NCBI RefSeq assembly: GCF_020097815.1
Contig: NZ_CP083663.1
Location: forward strand, 2,790,001-2,854,000
Reading direction: 5' to 3'
Source of the DNA: Haloprofundus salinisoli
Lineage (GTDB): Archaea > Halobacteriota > Halobacteria > Halobacteriales > Haloferacaceae
Length of the DNA stretch: 64,000 nucleotides
Shown one piece after another: positions 1 through 64,000 of the stretch. The notes beneath the pieces were generated by a model. The model did no database searches. It saw nothing but the letters and a program-made list of their open reading frames with translations, and had not been told where the DNA came from. The stretch's first letter is position 1; every line of letters starts with the position of its first letter. The position numbers and the translations under genes were made by a program.

Positions 1-762
1 TTCGTCCACTTCGGCCACTCGCCGATGAAGGAGTCGGAGAAGATCATCTACGTCCCCCTCTTCTCGAACGTCGATCCCTTCCCCATCATGGAGGAGTCGC
101 TGGAGGAACTCGACGACCCCGCCGAAAATCCCGATGTCGGCCTCGTCACGACGGCCCAGCACATGAACCTCTTCGAGGACATGTGCGAGTGGCTCGAAGC
201 GCGCGGCTTCGAGGTCCACACCCGACGCGGCGACGACCGACTCACTCACGAAGGCCAAGTCTTGGGCTGCAACTACGCCTCCGCCGACATCGACGCCGAC
301 CAGGTGCTGTACGTCGGCGGCGGGAAGTTCCACCCGCTCGGTCTGGCGATGGAACACCCCGACAAAAACGTCGTCATCGCAGACCCCGTCAACAACGTCG
401 TCACCCTCGCAGATACGGAAAAGTTCCTCAAGCAGCGCTACGGCGCGGTCCACCGCGCGATGGACGCCGACAAGTGGGGCGTCATCTTCTGCACCAAAAT
501 CGGGCAGGGGCGCTGGGAGAAAGCCGAGGAGATCGTCGAGAACAACGACAACGCCTACCTCATCACTATGGACGAGGTGACGCCGGACCGCCTGCGTAAC
601 TTCGACATGGACGCGTTCGTCAACACCGGTTGTCCGCGTATCACCACCGACGACGGCCCGCGCTTCCACAAGCCGATGCTGACGCCCGGCGAGTACGAGA
701 TCGCCGTCGGCAACAAACCGCTCGAAGATCTGGAGTTCGACACGTTCCACGGCACGTGGTGA
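1..762 (+). CDS. dph2: Diphthamide synthase subunit Dph2, 3' part (5' end outside window)
   Basis: The frame is open from base 1 (FVHFGHSPM precedes the first in-window Met), so the gene is cut by the window edge and about 253 C-terminal residues are visible. The family is the radical-SAM-like 2-(3-amino-3-carboxypropyl)histidine synthase, which starts diphthamide formation on elongation factor 2. Visible family marks are the VHFGH segment, LGCNYASA, YVGGGKFHPLG and NTGCPRI. The Cys in LGCNYAS and in NTGCPRI correspond to two of the three Cys that bind the 4Fe-4S cluster; the first is expected upstream of the window. The C-terminal domain looks complete. Assignment rests on motif recall rather than a search. 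Confidence 0.9.
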   Translation, partial: FVHFGHSPMKESEKIIYVPLFSNVDPFPIMEESLEELDDPAENPDVGLVTTAQHMNLFEDMCEWLEARGFEVHTRRGDDRLTHEGQVLGCNYASADIDADQVLYVGGGKFHPLGLAMEHPDKNVVIADPVNNVVTLADTEKFLKQRYGAVHRAMDADKWGVIFCTKIGQGRWEKAEEIVENNDNAYLITMDEVTPDRLRNFDMDAFVNTGCPRITTDDGPRFHKPMLTPGEYEIAVGNKPLEDLEFDTFHGTW

Positions 763-837
763 GGTCGGGTTACCCCTCACTCGGCGTCGGTCTCTGACTC
801 CACAAAACATTTCACACCGTTGTTCTTTCTCTCACGT

Positions 838-1380
838 ATGGTCTCCAGACGAACCCTCCGCATCGCCGGGTCGGCGACGGTCGCGCTCGCCGCGCTGACC
901 GGCGTCGTCGCCGCACAGCAACCGCCCTCGACACCGAGTACTCCACAGATATCGCCCGTCGTGGGCTTCGTTGTCTCGCTCGCGATTAACCTCGTCATCG
1001 GCGGTATCGTCGTCGCCGTCGCGCCGAACTACCTCCGGCGGACCACCGCCCGCGTCCGAAATAACCCCGTCTCGGCGTTTCTCTGGGGTCTTCTCACCGT
1101 TGTTGGGTTGGTAGTTGCCTCTATCCTCCTCATCACGCTCATCGTGACGATTCCGGCGCTTCTCGTCCTCGGTCTCGTCGGAAACGCCATCGTGGCCGTC
1201 GTGGTCGGTATGGCCGTCACGAGAAGCGCGAGCGGCGACAACCTGTTCGTACCGCTCGTCGTCGGCGTCCTCATCGTCTCGCTTATCGCCCAGATTCCCA
1301 TCCTCGGCGGCGTGGTGAACTTCATCCTTGGGATGATGGGCGTGGGCGCGATAGTGAACGAGTTCCGCGAAGGTCGCTGA
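838..1380 (+). CDS. Multi-spanning membrane protein, haloarchaeal, unknown function
   Basis: A 180-residue protein with an N-terminal segment resembling a signal (SRRTLRIAGSATVALAALTGVVAAQ), then about four hydrophobic stretches (roughly residues 40-58, 78-98, 100-125 and 135-165) separated by short basic or Gly-rich turns. I chose ATG 838 because it directly precedes SRR and follows an AT-rich stretch; an in-frame ATG at 820 would add six residues. The Ala-Gln after the first hydrophobic run would fit signal peptidase cleavage. I do not recognise a function. It stands alone between dph2 and a gene pair on the other strand. Confidence 0.7.
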   Translation: MVSRRTLRIAGSATVALAALTGVVAAQQPPSTPSTPQISPVVGFVVSLAINLVIGGIVVAVAPNYLRRTTARVRNNPVSAFLWGLLTVVGLVVASILLITLIVTIPALLVLGLVGNAIVAVVVGMAVTRSASGDNLFVPLVVGVLIVSLIAQIPILGGVVNFILGMMGVGAIVNEFREGR

Positions 1381-1555
1381 ACTCGCTTTCGGGTTCTCGT
1401 TTTCCCCTTGATTCGGTAGTACTCGCCTTCGTACTCGATAGTGTAACGGCTCTTTCGCGCGAAACAGCGGCCGCATAAATGTCTCGTGGTCGACTACTGT
1501 TCGACTCCAAAATCGTCTGCGGACGCGGTGTTCGAGACCGTTCTCCGCCCCCTGT

Positions 1556-1705
1556 TCAGTCCGTCTTCACGAACTCGACGAGGTGAACCATCGGATCGTC
1601 GCCGCAGTTCGTCTGGTAACTCTCGATTACGTCGTACACCTCGTCGGTGTTCCCTGCGACCGTCTTCTCGAACGAACAACCAGTGCAGGTCAGTTCGTAC
1701 GACAT
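1556..1705 (-). CDS. 49-residue Cys-containing small protein
   Basis: This short reading frame begins MSYELTCTGCSFEK and ends LVEFVKTD. Its ATG overlaps the TGA of the upstream HalOD1 gene (TGATG), which strongly suggests translational coupling in one operon. It carries a CTGC pair near the N-terminus and one Cys near residue 34, so a small metal-binding fold is possible. Many haloarchaeal microproteins have CxxC pairs, and some affect growth or biofilm phenotypes. Which applies here is unknown. Reading-frame support is the operon overlap and the acidic composition. Confidence 0.65.
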   Translation of the reverse strand: MSYELTCTGCSFEKTVAGNTDEVYDVIESYQTNCGDDPMVHLVEFVKTD

Positions 1706-1989
1706 CAGCTCGGCGACGGGTACTCTGTCTCCTGTCGGGTCGGGTGTTGAGAGACCTGTACCGAGTCACCGTCGACGGTCACCTCGTAGCCGTGGTAGGT
1801 GAACGTGTGAGACGTCGACGGTTCGCGGGTGCGTTCGGATTCCAACCCGAATAGCGATTGGCGCAGCTCCGACCCGAGCGCGTGATACAGCGGGGAGAGC
1901 TCCAGTGGGTCGACGTTCTCGCGGTCGGCGACTGCCGTGACTATCTGCTCGCAAATACTCTCGGAACGGTGTTCGGCAGAGATGCTCAC
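1705..1989 (-). CDS. HalOD1 output-domain protein
   Basis: 94 residues. The N-terminal half (SICEQIVTAVADRENVDPLELSPLYHALGSELRQSLF) and the closing FTYHGYEVTVDGDSVQVS pattern match the haloarchaeal output domain 1 (HalOD1), a small domain usually found alone or fused to signalling receivers in haloarchaea, presumed to act as a signal output. Here it is a stand-alone copy. It is co-oriented and overlapping with the 49-residue Cys protein downstream. An AT-rich stretch around 2000-2030 upstream could hold the promoter. Confidence 0.85.
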   Translation of the reverse strand: MSISAEHRSESICEQIVTAVADRENVDPLELSPLYHALGSELRQSLFGLESERTREPSTSHTFTYHGYEVTVDGDSVQVSQHPTRQETEYPSPS

Positions 1990-2184
1990 GAGAGTAATAC
2001 AGCCTTCAGTTCAGTATATAGTTTATCGATGGGAACGTTTAGACTCTGTCGCAAGAAACCGATACGCGCACGTTTCTGGCGTTTCGAGCGAATCTGTCGA
2101 CGACCCCTGTCTCGCCGATAGATACTGACCCGTCCTCTTCGGTCCCCCGCCGCCGAACCCGGCCCTCCGAACTGGTGTCCGAAC

Positions 2185-2643
2185 TCAGTCGAAAAGCGTC
2201 GATGGACGTGATTGCTCGCTTCGGATGAGTATCTCGTCGTTGACGACGAGATCGTAGCTGTCGATGGTCTCCGCGATACGGGTGATGTCCTGGTTCGACG
2301 CGCCGACGACCTGCACGTGGATGTTGCCTTCGCCGGTCATCATCTCGAGGACGTTCACCACGCCGTTGATTTCGAGTATCTTCTCTATGAGCGCACTCCG
2401 ATTGGCGATGGGTGCGGTACAGATGAACAGGACTCGAAGCGGTTGCCCGGCCAACTCGTAGTCGATTTCGGTACGGTATCCTTTGATGACCTCACCTTCC
2501 TCCAGGCGCTTGATCCGCTTTCCGACCGTGCTCGCGGAAACGCCGACGCGGTCGCTGATGGCGGCGTTCGTGTTGTTTCGCGCGTCTTCTTGCAAGGCGT
2601 GGAGAATTTCGTGGTCTATCGTATCGAGCTCGTCCTCGGTCAC
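2185..2643 (-). CDS. Lrp/AsnC family transcriptional regulator
   Basis: 152 residues. The N-terminal winged helix-turn-helix (LDTIDHEILHALQEDARNN, then ISDRVGVSASTVGKRIKRLEEGEVIKGYRTEIDY) is the canonical AsnC/Lrp DNA-binding domain. The C-terminal half (roughly residues 68-145) has the alpha-beta pattern of the RAM ligand-binding and oligomerisation domain, including GVVNVLEMMTGEGNIHVQVVG. Such proteins often sense amino acids and regulate nearby metabolic genes. It lies divergent from hyuA (start 2888), so control of that pair is plausible but not shown. Confidence 0.93.
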   Translation of the reverse strand: MTEDELDTIDHEILHALQEDARNNTNAAISDRVGVSASTVGKRIKRLEEGEVIKGYRTEIDYELAGQPLRVLFICTAPIANRSALIEKILEINGVVNVLEMMTGEGNIHVQVVGASNQDITRIAETIDSYDLVVNDEILIRSEQSRPSTLFD

Positions 2644-2887
2644 ACCGAAAGACGCTCGACGAACGATAAAAAAGGTGTTTACTGGTCATAACAAGCCAGA
2701 TATTCTGTGATTACGGGGTGACCGCCGACCGTCGGACTCGTCGGCTCCGACTCCACCCCCGCTGGCGTACCACGTCCCGACGCAGCGCGGACGAGCAACG
2801 CGAACGGAATACTACTTGGCTCCGTGGACGCACATCTCTGGCATGCTGTTCGATTACCGAGTCCGTCCCTACAGGGAGGTACGCTGA

Positions 2888-4906
2888 GTGGCCTCACACA
2901 TCGGCGTCGACGTGGGCGGCACGTTCACCGACGTCGTCCTCCTGACCGACGACGGCTCGCTCGTCACCGCGAAAGTCCCGAGCACCGACGACCAGAGCGT
3001 CGGCGTGATGGCGGGCATCGAGAAAGCCTGTACCGAGGCCGATATCGACCCCGCCGACCTCGGGGCGTTCTCGCACGCGATGACCGTCTCGGTCAACGCG
3101 CTGCTCGAATCCGACGGCGCGAAGACGGCGCTCGTCACCACCGAGGGCTTCCGCGACGTGCTCGAAATCAGACGGCAAAATCGACCGAACCTCTACGATT
3201 TGGACGCCGAACTCCCGGAACCGCTCGTCCCCCGCCGCCGCCGCTTCGAGGTCGACGAGCGCGCGACCACCGAGGGAATCGAACGCGCCGTCGACGCCGA
3301 TGCGGTTCGGAGACTCGCCCGGGACATCGACGCCACGGGTGCCGAAAGCGTCGCCGTCTCGTTGCTCCACGCCTACGCGCACCCCGAGAACGAACAGCGG
3401 GTCACAGAGGTACTCCGCGAGGAACTCGACGTGCCCGTCTCCGCCTCTCACGAGGTGCTCGCGGAGTTCCGCGAGTACGAGCGGACGTCGACGACTGCCG
3501 TCGACGCCTACGTCACGCCGGCTATCGACGCCTACGTCGGCCACCTCGAAGCGCGGGCGAGCGACGCCGGCGTCCCCTCGCCGCGAATCATGCAGTCGAA
3601 CGGCGGTATCGCGTCGGCCGCGACGGTGAGAGAACACGCCGTCACGACGGCGCTTTCCGGACCCGCCGCGGGCGTCGTCGGCGCGGGGGCGACCGTCGAA
3701 GCCTCGGAATCGCTCCGCGGTCTCGTCACCTTCGATATGGGCGGCACCTCCAGCGACGTGAGCCTCGTCCGAGACGGCGAAGTCGAACGAACCACCGACG
3801 CCGAGATAAGCGGCCACCCCATCCGCGTACCGATGGTCGACGTTCACACCGTCGGCGCGGGCGGCGGGAGCGTCGCGTGGGTCGACGCCGGCGGCGCGCT
3901 CCGCGTCGGTCCCGAGTCGGCGGGCGCGAACCCCGGCCCGGCGTCGTACGGTCGCGGCGGCGAGAGACCGACCGTCACCGACGCGAACGTCGTTCTCGGC
4001 TACATCGGCGCGGACACCGCCCTCGGCGGCGAACTCTCGCTCGACGTCGAGGCCGCCCGCGAGGCGCTCTCTCGGCTCGCCGACGACGCCGACCTCGACG
4101 ACGCGCTCGCGGCCGCACAGGGCGTCTACCGCGTCGCCAACGCGAACATGACGCGCGCCACCCGAACGATCACCGTCGAGCGCGGCCACGACCCCAGACA
4201 GTTCGTGCTCGTCGCCTTCGGCGGTGCGGGGCCGATGCACGCCGCCGCGCTCGCCGACGAGTTGGGCGTCGAGACGGTCGTCGTCCCGCGCGCCTGCGGC
4301 GTGCTCTCGGCGTACGGCCTCCTCGCCGCGGACGAGAAACACGACTCGGTCCGGACCGTTCGAACACCGCTCGACGACGTCGACCTCGACAGCGTCGAAT
4401 CGGCGTACGACGACCTCCGCGCCGACGTGCTTGCGGACGTGTCCACTCCCGACGACGCGACCATCGACCGCGTTGCCGACCTCCGCTACGTCGGCCAGAG
4501 CTTCGAACTCTCCGTCCCCGTCGGCGACGAGTTCGACGCCGAGGCGGTCGCCGACCGCTTCACCGCGGCCCACGAGGAAGCCTACGGCTACGCCCTGGAC
4601 GACCCCGTCGAACTCGTCAACCTCCGACTGACGGCGACGGTCGAGCGCGACCCGCTCGCCATCGGATACGAGGGCGCGGGCGACCCCGTACGCGGGTCCC
4701 GAGAGGCGTTCTTCGGCTTCGGCGGCGACGGCGAGTTCCGCGAGGCGACCGTCTACGACCGCGAGGCGTTCGCGCTGGGGGCGACGTTCGAGGGGCCGGC
4801 GGTTCTCGAACAGGACGAGAGCACCACCGTCGTCCCGCCCGAGTGGTCGGGAGAGGTCGACGCCGACGGCACCGTCGTCCTCACGACGGGAGGTGAAAGC
4901 CGGTGA
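2888..4906 (+). CDS. hyuA: Hydantoinase/oxoprolinase subunit A (HyuA-type ATPase)
   Basis: 672 residues, close to the usual length of the HyuA subunit. The N-terminus (HIGVDVGGTFTDVVL) is the phosphate-binding start of the hydantoinase A domain, and GPAAGVVGAG and DMGGTSSDVSLV are further nucleotide-site motifs. The family couples ATP hydrolysis to opening of cyclic amides or related carboxylations (N-methylhydantoin, 5-oxoproline, acetophenone), together with subunit B. The start is GTG at 2888, directly before ASHIGVDVGG. The stop overlaps the GTG of hyuB by 4 nt, so the two are co-translated. The exact substrate cannot be read from sequence. Confidence 0.92.
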   Translation: MASHIGVDVGGTFTDVVLLTDDGSLVTAKVPSTDDQSVGVMAGIEKACTEADIDPADLGAFSHAMTVSVNALLESDGAKTALVTTEGFRDVLEIRRQNRPNLYDLDAELPEPLVPRRRRFEVDERATTEGIERAVDADAVRRLARDIDATGAESVAVSLLHAYAHPENEQRVTEVLREELDVPVSASHEVLAEFREYERTSTTAVDAYVTPAIDAYVGHLEARASDAGVPSPRIMQSNGGIASAATVREHAVTTALSGPAAGVVGAGATVEASESLRGLVTFDMGGTSSDVSLVRDGEVERTTDAEISGHPIRVPMVDVHTVGAGGGSVAWVDAGGALRVGPESAGANPGPASYGRGGERPTVTDANVVLGYIGADTALGGELSLDVEAAREALSRLADDADLDDALAAAQGVYRVANANMTRATRTITVERGHDPRQFVLVAFGGAGPMHAAALADELGVETVVVPRACGVLSAYGLLAADEKHDSVRTVRTPLDDVDLDSVESAYDDLRADVLADVSTPDDATIDRVADLRYVGQSFELSVPVGDEFDAEAVADRFTAAHEEAYGYALDDPVELVNLRLTATVERDPLAIGYEGAGDPVRGSREAFFGFGGDGEFREATVYDREAFALGATFEGPAVLEQDESTTVVPPEWSGEVDADGTVVLTTGGESR

Positions 4907-6513
4907 GCGCTCCCGAGGCCGAAATCGACGCGGTGACGCTCGAAATCGTCCGCAACCAGTTGGAGGGCGTCGCCGAGGAGATGGGACAAGTGCTCATCAC
5001 GTCGTCGTACTCGCCGAACATCAAGGAGCGGCGCGACTGTTCGACGGCGCTGTTCGACGCCGGGGGTCGACTCGTCGCGCAGGCCGAGCACATCCCGGTC
5101 CACCTCGGCGCGATGCCCGCCTCCGTCGCGGCCATCCTTGACCGAAATCCGAAACCGGGCGACGTCTTCGTCCTCAACGACCCGTTCGAGGGCGGCACGC
5201 ACCTGCCGGACGTGACGATGGTCTCGCCCGTCGCCGTCGACGGCGAGATTCTCGGCTACGCGGTCTCCCGCGCCCACCACGCCGACGTGGGCGGGATGAC
5301 GCCCGGGAGCATGCCCGCCGGGGCGCGCGAAATCTTCCAGGAGGGCCTCCGCTTGCCGCCCGTCCGACTCGTCTCCGAGGGAGAGGTCGTCGACGACGTG
5401 ATGGACCTCCTGCTGGCGAACGTCCGCAGTCCGAGCGAGCGCCGCGCCGACTTCCGCGCGCAGATCGCGGCCAACGACCGCGCGCAGTCCCGGATGTCGG
5501 ACCTCGTCGACGAACACGGCCGCGAGCGACTCCTCGCCGCCTTCGACGCGGTCATCGACTACTCGCGGCAGCGCATCACCGCCGAACTGGCCGACCTCCC
5601 CGACGGCATCTACCGCGCGACCGACGCGATGGAGGGCGACGGAATCACAGACGACGACGTCCCCATCGAGGTCGAAGTCGAAATCAGCGGTAGCGAGGTT
5701 CGCATCGACTTCTCGGGCACCGCCGACCAGGTCGCGGGCAACGTGAACGCGCCCTTAGCGGTCGCCAAGAGCGCCGTCTACTTCGTCGTCCGCGCGGTGA
5801 CCGACCCCGACATCCCGCCGAACCAGGGCTGCTACGACCCCATCTCGGTCTCCGCGCCCGAGGGGTCGCTGCTGAACCCCGTACCGCCGGCGGCCGTCGT
5901 CGGCGGCAACGTCGAGACGAGCCAGCGCGTCACCGACGTGGTGTTCGCCGCGCTCGCCGACGCCGCCCCCGACCGCGTCCCCGCGCAGGGACAAGGGACG
6001 ATGAACAACCTCATCCTCGGCAACCGCGAGGCCGGCGGGTTCACCTACTACGAGACCATCGCGGGCGGGTTCGGCGCGCGGCCGACGAAGGACGGGATGG
6101 ACGGCGTCCAGGTCGGGATGACGAACACGCTGAACACGCCCGTCGAGGCGATGGAGGCCGAGTACCCCCTGCGCGTCGAGCGCTACGCGCTCCGCCCCGA
6201 CAGCGGCGGCGACGGCGAGTTTCGCGGCGGTCTCGGTATCGAACGCGCCGTCACCGTCGGCGTCGACGCCACCGTCTCGCTGCTTACCGAACGCCGGCGC
6301 ACCGCTCCCGCGGGCGTCGCCGGCGGCCAACCAGGTGCAGTCGGCGAGAACCTCGTCGGCGACGACCTCGTACCGGCGAAGACCACTCGGGAGATTCCGG
6401 CGGGGACGACGGTCACCGTGCGGACGCCCGGTGGCGGCGGCTACGGTGATCCCGAGGACCGTGACCCGGCGGCGCGAGAGCGCGACCGAGCCGACGGAAA
6501 AACGAGCGAGTAG
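4903..6513 (+). CDS. hyuB: Hydantoinase/oxoprolinase subunit B (HyuB-type)
   Basis: 536 residues with the hydantoinase B signature: VTLEIVRNQLEGVAEEMGQVLITSSYSPNIKERRDCSTALFD at the N-terminus, FVLNDPFEGGTHLPDVTMV near residue 90, AHHADVGGMTPGSMP near residue 125, and the Gly-rich end VRTPGGGGYGDPEDRD. It forms the catalytic partner of HyuA. The GTG start overlaps the hyuA stop. Together the pair suggests ATP-dependent ring opening of a hydantoin-like or oxoproline-like compound in the cytoplasm. No transporter or racemase lies alongside, so a catabolic route cannot be rebuilt from this window. Confidence 0.93.
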   Translation: MSAPEAEIDAVTLEIVRNQLEGVAEEMGQVLITSSYSPNIKERRDCSTALFDAGGRLVAQAEHIPVHLGAMPASVAAILDRNPKPGDVFVLNDPFEGGTHLPDVTMVSPVAVDGEILGYAVSRAHHADVGGMTPGSMPAGAREIFQEGLRLPPVRLVSEGEVVDDVMDLLLANVRSPSERRADFRAQIAANDRAQSRMSDLVDEHGRERLLAAFDAVIDYSRQRITAELADLPDGIYRATDAMEGDGITDDDVPIEVEVEISGSEVRIDFSGTADQVAGNVNAPLAVAKSAVYFVVRAVTDPDIPPNQGCYDPISVSAPEGSLLNPVPPAAVVGGNVETSQRVTDVVFAALADAAPDRVPAQGQGTMNNLILGNREAGGFTYYETIAGGFGARPTKDGMDGVQVGMTNTLNTPVEAMEAEYPLRVERYALRPDSGGDGEFRGGLGIERAVTVGVDATVSLLTERRRTAPAGVAGGQPGAVGENLVGDDLVPAKTTREIPAGTTVTVRTPGGGGYGDPEDRDPAARERDRADGKTSE

Positions 6514-6543
6514 TTTACGGGCGGCTGTCCGCCCGCGTTCGGT

Positions 6544-6678
6544 TCACTGGATGTGTTCGTCCTCGAACTCCGACTGGTGTTCGACGCTGCAGAAGTAGTA
6601 CGTCTCGCCCTGGTAGTGACCCTGCGTGGGCGGATTGTTCTCGTCAACCAGCGACTCGCAGATTGGACACATCGCCAT
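6544..6678 (-). CDS. 44-residue zinc-finger-like protein (TRASH/YHS-like)
   Basis: Short reading frame MAMCPICESLVDENNPP...YYFCSVEHQSEFEDEHIQ. The arrangement Cys-x2-Cys, then FCSxEHQ, then F..H resembles the YHS/TRASH-type metal-binding fold (metal-sensing or trafficking, roughly 40 residues). It lies convergent with hyuB and divergent from the small membrane protein at 6772. No search was possible; the call rests on the Cys/His pattern and the clean acidic frame. Confidence 0.7.
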   Translation of the reverse strand: MAMCPICESLVDENNPPTQGHYQGETYYFCSVEHQSEFEDEHIQ

Positions 6679-6771
6679 GGTTCGTTCGAACCGTCTGTCG
6701 CCACGCCCCTCGTTTGTCCGCTTGTATTTCCCACGTCAGGAGTCATCCGGTCGCGCCCCCGACGTTCGAAC

Positions 6772-6987
6772 ATGTCTCGCGCACCGCCGGACAGCGACCA
6801 GCCGAGCGACGAGAACGACCAGATTTCCCGACAGCGAAACTTCACCCCGGACGCCGAGATGGGGCTCATCGGGGGCATCATCGGTGCGTTCATCGCCGTG
6901 TTGACGTTCCCGTTGCTGCCGTTCTACCTGCTGTTTAGAGTCGTCGACTCGCTTCTCGGCGGCGACGAGACGAACCGGCCCGACTGA
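6772..6987 (+). CDS. 71-residue membrane-anchored small protein
   Basis: MSRAPPDSDQPSDEND is an acidic, polar N-terminus followed by NFTPDAEMGLIGGIIGAFIAVLTFPLLPFYLLFRVVDSLLGG, one long or two short hydrophobic helices. The ATG at 6772 follows a Cys-coding triplet in a longer open frame; I chose it because upstream codons look non-coding (Arg/Pro-rich). It resembles a widespread family of short haloarchaeal membrane proteins with a conserved PDAEM segment before the helix. Function unknown. Confidence 0.65.
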   Translation: MSRAPPDSDQPSDENDQISRQRNFTPDAEMGLIGGIIGAFIAVLTFPLLPFYLLFRVVDSLLGGDETNRPD

Positions 6988-6999
6988 CTCCGGCCCCAC

Positions 7000-7054
7000 T
7001 CAGACGTCCGGCGTCTCCATCACGTCGGGGACGCCCTGGATTGGATAGGCGACC
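7000..7054 (-). pseudogene. 3' remnant of an SDR dehydrogenase gene
   Basis: On the minus strand this stretch reads ...PIQGVPDVMETPDV and a stop. The intact SDR gene at 8160-8933 ends ARGVPDVMETPDI and a stop. Over 35 bp (7001-7035 against 8161-8195) the two DNA segments differ at two positions, then diverge abruptly. No upstream part of an SDR frame is found here. I infer that a paralogous or duplicated SDR gene was lost or replaced by the lipoprotein gene, leaving its last codons. Confidence 0.6.
7001..7035. repeat. 35-bp direct repeat, copy 1 (partner 8161-8195)
   Basis: Near-identical direct repeat flanking the lipoprotein gene at 7068-8132; the partner is the end of the SDR gene. Two mismatches in 35 positions. 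It could mark the recombination or duplication event that put the lipoprotein here. Confidence 0.8.
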
Positions 7055-7067
7055 GACGTGCCCCCTG

Positions 7068-8132
7068 CTACTCCGGGCTTTCGTCCGACGTTGTCTTTTC
7101 GGAGTCGCTCTCGACAGACACCCGGAACCGCTCGCCGCCGTAGACGACGACGAACGAATCGTTCACACCGAACGGTGGGACCGTTCCCTCGCGCTGTCGG
7201 AATCGAACCTGTCGGACACCGTCGTCGAAAAACGGGAGCGTGTTCCGGAGGCGATAGTCTCGAACGGCTTGCTCGGGAATCAGCGTCCGGTCGGGGTCGG
7301 CGTCGGTTCGCGTCACGACCAGCGTCGCCATCTCGCCGTCTCCGTCGTCGTATCCGGACCGGACCGTGACCGTATCGCCCTCACGAGCCCACGTTTCGAT
7401 CTTCGCCGGTTCGAGAACGAGCGGGTCGCCCGCGAGTTCGAACCGGGCGACGAGGGCGATTCGCCGCCCGGAGTCACCGGCGAACCAGCCGTCGGTGAGG
7501 AAAGCGTACTCGCCGCCGCCAAACCCGCCGAGCGTTCCTCCCTTAGTTCCGCCACCCGAACAACAGCGGGCCATCCCGGGGTTCGGTAGGTCCCTTTCCA
7601 GTGTCACCGACCACGAGTGGGAGTCGCCCGGGCGCATCATCATCAGTGGTTGGGGCCACCCGCGTGGAGCGACGTGAAACCACTCGCCGTTGACCCGCTT
7701 CCACATTCGCCACGCGTAGAAGTTGATGTCGAACCGGGCCGCCGAACGGTTCCGGAGTGTGAACTTGAACGTTGCTTCCGGGAGCGACCCACTTGTCGTC
7801 GACGCCGAGAACGGGAGCGGCGCGTCGTTAAGGTCCGTCTCGCCTGCGCAGACGACGCGGTCGGCGTTCTCCGGTGCCGGACAGTCCGAATCGGTGGGGG
7901 CGATACCGACGTTCTCGGGTGGGTCGGCGGCGGTGGTAGTGGGTCGGTCCGTCTTGGTCGAAGATTCGGTCGTTGGCGACGGCAACGATGTGGACTGTGT
8001 TCGACGAGTCGTTCGGGTCGTCTGTGACCTTCCGGAGTCGCCGCCGCTGATACAGCCGGCGACGCTGAGGGAACCGAGCGACGCGAGGAGGGCTCTGCGT
8101 TGCACGCCGGTGGTTCGTCGGCCGGGTGACAA
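7068..8132 (-). CDS. Secreted Tat lipoprotein, unknown function
   Basis: 354 residues. The N-terminus has a twin arginine (QRRALLASLGSLSVAGC) with lipobox Cys27, followed by a Ser/Thr/Pro-rich tether (about residues 35-70) typical of haloarchaeal cell-surface lipoproteins. The middle (FKFTLRNRSAARFDINFYAWRMWKRVNGEWFHVAPRGW and SHSWSVTLERD) looks like an immunoglobulin-like beta domain. The CCSGGG segment near residue 190 is notable. It is expected on the outer face of the membrane. It is bracketed by an SDR remnant and the intact SDR gene, suggesting insertion or rearrangement at this spot. Confidence 0.8.
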   Translation of the reverse strand: MSPGRRTTGVQRRALLASLGSLSVAGCISGGDSGRSQTTRTTRRTQSTSLPSPTTESSTKTDRPTTTAADPPENVGIAPTDSDCPAPENADRVVCAGETDLNDAPLPFSASTTSGSLPEATFKFTLRNRSAARFDINFYAWRMWKRVNGEWFHVAPRGWPQPLMMMRPGDSHSWSVTLERDLPNPGMARCCSGGGTKGGTLGGFGGGEYAFLTDGWFAGDSGRRIALVARFELAGDPLVLEPAKIETWAREGDTVTVRSGYDDGDGEMATLVVTRTDADPDRTLIPEQAVRDYRLRNTLPFFDDGVRQVRFRQREGTVPPFGVNDSFVVVYGGERFRVSVESDSEKTTSDESPE

Positions 8133-8159
8133 ATACTTCGTGGTTGGTACGGTCCTCGG

Positions 8160-8933
8160 TCAGATATCCGGCGTCTCCATCACGTCGGGGACGCCGCGGG
8201 CGGTGATGGTCTCGCCGACGACGTACGAGGAGGCGGGGGCGGCCAAAAATTGTGCAATGTCCGCGATTTCTTCGCTGAGGCCGATGCGCCGTTTCACCTC
8301 GTCGCGGTCGATGTCGTCCCCGGAGACGCCCATCTGGCTCTCGACGCCGGGTGTGGCGACGAACCCGGGGGCGATGCAGTTGACGCGCACGTCGTGGTCG
8401 GCCCACTCGTACGCCAGCGAGGTGGTGAGGTTGATGATGCCCGCCTTCGCCGCGCCGTAGTGGGTCATGTACGGCGACCCCTGCTGCCCGGCGACGCTGG
8501 AGAGGTTGATGACGCTGCCGCCGCCGTTCTGGCGCATGTGCTCGCCGGCGACCTGCGTGCAGTGAAACGTCCCGGTGAGGTTGATGTCGACGATGGTGCC
8601 CCACCCGTTCGGTGAGATGTCCTCGAACGAGGACATGAACGACGCGCCCGCGTTGTTCACGAGCGCGTCGACGCCGCCGAACTGCTCGACGGTCGCTTCG
8701 ACGAGCGCCTCGACGGCGTCGCGGTCGGTGACGTCGCACTCGACGGCCAGCGCCGACCCGCCCGCCTCGCGGATTCCCTCGGCGACCGGGTCGACGTTCT
8801 CCTGTTCGCGCGAGCAGACGACGACGTTCGCGCCGTCGGCGGCGAACGTCTCCGCGATGGCTTTCCCGATGCCACTCGACGATCCGGTGACGATGGCGGT
8901 CCGTCCGGTGACGCTGAACCTGTCAGTGGACAT
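8160..8933 (-). CDS. SDR-family NAD(P)-dependent oxidoreductase
   Basis: 257 residues, the normal length for a classical short-chain dehydrogenase. Visible motifs: cofactor loop TGSSSGIG, NNAG, catalytic Ser in NLSSVAG, Tyr-x3-Lys in YGAAKAG, and the PGFVATPG loop. I chose ATG 8933 (MSTDRFSVTGRTAIVTG) because the glycine motif then sits at the expected distance; the longer frame upstream has no family match. Substrate unknown; 3-oxoacyl reductase or glucose dehydrogenase-like roles are common. Its last 35 bp are repeated at 7001-7035. Confidence 0.92.
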   Translation of the reverse strand: MSTDRFSVTGRTAIVTGSSSGIGKAIAETFAADGANVVVCSREQENVDPVAEGIREAGGSALAVECDVTDRDAVEALVEATVEQFGGVDALVNNAGASFMSSFEDISPNGWGTIVDINLTGTFHCTQVAGEHMRQNGGGSVINLSSVAGQQGSPYMTHYGAAKAGIINLTTSLAYEWADHDVRVNCIAPGFVATPGVESQMGVSGDDIDRDEVKRRIGLSEEIADIAQFLAAPASSYVVGETITARGVPDVMETPDI

Positions 8934-9054
8934 AGAACCCCTGTCGGCGGCGGCCGTGATAAAAGTGGCAGCGACTCCACGGCTCGGCGTCGGCTCCACT
9001 CCGCCACCGGACGACCAACTTTCTTCCGCCAGGTCGTAGGACCACACTCACGCC

Positions 9055-10044
9055 ATGACCGAGACGGATTCCGACGACGGCCTGTCGCTGTTAGACGAGC
9101 GGTCAACTACCGAGCGACTGCGCGACTGGGTCCTCCTCCGCGGAAACAGAGCCGCGTTGTCGGCGGTCGTTCTGTTGGGGTTGCTGCTGACAGTCTACTT
9201 CTTCGTCGCGCTCGAAGTGGTCAAGTTCCGACGGCTCCAGCCGGTCTACTACGTGTTCGGCGGGCTGATAAGCGGAAATCTCACGCTCGTCACCGTCGTC
9301 GTCTCCATCAACCAACTGCTGCTGTCGCGGGCGCTGCAGACGCCGGGAGAACTCGAATCCCAGATAGAGAGCACCGGGGCGTTCAAGCGCCGCGTCGAGG
9401 ACGCGGCCGGCCGCGTCGCACCCGTCCGCCCGACGGCGTTTCTCAACCTGCTGATGGAGAACACGCGGCGGGACGCCCAGCGACTCGGCGGCCTCGCCGT
9501 CGGCTCCGGGAACGACGACGCGTGGGAGGAGATAGACGACCTCGTCACGTCGGTGACGAGACACGTCGACTCGGTTGTCGACCTTACCGAGAACGCCGAC
9601 GAAAGCCCGTTTCAGGCACTCTCTGCGACGCTGACCACGAACTACGCCGAGCAGATACACCGCGCGCGGACGATTAGAGAGCAGTACGACCTCACCGACG
9701 AGACCGACGCGGCGCTGGACCGCCTCGTCGACAGACTCGAAGACGTCGACATCGCGCGGCAGTACTTCAAGACCGTCTACCTACAGGACGAACTCTCGTC
9801 GCTCTCGCGGACGCTCCTCTACGTCGGCGTTCCGGCGGAGGCGCTCTGCATCCTCGTCTTACTGTGGCTGACGGCACTGCAGAGCGTCATTCCCCAACTG
9901 GTCCGCGAACTCGTCTTTCCGGTGGCCGCCGTGGTCGGGCTCGTCCCGCTCGTCGTGCTGTTCTCGTACATCCTCCGGACGGCGACGGTCACGCAACGGA
10001 CCTCGGCGACGATACCGTTCACGACGCCGAAACAGGAGGCGTGA
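9055..10044 (+). CDS. Four-helix membrane protein with cytoplasmic or external middle domain
   Basis: 329 residues. Hydrophobic segments are near residues 35-55, 72-95, 262-283 and 288-312. The central 165 residues are polar and helical with LENTRRD and EEIDDLVTSVTRHVDS patterns. The two-plus-two helix arrangement around a soluble alpha-helical domain is seen in haloarchaeal proteins of unknown function. No enzymatic motif is visible. It starts with MTETDSDDGLSLLDE, 121 bp from the divergent SDR gene. Confidence 0.75.
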   Translation: MTETDSDDGLSLLDERSTTERLRDWVLLRGNRAALSAVVLLGLLLTVYFFVALEVVKFRRLQPVYYVFGGLISGNLTLVTVVVSINQLLLSRALQTPGELESQIESTGAFKRRVEDAAGRVAPVRPTAFLNLLMENTRRDAQRLGGLAVGSGNDDAWEEIDDLVTSVTRHVDSVVDLTENADESPFQALSATLTTNYAEQIHRARTIREQYDLTDETDAALDRLVDRLEDVDIARQYFKTVYLQDELSSLSRTLLYVGVPAEALCILVLLWLTALQSVIPQLVRELVFPVAAVVGLVPLVVLFSYILRTATVTQRTSATIPFTTPKQEA

Positions 10045-10067
10045 GAACCGTCGCGTTCGGAGTCCGC

Positions 10068-10823
10068 TCAAGCGTCGAGCGCCTCGACGGCGCGGACGAG
10101 TTCGGGCAGCACGTCGGTCACGTCCCGTCGGAAGACGTACTCGGCCTGCCCGTCCGCGGACGTCTCCTCCAAGTTCACGACCGCGAGCGTTCCGCCCCGC
10201 GCGGCCGTCAGCGGCAACGACGCGGCGGGTTCGACCTGCAGCGACGACCCGATAGCGAGGAACACGTCGCTCCCCTCGGCCAGTTCGCGCGCCTCGGTGA
10301 GCGTCGCCGGGTCGAGTTGCTCGCCGAACAGCACCACGTCCGGTTTCCAGACGCCGCCGCAGTCGCAGCGGGGCGGATTCTCGCCGTCACGGACACGCTG
10401 TCTGACCGGGTCGGCGGCCGCGTTCTCCCCACACCGCGAGCAGACGACGCGTTCGGCGTTGCCGTGTAGCTCGACGACTCGTCTGCTTCCCGCTTCGGTG
10501 TGGAGTCCGTCGGTGTTCTGCGTCACGACGGCGTCGAGGAACCCCTCGCGTTCGAGCGTCGACAGCGCGTCGTGGCCGGCGTTCGGTTCGACGTCCGGCG
10601 GCCGCATCGCGTCGTGGAGTTCGAGGCGGTCGGTCCAGAAGCCGGCAGGGTCGCGCTCGAATCGGCGGATGTGAAACGCTGCGGGGTCGAACTGCTCGCC
10701 CCAGATACCGCCGTCGCCGCGGAACGGCGGGATGCCGGAGGGAACGCTGATACCTGCGCCGGTGAGTGCGACGGTACCGTCGGCGTCGTGGAGCTCGGAG
10801 GCGAGTTCGGCGAGTCGGTCCAT
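10068..10823 (-). CDS. Sir2-type NAD-dependent protein deacylase
   Basis: 251 residues. Sirtuin motifs are all present: GAGISVPSGIPPFRG (NAD site), TQNTDGLH, the catalytic His in VVELHGN, zinc Cys pairs CSRCG and CDCGG, then GSSLQVEPA. Sir2 enzymes remove acyl groups from lysines using NAD and release nicotinamide. I chose ATG 10823 (MDRLAELASELHDADG), which puts the NAD motif about 20 residues in; the longer frame upstream is Ser-rich shadow sequence from the opposite strand. It is divergent from the PfpI-type gene. Confidence 0.93.
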   Translation of the reverse strand: MDRLAELASELHDADGTVALTGAGISVPSGIPPFRGDGGIWGEQFDPAAFHIRRFERDPAGFWTDRLELHDAMRPPDVEPNAGHDALSTLEREGFLDAVVTQNTDGLHTEAGSRRVVELHGNAERVVCSRCGENAAADPVRQRVRDGENPPRCDCGGVWKPDVVLFGEQLDPATLTEARELAEGSDVFLAIGSSLQVEPAASLPLTAARGGTLAVVNLEETSADGQAEYVFRRDVTDVLPELVRAVEALDA

Positions 10824-10941
10824 CAGGGTGGCGACTTCGAGACGGAGCGAGAAGAAAGTGCTCGAACGTCGAAGCGCCCGACGGCCGGACTTGTATTTGT
10901 CGCCCCGTGGTTTACACGGCTGGCAGCCGTCGTTTTCCACG

Positions 10942-11505
10942 ATGGCAGACGAACTCACCGACACGAACGTCGCGCTCTTCATCGCACAGCGGGGTACCGA
11001 ACAGGTCGAGTTCACCGAACCCAAGCAGGCCGTCGAGGACGCCGGAGCCACCGTCGACGTCGTCAGCAGCGAGACCGACGAGGCGCAGGCGGTCAACAAC
11101 GACCTCGACGAGGGCGACAGCTTCGAGGTGGACACGACGTTCTCGGAGGTCTCCGCCGAGGAGTACGATGCGCTCGTCGTCCCCGGCGGTTGCGTCGGGG
11201 CGGACCGACTCCGCGCCGACGACGAGGCGGTGACGTTCGTCCGCGAGATGTTCGACGCCGACAAGCCCATCGGCGTCATCTGTCACGGCCCGTGGACGCT
11301 CGTCGAGGCGAACGTCGTCGACGGGGCGACGCTCACCTCCTACCCCAGCCTGCAGACAGACATCCGCAACGCGGGCGGCGAGTGGGTCGACGAGGAGGTC
11401 GTCGTCGACGCGGGCGTCGTGACCAGTCGGAACCCGGACGACCTCGACGCCTTCTGCGAGAAAATCGTCGAGGAGTTCGAGGAAGGACAGCACGAACGCG
11501 ACTGA
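10942..11505 (+). CDS. DJ-1/PfpI family protein (glutamine amidotransferase-like)
   Basis: 187 residues from ATG 10942 (MADELTDTNVALFIAQRGTEQVEF). Family marks are VVPGGCVGADRLR and the nucleophile elbow GVICHGPWTLVEA with the expected Cys-His pair, then TSYPSLQTDIRNAGGEWVDEEVVVD. Members are described as proteases, chaperones or deglycases; which activity applies is not known. The upstream part of the longer open frame has no family match and overlaps the Sir2 gene on the other strand. Confidence 0.92.
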   Translation: MADELTDTNVALFIAQRGTEQVEFTEPKQAVEDAGATVDVVSSETDEAQAVNNDLDEGDSFEVDTTFSEVSAEEYDALVVPGGCVGADRLRADDEAVTFVREMFDADKPIGVICHGPWTLVEANVVDGATLTSYPSLQTDIRNAGGEWVDEEVVVDAGVVTSRNPDDLDAFCEKIVEEFEEGQHERD

Positions 11506-11581
11506 ACACGGTCGCGTCGGATTTCCCCCTACCGGACCGAGGGGCGGTTCGCCGACGAGCGGACGGGGAAGTATCGCGGCG

Positions 11582-11986
11582 TTAGCTCTCGACCGGCGGC
11601 GAGCGAGGCGGCTCCTCGGCGTACTTCTCGTTGAACTCGCCGATGAGTTGGCCCACCTTGGCGTACCAGTCGTTGAGCATCCGCTGCATCTCCTGTGCGA
11701 TCTCGTCGGCGTTGCGCGGGCGGTAGACGTGGTAGTACCCGCCCTGTTCGTAGTTCACCTGCTCTTTCTGCAGGAAGCCGGCCTGGAGCAGTCGCTGGAC
11801 CGAGCGGTACGCCGTCGACCGTTCGCGGTCGATTTCGTCGGCGATTTCGTCGACTGTGAGGGGGTCTTCGGTCTCGTTCAGCAGTCGGAAGACGTCCTTG
11901 TCTATCTCCTTAAGGTCGTGAAAACACTCCAGCAGTTCCTCACACTGCATATCCTGTCGGAGCATCTCGCCCATCGAGTTCGCCAT
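11582..11986 (-). CDS. HTH transcriptional regulator (TrmB-like winged helix)
   Basis: 134 residues from ATG 11986 (MANSMGEMLRQDMQCEELLECF). The core KDVFRLLNETEDPLTVDEIADEIDRERSTAYRSVQRLLQAGFLQKEQVNY is a winged helix-turn-helix of the TrmB/MarR kind. A conserved CEELLEC segment precedes it, and an amphipathic helix (AQEMQRMLNDWYAKVGQLIGEFNEKY) follows, likely for dimerisation. The two Cys just before the HTH could respond to redox or metal, as in some haloarchaeal regulators; this is inference. The upstream in-frame extension to 12040 looks non-coding. Confidence 0.88.
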   Translation of the reverse strand: MANSMGEMLRQDMQCEELLECFHDLKEIDKDVFRLLNETEDPLTVDEIADEIDRERSTAYRSVQRLLQAGFLQKEQVNYEQGGYYHVYRPRNADEIAQEMQRMLNDWYAKVGQLIGEFNEKYAEEPPRSPPVES

Positions 11987-12148
11987 CGCTTGGCGACGGT
12001 AGGCGACGCGCGCCCAAAACCGTTTGCATAGTCGGTACAATACTGACCGCGGCGAACCGGCCCAAACCGCGGTCGACGGGCCCGAGACTCACCGTCTCGA
12101 AACGGTGGCGCTGAGCGCGTATGCGCGAAACTGTCCACGACCGTTCGG

Positions 12149-12637
12149 CTATCGGTTCCCGTTCGATTCGTTCGTCGGACAGCGCCCGACCGCCCCGGCG
12201 TACCGGTCACAGTCGGCCCGAACGATAACGTACACCGGTTGGTCGGTGTTGGGGCCGGGTTCGTAGTGCACCGAGGTGACGACGCATTCGGGCGACTGGT
12301 CGGTCTGCTCCAGCAGGTCGAACTCGTGCCACTCTCCGCGGTCGACTCGGGCGGACACGACGTACCTACCGGCGACGGGGCTCCACGTACAGTCGGCGAT
12401 TGCGCCCGGAAGCCGGTTCTGTTCCATCCGTTCGACCGAGTGAGCCGACTCGTGAACCACCGTCCCGTCGCGCTCGACTCGGAGGGAGAACTCGTGACCG
12501 GAATCGCTGTCGTGATTGCTAACGGTGAGTCTGCCGAGCGTCGTCGTCCGCTCCGAGAACGGGATCCGGTCGAGACACGCCGTGAAACTCGACGCCGCGA
12601 GCAGACCCAGCGAACAGAGGAACCCGCGACGATACAT
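12149..12637 (-). CDS. Small Tat lipoprotein with C-terminal Cys pair
   Basis: 162 residues: MYRRGFLCSLGLLAASSFTAC gives a twin arginine and lipobox Cys21. The mature part begins LGRLTVSNHDSDSGHEFSLRVERDG and ends with SPECVVTSVHYEPG...VIVRADCDRYAG. The order (beta strand with N.D, H.F.. strand, charged strand, Y.V.A strand, then two Cys about 20-30 apart) is shared with the proteins at 36884, 39209 and 53988 in this window. Expected to be anchored on the cell surface; function unknown. Confidence 0.75.
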   Translation of the reverse strand: MYRRGFLCSLGLLAASSFTACLDRIPFSERTTTLGRLTVSNHDSDSGHEFSLRVERDGTVVHESAHSVERMEQNRLPGAIADCTWSPVAGRYVVSARVDRGEWHEFDLLEQTDQSPECVVTSVHYEPGPNTDQPVYVIVRADCDRYAGAVGRCPTNESNGNR

Positions 12638-13002
12638 GTCTGCCCTCGTCCGCGACCTGATAAATACGTTCTGCGGTTCGATTTTCGCGTTCGGACGGAT
12701 AGACGATGCCGAGTCGAGCGGCCAAAACGACGTGCCGGACCTCGTGTCCCCGATACACTGTCTCTCTCGCGGGTGAAAGCGAGCGACCGGCTCGTCTTCG
12801 GACTCATGGGTGGACCACCCGATTTAGTATATCGACATACGGTGTATATGTGGGTGGACAGACGCCGTCTCTCCGTTCGTCGTTCGAATTCTCAGCCGAA
12901 TCCGCTCGAACTCGATAGAATGCGACCGATCCCGTTCGAGCTGACTCTCTGTGCCCACCCTCGACGCACAGTTATTCATGCTTCGGGTGCGCGTGTACGC
13001 GC
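12638..13002. other. 365-bp gene-free interval
   Basis: No convincing small gene was seen. Open frames crossing it have Arg/Pro-rich compositions unlike neighbouring proteins. An AT-rich patch around 12825-12850 (gtatatcgacatacggtgtatatg) could hold promoter elements for the flanking divergent genes, and ttattcatg lies about 30 bp before the phosphotransferase start. Confidence 0.4.
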
Positions 13003-14076
13003 ATGACACGCGAGGGCGACTACTTCACCCGCCTCGTCGACCCCGAACGCCTCCGCGAGTATCTCGCCGCGGAACTCGGTCCCGTCGACGACGACGCGTA
13101 CGCCGTCGACCACCACCAAGAAGGACACTCCAACGAGACGCTGTTCGTCACGTGGGGCGACCGCGAACTCGTGATTCGCCGCCCGCCGCCGGGGGAGACG
13201 GCGTCCAGCGCCCACGACGTCCTTCGGGAGTATCGAGTGATGGACGCGCTCCAAGAAACCGACGTCCCGCTGGCGACGACGGTTCTCGCCTGCGAGGACC
13301 ACGATGTGCTCGGCAGCGATTTCTACGTGATGGAACGCATCGACGGCGACGTGCTCCGCGAGTCCGAACCCGACCGGTTCGACACCACCGACTACCGCAA
13401 ACGAATCGGGACGGAACTCGTCGACACCCTCTCGACGATTCACGCCGTGGATCCGGAGTCCATCGGTCTCGGCGAGTTCGGCTACCCCGACGGATTCACC
13501 GAACGCCAAGTGAAGAGATGGTCCGAACAGTTGACGTGGGCCTTTTCGAAAACGACCGAGGAACGAGAGGTGCCCGTCCTCTACGACGTGATGTCGTGGC
13601 TCGACGACAACGTCCCGGAGGCGTATCCGCACACGCTCGTCCACGGGGATTACAAGCTCGACAACGTGATGTACGCGCCCGGGACGCCCCCGGAGATCAG
13701 CGCCGTCTTCGACTGGGAGCTGTCGACGCTCGGTGACCCGCGGACTGACGTGGGGTGGATGCTCTCGTACTGGCGCGACGCCGACGACCCCGACCCGGCG
13801 GTTCCGGACCTGACGACGACGTTCATGGAACACCCGGAGTATTCGACCCGCCGCGAACTCGTCTCTCGGTGGGAGGAGGCGACCGGATTCGAGTACGAAC
13901 ACGACCGCTTCTATCGGACGCTGGCGGTGTACAAACTCGCGGCGCTCGGCGAGATGTTCTTCCGGCGCTATCTCGAAGGCAACTCCGACGACGACCTCTA
14001 TCCGCAGATGGAGACGCAGGTGCCCGCGCTCGCCGACCGAGCAATGGGCATCATCGAGGGCGACGAACCGCTGTAA
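13003..14076 (+). CDS. Aminoglycoside-phosphotransferase-fold kinase (ACAD10-like)
   Basis: 357 residues. The APH/choline-kinase fold is shown by EGHSNETLFVTWGDRELVIRRPP (nucleotide region), the Brenner motif LVHGDYKLDNVMY, and the DWE metal motif in AVFDWELSTLGDPRTDVGWML. Such proteins next to acyl-CoA dehydrogenases phosphorylate hydroxyacyl compounds; here no such dehydrogenase is adjacent, so the substrate is open. Resistance to aminoglycosides should not be inferred. ATG 13003 is preceded by an AT-rich stretch. Confidence 0.9.
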   Translation: MTREGDYFTRLVDPERLREYLAAELGPVDDDAYAVDHHQEGHSNETLFVTWGDRELVIRRPPPGETASSAHDVLREYRVMDALQETDVPLATTVLACEDHDVLGSDFYVMERIDGDVLRESEPDRFDTTDYRKRIGTELVDTLSTIHAVDPESIGLGEFGYPDGFTERQVKRWSEQLTWAFSKTTEEREVPVLYDVMSWLDDNVPEAYPHTLVHGDYKLDNVMYAPGTPPEISAVFDWELSTLGDPRTDVGWMLSYWRDADDPDPAVPDLTTTFMEHPEYSTRRELVSRWEEATGFEYEHDRFYRTLAVYKLAALGEMFFRRYLEGNSDDDLYPQMETQVPALADRAMGIIEGDEPL

Positions 14077-14123
14077 CCGCCGGAGTCCACAACACTTAGT
14101 CCGCCTCCCGTGGATGAAGAGGT

Positions 14124-14957
14124 ATGACCAGTAGTGACTGGGGTGACTGGCTGCCGCGCGCCGTCGCGACGGCCGAACCCGAGACTGTCGCCGTCTGGTA
14201 TCTCGGTTGTAACGGCTTCGTCATCAAAGGAAGTGGGGGTACGACGCTGTTGGTCGACCCGTACGTCGGCGTCGGCGACCCGCCGCGGACGATCCGAATG
14301 ATTCCGGTTCCGTTCGACCCCGATGACATCGAAGAAGCCGATGCGATTCTCGCAACCCACGAACACACTGACCACGTCCACGGTCCGAGTCAAGCGCCGA
14401 TTCTCGAAAACACGGGCGCGGAGTTCTACGCCCCCGACGATACGCTCGCCGTCGCCCACGAGGAGGAGAACTGGACGAGCGTCTGGGACGTCAGCGACGA
14501 CCAGTTCACCGAGGTTTCGGAGGGAGACACGTTCGAGGTCGGCGAGTTCACGGTCCACGTCGAACTCGCCGCCGACGCGGACGCGACGCACCCGGTGAGC
14601 TACGTCATCGAACACGACGCGGGCACTATCTTCCACGGGGGAGACACCAAGCCGAGCGACGCCTTCGACGACATCGGCGAAAAGTACGACATCGACCTCG
14701 GTATTCTCGCGTTCGGCTCTATCGGCAACATCCCGAACAAGGAGACCGGCGAGATGGTCCGAACGAAGTGGTACAGCACCGAAAACGAGATCATCGAGGC
14801 GGCAAGCAGCCTACAGTTCGACCGTCTCCTGCCGAGCCACTGGGACATGTGGCGCGGGATGACCGCCGACCCGACGGCGCTGTACAAACACGCCGCCAGC
14901 TACACGTATCCGAAAGCGTTGACTATCGTCTCTATCGGCGATCGAGTCGACCTCTAA
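14124..14957 (+). CDS. MBL-fold metal-dependent hydrolase (UlaG-like)
   Basis: 277 residues. The metallo-beta-lactamase signature is HEHTDHVHG near residue 82, preceded by VWYLGCNGFVIKGSGGTTLLVDPYVG, with later metal ligands in HGGDTKPSD and PSHWDMWRGM. The layout resembles the L-ascorbate-6-phosphate lactonase/UlaG group. Substrate not predictable. It lies 47 bp after the phosphotransferase gene on the same strand and may be co-transcribed with it. Confidence 0.9.
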   Translation: MTSSDWGDWLPRAVATAEPETVAVWYLGCNGFVIKGSGGTTLLVDPYVGVGDPPRTIRMIPVPFDPDDIEEADAILATHEHTDHVHGPSQAPILENTGAEFYAPDDTLAVAHEEENWTSVWDVSDDQFTEVSEGDTFEVGEFTVHVELAADADATHPVSYVIEHDAGTIFHGGDTKPSDAFDDIGEKYDIDLGILAFGSIGNIPNKETGEMVRTKWYSTENEIIEAASSLQFDRLLPSHWDMWRGMTADPTALYKHAASYTYPKALTIVSIGDRVDL

Positions 14958-15101
14958 GGTTTCGTCTTCTCCGTTCTCTTCGGTTCTCGCTCGCGTTCCG
15001 CTTCGGCGAACTCGCGTCCCACTCGTTCGATTCGAAGACCGTCGTTGATACCAGCATTTTTGCCGGTTGTTTTATGTACTGTCTCCGGGATACCCGGGTA
15101 G

Positions 15102-16649
15102 ATGAGTCAAGAGCCAGACCACGAAGGAACGGTGACCGTCTCGGCGGGCGGGGTGAGCCTCGAGAAGACGTTCGCGGCCGACGAGTTTCCGGTCCCGGCT
15201 ATCAAGTTCGTCATTCGATCGGAACGAGACGACGTCGTCGACGTGCGACTCTCCGACGACATCCCCGAGTCGTTCTCGATGGAGCGTATCGGCTTTCACC
15301 CCGACTACGAGAGCGCGAACTGGACGGCGTACGAGGACCAGTTCGTCGAGTACGAGCGCTCGCTCGACCCCGACGAGGAGGTCCTGACCGTTTACGGCAT
15401 TCGGGTCGACGACGAGGAGGACGTTTCGGCGTTTCTCACCGAACCGATGCTGGAGACTATCGTCCCCGGTGACGAGGGTGACACCGTCGAATCCGTCGTC
15501 GGAGACGACCGCTCCGAGGTGGTTCGGAACGTACTCGCCGACGAGGCGACCGCACTGCCCGGACTGGAAGCCGACGACCCCGTGGCCGCCGGCCTCGATA
15601 CCTCAGAGTCGTCCGACCCCGCGGCGGACGACGCAGACGCCCCGGAACCGTTGGCACTCGAAGACCCTCTCGCGGACGACCCGCTGTCGGAGGTACCGGA
15701 GATCGCCGAGGAACCGCCGGAGACGACCGGCGAATCGACGGAGACGACGGACGAACCGGCTGAGACGACAGACGAACCGGTTGAGACGACCGACACCGAC
15801 GACGAGCCTGAACCGCTGGCACTCGAAGACCCGCTTTCGACTTCCGACGAAGCGGATGAGTCGGTCGAGTCGAGTGAATCCGTCGACGAGAGCACGCCGG
15901 TTCCACGTTCGCTGTCGTCGGATCTCACCGCAGCGGTCGTCGCCCGCCAGTCGGACGCAACCCCGCTCGGCACACAGTTCGACGAAGTGTCGGACGAGAC
16001 GCCGGCCCCGGACGCCGAAGTGGAAGCGACTCCGGTCGCCGCAGTCGCCGCCGACGCCGCACCGTCCCCGCAGACGGGTGTGGCTGCGGCGCTCGCCGAC
16101 GAGATTCGGTCGGGGGACGTCGACGACGAGGACCTCGAACTCCTCCGCGACGAACTCGATCTCGGGCTTCCGCGAAGCGTCGACGTCCGGATTCGTCGCC
16201 TCCAATCGCAGATGGACGACCTCAAAGCGTATTCGGACGCGCTCGAGACGTTCCTCGACGAGAACGGGACCGCCGACGAACTCGTCACCGACCTCCGCGG
16301 GGAACTGGAGTCGCTGTCCGCAACGGCCGATAAATTGGAGACTGACGTCGCCGCGTTGCGGGAGGACCGCACCGACCTGGCGTCGACGGTCGACGACGTT
16401 TCGGGTCGCCTCGACGGCGTCGACGAGCGTGTCGCCAGCGTCGACGCCGGCGTCGAATCGCTCGACGACGAGATGGGTGAGGTCAGAAGCGACCTCGCGG
16501 ACCTCGATTCGCAGCTCGTCTCCGTCGAGGAACTGAGCGCGGACGAACGCGCCGAACTGGAGGCCGAACTCGAACTGATTCGTCAGGAACTCGAAGCGCT
16601 CGATTCGTTCCGCGACCGTCTCAGTAGCGTCTTCGGCGGCGAACAGTAG
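15102..16649 (+). CDS. Acidic coiled-coil protein with N-terminal beta domain
   Basis: 515 residues. Residues 1 to about 125 form a beta-rich, conserved-looking domain (VTVSAGGVSLEKTFAADEFPVPAIKFVIRSERDD...). Residues about 160-330 are low-complexity acidic sequence with repeats of the type ETTDEPxETTDEP. Residues about 340-515 form a long heptad-rich coiled coil (VRIRRLQSQMDDLKAYSDALETFL and onwards). No enzymatic motif is seen. Such architecture suggests a scaffold or structural role. It is followed by the HisG-like gene on the same strand. I do not recognise a named function. Confidence 0.8.
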   Translation: MSQEPDHEGTVTVSAGGVSLEKTFAADEFPVPAIKFVIRSERDDVVDVRLSDDIPESFSMERIGFHPDYESANWTAYEDQFVEYERSLDPDEEVLTVYGIRVDDEEDVSAFLTEPMLETIVPGDEGDTVESVVGDDRSEVVRNVLADEATALPGLEADDPVAAGLDTSESSDPAADDADAPEPLALEDPLADDPLSEVPEIAEEPPETTGESTETTDEPAETTDEPVETTDTDDEPEPLALEDPLSTSDEADESVESSESVDESTPVPRSLSSDLTAAVVARQSDATPLGTQFDEVSDETPAPDAEVEATPVAAVAADAAPSPQTGVAAALADEIRSGDVDDEDLELLRDELDLGLPRSVDVRIRRLQSQMDDLKAYSDALETFLDENGTADELVTDLRGELESLSATADKLETDVAALREDRTDLASTVDDVSGRLDGVDERVASVDAGVESLDDEMGEVRSDLADLDSQLVSVEELSADERAELEAELELIRQELEALDSFRDRLSSVFGGEQ

Positions 16650-16729
16650 CCCCGTCGACCCGGACACGAGTTCGTTGGAGAATCTCCCGAAACGTAATCG
16701 GTTTACGACGCCGCTACGTTGAGCGGACA

Positions 16730-17635
16730 ATGACACAGACCGTGTCCGTCGCGGTCCCGCGGAAGGGACGTCCGCTCGAAGCGGTACTCGAACGTTTCGC
16801 AACTGTGGCGGGCACGCATTCGCATTCGGTCACCGACGACATCTCCTCGACGCTCCGCTACGAGAAGTCGGTCACGAAAGGAAACACCGACGACCGGACG
16901 GTATACGAACGACTCGCCGAGTACAGCGACCTCTCGGACCCGACCGAACCCGAGTACACGCTGTTGCGAGACGGTCGCGCCGGACTGCCGCGACGCATCG
17001 TCTTCGACAGCGTCACGCTTTCGCTCGACGGCGTCGACGTCCAACTCGTCGGCCGCGAGGAGCCGTTTCGCGCGCTCCGAACCCACGAGTTCGCTCTCGG
17101 ATTCGACAGCGCTGACCTCGTTCTCGAAGAGGTCGTCAGCCTCGAACCGGACGGAATCGGCAGTATCGACGACATCAACGCCCGCATCGACCCGATGGAG
17201 TCCGACGTTCGCGTCGTCACCGGACTCGGCGACACCGTCTACCACACGTTGATGGCGACACCGGAGGTGCTCCCCGCCGGAGCGACGCTCGACCGCTCGT
17301 TCGTCGCCGACTACGAGGGCCCGCTGTGCATCTCGCCGCGGTACGAACGACTCGTCGAGGCGGTGCTCGGAACCGACGCCATCGAAAACGTCGACTTCCG
17401 ATACCCCGATGCCGACGACGGACGGGAGGAGGAAGCCGCCATCGCCGACACCGGCCTCGGCGTCTATCTTACCATGACGGGGTCGACCGCTCGCGACCAC
17501 GGTCTCGTCCTCGGCGACCACCTGTTTCCGAGCGAAACCGTGCTGATGGAGAACGACGCCGAACGGGGAAGCGCCATCGACCAGACCAAGGCGCTCCTGT
17601 CCGAAGTTTCCTCGGAGACGGCGATTCGCGTCTAG
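16730..17635 (+). CDS. HisG-like phosphoribosyltransferase-fold protein, divergent
   Basis: 301 residues. The start TQTVSVAVPRKGRPLEAVLERF parallels the first strand and KGR loop of ATP phosphoribosyltransferase (HisG). RTHEFALGFDSADLVLEE follows the position where HisG has its GITG segment. The C-terminal part EEAAIADTGLGVYLTMTGSTARDHGLVL resembles the HisG PRPP-binding loop region (IVD..STGxTLRxNGL). The match is by eye and the protein is too divergent to call histidine biosynthesis. It follows the coiled-coil gene by 80 bp. Its role is unknown; a diverged PRPP-binding or regulatory paralogue is my reading. Confidence 0.6.
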   Translation: MTQTVSVAVPRKGRPLEAVLERFATVAGTHSHSVTDDISSTLRYEKSVTKGNTDDRTVYERLAEYSDLSDPTEPEYTLLRDGRAGLPRRIVFDSVTLSLDGVDVQLVGREEPFRALRTHEFALGFDSADLVLEEVVSLEPDGIGSIDDINARIDPMESDVRVVTGLGDTVYHTLMATPEVLPAGATLDRSFVADYEGPLCISPRYERLVEAVLGTDAIENVDFRYPDADDGREEEAAIADTGLGVYLTMTGSTARDHGLVLGDHLFPSETVLMENDAERGSAIDQTKALLSEVSSETAIRV

Positions 17636-17727
17636 CGGCGATAGTTCCAGACCCCGCAGACGACTCCTCGTCGCTTCGAGTTTTTGGGTAAGATGTCTTC
17701 GATTACCGAAGCGTCTCTCGGTGCTAG

Positions 17728-17751
17728 CGGCCACCACGTCTGTGGTGGCCG
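17728..17751. terminator. 10-bp-stem hairpin after the HisG-like gene
   Basis: Perfect 10-bp inverted repeat CGGCCACCAC / GTGGTGGCCG with a 4-nt loop, 93 bp after the HisG-like stop. No following T-run is present, so it may be a processing or regulatory hairpin rather than a classical terminator. Confidence 0.45.
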
Positions 17752-17860
17752 ACTCCACCGTGTTTGAATAGATTGTGCTATGGTACTTCTCCACCGAATT
17801 GTGGGGGTATAACCCAACCTTTGCTCAGCTCACCCACGGTTTTGTCGGTCCCAAAAAAGA

Positions 17861-17878
17861 ATCTTAGTACGCTAAGAT
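17861..17878. promoter_or_regulatory. Inverted repeat upstream of the DUF5805-recombinase operon
   Basis: ATCTTAG-TACG-CTAAGAT, a 7-bp perfect inverted repeat, lies 47 bp before the GTG at 17925 in AT-rich DNA. Position and symmetry suit an operator, perhaps for the ribbon-helix-helix protein encoded next to it (autoregulation is inference). Confidence 0.45.
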
Positions 17879-17924
17879 ACGAACGTAGGGATACCTTGAT
17901 AGTGGACCGCTCCGACGCTGAAAC

Positions 17925-18320
17925 GTGAGCGAACGGGACACCAGTCGGTCGTCGGTGAAGACGTACGTACCGACGTATCAGAAAGAACAGTGGACCGACC
18001 ACGCCGACGAACTCGGGATGAGCCAGAGCGAGTTCATCCGGACGATGGTTCAAGCGGGTCGACGCGACTTCGATCTCGACGCGTCGGACGAAACTCTGGA
18101 GGCCCCTGTTGACGCCCCGAACCCCAGGGGTAACGTGCTCGAAGACCGAGTCCATGAAGTGCTCCATCGACGGGACGTCATGTCGTGGGACCAACTGGTC
18201 GAAGCGCTCTCGGGAGATTTCGAGAGCCGACTCGAAGACGCGCTCGACTCGTTGCAGTCGGCGAACCGAATTCGGTACAACGGACGCGAAGGGGGATACG
18301 TGGTGACCGATGGCGAGTGA
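17925..18320 (+). CDS. DUF5805 ribbon-helix-helix/winged-helix protein
   Basis: 131 residues from GTG 17925. Residues about 10-45 (SVKTYVPTYQKEQWTDHADELGMSQSEFIRTMVQAGRR) form a ribbon-helix-helix DNA-binding pattern. Residues about 70-131 (EDRVHEVLHRRDVMSWDQLVEALSGDFESRLEDALDSLQSANRIRYNGREGGYVV) look like a winged helix. In haloarchaea this family sits directly upstream of a XerC/D-like recombinase, as here: the stop overlaps the recombinase ATG at 18310. A regulator or accessory DNA-binding partner of the recombinase is likely. Confidence 0.85.
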   Translation: MSERDTSRSSVKTYVPTYQKEQWTDHADELGMSQSEFIRTMVQAGRRDFDLDASDETLEAPVDAPNPRGNVLEDRVHEVLHRRDVMSWDQLVEALSGDFESRLEDALDSLQSANRIRYNGREGGYVVTDGE

Positions 18321-19371
18321 ATCCACCGGGGGGACAGCAGAGACCGACGACCCCGTCGGCTACTTCCTCCAAGATATGGTGTACCACGGCAAGTCAGAGC
18401 GCACGCGGACCGAGTACGAACGAGTGCTGCGTCGGTTCGAATCGTTCCTCGCCGATCCCGACCGGAACCCCGGTGGTCGATCGGTCGCCCCCGCCGACGC
18501 CACCCACCGTGACTGCATGGCGTGGGTCCACTCGCTGCGCGGCACCGTCGCGTCGAGCACGGTCGCTATCTACGCCGCGTACCTCCACCGCTTCTACGGC
18601 TACATGACCCAAGTCGGCGTCTTCGACTCCAACCCGATGACGCTCGTCACCGAGGAAATGGACGAGTCGATCGAGAAAGATCCGACCCGCCGCGACATCG
18701 ACGTACCGACGATGCGGGCGTTCGTCGCCGACGTTCGACATCCTCTCCACCGAGCGCTCGTCGGGACGTTCCTCAAAACCGGCATCCGGGTGGGAGAGCT
18801 CTGCAACCTTGACCTCCGGGACGTGTCACTCGCCGACCCCGAGCTGTCGAACGCCTACGATCTCGGCGGGCGACCTCAACTGGACGCTCGTCCGAACTCG
18901 CTTTTCGTCTCTTCGAATCCGACGGTCGGCGAGCGACACAACGGCGAGATTCGGTCGGCGTCGAACAAGCGGAAGCGCGACACTGTGATCCCGATCGACG
19001 ACGAACTCTCTCGGTTCCTGAAATCGTGGCTGGCGATTCGTCCCGACCCCGTCTCACCCGCCGACCCGCTGTTCGTCGGTACGAGCGAAGGGTGGGGCGA
19101 GCGACTCACGCCGAACGCCGTTCACAACATCGTCACCACTTACGCAAGCGAGGCGGGGTGGTACCGTTCCGGCGGGGACGCGACCGAGAACGTCACGCCA
19201 CACTACTTTCGGCACTTCTTCACGACGCACCTCCGCGAGCGGACCGGCGACCGCGGCATCGTCAAGTATCTCCGCGGCGACGTCGCTACCGACATCATCG
19301 ACACGTACACCCACAACTGGGGCGGGCAAGTTCGGGAGACGTACGAGTCGAACATCTACTCGATACTCTGA
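18310..19371 (+). CDS. XerC/D-like tyrosine recombinase
   Basis: 353 residues. An N-terminal SAM-like core-binding domain (residues about 15-115) precedes the catalytic domain. Catalytic residues seen are Arg160 in KTGIRVGEL, His298 and Arg301 in PHYFRHFF, His335 in DTYTHNW, and the nucleophile Tyr345 in RETYESN. All needed residues are present, so it should be active. The conserved pairing with DUF5805 suggests a host chromosome or replicon resolution role rather than a prophage integrase; no phage genes are nearby. An AT-rich palindrome lies 113 bp downstream. Confidence 0.9.
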   Translation: MASESTGGTAETDDPVGYFLQDMVYHGKSERTRTEYERVLRRFESFLADPDRNPGGRSVAPADATHRDCMAWVHSLRGTVASSTVAIYAAYLHRFYGYMTQVGVFDSNPMTLVTEEMDESIEKDPTRRDIDVPTMRAFVADVRHPLHRALVGTFLKTGIRVGELCNLDLRDVSLADPELSNAYDLGGRPQLDARPNSLFVSSNPTVGERHNGEIRSASNKRKRDTVIPIDDELSRFLKSWLAIRPDPVSPADPLFVGTSEGWGERLTPNAVHNIVTTYASEAGWYRSGGDATENVTPHYFRHFFTTHLRERTGDRGIVKYLRGDVATDIIDTYTHNWGGQVRETYESNIYSIL

Positions 19372-19796
19372 GCCGTCGTTCGATTTCTTCCTCCGAGTCT
19401 CCAAGACTGAGCCGATAGCTGAGAGTGTCACCAGTATTTCGGCGCTGCTCTGACGTATTTCTATAAAACTATCTAGATATTTTGATAGATATCTATCCGG
19501 CTACTAAGTTGAATATCTATCTTCGAAGCTACTCGAAGACAGTCGCTCGCAACGTATCCGCTGAACCAACTGCGGATAAAGCTTCCAACCCTTCATCGTT
19601 CACGTTGGGTCGAGGGGAGTCGTGTCCGCTATCCGAGAGCAGGCGAACTCGATCCGGCGCGTCGAGGTACCTGCTTTGTCCGCTTACTGCCGTTCGTCCG
19701 TGTTTCCACGTCGCGTGAGCATCTCTTCGGACGAATCGTTCGTCGCCACACGATCATACAAACTCCATTTCGCTATACCCAAAGCGCAGCTCGTCG
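19372..19796. other. 425-bp gene-free interval with AT-rich palindromic core
   Basis: No convincing gene. The part from about 19455 to 19525 is AT-rich and contains ATCTAGAT, the 14-bp palindrome at 19484-19497 and a further ATATCTATC at 19513. The rest shows nothing I can name. It lies between the recombinase stop and the stop of the SRAP gene, that is, between convergent genes, where a promoter is not expected. Confidence 0.5.
19484..19497. repeat. 14-bp perfect palindrome near the recombinase
   Basis: GATAGATATCTATC, identical on both strands. It lies in an AT-rich patch 113 bp after the tyrosine recombinase gene and shares ATATCTATC with 19513-19521. It could be a dif-like or other recombinase site, a nucleoid or regulator site, or chance in AT-rich DNA. 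Confidence 0.5.
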
Positions 19797-20504
19797 CTAC
19801 ACCGGGTTTACTTCTTTGACCAACGTCGAAGAGTCGTTCGCGGGGCTGTTCACCCGCGTCGATACCGGATACGCGCGCATCTCGGCTTCGGGATGCGGGT
19901 CCAAGAGCGCCGCCGCCTCGTCAGGGTCGGCGGTGAGCCACTCCTGTTCTTCGGTGGGGGCGAGGACGACGGCCATCCGGTCGTGCAGCGGCGAGACTAC
20001 TCCGTTGGGCTCCGTCGTCAGTATCGCGAACGTCTCTATCGGTTCGGGGTCGCCCACGTCACCGTCGTCGGTGAACTCGCCGAGGCCGGTCTGGGCCTCC
20101 GGCGGCGTCCACCGCTCCCAGATGCCGGCCATGGCGAACGGGCGGTCGTCCTCGAAAGCCACTCGGTAGGGCTGCTTGCCGTCGCCGTTCTCGCGTGGAG
20201 TCCACTCGTAGAAGCCGTCGGCCGGTACGAGACAGCGACGCCGCTCGAACGCCTCGCGGAAACTCCGCTTCTGGGCGACGCTCTCGGCGCGGGCGTTGAT
20301 GAACGACTTCGAGCGCGACTCCGCCCACTCGGGAATGAACCCCCACTGGACGAACTGCAGGGCGTCGGGTGCCTCGTTCGTGATAATCGGAAGCTGCTGG
20401 CCCGGAGCGCAGTTGTAGCGCGCTTCCAACGGGCGCTCGGCGGTCACGTCGAACCGCTCTTCCAGTTCGGGTTGCGGGGTGAAGAGTGTGTAACGGCCAC
20501 ACAT
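19797..20504 (-). CDS. SRAP-domain protein (YedK/HMCES family)
   Basis: 235 residues. Starts MCGRYTLF, so Cys2 becomes the N-terminal nucleophile after Met removal. Other active-site marks are NARAES, VPADGFYEW and HDRMAVVL. The family forms a thiazolidine DNA-protein crosslink with abasic sites in single-stranded DNA and protects them during replication. The loop WTPPEAQTGLGEFTDDGDVGDPEPIETF is an acidic insertion compared with the compact bacterial proteins. The gene is convergent with the recombinase. Confidence 0.95.
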   Translation of the reverse strand: MCGRYTLFTPQPELEERFDVTAERPLEARYNCAPGQQLPIITNEAPDALQFVQWGFIPEWAESRSKSFINARAESVAQKRSFREAFERRRCLVPADGFYEWTPRENGDGKQPYRVAFEDDRPFAMAGIWERWTPPEAQTGLGEFTDDGDVGDPEPIETFAILTTEPNGVVSPLHDRMAVVLAPTEEQEWLTADPDEAAALLDPHPEAEMRAYPVSTRVNSPANDSSTLVKEVNPV

Positions 20505-20601
20505 ACGTTATCGAAGGACGCCGAACGAGTTAGGTCGTCGGGTCGTCCGCCTCGCGTGACGGTGCGACGGGTTTAGGTTTCCCCGTCTCCGGCGTACGAA
20601 C

Positions 20602-21351
20602 GTGCGAATTGAGAACAGTTTCATCCCCGTTCGCGGCGTCGGCGAGAAAACCGAGCGCCGACTCTGGGAGTCGGGCATCACCCACTGGGACGAGTTCGAT
20701 CGGTCGGCCGTCGGCGAGACGACCGCGGACCGCATCGAGACGTTCATCGACGAGGCGACCGGCCGCCTCGACGCCGGCGACTCGCGCTACTTCGACGCCG
20801 CCCTGCCGAGCAGCGCGCGCTGGCGACTGTACGAGAACTTCCGCGACGACGCCTGTTTCTTCGACATCGAGACGACCGGGCTCGACGCCTCCTACGCCGA
20901 CGTGACGACGGTGAGCCTCCACCGCGGCGGCGAGACGACGACGCTCGTCCGCGGGCAGGACCTCTCGGCGGAGGCACTGCGCGAACAGTTCGCGGACGCG
21001 CCGCTTCTCGTCTCGTTCAACGGCATCCGCTTCGACGCACCCTTCCTGGAGGAGTCGTTCGGCATCGACGTCGACGCCCCGCACCTCGACCTGATGTACC
21101 CCTGCAAGACGCTCGGCTTCTCCGGGGGTCTCAAGCAGATAGAGGCGGATCTGGATATCGAGCGCGACCGGCCGGACCTCTCGGGCCGCGACGCGGTTCG
21201 TCTCTGGCGGCAGTACGAACGCGGCGACGACGACGCCCTCGACACGCTCGTCTCGTACAACCGCGACGACACGGTGAACCTCCGGACGCTGGCCGACGAC
21301 GTCTCCTCGCGGCTACACGACGACGTGTTTGCGAGCGTCCAGTCCGTCTGA
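20602..21351 (+). CDS. YprB-like ribonuclease H-fold nuclease
   Basis: 249 residues from GTG 20602. An N-terminal helix-hairpin-helix-like part (FIPVRGVGEKTERRLWESGITHWDEF) precedes the exonuclease domain starting CFFDIETTGLDASYADVTTVSL. DIETTG supplies the first two acidic metal ligands; FNGIRFDAPFL and YNRDDTVNLRTLAD give the later ones (DEDD-type). Likely a 3'-5' exonuclease or RNase H-like enzyme acting in the cytoplasm. It is divergent from the SRAP gene with a 97-bp gap, and both may act in DNA maintenance. Confidence 0.88.
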   Translation: MRIENSFIPVRGVGEKTERRLWESGITHWDEFDRSAVGETTADRIETFIDEATGRLDAGDSRYFDAALPSSARWRLYENFRDDACFFDIETTGLDASYADVTTVSLHRGGETTTLVRGQDLSAEALREQFADAPLLVSFNGIRFDAPFLEESFGIDVDAPHLDLMYPCKTLGFSGGLKQIEADLDIERDRPDLSGRDAVRLWRQYERGDDDALDTLVSYNRDDTVNLRTLADDVSSRLHDDVFASVQSV

Positions 21352-21486
21352 GGAGACGAGAAGACGGAACCGGAAGTCGCTCCGAGACCACGCTGCGACA
21401 GGTCCACCCGCGTCAGCTACCGCCGTTAGAAGACGCGCTCGGCTCGGAACCCGGCGTTCCGTTCGCGGGAATCGACTGAGAGTCGC

Positions 21487-21684
21487 TTACGCCAGGATGT
21501 CGCCGATGCGTCGCGCCTCGCCGTTCAGTTCGGGCTCCTTCTCGACGATTTTGAGTACTTCGTGGTCGGTCACGTCGGGATAGGATTTCTGCGTCGCCTC
21601 CTCGATAAGTTGCTTTTCGAGTCGGAACTCGGTTCCGTCGTAGACGACGTCGACGCCCTGATCGTCGAAGGAGAGAACGGTCAT
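21487..21684 (-). CDS. DUF5800 family small protein
   Basis: 65 residues, MTVLSFDDQGVDVVYDGTEFRLEKQLIEEATQK...RIGDILA. The sequence matches my memory of the haloarchaeal DUF5800 family closely along its whole length. A compact beta-beta-alpha-alpha protein is expected. Function unknown. It is divergent from the bactofilin-like gene. Confidence 0.85.
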   Translation of the reverse strand: MTVLSFDDQGVDVVYDGTEFRLEKQLIEEATQKSYPDVTDHEVLKIVEKEPELNGEARRIGDILA

Positions 21685-21779
21685 ACCCCGCCGTTGACCA
21701 CCGGAACGTAAAAACGTGGCTCGTTGTCTGCCGGGCGTCTTACGGACGGTTTATTATCCCTGACGTTTTGGTGCGCAGT

Positions 21780-22634
21780 GTGCCACCCGGTCAGGACCCT
21801 CTCGACGCCCTCCGCATCCCCGACGGAACGACCGTCGAGGAACACGACTTGGTGACCGACGGCGACGTCATCGTCGGCAGCCAAGCCACCGTCGACTTCG
21901 GGGTCCGCGGCCGGAACCTCGCCGCGGGCGAACGCGTCACCTTCGGCGGCGACATCGAAGCCGACGGCGATTGCCGCCTCGACATGTGGTGCGACATCGC
22001 CGGCAACGTCCTCGTCGGCGACGACGCCTACCTCGGCGAGCGCGTCCACATCGGCGGCCGCCTCATGGTCTCGGGCGATTTAGACATCGGTGACGACGTC
22101 GAGATAGACGAGGGGTTCGAGGCCAGCGGCTGGATCGTCATCCGCAATCCCGTCCCGACGCTCGTCTTCTACTTCATCGTCCTCTCGCAGCTGCTCAAAC
22201 TCGGCGAGCGCGACGCCGCCAACGAACTCGCGGCGGCGATGGCCGACGGCGACGAACAGCGCGACCCGCTCGTCGTCCCGCGCGGCGGCCACGTCTCCGA
22301 CGACGCCTGGCGCGTCTCGACGCCCGCCCGCATCGGCAGCGACTGCCGACTCCACGGTAACGTCCGCGCGGAGGCCATCCAAGTGGGCCAGCGGAACAAC
22401 ATCTTCGGGAGCCTCCGCGCCCGCGAAGACATCTCCGTCGGTTCGGAGACTCGGGTCCACGGCGACGTGACGACACGGTCCGGAACCGTCCACGTCGCCG
22501 ACGACGCGCGAATCCTCGGCGACGTCGTCTGTTCTGACCTCGTCGTCCACGAGGGGGCGACCGTCGACGGCTCGATGCGCGCCCGCGGCGAGGTGCGCTT
22601 CGTCCGCTCGGACATGACGCGCGAAATCGAGTAA
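21780..22634 (+). CDS. Bactofilin-like polymer-forming protein
   Basis: 284 residues from GTG 21780 (PPGQDPLDALRIPDGTTVEEHDLVTDGDVIVG). Earlier in-frame TTG/GTG codons at 21768 and 21771 are possible. The sequence is made of short beta-solenoid turns with V.G.V/I.I spacing: DVIVGSQATVDFGVRGRNLAAGERVTFGGDIEADGDCRLDMW, and later GSDCRLHGNVRAEAIQVGQRNNIFGSLRAREDISVGSETRVHGDV. A hydrophobic stretch at about residues 125-140 (VPTLVFYFIVLSQLLKL) interrupts the two solenoid halves, suggesting membrane association. Related haloarchaeal proteins are annotated as polymer-forming cytoskeletal proteins. Confidence 0.82.
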   Translation: MPPGQDPLDALRIPDGTTVEEHDLVTDGDVIVGSQATVDFGVRGRNLAAGERVTFGGDIEADGDCRLDMWCDIAGNVLVGDDAYLGERVHIGGRLMVSGDLDIGDDVEIDEGFEASGWIVIRNPVPTLVFYFIVLSQLLKLGERDAANELAAAMADGDEQRDPLVVPRGGHVSDDAWRVSTPARIGSDCRLHGNVRAEAIQVGQRNNIFGSLRAREDISVGSETRVHGDVTTRSGTVHVADDARILGDVVCSDLVVHEGATVDGSMRARGEVRFVRSDMTREIE

Positions 22635-22684
22635 TCTCCCCGACTAACCGAAAGGAAATTCCCCGCGACTGCGGAACTGTGGGT

Positions 22685-23860
22685 ATGCTCACCATCGCGC
22701 TCGCGGGCAAGCCGAACGCGGGCAAGTCGACGTTCTACACCGCGGCCACGATGGCTGACGTGGACGTGGCGAACTACCCGTTCACCACCATCGACGCCAA
22801 CCGCGGCGTCACGTACGCGCGGACGGAGTGCCCCTGTCTCGAACGCGACGAGCGCTGCGGCAACTGCGAGGACGGCAAGCGCTACGTCGCCGTCGAACTG
22901 CTCGACGTCGCCGGACTCGTTCCCGGCGCGCACGAGGGGAAAGGACTCGGCAACCAGTTCCTCGACGAACTGACCAACGCCGACGTCATCGTCAACGTCG
23001 TCGACGCCTCCGGCGGCACCAACGAGGAGGGCGAACCCGTCGAAGTCGGCACCTACGACCCGCTCGACGAAGTCGACTTCATCGAGGAGGAGATGGACCA
23101 GTGGCTCGCGGGCATCATCGACCGCAACTGGGAGTCCATCGAACGCAAATCCCGGTCACCGGACTTCGACATCGACGACGCCCTCGCGGAGTTGCTCACC
23201 GGGTTCGGCGCGTCGGAGTACGAGGTGGCCGCCAGCCTCCGCGAACTCGACTACCCCTCGGACCCGATGCAGTGGACCGACGACCACCGCGAGGCGCTGG
23301 CGCGCGACGTGCGCGCGCGAACCAAACCCATCGTCCTTGTCGCCAACAAGGTCGACATCGCCCCCGAGGAGAACGTTCGGCGACTCCGCGAGACCGAGAA
23401 ACTCGTCATCCCCGCTACGGCGGACGGCGAACTCGCGCTGCGCCGCGCGGCGGAGGCGGATGTCGTCGACTACGACCCCGGCGACGAGGACTTCGAGGTC
23501 GTCGGCGACGTCAGCGACGCCCAGCGGAAGGGGCTCGAACAGATTCGCGACGTGATGGACGAGTACGGCGGCACCGGCGTCCAGCAGGCGATAAACGCAG
23601 CGGTATACGACCTGCTCGACCACCTCACGGCGTACCCGGTCCAGAACGAGTCGAAGTGGACCGACGGACAGGGAAACGTCTTGCCCGACGCGTTTCTGGT
23701 ACCCAGGGGGTCGACGCCGCTGGACCTCGCGTACGCGGTCCACTCCGACATCGGCGACGGGTATCTCCACGCCGTCGACGCGAAATCGAAGCGACGCATC
23801 TCGGATTCCTACGAACTGGAGGAGGGCGACGTCATCAAAATCGTGAGTACGGCGAAGTAG
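22685..23860 (+). CDS. YchF/Obg-family GTPase or ATPase with TGS domain
   Basis: 391 residues from ATG 22685; a GTG six bases earlier is possible. G1 is [10 protein letters not shown]3 is [19 protein letters not shown], and G4 is VANKVD. The insert [18 protein letters not shown] carries Cys residues typical of the archaeal branch. The C-terminal TGS-like domain ends [12 protein letters not shown]. The family binds ribosomes and is linked to translation or stress responses. It lies 50 bp after the bactofilin-like gene. Confidence 0.93.
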
Positions 23861-23953
23861 CGGCGAGGCAGCGACGGTTTTTGAGTCGCGGACCTGACAC
23901 CCCGACGCTCCGCTCTCGACTGCGACGCTCGAAAAAACCCTCCGAAATCGTGC

Positions 23954-24274
23954 TCAGTCGGCGCTGCTGCCGACCGTCGTGTCGTTTCTCGCGTCCGACG
24001 CGCGACTGTGCTGGCGTCGCTCCCACGCCCAGCGTTGGCGGATGGCGCGACGGCCTTTCTCCGTCAGCTCGTAGTAGTTCGTCCGCTGGTCGAGGGTGCC
24101 TTTCTCGACGAGTTCCGCTTCGACGAGGATGTCGAGGTTCGGGTAGAGACGACCGTTGTTGACCTCGTCGCCGAGGTACTCCTCGATGTGGACTTTGATG
24201 TCCTGTCCCGAAGGGTGGTCGTGTCCCGCACAGACGAACAGCAGGTCTCGTTGGAAGCCAGTTAGGTCGTTCAC
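23954..24274 (-). CDS. PadR family transcriptional regulator
   Basis: 106 residues from GTG 24274 (NDLTGFQRDLLFVCAGHDHPSGQDIKVHIEEYLGDEVNNGRLYPNLDILVEAELVEKGTLDQRTNYYELTEKGRRAI). This is the winged helix of PadR regulators in full. I chose the GTG because the family starts at DLTGFQRDLL; the longer frame to 24322 adds hydrophobic residues unlike the family. It probably represses a nearby or distant membrane-protein gene. Confidence 0.9.
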   Translation of the reverse strand: MNDLTGFQRDLLFVCAGHDHPSGQDIKVHIEEYLGDEVNNGRLYPNLDILVEAELVEKGTLDQRTNYYELTEKGRRAIRQRWAWERRQHSRASDARNDTTVGSSAD

Positions 24275-24479
24275 ATCAACATAGAGGACACTCAAGATGT
24301 TAGTTATCGGGCTGCTAAGCAATAGAACGTGAATTTCACCGCGAAGTTAGTATCTCCTTGTCGTCGCCGTCGCCCGACCATCGCGGACCGTTTCGGACAG
24401 TTTCGAACCGTTGCAACCGGACGCAGTCTAGCGGTTCCGTCCGTTTACACGCTCCACCGGAAACGGGGTCAAAATTTCC

Positions 24480-24695
24480 TCAGACGACCCGCGGATTTCC
24501 GGTCATCGCAATCCGGAGCAGTACGGCCGAGAACAGCACGACCCAGCACGCGAAGAAGACGACGGCGATGGTTCCCAGATACTCGACGTCGGTGCCGCCG
24601 ATCTGCAACTCCTTGAGCTGCCACAGATACACCGTCGTCTCGACGCCCATCACGACGAGAAGCACCGCGACGACTCTAACCGCCGTCGTCGACAC
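24480..24695 (-). CDS. 71-residue two-helix membrane protein
   Basis: MSTTAVRVVAVLLVVMGVETTVYLWQLKELQIGGTDVEYLGTIAVVFFACWVVLFSAVLLRIAMTGNPRVV. Two clear transmembrane helices (about 5-25 and 40-64) joined by a short loop. Same strand as the PadR gene and upstream of it. Function unknown; a small stress or transport-associated protein would fit. Confidence 0.7.
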   Translation of the reverse strand: MSTTAVRVVAVLLVVMGVETTVYLWQLKELQIGGTDVEYLGTIAVVFFACWVVLFSAVLLRIAMTGNPRVV

Positions 24696-24832
24696 CGTCC
24701 TCCCTCCGACCGTCGCAGAAGTAGTTTGAATGTCTGAAACTCAATCTCGAAGACATCTCTGTGACGATACTCTCTCCGGGGGCGTAGATATAGATACTGC
24801 TCCTCACGTTGACGATGCACCGACGATGGCCG

Positions 24833-24904
24833 ACGACGCGGCGGGTTTCTCCACGACGCGGCGGGTTCCCCCACGACGCGGCGGATTCCTCTACGACGCG
24901 GCGG
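24833..24904. repeat. 20-bp tandem repeat, 3.6 copies, intergenic
   Basis: Four units start at 24833, 24853, 24873 and 24893 with the shared core ACGACGCGGCGG and a variable 8-nt tail. The last unit is cut after 12 nt. The array lies in the 297-bp gap between the divergent membrane protein and the 59-residue protein. It could be a binding array or a slippage product. Confidence 0.85.
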
Positions 24905-24992
24905 ACGCCGGCATCCCGAGCCGGAGTCGGCGGACGAAGATGGTAGGCGAACGGACCGACGTTTCAAGTATCTCCTTGCTGGTTGGTATCCT

Positions 24993-25172
24993 ATGTACAG
25001 GGCGATTCTCCCAGATGGCGACATGGAGTGCGCGAACTACGAACACGGCGACTACGGCGTCGACATATTCACCGACGACGAGGAGTTCATCGCCTTCATC
25101 CCGTACGCGAACCTCGTCGCGCTCATCAACGAGGAGGTCCAGCTCGGCGACGAGCCGTCCATCGCGGACTAA
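24993..25172 (+). CDS. 59-residue acidic small protein
   Basis: Short reading frame MYRAILPDGDMECANYEHGDYGVDIFTDDEEFIAFIPYANLVALINEEVQLGDEPSIAD. The alternating strand pattern and the conserved-looking FIPYANLVALINEE end make it a believable haloarchaeal microprotein. It is preceded by the tandem repeat and convergent with the UbiA-like gene, 26 bp apart. No function recognised. Confidence 0.7.
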   Translation: MYRAILPDGDMECANYEHGDYGVDIFTDDEEFIAFIPYANLVALINEEVQLGDEPSIAD

Positions 25173-25198
25173 GCGACGGACGGGCGGCCGGGGGACCC

Positions 25199-26053
25199 TC
25201 ACGCGAGCGGTCGATACCAGACCGCTACGACGAGAAGCGCCAAGAAGACGTACGACCCACGGACCAGAAGCATCGTCGCCAGCGACGGGTCCGTCGTCCG
25301 CGCGGAGACGGCGACGACGACGCCCAACGCCGCGGCCGCGAGAACGGTTCCGGTCGGAAACACGCCGACCAGCGCGAACCCGACGACGAGACTCAGTCCC
25401 GCGACGAGGAAGGTGTATGCGAGTCGCCGCGCGTCGCGTCGGCCGAACACCACCGCGACGGTTCGCTTGTCGATGGAGCGGTCGTACGCGTAATCCTTCG
25501 AGTCGTCGATAATCTTCACCCCCGTGAGAATCACGAGAAACACGAGCGAGAACGCCAGCGGCGTCGCCGCGAACGACTCCGTCTGGACGTAGTATCCGCC
25601 CAGGATAGCCAGCGCGATGCCCGTCGGATAGCCAAGCGTCGTCGTCACCGCGCGCATGTCCAACTGCGGCGCGTGGAGATAGCCGACGACCCAACACGGG
25701 AGCGTCACCGCGGCGGCGACGGGGCCGACGAGCGACCAGAGCGCGGCGAGACAGGCGACGAATCCGACCGTCGCACCGGTGAGCGCGAGGCGACAGCCGC
25801 CGACCGACAGCGGGTGGTCGTCGTCCTCGCCGCGGACGTGGAAGTCGACGTAACCGTCCTTGACGTGGGCGGTGTAGACGGCGAAGAACACCGCGAGCGC
25901 GTGGACCCCCCCGACCGCGGGCGAGAACGACCCGGCGAGAACGCTGCCGAACCACGACGCGGCGACCGGCGGTAACATGAACACCGGGTGTACCTGTGAC
26001 CCGAACGCGCGAAGCGCCGCCACCGGTCCGGTTCCGTGTCGTGCGACTCCCAT
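25199..26053 (-). CDS. UbiA-type prenyltransferase
   Basis: 284 residues with about eight hydrophobic helices. The two Asp-rich motifs of the UbiA superfamily are present: KDGYVDFHVRGEDDD near residue 65 and KIIDDSKDYAYDR near residue 185. These bind the prenyl diphosphate through Mg ions. The acceptor could be a quinone ring, protohaem or a glycerol lipid; haloarchaea have several paralogues and the sequence here does not decide. An integral membrane enzyme. Confidence 0.85.
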   Translation of the reverse strand: MGVARHGTGPVAALRAFGSQVHPVFMLPPVAASWFGSVLAGSFSPAVGGVHALAVFFAVYTAHVKDGYVDFHVRGEDDDHPLSVGGCRLALTGATVGFVACLAALWSLVGPVAAAVTLPCWVVGYLHAPQLDMRAVTTTLGYPTGIALAILGGYYVQTESFAATPLAFSLVFLVILTGVKIIDDSKDYAYDRSIDKRTVAVVFGRRDARRLAYTFLVAGLSLVVGFALVGVFPTGTVLAAAALGVVVAVSARTTDPSLATMLLVRGSYVFLALLVVAVWYRPLA

Positions 26054-26125
26054 GGGCTAGTCGCCAGCAAACAGAGAGATAAATCCTGTCCGCGTCGAAT
26101 TATATCTGCGTCGAGAACGTCCCGC

Positions 26126-27247
26126 TCAGCGGACGGCGCGGGCGGCGTCGGTCATGATTTCGACGGCTTCTTTCAGTTCCTCGGTTCCCGTCGCGTACGA
26201 GAGGCGCGCGTAACCCGCGCCATGCTCGCCGAAGGCGTCGCCGGGGACGACGATGACACCCCGCGAGAGCACCTCGTCGACCCACCCCTCCGGCACTTTC
26301 GGCATCGCGTAGAACGCGCCGCCGGGCGTCGGCACCTCCAGACCGGCGTCGGTGAGGCCGTCGACGACGAGGTCACGACGCTCGCGGAACGAGGCTGTCA
26401 TCTCGTCGACGATGTCGCGTGGGCCCGACAGCGCCGCCTCGGCGGCGTACTGCGCCGGAGCGCTCGCGCAGGCCTGAACGTACTGGTGGACGCGGAGCAT
26501 CCGTTCGACGCGGCGCTCGGAGCCGTACACCCAGCCGAGTCGCCACCCCGTCATCGAGAACAGTTTGGAGGCGGAGTTGACGACGACGACGTTGTCCGTC
26601 TCGGCGTACTCGATCGGCGAGTGGAACTCGCCGTCGAAGACGGTGTACTCGTACACCTCGTCGGAGATGCAGAGCACGTCGTGTTCGTCGGCGATGCGGG
26701 CGAACTCTCGAATATCTTCCTCCGGCGAGACTGCACCCGTCGGGTTGCCGGGGCTGTTGACGACGAACGCCGCCGTGTTCTCGGTGATGGCGTCTTCGAC
26801 CGCCGCCGGCGAGAGCGTCAGGTCCTCGCGGAGCGGGACGGGGACGGGCTCGCCGCCGGCGAGTTTCGTCAGCGCGTCGTAGGAGACGAAACCCGGGTCG
26901 GGGATGAGGACCTCTTGGCCGTCGTCGACGTGCGCTTCCATCGCGATGTGCAGCGCCTCGCTCCCGCCGGACGTTGCGATGACCTGCTCGGGCGAGAGGC
27001 TCACGCCCTGGTCGCTTTCGTGCTTGGCGGCGATGGCCTCCCGGAGCGACAACACGCCCTTGTTCGAGGTGTAGCCGTCCGCCTTCCCCGATTCGATGGC
27101 GTCGACGGCCGCCGCCCGCGCGTGCTCGGGCGTCGGGAAGTCCGGTTGGCCGATGCCGAGGTTGATGGCGTCGTCGCCCGCCGCCTCGAACACCTTCCGG
27201 ATGCCGCTGATAGAGATTCGCTCGACTCGCTCGGAGAACTCCGTCAT
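26126..27247 (-). CDS. Class I/II PLP aminotransferase
   Basis: 373 residues from ATG 27247 (MTEFSERVERISISGIRKVFEAAGDDAINLGIGQPDF). Fold type I motifs: SGGSEALHIAM, NSPGNPTGAV, SDEVYEYTVF, the PLP lysine in NSASKLFSMTGWRLGW, and the Arg in YARLSYATG. The best guess is an aspartate or aromatic amino acid aminotransferase; substrate class cannot be fixed by eye. Upstream is a gap of about 120 bp before the beta-helix gene on the same strand. Confidence 0.93.
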   Translation of the reverse strand: MTEFSERVERISISGIRKVFEAAGDDAINLGIGQPDFPTPEHARAAAVDAIESGKADGYTSNKGVLSLREAIAAKHESDQGVSLSPEQVIATSGGSEALHIAMEAHVDDGQEVLIPDPGFVSYDALTKLAGGEPVPVPLREDLTLSPAAVEDAITENTAAFVVNSPGNPTGAVSPEEDIREFARIADEHDVLCISDEVYEYTVFDGEFHSPIEYAETDNVVVVNSASKLFSMTGWRLGWVYGSERRVERMLRVHQYVQACASAPAQYAAEAALSGPRDIVDEMTASFRERRDLVVDGLTDAGLEVPTPGGAFYAMPKVPEGWVDEVLSRGVIVVPGDAFGEHGAGYARLSYATGTEELKEAVEIMTDAARAVR

Positions 27248-27371
27248 GCACCTATCCGTGCGGGCCGACCGCATAGTTCTTGCTTCCGCGGAAGTGCGGA
27301 CACCCTACGGACGGGCAGCGGTGACTACTACACACGAGCTGTCGAACCAAAAACAGAAAAGCGACCCGAAC

Positions 27372-28982
27372 TCAGTTGTTGCGGACGACGTTCCCGTTGG
27401 AACCGTTGCGGACGAGTATCTCGCGGCCGCCGTTGTCGCGGACGACGTTGTCCTCGACGCGGTTGCCGTCGGAGTTGTCGAGTTCGATACCTTCGTCGCC
27501 GTTACCCACGACTTCGTTGTCGACGATGGTACCCTCGTCCGTGCGGAGGAGGTAGATGCCGTCGTCGCCGTTGTCGCGGACGACGTTCCCGAAGAGGTCG
27601 TTCCCGCCGGACCCGCGCAGGAAGAACCCGTCGTCGCCGTTGCCGGTGACGACGTTGTCGACGAACTGGTTCCCGTCGCTCTCGCCTACTCCGATACCGT
27701 CGTCGCGGTTGTTCGTGACCGTGTTACGTTCGACGACCGCTCCGCCGGCGAGGTCGGTCAGCCCGATACCGTCGTTGCGGTTCGCGTCGACGACGTTCTC
27801 GACAATGGTCGTGCCGGGGGCGGCGACAACGTTGATGCCGTTTACGCCGTTGCCGACGAGTTCGTTGCCGTCGAGGGTCGTTCCCTCGGCACCGCGGACG
27901 AAGACGCCGTCACCGCCGTTGTTGCGGACAGTGTTCTCCGAGATTTCGGTGTCGAGAGCGCCCTCACCGAGGCTGATACCGTCGTCACCGTTCCGCTCGA
28001 CGAGATTCGAGCGCACGACAGTTCGTTCCGCGGAGCCGAAATCCTCGAATTCAGCCTGAACGCTGATTCCGTCGTTGCCGTTTCCGCTGACGACGTTGTG
28101 CTCGACGACGTTGTCGGCGGTGTGCGACGAGATGAAAATCCCGTTGACGCCGTTGTCGACGACGTGATTGTCGCGGATCGCGTTCTCGGTCGAGTCCCCA
28201 AAGTCCACGTCACCGCTGAGGAGTACGCCGTGTCGGTCGTTGTTCGCGATAACGTTGTTTTCAACGATCAACCCTCCGTAAATCGACAAGATGAGAACGC
28301 CGAATTCGTTGTTCTCAATGACGTTGTCCGAGACCTCGATCTCCGACCCGACGCTCACCGAGAGACCAAATCGGTCGTTCCCGGCGATTCTACTGTTGGT
28401 GACGACCGAACCGGCCGTCTCGAAAAGTTCGACTCCGAAGTTGTTGTCCACAACGTCTGTCGATTCTACGACGAACGTCCCGGACGACCCGGAAATGCCG
28501 ATGAAGTCGTTGTCACGAACGATGCTCTCCCGGACGGTTACGTCGCTACTTAATGCGAAGATTCCGACCAGATTGTTCTCTACGACGACGTTCTCGAGGG
28601 TTACCTCAGTATCGAAGTTCGTCTCGATTCCCGTGCCCCAATCGGAGACGACGACGTCACGGATGGTGATATCGCTGGTGGGTTCGAAGTCTCCTACGAC
28701 GCTGATGCCAGCGTTTCCGTCACGCATATCGCTTCGACCATCGACGGCGTAACCGCTTCCATCGAAGACGACACCACCGGATTCGATGACGATACACGCC
28801 TCCCCGTCGATGGTCGCATCCCTAATGTCCTCCGTCAAAACATACCGTCCCGGTTCCGAAATCACGGTACACTCGTCGAGCGGCGTCGCCGTCTGCCCGG
28901 CGACGACGCCGATGAAGCCGCCGAACGTCGAGAGGACGAGTAGCATCACGATCGCGGACACACTTGTATCACTAATATTCAT
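27372..28982 (-). CDS. Secreted right-handed beta-helix protein (NosD-like repeats)
   Basis: 536 residues. N-terminal hydrophobic signal VSAIVMLLVLSTFGGFIGVVAGQ ends in a likely cleavage site. The rest is a run of parallel beta-helix turns of about 22-24 residues with the recurring pattern V-x-x-N-x-V-x-x-N-G-x-D-G-I, for example DNVIENNEFGVLILS, RNTVTNNRDDGIGVGE and DNVVTGNGDDGFFLRG. There are about 16-18 turns, ending abruptly at NGSNGNVVRNN without a capping domain, so the protein may bind or be modified at its end. Probably exported and possibly a carbohydrate-binding or lyase-like surface protein. Confidence 0.88.
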   Translation of the reverse strand: MNISDTSVSAIVMLLVLSTFGGFIGVVAGQTATPLDECTVISEPGRYVLTEDIRDATIDGEACIVIESGGVVFDGSGYAVDGRSDMRDGNAGISVVGDFEPTSDITIRDVVVSDWGTGIETNFDTEVTLENVVVENNLVGIFALSSDVTVRESIVRDNDFIGISGSSGTFVVESTDVVDNNFGVELFETAGSVVTNSRIAGNDRFGLSVSVGSEIEVSDNVIENNEFGVLILSIYGGLIVENNVIANNDRHGVLLSGDVDFGDSTENAIRDNHVVDNGVNGIFISSHTADNVVEHNVVSGNGNDGISVQAEFEDFGSAERTVVRSNLVERNGDDGISLGEGALDTEISENTVRNNGGDGVFVRGAEGTTLDGNELVGNGVNGINVVAAPGTTIVENVVDANRNDGIGLTDLAGGAVVERNTVTNNRDDGIGVGESDGNQFVDNVVTGNGDDGFFLRGSGGNDLFGNVVRDNGDDGIYLLRTDEGTIVDNEVVGNGDEGIELDNSDGNRVEDNVVRDNGGREILVRNGSNGNVVRNN

Positions 28983-29080
28983 GATATTACTGATGCGAGA
29001 GGAGGAGATAACAGTATCTCAGACGTTCGGGACGGTCGAACCGGCCGGACAGGCGGAAAAGTAGACGTTCCGACTTCGGC

Positions 29081-29233
29081 CTACCCCTCGAACTCGTCTC
29101 TGAGCTCTTCGATGTGCGACTGGAGCTGTCCCAGCGCGGCGTCGGCGTCCATGTAGCCCTGTTCGTACTCGCCGAGGACGGTGTCGGCGTCGTCGAGGAA
29201 CGTCTCGACCGCCGATTCGAGTTCGTCTGCCAT
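29081..29233 (-). CDS. 50-residue acidic helical protein
   Basis: Short frame MADELESAVETFLDDADTVLGEYEQGYMDADAALGQLQSHIEELRDEFEG. All-helical and strongly acidic, with heptad-like spacing. A tidy start and stop between the beta-helix gene and divergent XPB. It resembles small haloarchaeal proteins of unknown role that may form a helical hairpin. Confidence 0.7.
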   Translation of the reverse strand: MADELESAVETFLDDADTVLGEYEQGYMDADAALGQLQSHIEELRDEFEG

Positions 29234-29338
29234 ACCCGCTACGTCGACTCGGAGGCTCTTGTCTCATTGGGTCGGCGTCCCCGGCGGCCTGTCGCGTCTC
29301 CGGAGCGCCTTTAGTCTCCACCCGCAAACCCCGGAGTA

Positions 29339-30685
29339 GTGACGGTCACGCTGCGCTACGAGGACGGCACCATCCGCATCGACGCCGAGAGCGGCGACTC
29401 GGTGCCGTCGCTCTCTTTCGTCGAGGACGACCCGCGAAGCGGCGTCGCCCGCGCGCCCGCCTACCGCTACGCGCAACTGCGGCGCGTTCTCGACGGGTGC
29501 GGCGTCGACTGCGACGACCGGGTGCTCCCCGACACCTCCTTGGATCTCTCGACGACGTACGACCTCCGCGAGTACCAGCGCAACGCGTTGGAGGCGTGGC
29601 TGTCGAACAGTCGGCGCGGGATTCTGGAACTCCCCACCGGCAGCGGCAAGACCGTCGTCGCCATCGCGGCGATGGTCGAACTCGGCGTCCCGACGCTGGT
29701 CGTCGTTCCCACGATAGACCTCCTCGAGCAGTGGCGGCGCGAGCTCCGAACGGAGTTCCGGATTCCCATCGGCCAGTTCGGCGGCGGTGAGCAGGTACAA
29801 GAGGCGATTACCGTCTCGACGTACGACTCCGCGTACCTCCGGGCCGACGACGTCGGCGGCGAGTTCGGCCTCGTCGTCTTCGACGAGGTCCACCACCTCG
29901 GCGGCGAGGGTTACCGCGACATCGGTCGGTTGTTGGCCGCTCCCGCCAGAATGGGGCTGACGGCGACGTTCGAGCGTCCCGACGGCGCACACGAGGTCGT
30001 AGAGGAGTTGGTCGGCAGCAGGGTGTACGACGTGTCCGTCGACGAGTTGGCGGGCGACCACCTCGCCGACTACGCGATTCGCCGCGTCGAAGTCAAACTC
30101 ACGGACGAGGAACGCGAACGCTACGAAGCGGCCCAGGGCACGTTCGTCGACTACCTTCGGACGGCGAACATCACGTTCCGAAGCGGCAGCGATTATCAGC
30201 GACTCGTGAAGCGCTCCGGAAACGACCCGCGCGCTCGCGAGGCCTTGCTGGCGAAACAGCGCGCTCGCGACATCATGATGAACGCCGACGAGAAGGTGCG
30301 CGAACTCGGCCGCATTCTGGACCGCCACCGCGAGGACCGCGTCATTGTCTTCACCGCCCACACCGACCTCGTCTACCGCCTCTCCGAGCGGTTCCTGCTC
30401 CCGGCTATCACGAACGAGACGGGCGCGCCGGAGCGGCGAGAGATTCTCCAGCGGTTCCGCGATGGCACGTACTCCCGAGTCGTGACGGCGAACGTCCTCG
30501 ATGAGGGCGTCGACGTGCCGGACGCCAACGTCGCCGTCGTGCTCTCCGGCAGCGGGAGCGAACGCGAGTTCACCCAGCGACTCGGGCGGATTCTCCGACC
30601 CAAAGAAGATGGACAGACGGCGACGCTGTACGAACTCGTAAGCGCCGAAACCGCCGAAGAGCGGGTGGCGGCGCGTCGGCGGTAG
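29339..30685 (+). CDS. XPB/Rad25-type DNA helicase
   Basis: 448 residues from GTG 29339. A damage-recognition-like N-terminal domain (1-70) precedes helicase motifs: Walker A LPTGSGKT at 98-105, DEVHH at 181-185, TATFERPDG (motif III), the thumb-like insert around 240-300, and motif VI QRLGRILRP. Archaeal XPB is an SF2 DNA-unwinding helicase that works with the nuclease Bax1, encoded 527 bp downstream. It likely acts in nucleotide excision repair or related DNA processing. Confidence 0.93.
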   Translation: MTVTLRYEDGTIRIDAESGDSVPSLSFVEDDPRSGVARAPAYRYAQLRRVLDGCGVDCDDRVLPDTSLDLSTTYDLREYQRNALEAWLSNSRRGILELPTGSGKTVVAIAAMVELGVPTLVVVPTIDLLEQWRRELRTEFRIPIGQFGGGEQVQEAITVSTYDSAYLRADDVGGEFGLVVFDEVHHLGGEGYRDIGRLLAAPARMGLTATFERPDGAHEVVEELVGSRVYDVSVDELAGDHLADYAIRRVEVKLTDEERERYEAAQGTFVDYLRTANITFRSGSDYQRLVKRSGNDPRAREALLAKQRARDIMMNADEKVRELGRILDRHREDRVIVFTAHTDLVYRLSERFLLPAITNETGAPERREILQRFRDGTYSRVVTANVLDEGVDVPDANVAVVLSGSGSEREFTQRLGRILRPKEDGQTATLYELVSAETAEERVAARRR

Positions 30686-31093
30686 TCAGCCGGACCCGGC
30701 CGCTTCGACGGTCACCTGCAACTGGCCGTTGCGCTGGAACGCCTCGAAGGAGACGGGAACGACCGTCTCGAACTCCGCCGTCGAGTCTCCGGACACGGCC
30801 ACTTCCGTCGTTTCGACCGTCTCCTCGCCGTCGACGGTGACGCGAACGCGCACGACGCCGGTCCGTTCCTCCGAACTCCCGTTGTCGATGGTGCCGAACG
30901 CCCGCAGTTGGTCGCCGTCGGTTCCCTCGTAGTCGAACGTCTCGATGGAGAGGGGGTCCGGTTCGGGCGTCTCACCGGGGCCGTTCGCCGGTGCTTCGGG
31001 CGGCCCGCGCGGTCCCGTCGCTCTCGGGAGCGAGGAGAGACAGCCCGCCGACAGCGCCGGCAGGAGGGCGGTCACGAGCGTCCGTCGCTTCAT
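30686..31093 (-). CDS. Small lipoprotein with FxLYD-like domain
   Basis: 135 residues. MKRRTLVTALLPALSAGC gives a positively charged start, hydrophobic core and lipobox Cys18. A Pro-rich tether follows, then a beta sandwich (GDQLRAFGTIDNGSSEERTGVVRVRVTVDGEETVETTEVAVSGDSTAEFETVVP), the pattern of FxLYD or Ig-like surface domains. Its stop directly abuts the XPB stop on the other strand (no gap), so it separates xpb from bax1. Confidence 0.8.
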   Translation of the reverse strand: MKRRTLVTALLPALSAGCLSSLPRATGPRGPPEAPANGPGETPEPDPLSIETFDYEGTDGDQLRAFGTIDNGSSEERTGVVRVRVTVDGEETVETTEVAVSGDSTAEFETVVPVSFEAFQRNGQLQVTVEAAGSG

Positions 31094-31212
31094 AGCCGAG
31101 CGTCTGCGCGGGGGCGTATGAGCCTTGTCCTCCGTCGTCGCCGTCGGCTCCGCCGGCGAACCGACGACTCCAACCCCGCGGCGCTTTTATCGTCCGGGAC
31201 GAAACGACGGCT

Positions 31213-32718
31213 GTGCTGACGAAAGACCTCCTCCGGGTGTCGCGCCGCGGCGGCGGCTACCACCCGCAGTTCGTCGACTCGTCGCGTCGTCCGCTGGCGG
31301 CGAAGGTGCTCGGCACCTACCAGGGCCACGTCGGCGAGCGTCGGGCGGCGCTCACCGAGGCGCTGTCGGGGCTCGAAGCCGGCGCGGACGACTTCAAACT
31401 CGTCCGCGGGTTCGCGGCGCTGGCCGACCGGGAGGCGACGTTCGAGACGGACGCCGCGGTACCGCCGGAACGAACCCGCCGCGTCGTCTTCGAGAGCGCC
31501 GAATCCGTCGGCGGCGTCGCCACCGACGGCGAACGAGCGGCGGCGGTCGACGCCGCGGCGGACCGGCTAGGCGTCGACGTCGCCGACGTGGAGGGGTCGC
31601 TGTACGCCGACCGGGACGTGAACCAGCGACTCGCCGCGTTCGACTCGCGGTGGTCACCCGACGAACTCCTCTCTCAATATAACCTCTCGCTCGCGCAGAC
31701 CGCCCTCTTCGACGCCACCGAAGTCAGGGTTCGGAGTTCGGACCCGAAGGCGCTCGTCTCGGCGGTGAAGCGGTTGCGGCTGATGTACGAGATTCGAAAG
31801 ACTGCGGCGGGACGAGAAGTCCTCGTCACCGGTCCCGACGCGCTGTTTCGACGAACCCGCCGCTACGGCACCGGCTTCGCCCGCTTGCTTCGGACGGCCG
31901 CCAAAGCGCCGGAGTGGTCGCTCACGGCGACCGTCGACGACAGGGGAACCGAACGCGAGATGACGCTCACGAACGAGGACGTGTCGGTGCCGGGCGTCGA
32001 CCCCGTCGCCGAACCGACGTACGACAGCGGCGTCGAAGCCGACTTCGCCGCCCGCTTCGCCGCCCTGAATCTCGACTGGGACCTCGTACGCGAACCCGAA
32101 CCGCTCGAAACCGGCTATCGCGTGATGATTCCCGACTTCGCGTTCGACTACGAGTTCGCCGACTTTCGGATCTACTTCGAGATTATGGGTTTCTGGACGC
32201 CCGAGTACGTCGAGAAGAAGCTCTCGCAACTGGCGGAGCTCGAAGCCGTCGACATGGTCGTCGCCGTCGACGAGTCGCTCGGCGTCGGCGAGGAGATTCG
32301 CGCTCGCGACCACCGCGCGATTCCGTACACGGGGAGCGTGCGGGTGAAAGACGTCGTCGACGTGCTCCGCGAGTACGAAACCGACCTCGTCGCCGCCGCG
32401 GCAGCCGACGTTCCCGACGAACTCGACCCCGACCCCGACGTGACGACGCTCGAGGCGGTGGCCGCCGAGTTGGGCGTCGGCGTCGAAGCCGTCGAAGACC
32501 GGCGGTTCCCGGCCCACGAACGGCTCGGTCGGACGCTCGTCCGCCCGGCCGTCCTCGACGAACTGCGCGAGGAACTCGACGCCGGGATGTCGCTCTCGGC
32601 GGCCGAGTCCGTGCTCGACTCCCGCGGCGTCGACGACGCCAGCGCGGTGCTCTCGGGGCTCGGCTACCGGGTCGAGTGGGAGGGTCTGGGCGGAGGGACG
32701 CTCCGCGAGAAAGGCTGA
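31213..32718 (+). CDS. Bax1-type DUF790 nuclease
   Basis: 501 residues from GTG 31213 (LTKDLLRVSRRGGGYHPQFVD), typical of the DUF790 family start. The central part has YNLSLAQTALFDATEVRVRSSDPKALVSAVKRLRLMYEI and the nuclease-like region around EPLETGYRVMIPDFAFDYEFADFRIYFEIMGFWTPEYVEKKL, where Asp, Glu and Lys have PD-(D/E)xK spacing. Bax1 is an endonuclease that binds XPB in archaea and cuts at bubble or fork junctions. The nearby XPB supports the call. ATG-free starts suggest leaderless translation. Confidence 0.9.
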   Translation: MLTKDLLRVSRRGGGYHPQFVDSSRRPLAAKVLGTYQGHVGERRAALTEALSGLEAGADDFKLVRGFAALADREATFETDAAVPPERTRRVVFESAESVGGVATDGERAAAVDAAADRLGVDVADVEGSLYADRDVNQRLAAFDSRWSPDELLSQYNLSLAQTALFDATEVRVRSSDPKALVSAVKRLRLMYEIRKTAAGREVLVTGPDALFRRTRRYGTGFARLLRTAAKAPEWSLTATVDDRGTEREMTLTNEDVSVPGVDPVAEPTYDSGVEADFAARFAALNLDWDLVREPEPLETGYRVMIPDFAFDYEFADFRIYFEIMGFWTPEYVEKKLSQLAELEAVDMVVAVDESLGVGEEIRARDHRAIPYTGSVRVKDVVDVLREYETDLVAAAAADVPDELDPDPDVTTLEAVAAELGVGVEAVEDRRFPAHERLGRTLVRPAVLDELREELDAGMSLSAAESVLDSRGVDDASAVLSGLGYRVEWEGLGGGTLREKG

Positions 32719-32782
32719 CGACACGGCGAGGGTGACAGAGAGCCGATAAAAAGCACTTACCGCTCGCCTGCGTTCCGACAAT

Positions 32783-33505
32783 ATGACCGACTCAGGGGGA
32801 CCGGCGCCGACCGAGAACGCTCGACGCGGCGACCCTATCCCGTGTACCTTCGGCGGTGACGACGTCGACTACGAGGGCGTGATTCAGCCGTGGGCCGGGC
32901 GGACCGGCGGTCTCTACGTCGCGTGGCGGGTAGGTCCGGCCTCCGGCCGACTGGGGACGTACCGCGCTGCACGCGACGAACTCCGGTTCGGCTACGGCGC
33001 GTTCCCGGAACGCCCGGGGACGCGTCGGTACGCCGCGACGCTCTCGGAGACCGTCTCCGACCGACTTCGATCGGAACTCGCGACGCTCACCGAGTCGATG
33101 CTGTCGCCGCACGTCGGCGCGATACCCACCGTCTTCGACAGCGAAGTGTTTCTCGCCCCGCCGGAGGCCGCCGCTACCGGTGAGATTCATCACCACGAAC
33201 TCGTCGGTCGGAAGGGGAAGTTCCGCGGATGGTTCCAACCGTGGCGACCGCCCGGCGGCGGCGCGGTGTACGTCGCGTGGCGTCTCGACAGTCGAGACCA
33301 CGACACGTACCCCTTCGAGGCGACGGGCCACCGCTTCGGCGTGTTCTTCGACGACGCCGTCTGGCTCGGGTCGGTGTTCGACACGGTGTCGCTGTTCCGC
33401 GTCGCCTGCGGGACGACGGGCGCACTCGACCGGCTCGGTGAGGACGTGGAAGCGCTGTACGCAGACGTGTCGGAGCAAACGTTCACCGCCTCGATGAGCG
33501 AGTGA
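32783..33505 (+). CDS. Unknown protein with internal tandem duplication
   Basis: 240 residues. Two halves share a pattern: residues 32-50 contain GVIQPWAGRTGGLYVAWRV and residues 149-168 contain GWFQPWRPPGGGAVYVAWRL. Each is followed by a second shared element (TYRAARDELRFG against TYPFEATGHRFG). The duplicated unit is about 115 residues. No known domain comes to mind. It is soluble and Trp-rich for a haloarchaeal protein. It lies 64 bp after bax1 in the same direction. Confidence 0.75.
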   Translation: MTDSGGPAPTENARRGDPIPCTFGGDDVDYEGVIQPWAGRTGGLYVAWRVGPASGRLGTYRAARDELRFGYGAFPERPGTRRYAATLSETVSDRLRSELATLTESMLSPHVGAIPTVFDSEVFLAPPEAAATGEIHHHELVGRKGKFRGWFQPWRPPGGGAVYVAWRLDSRDHDTYPFEATGHRFGVFFDDAVWLGSVFDTVSLFRVACGTTGALDRLGEDVEALYADVSEQTFTASMSE

Positions 33506-33523
33506 CCGAGCGGTCGTGGTCGT

Positions 33524-34081
33524 TCAGTCGAGCACCGGAAGCGACTCCTGCCGCCCCTTCGGGACCGTCGACCGGAGTTCGCCGTGGAGATACAGGCCGA
33601 CGCCCATCGGCTCGGTCTCTCCGACGAGTTCGTGAGCGACGACGAGATAGCCCCAGTCGCCGTCCCACTCCACCTCTTGGTCCTCGCCGGCGGCGAACCG
33701 TTTCGCCGCCTCGCCGGAGAGCTCGACGACGTTTTTACTCGCTTCTCTCCCGAAGCGCTGGACGGCGTTCGTCGTCGGTTTCCAGTGCTCCTGTCGCGTC
33801 CGGAGGAACGACATGCCGAGCCCCTCGATGCGTATCGGGTCGGCGGTGTCGCCGTGGAACGCCCAGATTTTGCCCTTGCCCTTCTCCCAGAAGGTGAAGC
33901 CGTCGAACGTCTCCGGCGGGATACCGAAGCGCTCCTCCCACCAGCCGACGACCTCCTCGCGAGTCGCCCGGCCGGGCACCTCGCGGTCGGCGGCGGTGGC
34001 CGGGAGGCGGTCGAACTGCTGGCCGGAGTTCGTCGGGTCCTCCGCGCTCTCGCCGCCGGCTCCACTCTCCTCGTCGCTCAT
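33524..34081 (-). CDS. PUA-like RNA-binding companion of the rRNA m5C methyltransferase
   Basis: 185 residues from ATG 34081 (MSDEESGAGGESAEDPTN is an acidic leader). The body WWEERFGIPPETFDGFTFWEKGKGKIWAFHGD and RFGREASKNVVELSGEAAKRFAAGEDQEVEW...GYLVVAHELVGETEPMGVGLYLHGELRSTVPKGRQESLPV resembles the C-terminal PUA-like part of NOP2/RsmB-type proteins, here split off. The start overlaps the methyltransferase stop by 4 nt, supporting a joint function in RNA modification. Confidence 0.75.
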   Translation of the reverse strand: MSDEESGAGGESAEDPTNSGQQFDRLPATAADREVPGRATREEVVGWWEERFGIPPETFDGFTFWEKGKGKIWAFHGDTADPIRIEGLGMSFLRTRQEHWKPTTNAVQRFGREASKNVVELSGEAAKRFAAGEDQEVEWDGDWGYLVVAHELVGETEPMGVGLYLHGELRSTVPKGRQESLPVLD

Positions 34082-35034
34082 GCTTCCACCTCCAGTTTCG
34101 CACAGAAGAACCCGCCCGTGTCGTTGTGGTGCGGGTAGACGCGGTGGGCCTTCGTCACGTCGGGGTGGTACTCGTCGCCCTCCCACTCGGTGACGCCCGG
34201 CACCGTTTCGAGCGGCGAGTCGAACTCAACCATCCGGCAGTCTTCCTCCTCCAACGCGTGGCTGAGGATGGCCTCGTTCTCCTCGGGTGCGAACGTGCAG
34301 GTGGAGTAGACGACGGTGCCGCCGGGTTTCGTCGCCTGAATCGCGCGGCGGAGCACGCCTTTCTGGATACCGGCGACGCTGTAGACGTGGTCCATCGTCC
34401 ACTGGTCGAGCACGTCGGGGTTCTTCCGGACGGTGCCCTCACAGGAGCAGGGGGCGTCGACGAGCGCCCGGTCGAACGCCTCCCGCGCCGCGCCGTCGAG
34501 TTCGCTACTCTCGCGGCCGCCGAACTGGTCGGAGCCGAACGGCTTGAGCGAGAAATTTCTGGCGTCTTGGTTCGTCACCGCGAGGTTCGTCACGCCGAGT
34601 CGCTCGGCGTTGTGCCGGAGCGCCGAGAGCCGCCCGAGGTTGTTGTCGTTGCCGACCAAGAGGCCGGTGTCGTCCATCAGCGCGGCGAGTTGGGTCGTCT
34701 TGCTGCCCGGCGCGGCGCAGGCGTCCCAGACGAACTCGCCGGGCCGCGGGTCGACCGCCAGCGCCGGGAGCGCCGACACTTCCTCCTGGCCGTGGAGCCA
34801 GCCGTGGAAGTACGGCCACGTCGTCCCGGGACTGCGACCGTCGAGTTTCAGTATCTCGTCGTGCCAGCCGGCCGGTTCGTAGCCGACGCCCTCCTCGTCG
34901 AGCGCCTCGCGGGCGCGTTCGGGCGTCGTCTTGATGGTGTTCACGCGGACGACGGACGGAAGCGGTCGCTCGCAGGCCGCGAAGAACGCCTCCTCGTCGT
35001 CGACGAGCGGCGCGTACCGCTCCAAGGGGTTCAT
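34078..35034 (-). CDS. NOP2/Sun-family RNA cytosine-C5 methyltransferase
   Basis: 318 residues. SAM-binding loop DACAAPGSKTTQLAAL, catalytic Cys in VDAPCSCEGT and the second Cys in VYSTCTFAPEENE are all in place. This family methylates cytosine C5 in rRNA or tRNA. It is compact: the N-terminal part (ERYAPLVDDEEAFFAACERPLPSVVRVNT) is the PUA-free core, and the PUA-like domain is encoded by the overlapping downstream gene. GC-rich neighbourhood; ATG at 35034. Confidence 0.93.
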   Translation of the reverse strand: MNPLERYAPLVDDEEAFFAACERPLPSVVRVNTIKTTPERAREALDEEGVGYEPAGWHDEILKLDGRSPGTTWPYFHGWLHGQEEVSALPALAVDPRPGEFVWDACAAPGSKTTQLAALMDDTGLLVGNDNNLGRLSALRHNAERLGVTNLAVTNQDARNFSLKPFGSDQFGGRESSELDGAAREAFDRALVDAPCSCEGTVRKNPDVLDQWTMDHVYSVAGIQKGVLRRAIQATKPGGTVVYSTCTFAPEENEAILSHALEEEDCRMVEFDSPLETVPGVTEWEGDEYHPDVTKAHRVYPHHNDTGGFFCAKLEVEA

Positions 35035-35144
35035 GTAGTCGAGTTTCCCGGCGGCGCGTTTGTCGGTTTCGGAGTGGGCGCGCGGAGCCGATTCTGTCGC
35101 CCTGGCGGGGCGGTTTTACAACGTTGGCCTTCGTCTCACCGCCT

Positions 35145-35888
35145 ATGGCGCGAATCAACGTGCTCGCCGACGACCTCGAGTTCGATGAACCGCTGCTCGT
35201 AGAGGGCCTTCCCGGCGTCGGACTGGTCGGAAAGATTGCCGCCGACCACCTCGTCGAGACGTTCGAGATGAACCACTACGCGAACGTCTACTGCGAGAGC
35301 ATCCCGAAGGTCGCCGTCTATCGCGACGACGACCGGAGCATCCACCCGCCGGTGCGCATCTACGGTGATACCGAGCGCGACCTGCTCGTTCTGCAGAGCG
35401 ACGTGCCCATCTCGCCCGGCGCGGCCACAGAGTTCGCCGACTGTCTGAGCGACTGGTTCGACGAGAAACGGCTCACGCCCGTCTACATCAGCGGTCTCCC
35501 GCGTGAGAAGGACGAGGAACCGCCCGAACTCTACGGCATCGGCACCGGCGACGCCGCGTCGATGCTTGACGAAGCCGGCATCGACTCGCCCGCCGAGATG
35601 GGCCTCGTCTCCGGGCCGACCGGCGCGCTGTTGAGCTACGCCATCGAGAACGACCAGAACGCCGTCGGTCTCGTCGTCGAGTCCGACCCGCAGTTCCCCG
35701 ACCCGGAGGCGGCCCGCGTCGTCGTCACAGAGGGTATCGATGCGCTGTTGGATATCGAGGTGCCGACAGACGACCTGGTCGACCGGGCCGAGGAGATTCG
35801 AGAGGCCAAGCAGCAACTCGCCCAGCGCCTTCAGAACGCCGAGAACGACGAGAGTTCGCAGGCGCAGCCGCTGCGGATGTACCAATAG
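35145..35888 (+). CDS. PAC2-family proteasome assembly chaperone homologue
   Basis: 247 residues from ATG 35145 (MARINVLADDLEFDEPLLVEGLPGVGLVGKIAADHLVETFEMN). The PAC2 fold pattern includes LLVLQSDVPISPGAATEFAD, VYISGLPREKDEEPPELYGIGT, GPTGALLSYA and the C-terminal coiled coil EEIREAKQQLAQRLQNAENDESSQAQ. Archaeal PAC2 homologues are proposed proteasome assembly factors. The stop is followed at once by the hairpin-rich element at 35890, which starts the AT-richer region. Confidence 0.9.
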   Translation: MARINVLADDLEFDEPLLVEGLPGVGLVGKIAADHLVETFEMNHYANVYCESIPKVAVYRDDDRSIHPPVRIYGDTERDLLVLQSDVPISPGAATEFADCLSDWFDEKRLTPVYISGLPREKDEEPPELYGIGTGDAASMLDEAGIDSPAEMGLVSGPTGALLSYAIENDQNAVGLVVESDPQFPDPEAARVVVTEGIDALLDIEVPTDDLVDRAEEIREAKQQLAQRLQNAENDESSQAQPLRMYQ

Positions 35889-35889
35889 C

Positions 35890-36034
35890 ACCTTTTGCGC
35901 TGCGGGCCGCTTCGCGGCCCTCGGCAAAACTGCACCAAAACACAGCGTCACCCTCTCAGGCGCTCCGCGCCTTCGAGGATTCCTCGGGCCGCTCGCTCGT
36001 CCTTGCGGGCTCGCTCGCGGTACAATATCTCACT
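35890..36034. repeat. Hairpin-rich intergenic element, copy A (copy B 46262)
   Basis: It begins CCTTTTGCGCTGCGG, then the hairpin GGGCCGC-TTC-GCGGCCC (35904-35920), then GCAAAACTGCACCAAAA. Small stem-loops GGCG..CGCC and CGAGG..CCTCG follow near 35959-35990, and the element closes with TCGCTCGCGGTACA. The copy after dnaJ has the same skeleton with a differently sequenced but intact hairpin. It lies right after the PAC2 stop. Terminator, processing site or dispersed repeat are all possible. Confidence 0.65.
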
Positions 36035-36050
36035 CTGACCCTGATCACAC

Positions 36051-36145
36051 CGCTCTGCGCAGTTCAGGTCACCGGACTCTGTTAGAAATCCTCAATCAAA
36101 GACAGTTTGGCGAAACCGTGCGAGATACAGAGCGTGTGTCTCGTG
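36051..36145. repeat. Degenerate or variant copy of the 83-bp repeat
   Basis: A left-arm-like CGCTCTGCGCAGTTCAG at 36051 and the strongly conserved right part GTGCGAGATACAGAGCGTG at 36118-36136 are spaced about 12 nt wider than in the seven regular copies. Its right part is the same as in copies at 37401, 38366 and 41226. It is the first occurrence of the repeat family and precedes the first cassette-like gene. Confidence 0.55.
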
Positions 36146-36163
36146 CGAGTTCACCACCGAAAA

Positions 36164-36598
36164 TTAGGTCTGTGACACAGGGGTGGCGACATTTCGTCTC
36201 CGGAGCCAATACTCACCCCCGGCAAGTAGACCATACGCAAGCAGATAGAACGGTGCCCAAAAGAGCACCAAGGCGAATGCAGGTGCGTCACCTCCTTCAC
36301 CCCCTAGAACGGGCAGGTAAATCAAGACGTGCCAGAACAGTAGGACGAGTCCCATGAGAATGGACGGACCTCGAATTCGATAGCGCACCCAGAGCACGAT
36401 TGGAACTCCAATTGTCCCGTACGCGAAGAGCAATCCAATTCCAACTGATGACCAGAATGAGCCGGTGATCTGTATGTCGGGCGTGAGCGCACTGTACCCG
36501 AGGACAATACCAGTATAAACGACGCTAGCGACGCCACTACTCAGGAGGGCTCGCTTCCATTTTCTTCTCGACGAAGACAATTCGTGGAGGGAGGACAT
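36164..36598 (-). CDS. Four-helix membrane protein, orphan
   Basis: 144 residues from ATG 36598 (MSSLHELSSSRRKWKRALLSSGVASVVYTGIVLGYSALT). Four hydrophobic helices near residues 19-36, 48-68, 76-96 and 105-130. The in-frame extension upstream to 37084 crosses the 83-bp repeat and is not coding. First gene of the AT-richer repeat region. No family recognised. Confidence 0.65.
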   Translation of the reverse strand: MSSLHELSSSRRKWKRALLSSGVASVVYTGIVLGYSALTPDIQITGSFWSSVGIGLLFAYGTIGVPIVLWVRYRIRGPSILMGLVLLFWHVLIYLPVLGGEGGDAPAFALVLFWAPFYLLAYGLLAGGEYWLRRRNVATPVSQT

Positions 36599-36688
36599 GA
36601 AGAAACCTGGTGGCCGAGGATTAATAAATTGACACGATGTATTGAGTGAACTGAATAGCTTGCCCGAGGACTTCTCCGTGCCCGACTT

Positions 36689-36771
36689 GCGCTCTCTATT
36701 CAGCAGTCGGTAAGCGAAACCCTCGACTGCTGTCAGTAACGGGCTGCGAGATACAGAGGATGTAGTCAGCA
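36689..36771. repeat. 83-bp structured repeat, copy 1
   Basis: Left arm GCGCTCTCTATTCAGCA, an internal 9-bp perfect stem CAGCAGTCG / CGACTGCTG (36701-36709 with 36724-36732), conserved CTGTCAGTAACGG, then the right arm TGCGAGATACAGAG and TGTAGTCAGCA. A further arm-like sequence lies about 57 nt upstream (36632). It sits between divergent genes at 36598 and 36884. Differs from copy 2 at only a few positions. Confidence 0.85.
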
Positions 36772-36883
36772 CGGGAACTGCGTCATTTTCTCCAAATGAA
36801 TCCTGAATTAGCCGATAGAATGTGCCTGCGGATGAATCAGTTTTGCAGAAGGCACTTACCGTCCTTTCGGTGTAGTAACCAAC

Positions 36884-37324
36884 ATGAATCGCCGTCAGGC
36901 CCTCGCAGTCCTCGGTACGCCTGCCCTCACGTCGGTAACAGGATATGCAACTCTCGAAGCCGAACTTGGGATGCGAGCCGATACACTCGGAGCAGTGACG
37001 CTGGCGAACAGTATTGCAGACCCGTTCAACGTCTCGCTCGAAGTCCTCCGTGACGGCGCTTCCGTGCATCAGGCATCGTATCAACTGGACCCGGGGTCAG
37101 AACAAGAACGGCCACAGTACACCATCAACGAGTGGAAAGAGAACCCGGATGCACGCCAGTGGACTATTCGGGCCAAGATACCCGAGAGCAAGTGGAGAGA
37201 CGCCACAATTGATGCGGCCAGAGGTTCTGAAAACGAATGTTACAGCGTCGCTGTTGTCACTGGTGATTGGCCAGAAACACCGTTGCTCGTCTTACTCGGA
37301 GGGTGTGAATCGGACAATCACTAA
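36884..37324 (+). CDS. Tat-exported protein with C-terminal Cys pair (lipobox lost)
   Basis: 146 residues. MNRRQALAVLGTPALTSVTGYATL has a twin arginine and hydrophobic core, but the lipobox Cys position holds Tyr (VTGY), so lipid anchoring is not expected unless this is a changed site. The mature part has the same layout as the lipoproteins at 12149, 39209 and 53988: FNVSLEVLRDGASVHQAS, then ECYSVAVV and GGCESDNH at the end. Probably secreted. Lies between repeat copies 1 and 2. Confidence 0.7.
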   Translation: MNRRQALAVLGTPALTSVTGYATLEAELGMRADTLGAVTLANSIADPFNVSLEVLRDGASVHQASYQLDPGSEQERPQYTINEWKENPDARQWTIRAKIPESKWRDATIDAARGSENECYSVAVVTGDWPETPLLVLLGGCESDNH

Positions 37325-37400
37325 CAACATCTGTTACACTCACGCTCTGTACTGACCAATCCAATCTGATTGAATCGGGAGATAATTCTGTGTGAGATAC

Positions 37401-37483
37401 GCGCTCTCTATTAAGCAGTCGGTAAGCGAAACCCTCGACTGCTGTCAGCAACGGGCTGCGAGATACAGAGCGTGTATTCAGCA
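37401..37483. repeat. 83-bp structured repeat, copy 2
   Basis: Closely matches copy 1 and has an 8-bp internal stem. Right end AGAGCGTGTATTCAGCA is itself a direct repeat of the left arm. An extra arm (CGCTCTGTACTGACCA) starts exactly 59 nt upstream at 37342, between the preceding stop codon and the element. Lies between convergent genes. Confidence 0.87.
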
Positions 37484-37547
37484 ATCAGATCTCGTTCGTT
37501 TCACGTTCTCGGTGGCGATACAGTCGTTAGGTGGGTGTGTCTACTGG

Positions 37548-38210
37548 TCACTCGGGCCCGTCGTAGTATTCGAACCCCCCCTGTTCTTCGAGTTCATCGA
37601 CCGTCTCTTCAAGTTCGTCAAGTGCTGCTCGGAGTTCGTCAATCTGGGTGCGCACAAAATCGTGACCACGGAGTTCAGTGAGTGCAATAAGTCTATCCCG
37701 GAGAAGGATGTCGTAGGCATCAACCTCTTCTTCTGGGTCACACCCGATGTTATTGGCGAGGACGTGGAACGCCGACCAGAGACCGTATCGACGGCCAGCA
37801 TCATCAGTTACCTCCTCAACCAAGCCGGGGCGCTCGTCGAAGGTTTCGTAATACTCTGCGGCCATATGGCTCCCAAGAATGTAGGCTTCTCCGAGGATTT
37901 CCTGCACGTCCTCCGGTCGGTTGGCGAAGGGCATCCCTTTCCGTGACCACGATTCGGCAAAACCTTCTTCGACGAGTTCGTCCCACCGCTCACGTTCGGC
38001 TTCAACGACCGCTTCGTACTCCCCATAGATTCCGAGAATCACCTCACTCTTCTCATATCGTGTATCCTGCCCAAAGCGAGAAAATCGCACTCCTTCACAG
38101 CCCTCGATTGTTTCGAGGCGATTAAGAGAAGGGACGATATACTCTCGAATCAGTTGTTCATCCGCTTCGTGGCCAGTAGTCACAAACGAAATCCTTTCGA
38201 CAGAAACCAT
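37548..38210 (-). CDS. Soluble orphan protein with C-terminal coiled coil
   Basis: 220 residues from ATG 38210 (MVSVERISFVTTGHEADEQLIREYIVPSLNRLETIEGCEGVRFSRF). Mixed alpha-beta N-terminal domain, a middle helical region (EILGEAYILGSHMAAEYYETFDERPGLVEEVTDD), and a C-terminal heptad stretch (RTQIDELRAALDELEETVDELEEQ). No catalytic motif recognised. It is the only clearly cytoplasmic product in this repeat region. Upstream AT-rich DNA separates it from copy 3. Confidence 0.7.
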   Translation of the reverse strand: MVSVERISFVTTGHEADEQLIREYIVPSLNRLETIEGCEGVRFSRFGQDTRYEKSEVILGIYGEYEAVVEAERERWDELVEEGFAESWSRKGMPFANRPEDVQEILGEAYILGSHMAAEYYETFDERPGLVEEVTDDAGRRYGLWSAFHVLANNIGCDPEEEVDAYDILLRDRLIALTELRGHDFVRTQIDELRAALDELEETVDELEEQGGFEYYDGPE

Positions 38211-38365
38211 ATTCCTACTGTTAAGAGAGACCATCTCAATCTTTCCCTCCCAGAGATATTCCTCCAGAAACCTGGAGTCTTAACTGTTTGCAAATTTGTA
38301 AACTATACTCCTATCTTTACCACTCCTTCGACCGTTTTTATCAGCAAACCCCAGATGACCGATAC

Positions 38366-38448
38366 GCGCGTTGTATCTCGCATCTCCCCCAATGATCTAC
38401 CGAGATGGTGTCAAAAAACCGTGCGAGATACAGAGGGTGTATTCAGCA
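38366..38448. repeat. 83-bp structured repeat, copy 3 (compensated arms)
   Basis: Left arm deviates from the consensus (TGTATCTCGCA at 38372-38382) but is perfectly complementary over 11 bp to its right arm TGCGAGATACA (38422-38432). An inner 6-bp stem CATCTC / GAGATG (38381-38386 with 38402-38407) keeps the fold with different bases from copies 1 and 2. This is the clearest sign that pairing, not just sequence, is kept. Confidence 0.85.
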
Positions 38449-38506
38449 AGCCGCCGTCCTTTGTTTTACACTGAATGAGTTGAACAGACCGATAGGTAGA
38501 GCATGC

Positions 38507-39070
38507 CTATTTACAAGCGACCGTTTCCCACCCGGTCGAAGGAATTGAGCCCGACGAATCTCCGGGTGCGTGAACGGCGAAGTCATCCGTGACGTAATAC
38601 CACCCGTAGAACTCCTCGCTCCCTGCAACTGTCGTGCTGCCGCCTTCCTTCGTGAAGTCTAAGCTCACCCACACTCGGACGACAAACCCTGCTTTCGTCC
38701 TCTGCATGACCTTGGTGTCCCATCCATCGAAGCCGCTGAAGGTGACCTCCCGCTTGTTTTCCACGGTTGCCGAAGAGTACGCCTTCTCAAATTCAAGAGA
38801 ATAGTTCACCACACTTGATTTTGAAACCGAGGAAGGCAGAGATGGATAGGTTGAGTCAGGTAGTTCACTTATCTCGCAGTTACTGGTTGGTTTTGGGACG
38901 TTCGGAAGGGGATCGGGTGTAGGAGAGGCTGTCGGAGTGACTCCATCTGCTCCTTCGCTGGCCGGGGACTCCGTTGCAGTGGGGGAAGAACTCGTGGTCG
39001 TGGAACAGCCTGCGGAGATACTAAGTGCCAGAACAGTAGTTGTACCGAGGCAGAATTGTCGTCTATCCAT
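38507..39070 (-). CDS. Tat lipoprotein, orphan
   Basis: 187 residues from ATG 39070: MDRRQFCLGTTTVLALSISAGC gives a twin arginine and lipobox Cys22. A Ser/Thr/Pro tether (about 23-60) leads to a beta-rich domain (VVNYSLEFEKAYSSATVENKREVTFSGFDGWDTKVMQRTKAGFVVRVWVSLDFTKEGG) ending FYGWYYVTDDFAVHAPGD...ACK. Not clearly related to the Cys-pair lipoprotein family in this window. Surface-anchored. Confidence 0.72.
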   Translation of the reverse strand: MDRRQFCLGTTTVLALSISAGCSTTTSSSPTATESPASEGADGVTPTASPTPDPLPNVPKPTSNCEISELPDSTYPSLPSSVSKSSVVNYSLEFEKAYSSATVENKREVTFSGFDGWDTKVMQRTKAGFVVRVWVSLDFTKEGGSTTVAGSEEFYGWYYVTDDFAVHAPGDSSGSIPSTGWETVACK

Positions 39071-39123
39071 GATTTTGAGAAACTGTCGAATCGGTAAATA
39101 TTTTGTCTGCACTAATCAATTCA

Positions 39124-39140
39124 CGCTCTGGATTGAGCAA
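39124..39140. repeat. Lone left-arm copy of the repeat family
   Basis: ACGCTCTGGATTGAGCA, 17 nt, matches the repeat arm GCGCTCTGTATTCAGCA at most positions. No right arm is visible at the expected distance. It lies between two divergent lipoprotein genes and so may be a decayed element. Confidence 0.5.
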
Positions 39141-39208
39141 TTCGTGGTGCGAATTGGTCAGATTAGTAACTACACAAAGACTATATCCAACTGAGAAGAT
39201 GCTGGAAT

Positions 39209-39676
39209 ATGGTTTACTCTCCAACTCGCCGAAAAATTCTCCAACTTGGTGGGGCCGCTCTTGGGGTTGGCCTCGCTGGGTGTTCTTCGCCCCAAGAAGA
39301 ATCAATAACTGAGAGTCGTCTGGTCGAACTGTCGGTATCGAACCATACCGAGAGCCAACACACCGTCCATGCAGTGCTTCAGGATGGTGATGAGGTCGTC
39401 TACTGGTCGTCGATTCAGGTCACATCCGGTGATAGAGAGAAGAACGATGCAGGTGGCGGGGAATTTTCCAGCTATCCGACGGAGGCAGGGTTATACACAC
39501 TATACGCGAAGGGAGACAATCAACCAGACGACGCATGGACTCAAGCGAAAATCTACGAGTGGGGATACCCTTGTTGGAGCCTCAATATTAAACTCGGATT
39601 ACCGTTCTCCGACAGTCCTGAAAAAATCTCGATATGGAGGCACAACAAGTGCAACGCAGAGACCACCGATACATAG
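39209..39676 (+). CDS. Tat lipoprotein with C-terminal Cys pair
   Basis: 155 residues. MVYSPTRRKILQLGGAALGVGLAGC gives a twin arginine and lipobox Cys25. Mature part LVELSVSNHTESQHTVHAVLQDGDEVVYWSS and end YPCWSLNIKLGLP...HNKCNAETTDT follow the family seen at 12149, 36884 and 53988: an N-terminal strand with N-x-T/D, H-x-V strand, then two Cys about 30 apart. Expected on the outer membrane face. The stop is followed immediately by an arm of repeat copy 4 (39677). Confidence 0.75.
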   Translation: MVYSPTRRKILQLGGAALGVGLAGCSSPQEESITESRLVELSVSNHTESQHTVHAVLQDGDEVVYWSSIQVTSGDREKNDAGGGEFSSYPTEAGLYTLYAKGDNQPDDAWTQAKIYEWGYPCWSLNIKLGLPFSDSPEKISIWRHNKCNAETTDT

Positions 39677-39735
39677 TCAGTCTGTATCTACCAATCTGAT
39701 TCCTCGCCAGACCACTACTGACCAGTGGCCGATTC

Positions 39736-39818
39736 GCGCTGTGTATGCAGCACAGCCTCGACGAACTCCACGACAGCTGTCAGTAACGGATTGCAAGATA
39801 CAGAAGGTGAGTTCATCA
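39736..39818. repeat. 83-bp structured repeat, copy 4
   Basis: GCGCTGTGTATGCAGCA left arm, conserved GCTGTCAGTAACGG, and right arm TGCAAGATACAGAA. The right terminal part GTGAGTTCATCA is diverged. An arm-like TCTGTATCTACCA starts 59 nt upstream at 39677, exactly after the preceding stop codon. Lies between convergent genes. Confidence 0.82.
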
Positions 39819-39867
39819 GGCGATTCCTCGTGTTGGCCACCGGAACGATTTGCTGAGATTAGAGTAG

Positions 39868-40263
39868 TCACCGAGAAACAAGTCGGTTCAAAAGCCATGC
39901 ATAGCCACCTCTCACACTCACCCCATACGCGACTGCCATCGCGACGAGCCAGAGAAGTCCAATAGTGAGTGGTGAACTCTCGCCAGTGGGAGAGTAAATG
40001 CCGTTTGGTGTAACGACATTTCCGAAGATGAACAACACAGTAGTGAGAAATCCGCAGCGCCAGACCACACCGGATTTGAGTTCAGGGAACCTTCGGAGAA
40101 GGACGTATGCTGCCATCAACGCACCGGCGGCCCCAATCACTAACGGAATTCCCTGAGATACTTCTGTCCCTCTGAGTAGCGCGTTGGTGACTCCCATCAA
40201 GCCAATACCGACAGACAGGTGGAAGGCAAACCAAATCGAGAGTAACCGGCGGCCAGAAGCCAT
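39868..40263 (-). CDS. Four-helix membrane protein, orphan
   Basis: 131 residues from ATG 40263 (MASGRRLLSIWFAFHLSVGIGLMGVTNALLRGTEVSQGIPLVIGAAGALMAAYVLLRRFPELKSG). Four hydrophobic segments near 8-27, 39-56, 70-86 and 98-120. Arg-rich turns suggest cytoplasmic loops. No family recognised. Flanked by copies 4 and 5 of the repeat. Confidence 0.65.
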   Translation of the reverse strand: MASGRRLLSIWFAFHLSVGIGLMGVTNALLRGTEVSQGIPLVIGAAGALMAAYVLLRRFPELKSGVVWRCGFLTTVLFIFGNVVTPNGIYSPTGESSPLTIGLLWLVAMAVAYGVSVRGGYAWLLNRLVSR

Positions 40264-40343
40264 GTTCACAAATCATATTCTGGCTGAATAAGTACTGAGG
40301 CTGTCGGTCAAAATGATCCCCTGACGGAACCAATTCAAGATTC

Positions 40344-40426
40344 GCGCTCTGTATTCAGCACTATCGCTGGAACCTCTCTTTCCGGTGTCAGAGATCGCGT
40401 GCTGACTACAGAGGTTGCAGCCATCA
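40344..40426. repeat. 83-bp structured repeat, copy 5 (compensated arms)
   Basis: Left arm carries the consensus GCGCTCTGTATTCAGCA. The right arm has changed from TGCGAGATACAGAG to TGCTGACTACAGAG, which restores pairing to positions 4-17 (13 of 14). This independent change complements copy 3, where the left arm changed instead. An arm-like sequence lies 59 nt upstream at about 40285. Lies between divergent genes. Confidence 0.83.
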
Positions 40427-40519
40427 CAGAAGCCTCATTTATTTCGACTCACCAACGCTGAACTAACCGTTCAGTAGACGTCCGAAAGAATCAATTGAGT
40501 CACTGATAATCTCGCGAGT

Positions 40520-40684
40520 ATGTCCCCTGAAACGTGGTTCATTCTCCTCCTCTTCCTGATTGTGACTGTCCCGGTATTCATCGGCGTTGTTGCACTCATT
40601 AGCCGTGCGACTGGCGGGGCCGATGACGAAGAGATAGAGGAACTGAAACGACGAGTGGAAGAACTTGAAACCCAGCAGAACTGA
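40520..40684 (+). CDS. 54-residue single-helix membrane protein with coiled-coil tail
   Basis: Short reading frame MSPETWFILLLFLIVTVPVFIGVVALISRATGG, one transmembrane helix, followed by the charged tail ADDEEIEELKRRVEELETQQN, a short coiled coil. This architecture (one helix plus short acidic coiled coil) is common among haloarchaeal microproteins. Lies between repeat copies 5 and 6. Confidence 0.7.
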   Translation: MSPETWFILLLFLIVTVPVFIGVVALISRATGGADDEEIEELKRRVEELETQQN

Positions 40685-40766
40685 TTATTGCCTACCGTTA
40701 GCCAGCTCACCTGTACTGAGCGATTTGATTAGCGCCCACATCGAGCGCTGAACCGATAACCGATAT

Positions 40767-40849
40767 GCGCACTCTATTCAGCAGCCGGTGAATGAACTCC
40801 TCAACCACTGTCAGTAACGGAGTGCAAGATACAGAGGGTGTATCTCTCA
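40767..40849. repeat. 83-bp structured repeat, copy 6
   Basis: GCGCACTCTATTCAGCA left arm, CTGTCAGTAACGGAG middle and TGCAAGATACAGAGGGTGTA right arm. Right terminus diverged to TCTCTCA. The arm-like TGTACTGAGC is upstream at about 40706 (61-nt spacing). Lies between a plus-strand stop and a minus-strand stop. Confidence 0.83.
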
Positions 40850-40931
40850 CTGAAACCCCATTTATTTCGCCCCATCGGCTCTGAACTAACCGCTAAGTGG
40901 ACATGTGTATTGAGTTCAAGAGAAGAACAGG

Positions 40932-41129
40932 TTACGCGAATTTTGACCGCTGACCTATCCAAAATCCGAATAGCATTACGAGGAGTAGAGTAGCCATAGG
41001 AACCCAGAATGCTACACTAGTGAACAGTCTGATGGAGAGTATCTCAGGGTAGAAGATGGCTAGCCAAAGAGGAATCCCCATTAACAAGCCTGTTGCAGCA
41101 GCAAGCAGAAATTTGGGATAGGAATCCAT
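40932..41129 (-). CDS. 65-residue two-helix membrane protein
   Basis: From ATG 41129: MDSYPKFLLAAATGLLMGIPLWLAIFYPEILSIRLFTSVAFWVPMATLLLVMLFGFWIGQRSKFA. Two hydrophobic helices (about 7-27 and 35-59). No family recognised. The extension upstream to 41177 crosses an arm of the repeat and is excluded. Confidence 0.62.
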   Translation of the reverse strand: MDSYPKFLLAAATGLLMGIPLWLAIFYPEILSIRLFTSVAFWVPMATLLLVMLFGFWIGQRSKFA

Positions 41130-41225
41130 CTCTATACTCGAATACAGTCTACCCACTGATAAGTTCGCCCTCTGCATTCAGCAATAGACAGCCCTGTGGT
41201 TCGGTGTGAGAAATCTGCTGTAGTC

Positions 41226-41308
41226 GCGCGCTGTATTCAGCACGACCGTAGAAACCTACCCAATTCTTGCCAGAAACAGCATGCGAGATACAGAGCGTGT
41301 ATTTATTG
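41226..41308. repeat. 83-bp structured repeat, copy 7
   Basis: GCGCGCTGTATTCAGCA left arm and TGCGAGATACAGAGCGTGTAT right arm. The final bases TTATTG overlap the stop codon region of the DUF2270 gene (41303-41305), so this copy touches a coding sequence. An arm (GCCCTCTGCATTCAGCA) sits exactly 59 nt upstream at 41167. Confidence 0.85.
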
Positions 41309-42025
41309 GTTCGTTTCTTTCCACTCGCCGGGGTCGCCTTCACGGAATTCACCTTTGGCGTGGCGTTCTCGGGGCCAAAACACAACGCCTACCAGTATCA
41401 CGTAGAACGCACCGACGAGAGTAACCATGACAATTCCGGGGATGTAAGCTATTTTAGCGGCTTCAAGCCAGGTTTGACGTGGCGGCGTAAACGCTGTAAT
41501 CCGAAAGACCCATGCAGCGAGTAAGACCCCGAGCAGGGCGAGGTACACGCGTCGAAGCCGGTTGGCGAGCGCTTCTTGGAAGGAGACTTTCAGGGTCGGG
41601 ACGCGGAAGTCCGCACTCAACTCCGCTCGCCAGTTTTGATGTTCAACTTCTTGCGTTGGGTCAAGGGCGTTCGCGAACAAGTTCTCTTGGAGCATTCGAA
41701 CCCGCGAGCGAAAGACATCGTAGTCCCGATACCGTCGCGCTTCGATGCCGAGAAAGGCGGTAACGACGACTACCCCAATGAGCAAAATGTAGTGGGGGTT
41801 GTCGGGACTCGAAAATGCCCACGTCAAGATGGCCGCCATCACCGTCACCGCCCACGTCGTCGTCTGGTCGAGGCGCTGTCGCCACGTCGTGACACGATCC
41901 ATCTCTCCGCGGTAGAAATGGGCCATCACCGACCCAAGTCCGGTACTCTGGTCAACCATCTCTCGCCCTATCTCCCGCTGTTCGGGCGCAGTTGGGTCGA
42001 ACTCATCGCTGTCTGCCTCGGTCAT
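41303..42025 (-). CDS. DUF2270 membrane protein
   Basis: 240 residues from ATG 42025 (MTEADSDEFDPTAPEQREIGREMVDQSTGLGSVMAHFYRGEMDRVTTWRQRLDQTTTWAVTVMAAILTWAFSS). The YRGEMDRVTTWRxRLDxTTxWAVT pattern and following helices match DUF2270. Hydrophobic helices lie near 55-75, 80-97, 160-178 and 195-220; EARRYRDYDVFRSRVRMLQENLFANAL is a conserved amphipathic region. Function unknown. It is more GC-rich than its neighbours, so it may be older host sequence at the edge of the repeat region. Confidence 0.82.
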   Translation of the reverse strand: MTEADSDEFDPTAPEQREIGREMVDQSTGLGSVMAHFYRGEMDRVTTWRQRLDQTTTWAVTVMAAILTWAFSSPDNPHYILLIGVVVVTAFLGIEARRYRDYDVFRSRVRMLQENLFANALDPTQEVEHQNWRAELSADFRVPTLKVSFQEALANRLRRVYLALLGVLLAAWVFRITAFTPPRQTWLEAAKIAYIPGIVMVTLVGAFYVILVGVVFWPRERHAKGEFREGDPGEWKETNQ

Positions 42026-42102
42026 ATCGTAGGTACGTTTCCCCTTCACATAAACAGGGAGAGAGCGTTTCGAGAAACTATGATTTGGTGTACATCGAAC
42101 AA

Positions 42103-42119
42103 GCGCGTTGTATTCAGCA
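42103..42119. repeat. Lone left-arm copy, right border of the repeat region
   Basis: GCGCGTTGTATTCAGCA, 17 nt, nearly identical to the left arm of the 83-bp repeats, without a right arm. It lies between the DUF2270 start and grpE and is the last member of the family seen, so it marks the right limit of the array. Confidence 0.7.
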
Positions 42120-42234
42120 CGCGTTTACTGTCAATCTCTATCCATTCTCGCAGAGTCGTCCACCGCTACCGTCCCGCCACCGCCCGCCGTTTGTTTCTGC
42201 AATCCTTAAGCCGAACCAGCGGTACAGTCCGACT

Positions 42235-42912
42235 ATGACCGACGACGCTACTGACGAGTCAGCGGCGGAGCGACAGACCGAGGAGACGCCCGAAGAACCC
42301 GTCGAAGACGCGTCGACGGCGGGAGCCGAGGCGACCGAAAGCGGCGAGCGCGGCGGCGAATCGGAAGAAGCGCCGACGAGCGAAGGTCTCGCCGGGCGCG
42401 CCGCGGAGTACGACGACGACCTCGCCGCCGACGTGGCCGCGTTACAGACGCGCGCGGACGAACTCGAAGCCGAACTCGCCGAGAAGGACGACCGCGTCGA
42501 GGAACTGGAGGCGGGTCTGCGCCGCACGCAGGCGGACTTCCAGAACTACAAGAAGCGTGCGAAGAAGAAGCAGGACGACATCCGTGACCGCGCGACCGAG
42601 GAGTTGGTGTCGCGCCTCGTCGGCGTCCGCGACAACCTCCTGCGGGCACTCGACCAGGAGGAGGGTGCCGACATCCGCCCCGGCGTCGAGTCGACGCTCA
42701 AGGAGTTCGACCGCGTCCTCGACGACGAGAACGTCGAACCCATCGAACCCGACCCCGGCGAGGCCGTCGACCCCCAGCGCCACGAGGTGATGATGCGCGT
42801 CGACAGCGACCACCCCGAGGGCACCGTCGCCGACGTCTACCAACCGGGCTACGAGATGGCCGAGAAGGTCATCCGCGCGGCGCAGGTGACGGTGAGCAAG
42901 GGCGACGAGTAG
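42235..42912 (+). CDS. grpE: Nucleotide exchange factor GrpE
   Basis: 225 residues from ATG 42235. An acidic unstructured N-terminus (about 1-65) leads to the long dimerisation helix (DDLAADVAALQTRADELEAELAEKDDRVEELEAGLRRTQADFQNYKKRAKKKQDDIRDRATEELVSRLVGVRDNLLRAL) and the C-terminal beta domain (PQRHEVMMRVDSDHPEGTVADVYQPGYEMAEKVIRAAQVTVS). GrpE releases ADP from DnaK. It is first in the grpE-dnaK-dnaJ cluster. The ORF extends upstream but the family begins at MTDDATDES. Confidence 0.95.
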   Translation: MTDDATDESAAERQTEETPEEPVEDASTAGAEATESGERGGESEEAPTSEGLAGRAAEYDDDLAADVAALQTRADELEAELAEKDDRVEELEAGLRRTQADFQNYKKRAKKKQDDIRDRATEELVSRLVGVRDNLLRALDQEEGADIRPGVESTLKEFDRVLDDENVEPIEPDPGEAVDPQRHEVMMRVDSDHPEGTVADVYQPGYEMAEKVIRAAQVTVSKGDE

Positions 42913-43044
42913 TCGCTCGACGCGGGCCGAACCGGGCCGTCCGCTCGGAAAGCGCGTCGATAAAAATCCGCCGACCTCGTCCGGCGCGCCGATAGAAAAT
43001 CGCAAGCGGGGGACGAGGTGTTTTCCTCGCTCCCGCCGTCCAGT

Positions 43045-43085
43045 CTAGTAACCTTTAACCGGCGCAAACCGGTAGTTGTCGGCAA
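43045..43085 (+). promoter_or_regulatory. Candidate dnaK promoter region
   Basis: AT-richer TAGTAACCTTTAACC lies about 30 bp before the dnaK ATG and could act as BRE/TATA. A short inverted repeat ACCGG-CGCAAA-CCGGT follows at about 43059-43074. Heat-inducible archaeal genes often carry such sites, but no known heat-shock consensus is recognised. Confidence 0.35.
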
Positions 43086-44978
43086 ATGGCGACTAACAAG
43101 ATTCTCGGTATCGACCTCGGTACCACGAACAGCGCGTTCGCGGTGATGGAAGGTGGCGACCCCGAAATCATCGTCAACGCCGAGGGCGACCGCACGACTC
43201 CCTCCGTCGTTGCGTTCACCGACGACGAGCGACTCGTCGGCAAACCGGCGAAGAACCAGGCCATCCAGAACCCCGACCGCACGTTCCGCTCCATCAAGCG
43301 TCACATGGGCGAGGAAGAGTTCACCGTGGAGGTCGACGGCGAGGAGTACACGCCCGAGCAGATCTCGGCGATGATCCTCCAGAAGATCAAGCGCGACGCC
43401 GAGGAGTACCTCGGCGACGACGTCGAGAAGGCGGTCATCACGGTCCCCGCGTACTTCAACGACCGACAGCGCCAGGCGACGAAAGACGCCGGCGAGATCG
43501 CCGGCTTCGACGTCGAGCGTATCATCAACGAACCGACGGCGGCGTCGATGGCGTACGGCCTCGACGACGACTCCGACCAGACCGTTCTCGTCTACGACCT
43601 CGGCGGCGGCACCTTCGACGTCTCTATTCTCGACCTCGGCGGCGGCGTCTACGAAGTGGTCGCCACCAACGGCGACAACGATCTCGGCGGCGACGACTGG
43701 GACGAGGCCGTCATCGACTACCTCGCCCAGGAGTTCGAGAACGACCACGGCATCGACCTCCGCGAGGACCGACAGGCGCTCCAGCGTCTGAAGGACGCGG
43801 CCGAGGAAGCGAAGATCGAACTCTCCTCGCGCAAGGAGACCGACATCAACCTCCCGTTCATCACGGCGACCGACTCCGGGCCGGTCCACCTCGAACAGTC
43901 GCTCACGCGCGCGAAGTTCGAGAGCCTCACGTCGGACCTCATCGACCGCACCGTCGACCCGACCGAGCAGGCGCTCTCGGACGCCGGCTACTCGAAATCC
44001 GACATCGACGAAGTCATCCTCGTCGGTGGCTCCACCCGGATGCCGCAGGTCCAAGAGAAAGTGACGGAGCTCGTCGGCAAAGAACCGAAGAAGAACGTCA
44101 ACCCCGACGAGGCCGTCGCGCTCGGGGCGGCCATCCAGGGCGGCGTCCTCGGCGGCGAAGTCGACGATATCGTCCTCTTGGACGTGACGCCGCTCAGCCT
44201 CGGTATCGAGGTCAAGGGCGGCCTGTTCGAGCGCCTCATCGAGAAGAACACGACCATCCCCACGGAGGAGTCGAAAATTTTCACCACCGCGGCGGACAAC
44301 CAGACCTCCGTGCAGGTGCGCGTCTTCCAGGGTGAGCGCGAGATGGCGCAGAACAACGAACTGCTCGGCGAGTTCCAGCTGACGGGCATCCCGCCAGCGC
44401 CCGCCGGAACGCCGCAGATCGAGGTGACGTTCAACATCGACGAGAACGGCATCGTCAACGTCGAAGCCGAGGACAAAGGCTCCGGCAACAGAGAGGACAT
44501 CACCATCGAGGGCGGCGCGGGGCTCTCCGACGAGGAGGTCGAGCGGATGCAGGAGGAAGCCGAACAACACGCCGAGGAGGACAAGCAGCGCCGCGAGCGC
44601 ATCGAGGCCCGCAACGAGGCCGAAGGCGCGGTCCAGCGCGCAGAGAAACTCCTCGACGAGAACGAGGAGAACATCGACGACGACCTCTACGCCGACATCG
44701 AGTCGGCCATCGAGGACGTCGAGGCGACGCTCGAAGACGAGGACGCTTCGACCGAGGAACTCGAAGACGCGACCGAGAGCCTCTCGAAGGAACTGCAGGA
44801 GATCGGCAAGAAGATGTACCAGCAGCAGGCGCAGGCCGGACCCGGCGGCGCGGGCGGCGCGGCGGGCGGTCCCGGCGGCGCGGGCCCCGGCGGTATGGGT
44901 GACATGGGCGGCGACGAGTCGGACGACGGCGACGAGTACGTCGACGCCGACTTCGAGGACGTGGACGAGGACGAGTAA
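43086..44978 (+). CDS. dnaK: Hsp70 chaperone DnaK
   Basis: 630 residues. N-terminal actin-like ATPase starting [19 protein letters not shown], with [33 protein letters not shown] and [14 protein letters not shown]; the substrate-binding domain begins about [14 protein letters not shown]. The helical lid ([28 protein letters not shown]) and the Gly-rich tail ending FEDVDEDE are complete. The family folds nascent or stressed proteins with DnaJ and GrpE. The order grpE, dnaK, dnaJ is conserved in haloarchaea. Confidence 0.98.
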
Positions 44979-45100
44979 GCCACTCGCCCAACCCATCACT
45001 CCAGCACCGATTCGACGAGTAGTATTCTTCACACGACCCACGACGACTGCCGCCGAGCCATTCCGTTCAAGTAGTTCCCCCGAATAACGAGAGATAACTG

Positions 45101-46258
45101 ATGAGCGAGGACTTCTACGACGTACTCGGGGTGTCGCGCGACGCCGACGAGGACGAGATAAAGAAGGCGTACCGGAAGAAAGCCGCGGAGTACCACCCGG
45201 ACGTGAGCGACGACCCTGACGCCGACGAGAAGTTCAAGAAGGTCAAGAAGGCCAAGGAGGTGCTCACCGACGACGAGAAGCGTCGGATGTACGACCAGGT
45301 CGGTCACGACCGGTTCGAGGAGGCCGAGAAACGCGGCGGCGTCGGTGGCGGCGCAGGCGGGTTCGGCGGCGGCAACCCCTTCGGCGGTGCGGGCGGTGGA
45401 GGCGGCTTCGAGGACATCTTCAACCAGTTCTTCGGCGGCGGCGCGGGCGGCAACGGCCGCGGCCAGCAGGACCGCCCGAGACAGGGCCGCAACCTCCGGA
45501 CGAACCTGACGCTCGACCTCGACGACGTGTACGAGGGCGTCACGAAGCAGGTGACCATCACGCGACCCGAGCACTGCCCGGACTGCGACGGCGAGGGCCA
45601 CCCCGCCGACGCCGACGCCGAGACCTGTCCGGAGTGCAACGGTCGAGGCCAGGTCACGCAGGTGTCGCAGACGCCGTTCGGCCGCGTCCAGCAGACGACG
45701 ACCTGCCGCCGCTGCGGCGGCGACGGGGAACTGTACGACGAGACCTGCGGCACCTGCGGCGGCGACGGCATCGTCCGCGAGGAGGTGTCGCTCACCGTCG
45801 ACGTGCCGGCCGGCATCCAGAACGGCCAGACGCTACGGATGGAGCGCGAAGGTGCCCCCGGGGAGAACCGCGGCCCGAACGGCGACCTGCTCATCGACGT
45901 GCAGGTTCGCCCGCACGACGACTTCGAGCGCGACGGCGACGACCTGCACTACCAGCATCCCATCTCGTTCCCGCAGGCGGTGTTCGGCGCGACCGTCGAA
46001 ATCCCAACGCTCGGCGGCAGCGTCGAGATGGACATCCCGGAGGGGACCCAGAGCGGCGAGACGTTCCGCCTCCAAGGTAAGGGGATGCCGCGACTCCGCC
46101 GCCGCGGCGAGGGCAACCTCTACGTGCAGGTGCAGATCGTGACGCCCGAACAGATGAGCAAAGAACAGCGCGAGGCGCTGGAAGCGTTCGCCGAGGCCGG
46201 CGGCGAGGAGGTCGACGTGAAGGAAGGCTTCTTCGAGAAGATAAAGAACTCATTCTAA
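45101..46258 (+). CDS. dnaJ: Co-chaperone DnaJ
   Basis: 385 residues. J domain with the HPD motif (AEYHPDVSDDPDADEKFKKVKKAKEVL), Gly/Phe-rich linker (GVGGGAGGFGGGNPFGGAGGGGGFEDIF), four zinc-binding CxxCxGxG repeats (CPDCDGEG, CPECNGRG, CRRCGGDG, CGTCGGDG), then the C-terminal substrate-binding and dimerisation domains. A complete type I DnaJ. It stimulates DnaK ATPase. Followed by the hairpin element copy B. Confidence 0.97.
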   Translation: MSEDFYDVLGVSRDADEDEIKKAYRKKAAEYHPDVSDDPDADEKFKKVKKAKEVLTDDEKRRMYDQVGHDRFEEAEKRGGVGGGAGGFGGGNPFGGAGGGGGFEDIFNQFFGGGAGGNGRGQQDRPRQGRNLRTNLTLDLDDVYEGVTKQVTITRPEHCPDCDGEGHPADADAETCPECNGRGQVTQVSQTPFGRVQQTTTCRRCGGDGELYDETCGTCGGDGIVREEVSLTVDVPAGIQNGQTLRMEREGAPGENRGPNGDLLIDVQVRPHDDFERDGDDLHYQHPISFPQAVFGATVEIPTLGGSVEMDIPEGTQSGETFRLQGKGMPRLRRRGEGNLYVQVQIVTPEQMSKEQREALEAFAEAGGEEVDVKEGFFEKIKNSF

Positions 46259-46261
46259 CGC

Positions 46262-46362
46262 GCCTTTTTGCTGCGGAGGGTGCGCGAAGCGCACCCCCAC
46301 TTGCAAAAATCTGCACAAAATGGTCGCTCATCTCGGCCTTACGGCCTCGCTCGCGGTACAGA
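46262..46362. repeat. Hairpin-rich intergenic element, copy B (copy A 35890)
   Basis: Same skeleton as copy A: CCTTTTTGCTGCGG, an 8-bp-stem hairpin GGGTGCGC-GAA-GCGCACCC (46278-46296), GCAAAAATCTGCACAAAA, and a closing TCGCTCGCGGTACA. The hairpin bases differ from copy A but pairing is kept. It lies 4 bp after the dnaJ stop. Confidence 0.65.
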
Positions 46363-46423
46363 ACAGCTGTCTCAACCAGCCTCCGCAACCAACTTACTTC
46401 CAACTGGCTACCGAACCCTCCGT

Positions 46424-46744
46424 GTGTCCCACTCGAAAGTCAACTACCGAGACGTCGAACCGAAATCCGACGGAATGCACTTTCTCCGCGACGCGCTCGA
46501 CACCGACAACCTCGGTGTGACGGTGCTCGACTGTGAGGCGGGGTGGTCGGGGATGGAACACGACCACGGCGACGAGGGTCACGAGGAGGTGTACCTGCTC
46601 ATTGACGGCGGCGCGACGGTCAGCATCGACGGCGACGACGTAACGCTCGAACCCGGCGACGCCGTCCGCATCCCGCCGGAGGCGACGCGGCAAATTCGCG
46701 TCAGCGACGAGGACAGCACGCTCGTGCTCGCGGGCGCGCCGTAG
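46424..46744 (+). CDS. Cupin-domain protein
   Basis: 106 residues from GTG 46424 (SHSKVNYRDVEPKSDGMHFLRDALDTDNLGVTVLDCEAGWSGMEHDHGDEGHEEVYLLIDG). The double-stranded beta-helix pattern with HDHGDEGHEEVY (His/His/Glu metal ligands) and PGDAVRIPPEATRQIRV is a single-domain cupin. Substrate unknown. The upstream extension of the frame to 46268 crosses the hairpin element and is not coding. Confidence 0.85.
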   Translation: MSHSKVNYRDVEPKSDGMHFLRDALDTDNLGVTVLDCEAGWSGMEHDHGDEGHEEVYLLIDGGATVSIDGDDVTLEPGDAVRIPPEATRQIRVSDEDSTLVLAGAP

Positions 46745-46837
46745 CGAAGCGTTCCGTCTCCTCTCGTCTGATTCGATGAGTGTCACCGACCAGTGACGGT
46801 GCCAGAGGATACGTTACTCGGTACCGTCCCACGTGAT

Positions 46838-48013
46838 ATGAGCGATACCGACGCCGACCGAATCCCGGTCACCGTCGTCAGCGGCTATCTTGGGGCGGGG
46901 AAGACGACGCTCGTCAACCACGTGTTGCAGAACCGACGCGGAATGGAAGTCGCCGTCGTCGTCAACGACATGGGCGAGGTGAACGTCGACGCCGAACTGC
47001 TCGCCGACGCCGACGACAGCGAGGAGGGCGTTCTCGACCTCTCGAACGGCTGTATCTGTTGTGAGTTGCAGGGCGACCTGCTCGAACAAACGGCGAAACT
47101 CGCCGAGACCCGGTCGTTCGACTACCTGCTGGTCGAGTCATCAGGTATCAGCGAACCGCTGCCCGTCGCGCGGTCGTTCGTCGAAGGTTCGCCCGAGAGC
47201 GATGTCCACCCGACCGACCACTACCGACTCGACACCACCGTCTCGGTCGTCGACGCCTACGGGTTCTGGAAGGAGTTCGACCCGACGACGCGCAAGGAGT
47301 CGGCGTCGGTGGACCGCCCGCTTGCCGACGTGTTCGTCGACCAGATCGAGTTCTGCGACGTCCTCCTTCTGAACAAGTGCGACATGGTGCCCGACGACGA
47401 ACTCGACCGCATCGAGTCGGTGATCCGCGAACTGCAACCTCGGGCGGAGCTCACCCGGACGACCTACTCGGAGGTCGACCCCGAGCGCATCCTCGGCACC
47501 GGCCGGTTCGACGTGGACGAAGCCCGGAAGAACGTCGGCTGGAAACGCCGCCTCGCCGAACACGAGCGAGAGACGGAGACGGGAGGTTCTCACGACGAGG
47601 GCGGGCACGGGCACGGCCACGAGCACGACCGCGGCGGACTGACTGCCGCCGAGGCCCACGGCGTCTCGTCGTTCGTCTACGCGACGGAGACGCCGTTTCA
47701 TCCGCACCGGTTCGCGGCGTGGCTTCGAGACTGGGACGGAAGCATCGTTCGCGCGAAGGGCTTTTTCCTCCTCGCGGACCGGGAGGAGTCGGTGATGGGG
47801 CTGAGTCAGGCGGGGCCGTCGGTGCAGGCGGGTCCCATCGGTGAGTGGGGCGACGAGGACGCCCCGCGGACGCGACTCGTCTTCATCGGGAGCGAGATGG
47901 ACGAAACGGCGCTCCGCGCGGAACTCGACGACTGTCTCTCGAACGACGCCGAACGCGGCGAACCGCCCGCGCGCGACGACCCGTTCCCGCTGGCGGTGAC
48001 CGTCGACGACTGA
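46838..48013 (+). CDS. CobW/ZNG1-type P-loop GTPase (metal chaperone)
   Basis: 391 residues from ATG 46838 (MSDTDADRIPVTVVSGYLGAGKTTLVNH). Walker A GYLGAGKT, NDMGEVNVD, the metal site CICCEL in LSNGCICCELQGDLL, and NKCDMV are all present. A His-rich stretch (DEGGHGHGHEHDRGG near residues 250-265) may bind zinc or another metal. The C-terminal CobW domain is complete. The family delivers metals to partner proteins. A GTG at 46793 gives an alternative start. Confidence 0.92.
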   Translation: MSDTDADRIPVTVVSGYLGAGKTTLVNHVLQNRRGMEVAVVVNDMGEVNVDAELLADADDSEEGVLDLSNGCICCELQGDLLEQTAKLAETRSFDYLLVESSGISEPLPVARSFVEGSPESDVHPTDHYRLDTTVSVVDAYGFWKEFDPTTRKESASVDRPLADVFVDQIEFCDVLLLNKCDMVPDDELDRIESVIRELQPRAELTRTTYSEVDPERILGTGRFDVDEARKNVGWKRRLAEHERETETGGSHDEGGHGHGHEHDRGGLTAAEAHGVSSFVYATETPFHPHRFAAWLRDWDGSIVRAKGFFLLADREESVMGLSQAGPSVQAGPIGEWGDEDAPRTRLVFIGSEMDETALRAELDDCLSNDAERGEPPARDDPFPLAVTVDD

Positions 48014-48024
48014 GCGGCCTTCGC

Positions 48025-48177
48025 TCAGGCGAACTCCTCGCGGAGTTCGTCCCACGACTCGTCGAATCCGTAGTTCGCGTTCGCCGCCTTCCGTTTCCCG
48101 ATGGCGTCCTGATAGACGGTGTCGTACTGGAGTAGCTCGGTCCACCCCTCCATCGCGTAGTTACAGTACTGGCACAT
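48025..48177 (-). CDS. 50-residue Cys-containing small protein
   Basis: From ATG 48177: MCQYCNYAMEGWTELLQYDTVYQDAIGKRKAANANYGFDESWDELREEFA. An N-terminal CxxC and charged helical body. Lies divergent from the 40-residue Cys/His protein starting at 48289. The long in-frame extension upstream is not coding-like. Function unknown. Confidence 0.62.
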   Translation of the reverse strand: MCQYCNYAMEGWTELLQYDTVYQDAIGKRKAANANYGFDESWDELREEFA

Positions 48178-48288
48178 TGTCACGATAGATACGTCGCGTC
48201 CACCCTTATACCTTCCATCTGTGACTATTTCGAGGAAACGAAATAAGAAAATTGATAAGTGAGCGTGAGTGAGAATGTGTGACCAACT

Positions 48289-48411
48289 GTGATAACCGGA
48301 CGTTGCGACCACTGTGAGTGGTCGATGATTACGACATCGTACACGGAAATGGTGCAAGCGTACCAGACGCACCTGAGAGAGAATCACCACGACGCGTGGG
48401 TTCGAGCCTAA
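48289..48411 (+). CDS. 40-residue Cys/His small protein
   Basis: From GTG 48289: MITGRCDHCEWSMITTSYTEMVQAYQTHLRENHHDAWVRA. CxxC, then H-x4-H-H spacing, resembles a C2H2-type zinc finger of minimal size. Archaeal zinc-finger microproteins of this kind exist; a role is not known. Candidate only, without a search. Confidence 0.55.
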   Translation: MITGRCDHCEWSMITTSYTEMVQAYQTHLRENHHDAWVRA

Positions 48412-48432
48412 AAAGGGAACGGGTACCGGCGT

Positions 48433-49599
48433 TTACGGTTCCAGCAGAACCTTCGTAACGCCCTCCTCGCGGTTGTCGAAGCGCTCGTACATCTCCGGTG
48501 CCTCGTCGAGGCCGACGCGGTGCGAGACGACGAACGTCGGGTCGGCGCGACCTTCGATGATCATATCGCGGAGCTGTCGGTTGTAGCGCTTGACGTTACA
48601 CTGGCCGGTTCCGAGTGCGATACCCTTCTCGAACAGTGTCCCGAAGTCGATGCCGAGACGTCCCTGCGCGGCCATCTCGTCGGGCGCGCCGGGGTCCGAA
48701 GGGACGTAGAGCCCCGGAATCCCGAGCTTGCCCGTCGGACGGACGGTCTCGATGAGCTGGTTGAGGACGACCGCCGGGTTCTCGCGCGCCGGGTCGTAGG
48801 CGTCGTCGGTGAGGTCGGTTTCGGGGTCGATGGCCTGATAACCGACCGCGTCGACGCCTTTGTCGACTCCTTCGCCGTGAGCGTCCTTTATCTGCTCTAT
48901 CGGGTCCGATTCCTCGAAGTTGATCGGCATCGCGTCGCAGTGCTGCTCGGCGAGTTCGAGGCGACTGTCGACGCGGTCGACGACGTAGATCTCGGAGGCA
49001 CCCTGAATCTTCGCGCTGTACGCCGCCATCAGCCCGACCGGACCCGCACCGTAGATAGCGATGGACTCGCCGGGCTGGAGGTCCGCGAGTCGCGTTCCGT
49101 GCCACCCCGTCGGGAAGATGTCCGCCAGAAGCGAGAACGCGTCCTCGTGTTCGTCGCCCTCCGGGAGTTTCAGCGCGTTGAAGTCCGCGTACGGAACGCG
49201 GAGCTTCTCCGCCTGTCCGCCCTTATACGGTCCCATCGCGACGTATCCATACGCCCCACCGGCGAAACCGGGATTGACGTTCGTACAGAAGCCGGTGTAG
49301 CCGTTCTCGCAGTTCTGACAGAACCCGCAGGCGACGTTGAACGGCATGACGACGCGGTCGCCCTCCTCGAGCGTGTCGACGCCCTCGCCGACCTGCTCGA
49401 CGATGCCCATGTTCTCGTGTCCGAAGACGATGCCCGGGTCCGCCGACGTACGACCCTCGTACATGTGTAGGTCCGACCCGCAGATACACGACGTCGTGAT
49501 GTCGACGATGACGTCGTTGGGGTGTTCCATTTCGGGTTCGTCCACTTCTTCGACGGCGACCTCGTGCGGTCCCTTGTAAACGACAGCGTTCATTGACAT
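48433..49599 (-). CDS. Zinc-dependent formaldehyde/alcohol dehydrogenase (glutathione-independent)
   Basis: 388 residues. Catalytic zinc ligands in SCICGSDLHMYEG and GHENMGIVEQVGEGV, structural zinc in CGFCQNCENGYTGFC, cofactor loop IYGAGPVGLMAAYSA. The long 150-190 insert (AFSLLADIFPTGWHGTRLADLQPGESIA) and the GPYKGGQAEKLRVP segment fit the glutathione-independent formaldehyde dehydrogenase group. Oxidises formaldehyde or short alcohols with NAD. ATG 49599 or the second ATG two residues later. Confidence 0.9.
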   Translation of the reverse strand: MSMNAVVYKGPHEVAVEEVDEPEMEHPNDVIVDITTSCICGSDLHMYEGRTSADPGIVFGHENMGIVEQVGEGVDTLEEGDRVVMPFNVACGFCQNCENGYTGFCTNVNPGFAGGAYGYVAMGPYKGGQAEKLRVPYADFNALKLPEGDEHEDAFSLLADIFPTGWHGTRLADLQPGESIAIYGAGPVGLMAAYSAKIQGASEIYVVDRVDSRLELAEQHCDAMPINFEESDPIEQIKDAHGEGVDKGVDAVGYQAIDPETDLTDDAYDPARENPAVVLNQLIETVRPTGKLGIPGLYVPSDPGAPDEMAAQGRLGIDFGTLFEKGIALGTGQCNVKRYNRQLRDMIIEGRADPTFVVSHRVGLDEAPEMYERFDNREEGVTKVLLEP

Positions 49600-49794
49600 T
49601 TGCTATAACCTCACATGGTAACCCCTCAGACAGACTATTATATCTAATCCAAGACAAGTTGAGTTACGTCGGGAGTGTTAGCATCGGTCGTGATGAATTT
49701 GCTATCGTTCTCGAACACTGTCTCGACTTCGGATCGAGACGCCCCGTCGTCGACTCCTCGGTGTGTTTTTCTTCGACCTCTCCGTATCGAAGTC

Positions 49795-50514
49795 GTGAAC
49801 GTTCTGGGAGAGATTGTCGCGCGCGACCGGCGGACCGACCGCTCGGCGGTCCATCTTCCGGCGGCCGACCGGACGATGAGTTACCACGACTTCTGTACGA
49901 CGGCGTGGAAAGCCGGGAACGTCTTTCGACATCTCGGCCTCGCGGGCGGACGAGGTGTCGAAATCGAACCCGTCGGGTCGCCGGAGTCGCTTCTGGCCTT
50001 CTTCGGCGCGTCGTTGCTCGGGTCGCCTGTCCGCTTCGAGGTCCGCGGCGACGACGAGACGCGTCTCGTCGTCGCCACTGTCGACCGCGAGACGAGTTTC
50101 GACCCCTCGCCGGGAACGAAACTGGTCGTTTACGGCGGCCGCCCGACCCGCCCGGAGACGACTCACTGGGAGACTGAGGTCTGGAGCGAGAACCCGGCGA
50201 TTCCGCCGTACGACGTGGCTCCCTCTACGCCGGCGCTCGTCGACGACGAGTCGTACACGCACGCGGAACTGCTGGAGTTCGCTGAGGGTGTCGTCGACGA
50301 GTACGCCCTGACAGACGCCTCGCGCGTCGTCGTCCGTAGCTCGCTGTCGCACTCCGGCGTCGTCGTCGCGGGCGTCGTTGCGCCGCTTCTCGCCGGGGCG
50401 ACGGTTGTTCTCGCCGACGCCGACGTGGGGAACTCCGGAGACTTCGCCGTGAGTGCGACGGACGACGTGCCGGAGCCCACCGTCGTCGACCCGGCGGGCG
50501 TCCTCGCCCGATAG
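49795..50514 (+). CDS. AMP-binding-like protein, N-terminal portion only (truncated family)
   Basis: 239 residues from GTG 49795 (NVLGEIVARDRRTDRSAVHLPAADRTMSYHDFCTTAWKAGNVFRHLGLAGGRGVEIEP). The pattern (YHDFxxxAxKAGNxFRHLG, SLLAFFGASLLGSPVRFEV) is that of the acyl/acetyl-CoA synthetase N-terminal subdomain, but the protein ends near residue 239 without the C-terminal lid. There is no Y-S-S-G-T-T-G nucleotide loop and no catalytic Lys motif. Either it is a shortened family member, or a regulator using the fold. The full-length ACS lies about 4 kb away. Confidence 0.65.
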   Translation: MNVLGEIVARDRRTDRSAVHLPAADRTMSYHDFCTTAWKAGNVFRHLGLAGGRGVEIEPVGSPESLLAFFGASLLGSPVRFEVRGDDETRLVVATVDRETSFDPSPGTKLVVYGGRPTRPETTHWETEVWSENPAIPPYDVAPSTPALVDDESYTHAELLEFAEGVVDEYALTDASRVVVRSSLSHSGVVVAGVVAPLLAGATVVLADADVGNSGDFAVSATDDVPEPTVVDPAGVLAR

Positions 50515-50599
50515 CCCTCTACTCGCTCTCGCGGACGCAACCGACTGCGCGAACTGCCGGACACCCAAACGCTACGTTCGTCCGGTGAAATCACCTGCC

Positions 50600-51937
50600 A
50601 TGACCGACGTAGCCGACCGAAAACGCCGGGCCGTCGAAGCCATCGACGCACACGCCGACGACATCGTCACCTTCGCCGAAGACGTCGAAGCGGAACCGGA
50701 ACTCGGGTTCAAAGAGACCGAGACGACCCGGAAGGTCGTCGCCGAACTGGAGGGAATGGGACTCGACGTCGAGGAGAACATCGCCGTCACCGGCGCGAAA
50801 GCCCGGTGGGGGACCGACGATGCGAGCGAGTTCGTCGTCGCCGTCCTCGGCGAACTCGACGCGCTCGTCAACCCTGCACATCCGAAGGCGAACCCCGAAA
50901 CGGGTGCGTGTCACGCCTGCGGCCACCACGCGCAGCTCGCGAACCTCGTCGGCGCGGCGTACGGACTCACGGCGGCGGGCGTCGTCGACGACTTGGAGGG
51001 CGCTATCGACTTCATCGCCGTGCCCGCCGAGGAGTATCTCGATTTGGGCTACCGCCGAACGCTGGTCGAGAGCGGCGAAGTGGAGTTCCTCGGCGGCAAA
51101 CAGGAGCTCATTCGCCGGGGGCACCTCGACGACGTCGACTGCGCGATGATGATTCACGCCGGCAGCGACACGCCCGAGCGCGTCGTCACGAGCGACTTCT
51201 CCTCGAACGGCTTCGTCGGCAAGTTCGTCACCTACGAAGGGACAGAATCGCACGCCGGGGCCGCCCCCGAGGAGGGCGTCAACGCGCTCAACGCGGCGAT
51301 GCTCGGGATGAACGCCGTCCACGCCAACCGCGAGACGTTCGCCGACGACGACCACGTTCGCGTCCACCCAATCGTCACCAACGGCGGCGACGGCGTCAAC
51401 GTCGTCCCGAGCGACGTGCAGATGGAGTCGTACGTCCGCGCGAGCAGCATCGACGCCGTCGTCGACGCCAACGAGAAGACGAATCGAGCGCTCGAATCCG
51501 GCGCGATGGCCGTCGGTGCGGACGTCGAGATCGAGGACTATCCGGGCTACATGCCGCTTCGGACGGACGAGACGATGGTGTCGACGTACGACGCGAACGC
51601 TTCCGAACTCTTGGGCGAGGACGCGCTCACGCCGGGGAAACCTCACCTCACCGGGTCGACCGACATGGGCGACGTGACGCAGGTCATCCCCGGAATCCAC
51701 CCCTACGTCGGCGGGTTCTCGGGGGCGGTCCACGCCCGCGACTTCGAGGTCGTCGACGAGGAGATGGCGTACGTCATCCCCGCGAAACTGACGGCGATGC
51801 TCGTCATCGACCTCCTGGTCGACCCCGAAAAGCAGGCCGAGATTCGGGCGGCGAAAGCCGAGAAACGGTCCGTCGACGAGTATCTGGAGGTCGTACGTGG
51901 GATGCGCGAGACGGTCGTCGGCGAGTACAACGCGTAA
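50600..51937 (+). CDS. M20-family amidohydrolase (p-aminobenzoyl-glutamate hydrolase-like)
   Basis: 445 residues from ATG 50600 (MTDVADRKRRAVEAIDAHADDIVTFAEDVEAEPELGFKETETT). The metal-binding HACGHHAQLANL and E in AVPAEEYLDLG are clear, followed by EGTESHAGAAPEEGVNALNAAM (dimerisation domain) and the final His in VHARDFE. The family deacylates aminoacyl or pABA-glutamate compounds. The upstream AMP-binding gene ends 86 bp before. Confidence 0.9.
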   Translation: MTDVADRKRRAVEAIDAHADDIVTFAEDVEAEPELGFKETETTRKVVAELEGMGLDVEENIAVTGAKARWGTDDASEFVVAVLGELDALVNPAHPKANPETGACHACGHHAQLANLVGAAYGLTAAGVVDDLEGAIDFIAVPAEEYLDLGYRRTLVESGEVEFLGGKQELIRRGHLDDVDCAMMIHAGSDTPERVVTSDFSSNGFVGKFVTYEGTESHAGAAPEEGVNALNAAMLGMNAVHANRETFADDDHVRVHPIVTNGGDGVNVVPSDVQMESYVRASSIDAVVDANEKTNRALESGAMAVGADVEIEDYPGYMPLRTDETMVSTYDANASELLGEDALTPGKPHLTGSTDMGDVTQVIPGIHPYVGGFSGAVHARDFEVVDEEMAYVIPAKLTAMLVIDLLVDPEKQAEIRAAKAEKRSVDEYLEVVRGMRETVVGEYNA

Positions 51938-51946
51938 AACGCGAAC

Positions 51947-52741
51947 TCAGTCGGCGAGATCGTCGGCGTTCAGCGGCCGAGCCTCGTTCCAGTACCGGTC
52001 GTGAACGTCGTGTGCCCACGACGACACCGTGTCGTCGTCGGTGTCGACGGCCGCTTGGAGCAACCCGTCGTCGTCGCGGAGAAACAGGTGGACGACGTCG
52101 TCGGTGATGGTGAGTGCGACGGGTACGTCGTCGTCTACGATGCGAAGTTCCGCGCCGGGCAGGTCGACCAGCTCGCGGAGACGTTCCCGGAGCGCGGAGT
52201 CGTCGGCGATGGCGTCGATGGCGCCGGCCGAGAAGACGCCCTCGAACGTCTGTGTGCCGTCGGCGACGCGCCGGCGAATCACGCCCATGCTCTGCTCGTT
52301 GAACGCGTGCGAGACGATCTTCACGCCCGCTCCGTCCCGCAGTAAGCCGAGCACCCGCTGCACAGGGGCGTTCGGCCGGGTCTGCGTCGGGGCCGTGATG
52401 GTCGCGTCTCGCAGTCGACGGAGGTCGAACGTCATCACCTCCGTCGGCAACCAGTTCGCCACGTCGCGGAGTCGCTGTTCGGTTTCGACGATTTCCCGGA
52501 GGTCCGAGAAACCCTCCGCGACCAGTCGTCCCGTCGGCGTCGCGGCGTACTCACGACCGGTCTGTTCGACCCAGTTTCGTTCTTCGAAGTCGCGGAGGAT
52601 GCGACCGAGCGTCGGTTGTGACGCTCCGATTCGCTCCTGAAGTTCGCGGCGAGTATGTGGTGTCTCGGCGAGTGCGTCCAGCACCTCGACGCGGTTCGCC
52701 GAGAGGGCAAGAAATTCGATATCTTCGAGCGCCGATTCCAT
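51947..52741 (-). CDS. Winged-helix transcriptional regulator with C-terminal sensor domain
   Basis: 264 residues. The N-terminal winged helix (IEFLALSANRVEVLDALAETPHTRRELQERIGASQPTLGRILRDFEERNWVEQTGREYAATPTGR) is followed by an alpha-beta domain (VKIVSHAFNEQSMGVIRRRVADGTQTFEGVFSAGAIDAIADDSALRERLREL). The layout is common in haloarchaeal TrmB/ArsR-like regulators. Convergent with the M20 gene and divergent from the EamA transporter; control of either is possible but unproven. Confidence 0.88.
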   Translation of the reverse strand: MESALEDIEFLALSANRVEVLDALAETPHTRRELQERIGASQPTLGRILRDFEERNWVEQTGREYAATPTGRLVAEGFSDLREIVETEQRLRDVANWLPTEVMTFDLRRLRDATITAPTQTRPNAPVQRVLGLLRDGAGVKIVSHAFNEQSMGVIRRRVADGTQTFEGVFSAGAIDAIADDSALRERLRELVDLPGAELRIVDDDVPVALTITDDVVHLFLRDDDGLLQAAVDTDDDTVSSWAHDVHDRYWNEARPLNADDLAD

Positions 52742-52961
52742 AGGCCACCTTTACCGCAATCGCACAAGTGCGTTTCGCACTATGAATATTTTTCAATAGA
52801 TGAAACGACGTCGCCTGCCGGCCACTTTTCTTGCTTTGAAAATTTTACTGAATATATGTTTAAGCCCGGTACTCCTACTCGTATTCGATGACGATTACGC
52901 TCACTCTACAGGCCGGTCGACCCGGCATCTACGCAGCACCGACGCCGGAGGTGTCCCCGTA

Positions 52962-53957
52962 GTGGTCGCCAAGCGTTCGCTGGCGTTTTTCGCGCTCGCC
53001 AGCGTCTTCTTCGGCGGCGTGTTCGTCGCCGCGAAAGCGGGCATGGCGTACTTCCCTCCCCTGCTGTTTGTCGCGCTTCGTTTCGACGTCGCGGCGGCGG
53101 TACTTCTCGGCTACGTGGCGCTGACGGCGACCCGCGAGGAGCTCCTCCCACGCACGCGCGGCGACGCGGCGGGTATCCTCGCCACCGGCGTGCTGGCTAT
53201 CGGCCTCGCCAACGGCCTCCTGTTCGTCGGCCAGCAGTACGTCTCCAGCGCCGTCGGCTCTATCATCTTCAGCCTCTCGCCCATCTTCACGCCGCTTCTC
53301 GCCGCCTTCCTCCTCTCCGACGAGCGCCTCTCGCACCGCGGCGGCGTCGGCGTTCTCGTCGGCCTCCTCGGCGTGGCGCTCGTCGTCGGTGTCGACCCGG
53401 AGAACCTCCTCGGCGGCGGCGTCGTCGGCAAGGCCATCATCCTCGGCGGTGCCGCGAGCGCGGCGCTCGGCGGGGTGCTCATCCGCCGCGCCGACGGCAC
53501 GCTGTCGAGCACCGTCCGAACGGCGTGGGCGCTCCCGGTGAGCGCGCTCATGGTCCACGGGATGAGCCTCGGCGCGGGCGAGTCGCTCTCGGCCGTCTCG
53601 TGGTCGCCCGCCGCAGTCGTTACGCTCGGCTACGTCGGCGTCTTCGCGGGTGCGGTCGCCTACATCGCCTACTTCGGCCTGCTCGACGACGTGGGCGCGA
53701 TTCGCGCGAGCCTCGTCTTCTACGTCAGCCCCGTCGTCGCGACGCTCGGCGGGTGGGCGTTGTTGGGCGAGTCGATTACGCTCTCCACTATCGCCGGATT
53801 CGGCGTCATCTTCGCCGGGTTTGCGATTCTCGGCTCCGAGGAGATCGAGGGTCGGCTGCCGGCGCTCGTTGACCGGTTCCCGACGGGTGGTCCGTCGAAT
53901 GCTCTGACCGACGGCGGCCGCGACACCGAGGGTCGGGCCGGTTGCGACGCGGACTGA
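52962..53957 (+). CDS. EamA-type (DMT) transporter
   Basis: 331 residues from GTG 52962 (VAKRSLAFFALASVFFGGVFVAAKAGMAYFPPLLFVALRFDVAAAVLLGYV). Ten hydrophobic helices in two EamA halves: the first around 1-135 with PIFTPLLAAFLLSDERL, the second around 150-290 with AYIAYFGLLDDVGAIRASLVFYVSPVVATLGGWALLGE. A drug/metabolite exporter; substrate unknown. The frame upstream to 52800 is AT-rich and contains ACTGAATATATG, likely promoter rather than coding. Confidence 0.88.
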   Translation: MVAKRSLAFFALASVFFGGVFVAAKAGMAYFPPLLFVALRFDVAAAVLLGYVALTATREELLPRTRGDAAGILATGVLAIGLANGLLFVGQQYVSSAVGSIIFSLSPIFTPLLAAFLLSDERLSHRGGVGVLVGLLGVALVVGVDPENLLGGGVVGKAIILGGAASAALGGVLIRRADGTLSSTVRTAWALPVSALMVHGMSLGAGESLSAVSWSPAAVVTLGYVGVFAGAVAYIAYFGLLDDVGAIRASLVFYVSPVVATLGGWALLGESITLSTIAGFGVIFAGFAILGSEEIEGRLPALVDRFPTGGPSNALTDGGRDTEGRAGCDAD

Positions 53958-53987
53958 GCGGCGGACCTTCTCTCGCTTGCAGGTGAG

Positions 53988-54449
53988 CTACTCCGGACAC
54001 ACCGTCACGACCCGTTTCAGCGTCCCTTCTGCCGTCACTCGAACCGAGAGTTCCCACTCCCGGCAGCGGTTCGACTCCGTGAGCGATTCACGGTACGAGA
54101 CAGTGTCCCCGTCGAGGCCAACGGTGATACTGTAGCTTCCCGGTTCTCGGAGCGGAATCGTCTCTCTGCCGTCGGCCTCTATCGTGTGCGTTCGTCGGTG
54201 AATTTCCTCGCCGTAGTGATTGATGGCGACGTCCAGTTCGTGCGCCGTCGAATCCCCGTTCCGGAGAACGATGCGTCCAACGTTCGTGTTCGTCGCGGGT
54301 TCCGGTGTCGCGGTCGAGGTTTCGATTTTGGGTTCTCCATAACTCTCGTTTTCGGTTGCGTTCGTCTGACCGGCGCATCCCCCTAACCCGAGTGCGAATA
54401 CGGAGGCGGCAGCTCGAACCGTACCGCGACGCGTCAGTGGAGGGCTCAT
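53988..54449 (-). CDS. Tat lipoprotein with C-terminal Cys pair
   Basis: 153 residues. MSPPLTRRGTVRAAASVFALGLGGC gives a twin arginine and lipobox Cys25. Mature part NVGRIVLRNGDSTAHELDVAINHYGEEIHRRTHTIEADGR ends SNRCREWELSVRVTAEGTLKRVVTVCPE. The same layout as proteins at 12149, 36884 and 39209. Surface-anchored; unknown function. Lies between the transporter and the acetyl-CoA synthetase. Confidence 0.78.
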   Translation of the reverse strand: MSPPLTRRGTVRAAASVFALGLGGCAGQTNATENESYGEPKIETSTATPEPATNTNVGRIVLRNGDSTAHELDVAINHYGEEIHRRTHTIEADGRETIPLREPGSYSITVGLDGDTVSYRESLTESNRCREWELSVRVTAEGTLKRVVTVCPE

Positions 54450-54522
54450 AGACGACTCCGACGACCGAGGGCGAGAGAATAAGCTTTCCGTGGTCTCAAC
54501 GTTTCGAGCGCCAGCTACCTCC

Positions 54523-56625
54523 TCACTTCGCCGCCTTCACCTTCTCCAGCGCTTGCGGATTCTCGATGCTGCTCATGTCGCCGAGGTCCTCGCCCTCGTA
54601 CACCGAGGCGATAGCCCGACGGAGTATCTTCCCGCTCTGGGTTTTCGGGAACTCGTCGACGAACAGCACCTCGCGCGGGCGGAACGGCTTGCCGAGTTCC
54701 TCTCCCACCACCTCTCGAAGCTCCGCGCGCAGGTCGTCGTCGGCCGTCACGCCGTCATCAGAACTCTGAGAGTTCTGATTGGCTTGGGAATCTTTCGATT
54801 CCCAACCGTCTTCGAGGACGACGTAGGCGACGACGGCCGTGCCTTTCGTATCGTCGGAGACGCCGACGGCGGCGGCCTGGTTCACCGCGTCGTGGTCGAT
54901 GAGCGCGCCTTCGACCTCGGCGGGGCCGACCTTCCGTCCGGCAACGTTGAGCACGTCGTCGGCGCGGCCGTGGAGGAACCAGAAGCCGTCCTCGTCCTTC
55001 TGCGCCCAGTCGCCGTGGTTCCACATGTCGTCGAAGCGCGACCAATACTCCTGGAGATAGCGCTCGTCGCCGTCCCAGAGGCTCTTGGTCATCGACGGAC
55101 AGGAGTCGCGCGCGACGAGGTAGCCGCGCTCGTGGGTGTCGGCGATGCTCTCGCCCGCCGCGTCGACGACGTCGATGTTCATGCCGAGACCCGGACCGCC
55201 CAGCGTGCAGGGTTTCAGCGACTGGATGGGCATCGGCATGAGGAAACAGCCGCAGATCTCGGTGCCGCCGGAGATGTTCATGATGGGGGCTTCGCCGCGG
55301 CCGACGTTCTCGTAGAACCACATCCAGGACTCGGGGTCCCACGGTTCGCCCGTCGACCCGAGGAGCCGCAGCGAGGAGAGGTCGTGGCCCGCCAGCCAGT
55401 CGTCGTCTCCGGAACCCTCGGTTCCGGATGGCTCGTCGGACGATGTCCGACGGCTGCCGTACTTCCGGAGCGCGCGGATGGCGGTGGGCGAGATGCCGAA
55501 CACCGAGAGTTTGTGCCGGTCGATCATCTCCCAGAAGCGGTCGGGGCCGGGGTGGTCCGGCGCGCCCTCGTACATGAAGACCGTTCCACCGAAAGCGTGG
55601 TTGCCGATGAGCGTCCACGGCCCCATCATCCAGCCGATATCGGAGACCCAGAAGAAGCGGTCCGACGGCTTGTGGTCGAAACCGAAGTAGATCTCTTTGG
55701 CCGTCTGCATCAGCACGCCCGCCTGCGTGTGGACGATGCCCTTGGGTTTGCCCGTCGTCCCGGAGGAGTACAGCAGCATCGACTCCTGCTCGCTCGGCAG
55801 TTCCTTCGTCTCGTACTCGTCGTCGGCGACGCCGACCGTCTCGTGCCACCACTCGTCTCGGTCGTTCTCCCACTCGATTTCGCTTCCGAGGCGCTCGTAG
55901 ACGATGGTGTGTTCGACGTGTCCGGCCTGCGCGATGGCCTCGTCGGCGGCGTCTTTCAGCGTCACCTCGCGGCCGCGACGGTAGAAGCCGTCACCCGTAA
56001 AGAGCACCGAGCACTCGCTGTCTTCGATTCGCGTCGCCGTCGCGTCGACGCCGAACCCCGAGAAGATGGGCACGGCGATAGCGCCGACTTTGAAACAGCC
56101 GTAGAGAATCGAGATGACTTCGGGGACCATCGGCATGTACAGTCCCACCGTGTCACCCGTCTCGATGCCGCGTTCTTCGAGGACGTTGGCGACGCGGTTG
56201 GCCTGACGATAGAGCTCGTGGTAGGTCACCTCGCGCACGTCGCCGGGTTCGCCCTCCCAGATGCAGGCGACTTTGTTCCGGGTCTCGGAGTCGACGGCGG
56301 CGTGTCTGTCGAGCGTGTTGTGCGCGATGTTGATGGTGCCGCCGGGGTACCAGCGGGAGAACTGCGGGCCGTCGCTGTCGTCGCGGACGGCGTCGTAGTC
56401 GCTGTAGAAGTCGATACCCAGATAGTCGGGCAGGAGGTCCCAGAACCAGTCGACGCCCGAGTCCGGTTCGCCCTCAACGTCGCCGCAGGTGCGGGCGACG
56501 AGCTCCTCGTAGTCGTCGATCCCGTACTCCTGCATGAACGCGTAGACGTTAGTCGACTCGACGAACTCCCGAGTCGGTTCGTGAACCACCTCGTTGGTGT
56601 CTGGGTGCGTGTTCATCGCACCCAT
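54523..56625 (-). CDS. AMP-forming acetyl-CoA synthetase-like enzyme with two palindromic inserts
   Basis: 700 residues. ANL-superfamily motifs: YSSGTTGKPKGIVH (nucleotide loop), WDPESWMWFYENVGRGEAPIMNISGGTE, YGDWAQ-type NHGDWAQKDEDGFWFLHGRADD, and the catalytic Lys in PKTQSGKILRR. It activates acetate or a short acid to acyl-CoA via an adenylate. Two segments, residues about 391-408 (RRTSSDEPSGTEGSG) and about 607-623 (ESKDSQANQNSQSS), are extra relative to the usual family and are encoded by paired perfect palindromes. They sit in surface loops, so the enzyme is probably still active. Confidence 0.9.
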   Translation of the reverse strand: MGAMNTHPDTNEVVHEPTREFVESTNVYAFMQEYGIDDYEELVARTCGDVEGEPDSGVDWFWDLLPDYLGIDFYSDYDAVRDDSDGPQFSRWYPGGTINIAHNTLDRHAAVDSETRNKVACIWEGEPGDVREVTYHELYRQANRVANVLEERGIETGDTVGLYMPMVPEVISILYGCFKVGAIAVPIFSGFGVDATATRIEDSECSVLFTGDGFYRRGREVTLKDAADEAIAQAGHVEHTIVYERLGSEIEWENDRDEWWHETVGVADDEYETKELPSEQESMLLYSSGTTGKPKGIVHTQAGVLMQTAKEIYFGFDHKPSDRFFWVSDIGWMMGPWTLIGNHAFGGTVFMYEGAPDHPGPDRFWEMIDRHKLSVFGISPTAIRALRKYGSRRTSSDEPSGTEGSGDDDWLAGHDLSSLRLLGSTGEPWDPESWMWFYENVGRGEAPIMNISGGTEICGCFLMPMPIQSLKPCTLGGPGLGMNIDVVDAAGESIADTHERGYLVARDSCPSMTKSLWDGDERYLQEYWSRFDDMWNHGDWAQKDEDGFWFLHGRADDVLNVAGRKVGPAEVEGALIDHDAVNQAAAVGVSDDTKGTAVVAYVVLEDGWESKDSQANQNSQSSDDGVTADDDLRAELREVVGEELGKPFRPREVLFVDEFPKTQSGKILRRAIASVYEGEDLGDMSSIENPQALEKVKAAK
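54757..54805. repeat. Palindromic insert in ACS gene, pair 1
   Basis: Two hairpins in tandem inside the coding region: ATCAGAACTCT/AGAGTTCTGAT (54757-54779, 1-nt loop) and TTGGGAATC/GATTCCCAA (54784-54805, 4-nt loop). Both stems are perfect. They encode a polar Ser/Asn/Asp-rich loop near the C-terminus of the enzyme. Confidence 0.85.
55408..55452. repeat. Palindromic insert in ACS gene, pair 2
   Basis: Two hairpins in tandem: TCCGGAACC/GGTTCCGGA (55408-55428, 3-nt loop) and CGTCGGAC/GTCCGACG (55434-55452, 3-nt loop). Both stems are perfect. They encode a Ser/Gly/Asp/Arg-rich insert between ALRKYG and DDDWLAGHDLSSL. Confidence 0.85.
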
Positions 56626-56940
56626 CTTTTACTGCCGTCGTCAAGTAGCTTGCTCACTATCGTCTGTGAAGGACCGAGGTTGACGACCGATTCACGTGTG
56701 TACCTGACGTGGGGAGGTCGCCCGGCAACCGAACAGTCGACGTCCTACACCCGCCTCCCGCGCGGAAAACGCGCGAAATCTCTAAAATATGTCACGCAAA
56801 CAGTAACCGACGAATAGGGTCTGGTGACTCGATATACTAACAATTCTGGACTATATCGAACGTTGTAGATACGACCTCTCCGACACATCTCACCAATCTG
56901 TTAAGTGCTGGCTCGTCGGACACATCCTTAGTGGAGAAAG
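56626..56940. other. 315-bp gene-free interval with AT-rich part
   Basis: Between two divergent genes (the synthetase starting at 56625 and the repeat protein at 56941). The part from about 56770 to 56900 is AT-rich (CTAAAATATG, TATACTAACAATTC, GGACTATATCG) and likely holds one or both promoters. No small gene was convincing. Confidence 0.5.
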
Positions 56941-58491
56941 ATGTCCGACGAACCAACCAGACGTGAACGAAACGTCACGACGAACCGGGACCAAATCCGA
57001 GAATGGGCCGATGATCGCGAGTACGTTCCCGTCTACGAGGAGCGAGACACGGGGGAGTTGAGCTACCGGTTCGTCCGTGAGAGCGAGATAACCGACACGC
57101 ACGACCGCCGCGACTGGGACGAGTTCTTCGAGACGTTCGACTCGGAGAACGTGGCGTTCGCCTACACCGAAGCGGAGATGGAAGGCGACGCCGAACCGTG
57201 GGAGTTCGTCGCCCACTCCGACATCGCAGAGCGCGCGGCGATCGACAACGAGGAGGTCGAGAACGCGCTGATGGAGGGCGAGACGGTGACCACCGAGGTT
57301 ACGGAGACGAAAGTCGTCGAACGGACCATCGTCGAACGCGACACCATCGAGAGCGAAGTCGTCGACACCGAGACCATCGGCGAGACCACGGTCGACCGCG
57401 AGCTCGTCAGTCGAGAACTCGTCGAAGCGTCGTTCATCGACGAGGGACGCATCGAGGCGACCATCGAGGAGGTGTGGTCGAACACCAACGAGATTCTCGA
57501 ACGAATGACCGTCCACAGTCGCGTCGTCGACACCGAACTCGAGGAGACCGACACCGTCGAGAGCGACACGATGGAGGCGGATATCGACGTCCGAGGCGTC
57601 CAAGAGACCGTCATCGAGAGCGACATCGTCGAGACCGACGCCGTCGGGAGCGAAGTCGTCGAGGCCGGTGTCGTCGAGAGCCGGGTCATCGAAGGCGACA
57701 TCGTCGAGAGCGAACTGTTCCAGCGAACGATCGTCGAAGAGGAAGTCGAGGAGCGCAAACGCGGCATCTACACCCTCTCGGAGACGGAGCTGCTCGACAC
57801 GAACGCCGTCACGAGTCAGGTGATCGAGCGCGAAATCGTCGACCGCGAGTACGAGGGGATGGAGGCGGTCGCGACCGAGGAGATGACGACGACCGCCGAC
57901 ACAGAGATGACGACGACCGCCGACACAGAGATGACGACGACCGCCGACACAGATATGGCTGCGACCGCCGAAGGGATGGAGTCCGACCAACCCGAGCGAG
58001 GTGAAGGGACCACCGTACCGACGGAGACCGAGGGAACGGCGGCCGCCAAGGAGAACCGTTCCGAAGCGGTCGAACAGGAGGATACGACCGGATCCGAGGA
58101 CGTCGAGCCGTTCGGCAGCGACGCGACCCAGACGGAGGGGAGTAACGAACCGTTCACCAGCGAGGCGACCGAGTCGACCGAGTCGACCGAGGGACAGCGA
58201 CACGAGGGTGCAGAGGCCGGAACCGACCGCAGTACCGCCGACGAGGCGGGCACCGAGGCGCACCTCGACGAGAACGATCAGGGGAAGGACATCGTCGACG
58301 AGAGCGGTCGGGAAGTCGGCATCGTCGCGAAGGTCGACGGCGACGTGATCCACGTCGACCCCTCGCCGAGCCTCACCGACCGGTTGAAAGCGGAACTCGA
58401 CTGGGGCGACGTCGACGAGGATACGTACACCCTCTCGGGGTCGGACGTCCGAGAGGTCACCAACTCGCGCGTCGTCGTCCGGGATATGTGA
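56941..58491 (+). CDS. Repeat-rich acidic protein with PRC-barrel-like C-terminus
   Basis: 516 residues. Residues about 1-115 are a globular acidic N-terminus. Residues about 115-300 are degenerate solenoid-like repeats of 5 or 10 residues (I-V-E-S-D/E pattern: ERTIVERDTIESEVVDTETIGETTVDRELV), and 314-337 contain three perfect EMTTTADT copies. Residues about 338-440 are Ser/Thr/Glu-rich linker. The last 70 (GKDIVDESGREVGIVAKVDGDVIHVDPS...SDVREVTNSRVVVRDM) look like a PRC-barrel. It may be a surface, stress or scaffold protein. The mixed architecture is not one I recognise. Confidence 0.8.
   Translation: MSDEPTRRERNVTTNRDQIREWADDREYVPVYEERDTGELSYRFVRESEITDTHDRRDWDEFFETFDSENVAFAYTEAEMEGDAEPWEFVAHSDIAERAAIDNEEVENALMEGETVTTEVTETKVVERTIVERDTIESEVVDTETIGETTVDRELVSRELVEASFIDEGRIEATIEEVWSNTNEILERMTVHSRVVDTELEETDTVESDTMEADIDVRGVQETVIESDIVETDAVGSEVVEAGVVESRVIEGDIVESELFQRTIVEEEVEERKRGIYTLSETELLDTNAVTSQVIEREIVDREYEGMEAVATEEMTTTADTEMTTTADTEMTTTADTDMAATAEGMESDQPERGEGTTVPTETEGTAAAKENRSEAVEQEDTTGSEDVEPFGSDATQTEGSNEPFTSEATESTESTEGQRHEGAEAGTDRSTADEAGTEAHLDENDQGKDIVDESGREVGIVAKVDGDVIHVDPSPSLTDRLKAELDWGDVDEDTYTLSGSDVREVTNSRVVVRDM
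57880..57951 (+). repeat. 24-bp in-frame tandem repeat, 3 copies
   Basis: Three perfect 24-nt copies encoding EMTTTADT, starting at 57880, 57904 and 57928; a fourth, changed unit follows. A recent slippage expansion inside the repeat protein gene. Confidence 0.95.
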
Positions 58492-58564
58492 AATCCGACG
58501 CGGTCGTTCGCGGACGCTGCGGCCTGCGTAAATTCTTTTGCCCGCTCGGTGACTATCCGTTAGC

Positions 58565-59152
58565 ATGTACGTTCGAGACGCCAAAAACCGAGACGAGGTC
58601 TGGTTGCTCGATCACATCGAGGCGATGGACCTCGACGACGTCGCGTTCCGCTCTCGCGACTACGTCATCGCCGTCGACGAGGCGTCGAACACTCGGGCGG
58701 GATTCGGTCGTATCCGCATCCACAAACGCGAGGAGGGCGACTTCTGCGAACTCACCGGCATCGGCGTACTGGAGGCGTGGCGCGGACAGGGCGTCGGCGC
58801 ACACGTCGTCGAGCGACTCGTGAAAACCGCCGGCGACGAGGGGTTCGAGCAGGTCTACTGTTTCACGAACGAACCGAACTACCTGGTCCGGTTCGGCTTC
58901 GACCCGGTCGAATCGGAGTCGCTTCCCACTCCGGTTCGGGAACGACTCGAAGTCAAACGCGAGGGCGCGATGCCCGACGCGGTGGCGCTCTCGCTCTCCG
59001 TCGACGCGTTCGAGATGCCCGCCGAAGCCAGAGAAGCGTTCAAGCGGGCCGCACCGGAGGCGGACTCAGCGGCGTCGGAACCCGAAGAGCGCGCCGAGGA
59101 CTTCGGCATCGACCCGGAGTCGGCGACGTACAAGTACGACACCGGCCGATAG
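58565..59152 (+). CDS. GNAT family N-acetyltransferase
   Basis: 195 residues. The acetyl-CoA loop is in LTGIGVLEAWRGQGVGAHVVERLVKTAGDEG and the family pattern YCFTNEPNYLVRFGFDPVE follows. A ~50-residue acidic C-terminal tail (AREAFKRAAPEADSAASEPEERAEDFGIDPESATYKYD) is an extension beyond the basic fold. Substrate unknown. ATG 58565 follows the repeat protein by 73 bp. Confidence 0.9.
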   Translation: MYVRDAKNRDEVWLLDHIEAMDLDDVAFRSRDYVIAVDEASNTRAGFGRIRIHKREEGDFCELTGIGVLEAWRGQGVGAHVVERLVKTAGDEGFEQVYCFTNEPNYLVRFGFDPVESESLPTPVRERLEVKREGAMPDAVALSLSVDAFEMPAEAREAFKRAAPEADSAASEPEERAEDFGIDPESATYKYDTGR

Positions 59153-59168
59153 CGGGACCCGGCCGCGA

Positions 59169-59438
59169 CTACGTCCGGTCGTCGAGAAAGTCGGTGCTGA
59201 AGACGATCCACGCCAGCACCGAGCAGAAGAGGATAGGCGGGAGGATGGCGAACGCCCAGAGCGGTTCGATACCCCAGAACAGCAACAGTACAACGTCGAA
59301 GAGACCGAGAGCGAGAAACGGTGTGACGGCGAGGGCGGCCCGTTTTCGGTTTCGCCCGCTCTCCTCCGCCAGCGGTGTGTTCTCCTCCGGCGTCGGGGTC
59401 GAGTCCGGCGAGTCGGAGTCGCTCGTCGAGGCGGCCAT
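59169..59438 (-). CDS. 89-residue two-helix membrane protein
   Basis: Acidic Ser/Thr/Pro-rich N-terminus (about 1-30) followed by KRAALAVTPFLALGLFDVVLLLFWGIEPLWAFAILPPILFCSVLAWIVFSTDFLDDRT, two helices. Resembles a widespread small haloarchaeal membrane protein of unknown function. Convergent with the GNAT gene. Confidence 0.7.
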   Translation of the reverse strand: MAASTSDSDSPDSTPTPEENTPLAEESGRNRKRAALAVTPFLALGLFDVVLLLFWGIEPLWAFAILPPILFCSVLAWIVFSTDFLDDRT

Positions 59439-59492
59439 ACCGAAACTCCGTGACGAACCCTGAAAAGAGCCCCGCTCCGGTCGACGCCCCGA

Positions 59493-59747
59493 CTACACTC
59501 GGTCGCGGTCCTCCAGCCGGGAGACGAACTCGACGGCACCGAACAGCGCGCCGAGCGCTACCGTCGCCAGTATCGCGCCGTAGAGCGCCATCGGCACCGG
59601 ACTCACCGGCAACGTCGCAACGCCGAACAGGTCGATGGACGCGCCTGCGCTGTTCTCGCCGACGAACAGACCGATGAGCCCCGCGACGAGGACGACGACG
59701 CCACCGACGCCGAGGAGGATGCGACGGCCGCGGTCGGATTCGTTCAC
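59493..59747 (-). CDS. 84-residue two-helix membrane protein
   Basis: MNESDRGRRILLGVGGVVVLVAGLIGLFVGENSAGASIDLFGVATLPVSPVPMALYGAILATVALGALFGAVEFVSRLEDRDRV. Two helices (about 9-30 and 51-73) around a loop with Gly and Ser. Same strand as the preceding membrane gene and upstream of it. Function unknown. Confidence 0.7.
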   Translation of the reverse strand: MNESDRGRRILLGVGGVVVLVAGLIGLFVGENSAGASIDLFGVATLPVSPVPMALYGAILATVALGALFGAVEFVSRLEDRDRV

Positions 59748-59875
59748 AGTCGAACTCGGGTGGCGTCGGTTATAGACTCTTTCTCACTCCGGCCGAGGCG
59801 GTCGACGGTCCCACCGACCGGACCCGACGCCCGCGGCGCAGCGATTATACCGGCCGCGTGCGTCGTCGAAACCCC

Positions 59876-60295
59876 ATGGTCGACGAACTCGTCCAGAAGG
59901 CGCGCGAGGTGCTCTCGAACGCCCACGTTCCGTACTCCGAGTACCGCGTCGGTGCTGCGCTCCGAACGGCCGACGGTACGGTGTTCGTCGGGTGCAACAT
60001 CGAGAACGCCAACTACAGCAACAGCCTCCACGCCGAAGAGGTCGCTATCGCCGAGGCGGTGAAGAACGGCTACCGCACGTTCGACCGCATCGCCGTCTCC
60101 TCGGGCGTCCGCGACGGCGTCACCCCCTGCGGCATGTGTCGGCAGACGCTCACGGAGTTCTGCGACGACAGTTTCGTCGTCGTCTGCGACGAAGGTGGCG
60201 AGGAGACGAGCGAGTACACTCTCGGCGAACTGCTGCCGAACACCATCTCCGAGGGGACGCTCTCGGACGCTGCCGATCACAGCGACCGAAACTGA
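59876..60295 (+). CDS. cdd: Cytidine deaminase
   Basis: 139 residues from ATG 59876 (MVDELVQKAREVLSNAHVPYSEYRVGAALRTADGTVFVGCNIENANYSNSLHAEE). Zinc ligands HAEE and PCGMCRQ and the NIENANYS nucleoside site are complete. Converts cytidine and deoxycytidine to uridine forms. Followed on the same strand by a nucleoside phosphorylase, giving a pyrimidine salvage pair. AT-rich GATTATACC lies about 33 bp upstream. Confidence 0.95.
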   Translation: MVDELVQKAREVLSNAHVPYSEYRVGAALRTADGTVFVGCNIENANYSNSLHAEEVAIAEAVKNGYRTFDRIAVSSGVRDGVTPCGMCRQTLTEFCDDSFVVVCDEGGEETSEYTLGELLPNTISEGTLSDAADHSDRN

Positions 60296-60442
60296 CGCCC
60301 CGAACGTTCATTTTCCGGTAATGAATACTGTATCAATCGAATGATTTATACTGCGAACGGGTAACAAGCGGCACGCCCGCGTATCGATACCAGACTATCG
60401 TCTGTCATCCCATCAGCGCGCGTCATCGACGCCGTTCCACGG

Positions 60443-60460
60443 GCGTCGGTGAGCCGACGC
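60443..60460. promoter_or_regulatory. Hairpin between cdd and the nucleoside phosphorylase gene
   Basis: GCGTCGG-TGAG-CCGACGC, a 7-bp perfect stem with a 4-nt loop, 97 bp before the phosphorylase ATG. It could end the cdd transcript or mark a leader; a promoter-like TTTATTTGG follows at about 60526. Confidence 0.45.
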
Positions 60461-60556
60461 GGGCGTTTTCACCCGCCGAGCGAGCGCGCCGTCGGACGCT
60501 CTCGTCAAATCCCACACACCACCGGTTTATTTGGTACATCGCCTCCGAGAGCGGAT

Positions 60557-61381
60557 ATGACCGACACCGACGCCAGCGAGGATCCCAACGACGAGATCCA
60601 GTACCACCTCGAAGTCGCCGAGGGCGACGTCGCCGACGCCGTGTTGCTTCCCGGGAACCCCGAGCGCGTGGACAAGATAACCGCGCTGTGGGACGACTAC
60701 GAGGAAGTCGCCTACCACCGCGAGTACCGCACGGCGACGGGTATCTACGACGGCGCGCCCATCTCGGTCACCTCGACGGGGATCGGCAGCCCCTCCGCCG
60801 CCATCGCCGTCGAAGAACTCGCGCGAGTCGGCGTCGACACGTTCATCCGCGTCGGCTCCTGTGGTGCGATCCAACCGGAGATGGACGTCGGCGACCTCGT
60901 CATCACCTCCGGCGCGGTTCGGCAGGAGGGGACGAGCGCCGAGTACGTCCGCGAGGACTACCCCGCCGTCGCCGACCACGAAGTCGTCTCCGCGCTCGTC
61001 GCCGCCGCCGAGCGACTCGGCTACGACTACCACGTCGGCCTCACGATGAGCGCCGACAGTTTCTACACCGGACAGGGTCGACCCGGATTCGAGGGGTTCC
61101 GCGCCGCGGGCGGCGAGTCGCTCGTCGAAGAGCTGCGGGAGGCGAACGTGAAGAACATCGAGATGGAGGCCAGCGCGCTGTTGACCATCGCGAGCGTTTA
61201 CGGCCTCCGTGCCGGCGCGGTTTGCTCCGTCTACGCCAACCGCATCACCGGCGAGTTCCGAACCGAAGGCGAGTCGCGGGCGGCGGAGACGGCGTGCCTC
61301 GCCGTTTCGCTGCTCGCCCGCATGGACGATGTCAAACGCGAGGCGGGCGTCGACCAATGGCACGCCGGTCTCTCGCTGTGA
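60557..61381 (+). CDS. Nucleoside phosphorylase (uridine phosphorylase-like)
   Basis: 274 residues from ATG 60557. PNP/UDP family marks: LLPGNPERVDKI (phosphate site), GIGSPSAAIAVEEL, RVGSCGAIQPEMDVGDLVI, MSADSFYTG and the ribose site NIEMEASALLTIASVYGLRAGAVCSVYANR. Cleaves uridine or a related nucleoside to base and ribose-1-phosphate, feeding the product of the cytidine deaminase upstream. Confidence 0.93.
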   Translation: MTDTDASEDPNDEIQYHLEVAEGDVADAVLLPGNPERVDKITALWDDYEEVAYHREYRTATGIYDGAPISVTSTGIGSPSAAIAVEELARVGVDTFIRVGSCGAIQPEMDVGDLVITSGAVRQEGTSAEYVREDYPAVADHEVVSALVAAAERLGYDYHVGLTMSADSFYTGQGRPGFEGFRAAGGESLVEELREANVKNIEMEASALLTIASVYGLRAGAVCSVYANRITGEFRTEGESRAAETACLAVSLLARMDDVKREAGVDQWHAGLSL

Positions 61382-61509
61382 GTCAGTAACTTCGTCGACC
61401 CCACCCTTCATCACAGAATCGTTACGCGACCCAAATGCGCACAGAGAGGCCGCGAAGAGGTCGTTCTCGTTCCAAAGCCCCTTTATCTCATGGCTCCGCA
61501 AATAGACAC

Positions 61510-62676
61510 ATGACTCAGAAGGTCGTCGTTCTCGGTGCCGGGTACGCCGGTGCCGGCGCGGTGAAAGCGTTCGAAGACGAGATCGAAGACGGCGAAGCCG
61601 AACTCACGTGGGTTTCCGACCGCGACTACCACCTCGTGCTCCACGAGGTCCACCGGGTCATCCGCGACCCGAGCGTCGAGTCGAAAGTCGCCGTCCCCAT
61701 CGACGACATCAAATCGCCGGAGACGAACTTCGTGAAAGGTCACGTCGAGAACGTCGACGTCGACGAGCGCGTCGTCGAACTGAGCGACGACCGCACCGTC
61801 GAGTACGACTACCTGCTCGTCGGCCTCGGCAGCGCGACCGCCTTCTACGGCATCGAAGGGCTCGAAGAGTACTCGCTGACGCTCAAGAGCCTCGACGACG
61901 CCCGCGAGATCCACGAGGAGATCAAGACGGCCGCAGAGGACGCCTCGCGCAGCGACCCCGCGCAGGTCATCGTCGGCGGGGCGGGCCTCTCGGGTATCCA
62001 GGCGGCGGGCGAGATCGCGGAGTTCCGCGACAAGCACCGCGCGCCCCTCGACATCAAACTCGTCGAAGGGCTGGACGAGGTGTTCCCCGGCAACGACCCC
62101 GAACTACAGGGTGCGCTCCGCAAGCGCCTCAACGTGCAGGATATCGAAATCATGACCGGCGAGTTCATCTCGAAAGTCGACGAGGAGACCATCTCCGTCG
62201 GCGAGGAGACGGAACTCGACTACGACGTGTTCATCTGGACCGGCGGTATCACGGGCCAGAAGGAAGTCGCGGAGGCGAAACTCGACAAGGACGAGCGCTC
62301 GAACCGCATCTTCGCGGGGTCGGACTTCTCGACGAGCGACGAGCGCGTCTTCGCCATCGGTGACTCGGCGCTCGTCGACCAGGGCAACGACAACGTCGCC
62401 CCGCCGACCGCACAGGCGGCGTGGCAGGCGGCGGAAGTCGCCGGCGAGAACCTCGCACGGACGATTCGCGGTCAGCCGCTGAAGACGTGGACGCACAAGG
62501 ACAAGGGGACGCTCGTCTCCATCGGCGAGATGGCCGTCGCCCACGGCGTGATGGGCGTTCCCGTCCAGACGTTCGGCGGCCCGGGCGCGAAGGTCCTCAA
62601 GAAGGCGGTTGCGACGCGCTGGATCGCCGACATCTCGTCGGCCAAGCGCGCCGTCACCGCTTGGGACGACATGTAA
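61510..62676 (+). CDS. Type II NADH dehydrogenase-like FAD oxidoreductase
   Basis: 388 residues from ATG 61510 (MTQKVVVLGAGYAGAGAVKAFEDEI). The first FAD-binding GxGxxG is GAGYAG, the NAD-binding one is VGGAGLSGIQAAGEI, and FAIGDSALVDQ is the C-terminal FAD-contact motif. The family transfers electrons from NADH to quinone at the membrane without proton pumping. AT-rich CCTTTATCTC lies upstream. An Rrf2-like regulator is convergent with it. Confidence 0.92.
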   Translation: MTQKVVVLGAGYAGAGAVKAFEDEIEDGEAELTWVSDRDYHLVLHEVHRVIRDPSVESKVAVPIDDIKSPETNFVKGHVENVDVDERVVELSDDRTVEYDYLLVGLGSATAFYGIEGLEEYSLTLKSLDDAREIHEEIKTAAEDASRSDPAQVIVGGAGLSGIQAAGEIAEFRDKHRAPLDIKLVEGLDEVFPGNDPELQGALRKRLNVQDIEIMTGEFISKVDEETISVGEETELDYDVFIWTGGITGQKEVAEAKLDKDERSNRIFAGSDFSTSDERVFAIGDSALVDQGNDNVAPPTAQAAWQAAEVAGENLARTIRGQPLKTWTHKDKGTLVSIGEMAVAHGVMGVPVQTFGGPGAKVLKKAVATRWIADISSAKRAVTAWDDM

Positions 62677-62898
62677 GAGACGGCCGCCTCGCGCGGCCGC
62701 GGTCGTTTCTTTCTCACCTCTCGTCTCGTCCGGTCGCCGCCTCCGCGAGCGACCGGAGCGTCTGCTGCGGGTCCACACGTTCGGTGTGAGATACCTTCGG
62801 TGCCCACCACTTTCGACGGTCGATACGGCCGACGCTCTGCGCGTCTTCGGCGAGAGAGACAGAGAGAACCGTGAGTGCCCGGATTTACCCCGAATCAG

Positions 62899-63432
62899 CT
62901 AGTGTTCCGGTTCCTCCGACGGCGCTGTCATGTCGTCGATGCGGAGGATGAGGATGTTGCTCGTGTCGTCCTTCCCGTCGACGGTTCCCTCGACGACGAG
63001 TTTCGACAGCGGCGTCGGGCCAACGGTGACGCTGTCGCCCTCGTGGAAGTTGCGGACCGACCCCTGCAGGTGAATCTCCGCGCGGCAGAGTTCGGGGTGG
63101 TGGACGCTCGAGAGATCGATCTCCTCGACGTTGGCCTTCTCGACGCGCTCGCCCTCGTGGAACAGCGGAACCGTCGCCGGTTCGTCCATCTCCTGGACGT
63201 CGAGCGTCTCGTAGGCGTTCGCCGTCGGCTTGTAGCCACCCTTCGGCCCCGGGACGCCTTCGACCAACTGCAGCGCCTTCAGGCTCTGCATCTGGTTGCG
63301 AATCGTACCCGGGTTCCGGTTTACCTCTGCGGCGATGTCTTCGCCTTTCACTGCGTCCTCGGCCTGGCGGTAGAGATTTATCAGGGCCGTGAGTATCTGT
63401 TTCTGGCTCGGGGTGAGTTCGATAGACGACAT
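62899..63432 (-). CDS. Rrf2/TrmB-like winged-helix regulator with C-terminal sensor domain
   Basis: 177 residues. N-terminal winged helix LTPSQKQILTALINLYRQAEDAVKGEDIAAEVNRNPGTIRNQMQSLKALQLVEGVPGPKGGYKPTANAYETL is typical of the haloarchaeal Rrf2-like group. The C-terminal domain (about 85-170) contains AEIHLQGSVRNFHEGDSVTVGPTPLSKLVVEGTVDGKDDTSNILILRIDDM, a beta-barrel of unknown ligand. It lies next to the NADH dehydrogenase and the epimerase; targets are not known. Confidence 0.88.
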   Translation of the reverse strand: MSSIELTPSQKQILTALINLYRQAEDAVKGEDIAAEVNRNPGTIRNQMQSLKALQLVEGVPGPKGGYKPTANAYETLDVQEMDEPATVPLFHEGERVEKANVEEIDLSSVHHPELCRAEIHLQGSVRNFHEGDSVTVGPTPLSKLVVEGTVDGKDDTSNILILRIDDMTAPSEEPEH

Positions 63433-63633
63433 AATCGAACGTTCGCAATTGACGTTCTTAAATTCGACGGATAGCCGGTTTTTAGTGATTATTATGGCGA
63501 TGCTATCGGCTCGGTGACTGTCTCCTCGGAGAATGTTTCTCCGATGACGCTCACCGTTCGGTCTCTGCCGGAACGTTCCGTTTCCCGTGAGTGTATCGGT
63601 AGGCCTTTACTGCCGTCTCTGGCCCATACACGT

Positions 63634-64000
63634 ATGCAGGATCAGCGAGTTCTCGTCACCGGGGGGGCCGGATTCATCGGGTCGAACCTCGCAAACCACC
63701 TCGCCGTCGACAACGACGTGGTGGCCGTCGACGACCTCTATCTCGGCACGCCCGAGAACCTCTCCGAAGCGGTGGAGTTCGTCGAGGGGAGCGTCCTCGA
63801 CGACGACCTTCCCACCGACGTCGACGTCGTGTTTCACCTCGCGGCGCTCTCCTCGTACGCGATGCACGAGGAGAACCCGCGACGCGGCACGCGCGTCAAC
63901 GTCGAGGGGTTCGTCAACACCGTCGACCAGGCTCGACAGGACGGCTGCGACACCGTCGTCTACGCCTCTACGTCCTCTATCTACGGTAGTCGAACCGAAC
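63634..64000 (+). CDS. NAD-dependent sugar epimerase/dehydratase, 5' part (cut by window end)
   Basis: First 122 residues from ATG 63634: MQDQRVLVTGGAGFIGSNLANHLAVDNDVVAVDDLYLG, the Rossmann NAD site GGAGFIG, and VVFHLAALSSYAMHEENPRRGTRVNVEGFVNTVDQARQDG...VYASTSSIYGS, where Ser and Tyr of the SxxY site appear. The open frame runs to the window edge. The family forms nucleotide sugars such as UDP-galactose or dTDP-rhamnose precursors for glycoproteins or lipids. Confidence 0.9.
   Translation, partial: MQDQRVLVTGGAGFIGSNLANHLAVDNDVVAVDDLYLGTPENLSEAVEFVEGSVLDDDLPTDVDVVFHLAALSSYAMHEENPRRGTRVNVEGFVNTVDQARQDGCDTVVYASTSSIYGSRTE

Follow-up and report, generated by a model that had tools for sequence, protein, structure and literature searches.

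Gene and repeat content of the PAC2-grpE interval

In the 64-kb window (the whole stretch of Haloprofundus DNA that was analysed), the interval from PAC2 (35124-35888) to grpE, which starts at 42235, contains nine small genes. The GC content of this island is 0.519, against 0.65 in the remaining window, and GC3 ranges from 0.47 to 0.66 in its nine genes, compared with 0.82-0.91 in five core genes; the AT-richer island described in the initial annotation is thus real. The proposed gene content was also borne out: from the translations and a hydropathy count, made without a dedicated predictor, we recognised five membrane proteins (g1, g6, g7, g8 and g9), three proteins with Tat-like or lipoprotein N-termini (g2, g4 and g5) and a lone soluble coiled-coil protein (g3). 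The strands from g1 to g9 read - + - - + - + - -, a switch at six of eight junctions, in line with the earlier remark that orientation changes at nearly every gene. There is no tRNA anywhere in the 64-kb window that could have served as a target, no RNA families were found, and the search for defence cargo returned a single weak PADLOC match (DUF2270, E 0.001). Carriage by a phage was rejected, as there was no match in the phage collection or viral_contigs.

The genes are parted by seven full repeat elements, with half elements at both bounds, all on the + strand. Each element consists of two 27-bp dyad sites, TGNNNNATAC-7 nt-GTATNNNNCA, with unlike spacers, GCGCNNT in S_L and AGAGGNT in S_R. 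The initial annotation had seen these repeats and gave them a length of 83 bp; measured between the outer ends of the paired sites, they are 93 bp long. As g4 and g5 share one cassette, the nine genes make up eight cassettes. The array proper spans ~36119-42119, and the initial ~190 bp beyond PAC2 are ordinary conserved flank outside it. Its features are as follows.

36119..36145, + strand: S_R site at the left end of the array; spacer AGAGCGT; left backbone homology with G001 and G004 stops here
36164..36598, - strand: cassette 1, g1, membrane protein without a Pfam family; DNA match of 74% in G042, another genus
36679..36771, + strand: repeat element 1; S_L 36679-36705, interior, S_R 36745-36771
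36884..37324, + strand: cassette 2, g2, exported protein with predicted Tat-like N-terminus; no Pfam family; 88% DNA match in G112, another family
37391..37483, + strand: repeat element 2; S_L 37391-37417, S_R 37457-37483
37548..38234, - strand: cassette 3, g3, soluble coiled-coil protein; no Pfam family; 83% DNA match in G294, another genus
38356..38448, + strand: repeat element 3; S_L 38356-38382, S_R 38422-38448
38507..39070, - strand: cassette 4, g4, lipoprotein-like; 93% match in G004:C3 and G001:C1:785846
39209..39676, + strand: cassette 4, g5, lipoprotein-like; missing from both congeneric copies of cassette 4, which retain the S_L flank
39726..39818, + strand: repeat element 4; S_L 39726-39752, S_R 39792-39818
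39868..40263, - strand: cassette 5, g6, membrane protein without a Pfam family
40334..40426, + strand: repeat element 5
40520..40684, + strand: cassette 6, g7, 54 aa; single hydrophobic helix and charged helical tail
40757..40849, + strand: repeat element 6
40932..41129, - strand: cassette 7, g8, small membrane protein
41216..41308, + strand: repeat element 7
41303..42025, - strand: cassette 8, g9, DUF2270 membrane protein (PF10028, E 1.1e-74); the only island gene with wide relatives
42093..42119, + strand: S_L site at the right end of the array; spacer GCGCGTT at 42103-42109; right backbone homology with G004 begins at 42103

This genome has several cassette arrays, of which the island is one, and long arrays are present on the chromosome and on large replicons. 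In the genome, 26 matches to the dyad pattern stand against none for a reversed-pattern control, so the sites are not due to chance. We counted 80 repeat copies here and 39, 98 and 30 in the congeners G001, G002 and G003. The half-sites are alike (layout 10-7-10), and polarity resides in the spacer. Among 87 repeats, the inner half-sites had 15 and 23 variants and the outer ones 54 and 65; judging from this pattern, the inner halves are uniform and the outer ones diverse, as if the latter were part of the cargo. Neighbouring repeats lie on the same rather than the opposite strand in a ratio of 78:0 in Haloprofundus loci and 34:1 elsewhere; cargo ORFs are oriented both ways (58 same, 51 opposite). 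The arrays hold 110 gene units (median 634 bp), with recombination elements between them, and S_R and S_L alternate in 115 of 128 neighbour pairs. The 13 violations (LF 6, FR 6, LL 1) count against the cassette reading, and are perhaps missed or decayed sites.

Cassette sharing and breakpoints

The initial annotation had named one outcome that would speak against acquisition, namely that all nine genes are syntenic and vertically inherited in the genus. We found otherwise: PAC2-grpE synteny is kept in four congeners, two of which have an empty interval and two a single unrelated gene or cassette, compared with eight cassettes here. This rules out vertical inheritance. The inserts of this genome (G000), G001 and G004 at this locus have no DNA in common. 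Conversely, some of the cassettes have matches elsewhere: for g4 these lie at different positions in two congeners (93%), for g3 in another genus (83%) and for g2 in another family (88%). In the interval of G002 and G003 no site is left, which counts against the cassette reading, as the first insertion is then unaccounted for.

Inversion of cargo between S_R and S_L was initially favoured as the cause of the mixed orientation. This explanation was dropped because all 18 cassette matches that could be labelled by sites in both loci (four backbone matches and one repeat-only match excluded) keep the same orientation relative to the repeat. The sole exception, which counts against us, is a DUF2270 unit in another genus (L163) that is inverted relative to its own sites.

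The ends of homology are located in the sites. Left backbone homology stops at S_R (m90-95) and right backbone homology begins at m17 of S_L. In an analysis of 87 gap-free repeats, whose spacers are m17-23 and m83-89, identity in the 224 pairs with similar interiors rose above background between m24 and m86 and nowhere outside this range. Pairs that share the gene side (17 at S_R, 5 at S_L) lose similarity at the spacers. Shared cassettes and shared repeats, across loci and genera, thus break at both spacers, a pattern in the alignments that points to site-specific recombination at both sites. As the breakpoints sit in the site spacers, the earlier idea of acquisition through the repeats is strongly supported. 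Acquisition may have been stepwise, as suggested, but en-bloc exchange is an equally good fit.

Proposed mechanism, candidate recombinases and alternatives

The island is probably a cassette array whose genes are mobile and whose S_R/S_L units are worked by a tyrosine recombinase. Two kinds of unit would alternate: R units, from S_L to S_R, with mostly just ~62 bp between crossovers, and G units, from S_R to S_L, with one cargo gene or two, oriented either way. The recombinase would pair S_R with S_R and S_L with S_L, as the differing 7-bp spacers should make pairing of S_R with S_L impossible. One reaction, between neighbouring or separate arrays, would lead to gain or loss of a gene-plus-repeat circle, and two would swap everything between S_R and S_L, a natural recombinase-mediated cassette exchange. 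A 234-aa tyrosine recombinase, encoded within some R units, is the probable enzyme, and at least some of the short repeats may be internal-deletion derivatives of its unit. It counts against this reading that neither a circle nor a rearrangement at strain level was observed.

As the island contains no recombinase, mobilisation in trans was correctly foreseen. The gene for the 234-aa candidate lies at C1:1480861-1481562, ~1.35 Mb from the island. All 20 members of its clade match PF00589; R65, K124, R184 and Y216 are invariant and H181 nearly so, which we take to be the R-K-HxxR-Y catalytic set of tyrosine recombinases, and XerA and IntI structures are among the best matches in a fold comparison. 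A site (at least 14 bits, at most 150 bp from the recombinase gene, on at least one side) accompanies 15 of 18 close homologues and 0 of 12 distant ones (Fisher p 1e-5). This linkage makes the clade the best enzyme candidate for the sites. Against it count the three close homologues without a clear site, and G001, G002 and G003, which all have arrays, yielded no match to the enzyme at 1e-15. As an interior-only profile gave little (a match in just 2 of 30 loci), a shuffled-alignment test was used instead: in five of eight cases, the sequence from the recombinase stop codon to S_R is similar to the interiors of short repeats, and in three it shows no repeat similarity. By this resemblance, some short repeats look like internal-deletion derivatives of the recombinase unit. 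Two further recombinases, at C1:377565 and C1:548020, adjoin arrays, which we regard as coincidental because their congeneric relatives are not beside sites.

The initial annotation had pointed to the recombinase at 18310, the only one it saw in the window. This is a conserved XerA-like gene without adjoining sites, and the 234-aa enzyme is the better candidate. Of the alternatives, the most credible, though rather unlikely, is that this host enzyme acts on the sites just as XerCD acts on dif modules in Acinetobacter. In its favour, the sites are dyads that resemble dif, its closest model is archaeal XerA (110.9 bits, below the cut-off of 220), and it is the sole PF00589 recombinase common to all five Haloprofundus genomes, including the three without the 234-aa enzyme. 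However, there are no sites around the gene in the five genomes, in a stretch of ~1 kb or more on each side, no lone conserved copy of a dif-like motif is evident in G000, G001 and G003, and physical linkage to sites is seen for the 234-aa clade instead.

Could the repeats be MITEs or small mobile repeats that jumped into a foreign island whose genes are not cassettes? Their inverted ends, shared with an apparent autonomous relative that carries a recombinase gene (the 15 of 18 above), would fit, as would the Haloquadratum small mobile repeats (SMRs), described in PMC3119063 as 80-110 bp long with inverted ends and no target duplication. We find this improbable: the same cargo ends lie next to unrelated repeat interiors, so the cargo has fixed ends of its own, and strand differences between neighbouring repeats are almost absent. 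A MITE with target duplication is ruled out, as none of 87 copies has one (k=4-8). A shade less credible still is that the genes are shuffled by ordinary homologous recombination, with the dispersed repeats as substrates and the sites as relics. The copies in this genome are numerous, up to 94% alike and in a single orientation, and would thus be substrates for it, but the breakpoints match the two spacers instead of being scattered over the similar interior, and the dyad site is conserved and carried by a recombinase clade.

A true integron with attC sites can be dismissed, even though units of one or two genes, ~93-bp two-site elements, orphan cargo and arrays without an adjoining integrase recall one and integrons are known from other archaea (PMC9668308): the 234-aa enzyme scores 20.1 bits against the integron-integrase model TIGR02249 (cut-off 265) and the other four recombinases no higher, RNAalifold pairs no position in 46 copies and so gives no consensus fold, the arms do not covary (complementarity 0.575 within elements vs 0.575 with shuffled partners), and cargo orientation is random. 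GTTRRRY and RYYYAAC, which we take to be the attC box motif, occur in 3 and 4 of 87 repeats and never together.

Reach of the cassettes and comparison with known systems

The cassette system is Halobacteria-wide and fits neither integrons nor XerCD dif modules; the array looks like an unrecognised haloarchaeal counterpart of both. No published description was found in the open-licence literature searched. Of 30 cassette proteins sampled, 23 (about three quarters) lack a Pfam family above the cut-off. Beyond this island, we lean towards the view that Halobacteria own a cassette-capture system unrelated to integrons, with a compact 234-aa recombinase that lacks a recognisable core-binding domain, double-stranded dyad sites and two incompatible spacers. 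It would perform clean S_R/S_L exchange, extend arrays by gene-plus-repeat circles, leave short repeats as deletion derivatives of the recombinase unit and be the vehicle for much of the low-GC orphan genes in the islands and large replicons of haloarchaea. If so, Archaea have a cassette system of their own, haloarchaea a route by which they gain and shuffle many low-GC orphan genes, and halophile genetics a possible tool in natural double-site exchange. The cargo also becomes testable, as the simple site pattern lets cassettes be catalogued class-wide.

Like integrons, these arrays hold genes that are mainly unknown, one or two to a unit, with a two-site element and often no recombinase. Unlike them, they have no attC core, fold or IntI, their cargo is randomly oriented, and the candidate recombinase lies within a unit, not beside attI. 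Archaeal integrons were reported from 75 MAGs of nine phyla, in a main text from which the words Halobacteria and Halobacteriota are absent (PMC9668308). The islands of Halorubrum ezzemoulense have low GC, integrases and hypothetical genes, and the word 'repeat' is absent from the available part of their description (PMC11078007). The Haloquadratum SMRs share the short length, prominent inverted ends and unexplained mobilisation. SMR-A inserts into IS605/PATE palindromes and its copies are commonly >95% alike, according to PMC3119063; on that description, not by sequence, our repeats are set apart, as they delimit cargo genes.

The Acinetobacter dif (pdif) modules are similar in that double-stranded dyad sites part gene modules with mixed cargo, two module types and site polarity alternate (here with inversely placed sites in the 115 of 128 pairs), and spacer match governs recombination, as it probably does here. 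In pdif sites, the XerC half-site differs from that of XerD and the spacer is 6 bp long (PMC13141974); our sites have like half-sites, with no XerC/XerD distinction, and a 7-bp spacer that holds the polarity. Host Xer recombinases mobilise the pdif modules, and here the XerA-like gene is core yet unlinked to sites; pdif modules also invert between sites, and here the L163 unit is inverted, beside 18 uninverted matches. Here, one module type has shrunk to ~62 bp and carries a candidate dedicated recombinase, and the arrays are long and lie on the chromosome and large replicons. Recombinase-mediated cassette exchange is a laboratory method in which two incompatible flanking sites allow a clean swap. 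There, the exchange is engineered; here, it would be natural and would involve multiple cassettes.

The repeat array between PAC2 and grpE

Nine small genes (g1-g9) occupy the PAC2-grpE interval of the 3.42-Mb Haloprofundus salinisoli genome (window, C1:2790001-2854000), where GC content is 0.519, compared with 0.65 in the remaining window. Their GC3 ranges from 0.47 to 0.66, whereas that of five core genes ranges from 0.82 to 0.91. Eight of the nine lack a Pfam match above the cut-off (g7 has one sub-threshold match), and g9 was assigned to DUF2270 by Pfam search. Two more GC dips lie beyond the island, at window positions 24001-25000 (0.593) and 28001-29000 (0.562).

The island genes are separated by seven full repeat elements, all on the + strand; the array opens with a right half element and closes with a left half element, each of which bears one site only. 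A full element consists of a left site (S_L, 27 bp), an interior of 39 bp and a right site (S_R, 27 bp). S_L and S_R are alike dyads of the form TGNNNNATAC-7 nt-GTATNNNNCA, with the spacer GCGCNNT in S_L and AGAGGNT in S_R. We counted 26 exact dyads in the genome, as opposed to 0 for a reversed-pattern control. A sequence model identifies 80 repeat copies in H. salinisoli and, among its four congeners, 39 in G001, 98 in G002, 30 in G003 and 84 in G004. We refer to a gene unit from S_R to S_L as a cassette. In G004 and G001, the g4-containing cassette is without g5 and still carries the flank of its S_L, which places g4 and g5 in one unit; the nine genes therefore form eight cassettes.

A leader of ~55 bp (GTTTATTTC ... 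GAACTAACCGYTAAGTAGG) is found just downstream of S_R in 32 of 127 cases and of S_L in 0 of 129, regardless of gene strand. It may act as a promoter, a terminator or accessory binding sites. Examples in the window are:
36772-36836, leader after S_R
37484-37540, leader after S_R
38449-38503, leader after S_R
40415-40485, leader after S_R
40838-40903, leader after S_R

The gene order NOL1-PAC2-grpE-dnaK is syntenic across all four congeners, and the content of the PAC2-grpE interval varies: eight cassettes in H. salinisoli, one AT-rich gene in G001 and a different one in G004. In G002 and G003, where no site is left, the interval spans about 245 and 216 bp, respectively. The inserts of H. salinisoli, G001 and G004 at this locus have no DNA in common at E 1e-3. 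Backbone homology stops at S_R at the left border (repeat-model positions m90-95) and, between H. salinisoli and G004, starts at the first spacer base of S_L (m17) at the right border; G001 has lost its right site.

Distribution and cargo of the repeats

The repeat consensus was matched by blastn in 48 of 99 genomes (H. salinisoli included) and 25 of 54 genera. Among 84,980 species genomes, the exact degenerate pattern was found in 42 stretches, all haloarchaeal by title and carrying 18 genus names by manual count, and in none outside haloarchaea. The 16 matching plasmid records were likewise all haloarchaeal, and phage and viral contig collections gave no match. Individual island genes recur in other genomes: g4 at 93% in G004 and G001, g3 at 83% in G294, and g2 at 88% in G112 and 81% in G026. 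Of 30 sampled cassette proteins with a length of 100 aa or more, drawn from 78 outside the window, seven had a Pfam match above the cut-off (DUF2269, PhzF-like, L-PSP, PAS/histidine kinase, Cys/Met PLP enzyme, DUF7344 and a methyltransferase). A 3.8-kb stretch from a left-half to a right-half site (L045 3785-7618), with internal and cross-locus similarity of 65-72%, probably consists of PAS/histidine-kinase genes, judging from L025 10151-12562.

Candidate recombinases

PF00589 has nine matches in the H. salinisoli genome, seven of them over the family cut-off. One is a 234-aa protein (C1:1480861-1481562) encoded within an S_L-to-S_R unit whose S_L is degenerate; its G004 homologue also lies inside an S_L-to-S_R unit. 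At 1e-15, 66 of the 243 Halobacteriales genomes had a match to the protein. When 30 recombinase loci were compared (sites of at least 14 bits within 150 bp), close homologues (identity of 70% or more) had a site near the gene in 15 of 18 cases, in contrast to 0 of 12 for distant ones. The 5'-side site is oriented like the gene in nine close homologues; in L135 both sides show the reverse arrangement. In five of eight recombinase units, the stretch between the stop codon and S_R is similar to short-repeat interiors, to a degree reached by 0-2 of 200 shuffles; the other three show no likeness beyond shuffles.

PF00589 is the sole Pfam domain of this protein. All 20 recombinase sequences compared have R65, K124, R184 and Y216, and nearly all have H181; these five we take to be the catalytic residues. 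Also invariant are C92, C94 and C97, a C-x-C-G-x-C cluster that is a possible metal site. The predicted structure (pLDDT 80.6, poor before residue 24) matches those of XerA, IntI and the Tn1549 integrase at 16-19% identity. Many copies at the recombinase loci (L124-L153) are broken by stops or truncations. G004 also has a C-terminal remnant of the array recombinase (C1:2164885-2165022; residues 189-234, 89%) directly beside a repeat right half (2165022-2165085), as would be expected if decayed recombinase units can form the ends of arrays.

A serious rival as the array enzyme is the XerA-like gene at window 18310-19368, which is found in all five Haloprofundus genomes. G001-G003 have no match to the 234-aa recombinase at 1e-15 yet hold many repeats, which counts against the 234-aa enzyme and for the XerA-like one; however, the XerA-like gene has no site nearby in any of the five genomes. 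In each congener, too, the orthologue is located upstream of this NOL1-PAC2-grpE block. Arrays begin 0.1-0.3 kb beyond the ends of two further, unrelated tyrosine recombinase genes (L022 4994-6115; L056 7524-8834), whose congener relatives are not beside sites; a third (G004:C1:27390; L102) has a site about 1.2 kb off.

Breakpoints, array order and proposed exchange

Breakpoints were located in 87 full repeats without gaps, taken from five genomes, in the coordinates m1-m105 of a model derived from a repeat alignment (S_L, m7-33, spacer m17-23; S_R, m73-99, spacer m83-89). For 224 pairs with interiors at least 85% alike, identity is above background only from m24 to m86 and drops to background inside both spacers. 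In averaged profiles, likeness also ends at the spacers for 17 pairs with a common gene side of S_R and five with a common gene side of S_L, and the repeat interiors of such pairs are mostly unlike. Inner half-sites have 15 and 23 variants, outer ones 54 and 65. Because breakpoints fall at both spacers and variants are few in inner but many in outer half-sites, repeat body and cargo are, on this sequence evidence, separate units that meet within the two spacers. Had homologous recombination between repeats been at work, breakpoints would lie all over the repeat; those observed coincide with the spacers.

Neighbouring repeats (at least 30 bits, at most 2 kb apart) share the same strand in 78 cases and differ in 0 in Haloprofundus loci (34:1 in other genera). 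Of the 128 neighbour pairs examined in Haloprofundus loci, 115 keep the order right-half, full elements, left-half and 13 break it. The 110 gene units have a median length of 634 bp and a median GC of 0.509. The longest ORF follows the repeat strand in 58 of 109 units and opposes it in 51, although it is sometimes not the true gene, as the g7 and g9 units of the window illustrate. For all 18 cassette matches with a site label in both loci, orientation to the repeat is conserved; four backbone matches and one repeat-only match were excluded. A DUF2270 gene in another genus (L163 1372-2434; G005) has the same sites on its flanks and the opposite relative orientation to g9, the sole inversion seen.

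We infer a mechanism in which the two site types, having unlike spacers, would each pair solely with their own kind. A single crossover at like sites would move a gene-plus-repeat circle, and two crossovers would exchange whatever lies between S_R and S_L. Under such like-only pairing, arrays would begin with S_R and end with S_L, repeats would hold one strand, cargo would keep a fixed orientation to the repeat, and the whole content of a locus could be replaced with its borders unchanged; these predictions agree with the observations.

No description of this cassette system was found in the open-licence literature searched. Going by their description in PMC3119063, the small mobile repeats of Haloquadratum may be relatives of the short repeats. 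The integrons in Archaea covered by PMC9668308 belong to lineages other than the hosts of these arrays. The array system does not pass the integron tests of IntI model, boxes, fold and arm covariation, and its sites fail the XerC/XerD site test that, according to PMC13141974, applies to the dif modules of Acinetobacter. The cassette array nevertheless works in a manner like that of integron and dif-module systems.

Follow-up and report, generated by a model that had tools for sequence, protein, structure and literature searches.

A putative integron-like gene cassette array in Haloprofundus salinisoli with predicted dual-core sites and a candidate Int1-like recombinase

In integrons, the cassette site attC is characterized by a conserved fold with little sequence conservation, and as of 2016 the field had no reliable model for the origin of cassette sites (PMC4792948). 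The archaeal integrons described so far are canonical, consisting of IntI and attC, with haloarchaea unmentioned (PMC9668308). In phiH and phiCh1, the int1 gene is flanked by inverted repeats that belong to a tail-fibre switch (PMC6210493), and for SMR-A of Haloquadratum walsbyi the mobilising enzyme is given as unknown (PMC3119063). The locus described here lies in a stretch of 64,000 nucleotides of the H. salinisoli genome (contig NZ_CP083663.1, positions 2,790,001 to 2,854,000; hereafter the window) and is probably a cassette array of an integron-like haloarchaeal system, in which dual-core sites that appear to be int-less derivatives of a larger element would be served by an Int1-like recombinase. 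A literature search returned no paper on such a haloarchaeal system, although a gap there is no proof of absence from the literature.

The original prediction described seven copies of an 83-bp repeat with conserved arms. All seven are present where they were placed, align without gaps and carry those arms, such that the family is real, but the proposed unit was too short. Alignment of the seven copies with others from the same genome reveals a constant spacing of 55 nt between the arm starts, and because an outer half-box flanks each side, the unit extends to ∼101 bp rather than 83 bp, with the consensus TGACCGATAC-GCGCYCT-GTATTCAGCA, ∼39 bp, TGCGAGATAC-AGAGGRT-GTATTCAGCA. Each end of the repeat forms a core of two inverted boxes of ∼10 bp separated by a 7-bp spacer, read directly from the alignment as TGCnnnATAC and GTATnnnGCA; the left core comprises the left outer and left inner boxes (LO-7 bp-LI), the right core the right inner and right outer boxes (RI-7 bp-RO), and the two cores are mutually inverted. 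Tyrosine-recombinase cores typically consist of inverted boxes around a short spacer, and the repeats are predicted on this anatomy to be dual-core tyrosine-recombinase sites of conserved sequence. The spacers differ from site to site; variable spacers are poorly tolerated by classical double-strand exchange. A core profile, applied at a threshold that lets through 0–1 matches per 200 kb of random sequence, uncovered further half-sites that had been overlooked: the one at 36119 is a right core, and those at 39123, 41167 and 42103 consist of a left core only. The array in the window thus reads as follows (sites are predicted from their cores).

36077..36150, + strand: degenerate first site, with an intact right core TGCGAGATAC-AGAGCGT at 36119 and a homologous left boundary in two congeners
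36164..36598, - strand: cassette gene, 144 aa, no Pfam match, membrane-like by eye
36676..36776, + strand: complete site 1
36884..37324, + strand: cassette gene, 146 aa, no Pfam match
37388..37488, + strand: complete site 2
37548..38234, - strand: cassette gene, 228 aa, no Pfam match above cut-off
38353..38453, + strand: complete site 3, left arm diverged
38507..39112, - strand: cassette gene, 201 aa, lipoprotein-like, also found elsewhere in two congeners (93% identical)
39113..39140, + strand: left-only core (half-site) that splits a two-gene interval
39209..39676, + strand: cassette gene, 155 aa, lipoprotein-like, no Pfam match
39723..39823, + strand: complete site 4
39868..40269, - strand: cassette gene, 133 aa, no Pfam match
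40331..40431, + strand: complete site 5, right inner box TGCTGACTAC
40520..40684, + strand: cassette gene, 54 aa
40754..40854, + strand: complete site 6
40932..41177, - strand: cassette gene, 81 aa, no Pfam match
41157..41184, + strand: left-only core (half-site)
41213..41313, + strand: complete site 7, inner sequence CACGACCG followed directly by TAGAAA
41303..42049, - strand: cassette gene, DUF2270 membrane protein, also found at other loci in two congeners (78% identical)
42093..42120, + strand: left-only core that closes the array on the right; homology with genome G222 begins at 42103

Single genes between the copies were expected and were indeed found, with the interval 38453-39723 holding two genes and a half-site between them. 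Successive sites enclose one ORF, occasionally two, and of 42 cassette ORFs, 18 run with the direction of the sites and 24 against it. No tRNA was found near the window array, which argues against tRNA-associated insertion.

The arms had also been proposed to covary, and this does not hold. Over 42 H. salinisoli copies, pairing between the outer arms holds in 80.4% of cells versus 80.0% after shuffling, with pairing as high in 107 of 500 shuffles and a covariation score as high in 119 of 500. The copies in which a changed arm seemed to restore pairing owe this to alternative alleles at the three central bases of a box (GAG, AAG, TGA) and not to compensatory changes, whereas the proposed inner stems give a weak signal only, equalled by a control slid by 3 columns. 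RNAalifold returned no consensus structure for the repeat copies, single-strand folding gave z-scores of +0.5 to -3.2 on either strand with no conserved fold, and the repeat matched no known RNA family. The repeats conserve sequence, not fold.

The seven window copies are far beyond chance and belong to a family with dozens of copies genome-wide: BLAST finds 41 places in the genome, and a model of the repeat gives 86 matches at E<=1, ∼60 at E<=1e-4 and 59 at E<=1e-5, lying in ∼9 clusters on the chromosome and a second replicon. The family is present in five of five congeners, four of which hold 8 to 54 copies each. A search for further haloarchaeal copies, as had been advised, revealed an order-wide distribution, with matches at E<=1e-3 in 221 of 293 Halobacteriales genomes (204 of the 255 good ones; 67 of 87 genera). 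In a 295-genome sample of the phylum, all 40 positives are Halobacteriales, and no match was found in the ∼240 genomes sampled from other orders.

Orientation is nearly uniform in these arrays. Neighbouring sites within 3 kb of each other share the same orientation in 34 pairs of the H. salinisoli genome with none opposite, and in 40 pairs of the congeners with one opposite. Comparison with congeners confirmed gain, loss and exchange of genes in this array, with the breakpoints falling at the repeats. In the PAC2-grpE region (genes named by eye), genomes G144 and G204 carry no array, whereas G084 and G222 each carry one different single cassette; the sequence shared with G084 and G222 ends at the right core (36132-36136), and on the other side the sequence shared with G222 begins at the left core (42103). 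The same genes recur elsewhere: the lipoprotein cassette 38394-39109 is found at unrelated loci in two congeners with 93% identity, and two arrays of the H. salinisoli genome each hold a copy of a PhzF-like cassette (a name given by eye), the identity stopping at the left core. For 78 segments shared between array loci, 27 of the 156 segment ends fall at a core in both sequences (within 30 bp) against 0.18 expected (maximum of 3 in 1000 shifts), and six segments are bounded by cores on both sides, where 0.001 would be expected. Examples are L022 10063-10488, which matches L095 (95%), L023 5525-5993, which also matches L095 (92%), and L094 3385-5213, which matches L096 (96%). The locus is an array of single-gene cassettes with gain and loss at the sites, and since cassettes are present in some congeners and absent from others and the same genes recur elsewhere with ends at cores, the arrays behave as exchangeable cassettes in an integron-like manner. 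The evidence on whether a site travels with its upstream or its downstream gene is mixed, and therefore both cores may be used.

Among the tyrosine recombinases of the genome, P0002 (234 aa, C1:1480861-1481562) is encoded inside one of the arrays. The protein consists of the catalytic domain only and is 42–48% identical to Int1 of phiCh1, phiH, ChaoS9 and HCTV-5; within its family, R65, K124, R184, W207 and Y216 are invariant and H181 is nearly so, such that both phiCh1 Int1-type homology and the catalytic residues are present. The right core begins 33 bp past the stop codon of P0002, and the left core is present with a one-base indel. Close homologues occur in many genera at 66–93% identity, often plasmid-borne and often with stops. 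Among 33 of them, the left core accompanies 20, the right core 25 and both cores 19, mostly at 44–86 bp before the start and ∼33–37 bp after the stop, respectively, and these flanking cores therefore place the int gene inside a large site. No cores were found around distant P0002 homologues (0 of 22, phiCh1 int1 included), and sites lie within 10 kb of 17–18 of 20 close-set loci versus 2 of 20 distant loci. Each of the 22 sampled genomes in which a close P0002 homologue occurs also has sites. No close P0002 relatives were found in viral contigs. The most likely candidate is thus this 234-aa Int1-like enzyme of the phiCh1/phiH invertase family. Three of the five congeners, one of them with 54 sites, have no close homologue of the recombinase, and therefore many or most arrays appear, as with CALINs, to be orphans or to be served in trans.

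Other recombinases of the genome were considered and set aside. The core-genome recombinase at ∼18310-19368 of the window lies 17 kb away, is present in five of five congeners and has no surrounding core at a score of >=20; the P0001/L059 family is represented by a frameshifted copy and shows no cores around it; and the recombinase at C1:377565 is related to L105/L103.

The most fitting reading of the small sites is that they derive from the recombinase-bearing element by deletion of int. Alignment of the parental 3′ flank, taken from the stop codon, with the interior of the small sites gave 31.1 against 20.1 ± 3.4 for shuffled sequence, and in window copy 7 the inner sequence (CACGACCG joined to TAGAAA) corresponds to the parent sequence minus the int gene. 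The ends are common to the autonomous element and the gene is absent, as in a miniature element. In the large form, the recombinase gene would lie between the left and right cores; its loss would leave the common 101-bp repeat, and int-less copies that come to bracket a host gene would give birth to a cassette. Adjacent repeats would then recombine at equal cores and release the intervening gene as a circle, which is possible because all repeats of an array share one direction, and the circle would re-insert at any other such core, so that small accessory genes would be gained, lost and shuffled. Here we infer cassette mobility, catalysis by a P0002-type enzyme, the circular intermediate and the choice of the spacer that is cut from comparison of sequences.

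Exchange at repeats could also arise in other ways. Repeats inserted independently beside immobile genes, in the manner of MITEs, would account for their resemblance to deleted forms of a recombinase-bearing element and would have a precedent in the similar mobile repeats of ∼110 bp in Haloquadratum (PMC3119063); however, independent insertion would give mixed orientations, where ratios of 34:0 and 40:1 were found, and genes are gained or lost whole along with the repeats and turn up at other loci with cores at their ends, which makes this an improbable account. Shuffling of genes by homologous recombination between dispersed repeats, with no dedicated recombinase, is about equally improbable. 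The breakpoints are resolved to only ∼30 bp in repeats of ∼100 bp and many arrays have no nearby recombinase gene, both of which would suit such a process, but random pairs of sites are 65% identical over the 60 bp between the cores and are poor substrates, and the two-box core with its 7-bp spacer and conserved placement around recombinase genes would be left unexplained.

It is less probable still, indeed highly unlikely, that the locus is a true integron of IntI and attC too divergent for detection. Cassette arrays, four-box inverted-repeat sites in uniform orientation and the occurrence of integrons in other archaea (PMC9668308) all speak for it, yet the cores do not follow GTTRRRY or RYYYAAC, sequence is conserved instead of fold, the recombinase is encoded inside the site, 24 of the 42 cassette ORFs point opposite to the sites, and P0002 scores 20.1 bits for TIGR02249 (integron integrase) against a cut-off of 265. 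No IntI-type integrase was recognised, the recombinases found not being of integron type. As to an attI site next to the integrase gene, a right core lies 33–37 bp past int, as part of the element enclosing int. The likeness to attC sites or structured mobile repeats in the original prediction therefore stands for behaviour, genes being exchanged at the repeats, but not for molecular nature, since covariation and fold are both lacking. The integron-like system with dual-core sites is thus the reading that we prefer. With somewhat less assurance, we also favour its extension to an order-wide haloarchaeal analogue of integrons that would have arisen independently from an Int1-like DNA invertase, with sites as deletion derivatives of an int-encoding element and cassettes born between int-less copies.

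If true, this would be a second gene-cassette system of independent evolutionary origin, one that occurs in roughly three of every four haloarchaeal genomes sampled and that integron finders miss, since its site is unlike attC and its recombinase unlike IntI. It would offer a concrete model for the origin of cassette sites, may account for a large share of the small orphan genes on haloarchaeal islands and plasmids, yields predictions of which genes travel together, and suggests a candidate type of mobilising enzyme for haloarchaeal small mobile repeats.

Of the known systems, MITEs and composite miniature transposons (TIME-COMP, PMC13367494) likewise involve a small derivative of a larger element that can move the DNA flanked by two of its copies, but rely on a transposase and terminal repeats, whereas the sites here carry putative tyrosine-recombinase cores in one shared orientation. 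SMR-A (PMC3119063), as described, resembles the haloarchaeal sites in its length of ∼110 bp, terminal inverted repeats and absence of target duplication, and may be related to them, although it is inserted into IS605-type palindromes and the sites here form cassette arrays. The invertible segment of phiCh1, phiH and ChaoS9 (PMC6210493) shares a homologous recombinase whose gene lies between inverted recombination sites, yet it flips tail-fibre genes and has no cassettes, and no core of this kind was found around phiCh1 int1. Integrons share the arrays of mostly single-gene cassettes, the four-box sites in one orientation, the tyrosine recombinase and the common occurrence of CALIN-like orphan arrays with no integrase. 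They differ in that the haloarchaeal boxes are unrelated and conserved in sequence rather than fold, the candidate recombinase is not IntI and is encoded within the site with no attI platform identified, the ORFs run in both directions where integron cassette genes run mostly in one, and the arrays are scattered across chromosome and plasmids.

Directly after the right core, many cassettes share a leader of ∼50 bp, with a sequence of about CCTCGTTTATTYCRTCTCAYCGACGCTGAACTAACCGCTMAGTAGG-GTGC, that is present irrespective of the direction of the cassette gene and also follows right cores in the loci L024, L025, L091 and L097. In congener G144, ∼35 sites form a single very long array across ∼37 kb.

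37489–37540, 40432–40485 and 40855–40905 (window): leader after right core
18310–19368 (window), + strand: tyrosine recombinase, ∼353 aa, ∼17 kb before the array
L025 2614–4118 (C1 ∼547.6–549.1 kb): frameshifted tyrosine recombinase, C-terminal zinc-ribbon-like motif
G222:C1 1695266–1696555 (L094): DUF2270 cassette beside a recombinase gene
G144:C1 ∼55–93 kb (L095–L096): very long array

The recombinase encoded in the window is 91–95% conserved across five of five congeners and is a core-genome enzyme. The frameshifted gene lies directly upstream of an array other than that of the window; its family is common among Halobacteriales, and a search for cores flanking family members found none. In congener G222, Haloprofundus halobius, the DUF2270 cassette of the window adjoins a tyrosine recombinase gene (L105).

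The candidate recombinase P0002 carries, at residues 92–97 between the catalytic boxes, a C-x-C-G-Y-C motif that is invariant in this protein and its homologues, is found in phiCh1 Int1 as well, and is possibly a metal site, which would be unusual for tyrosine recombinases.
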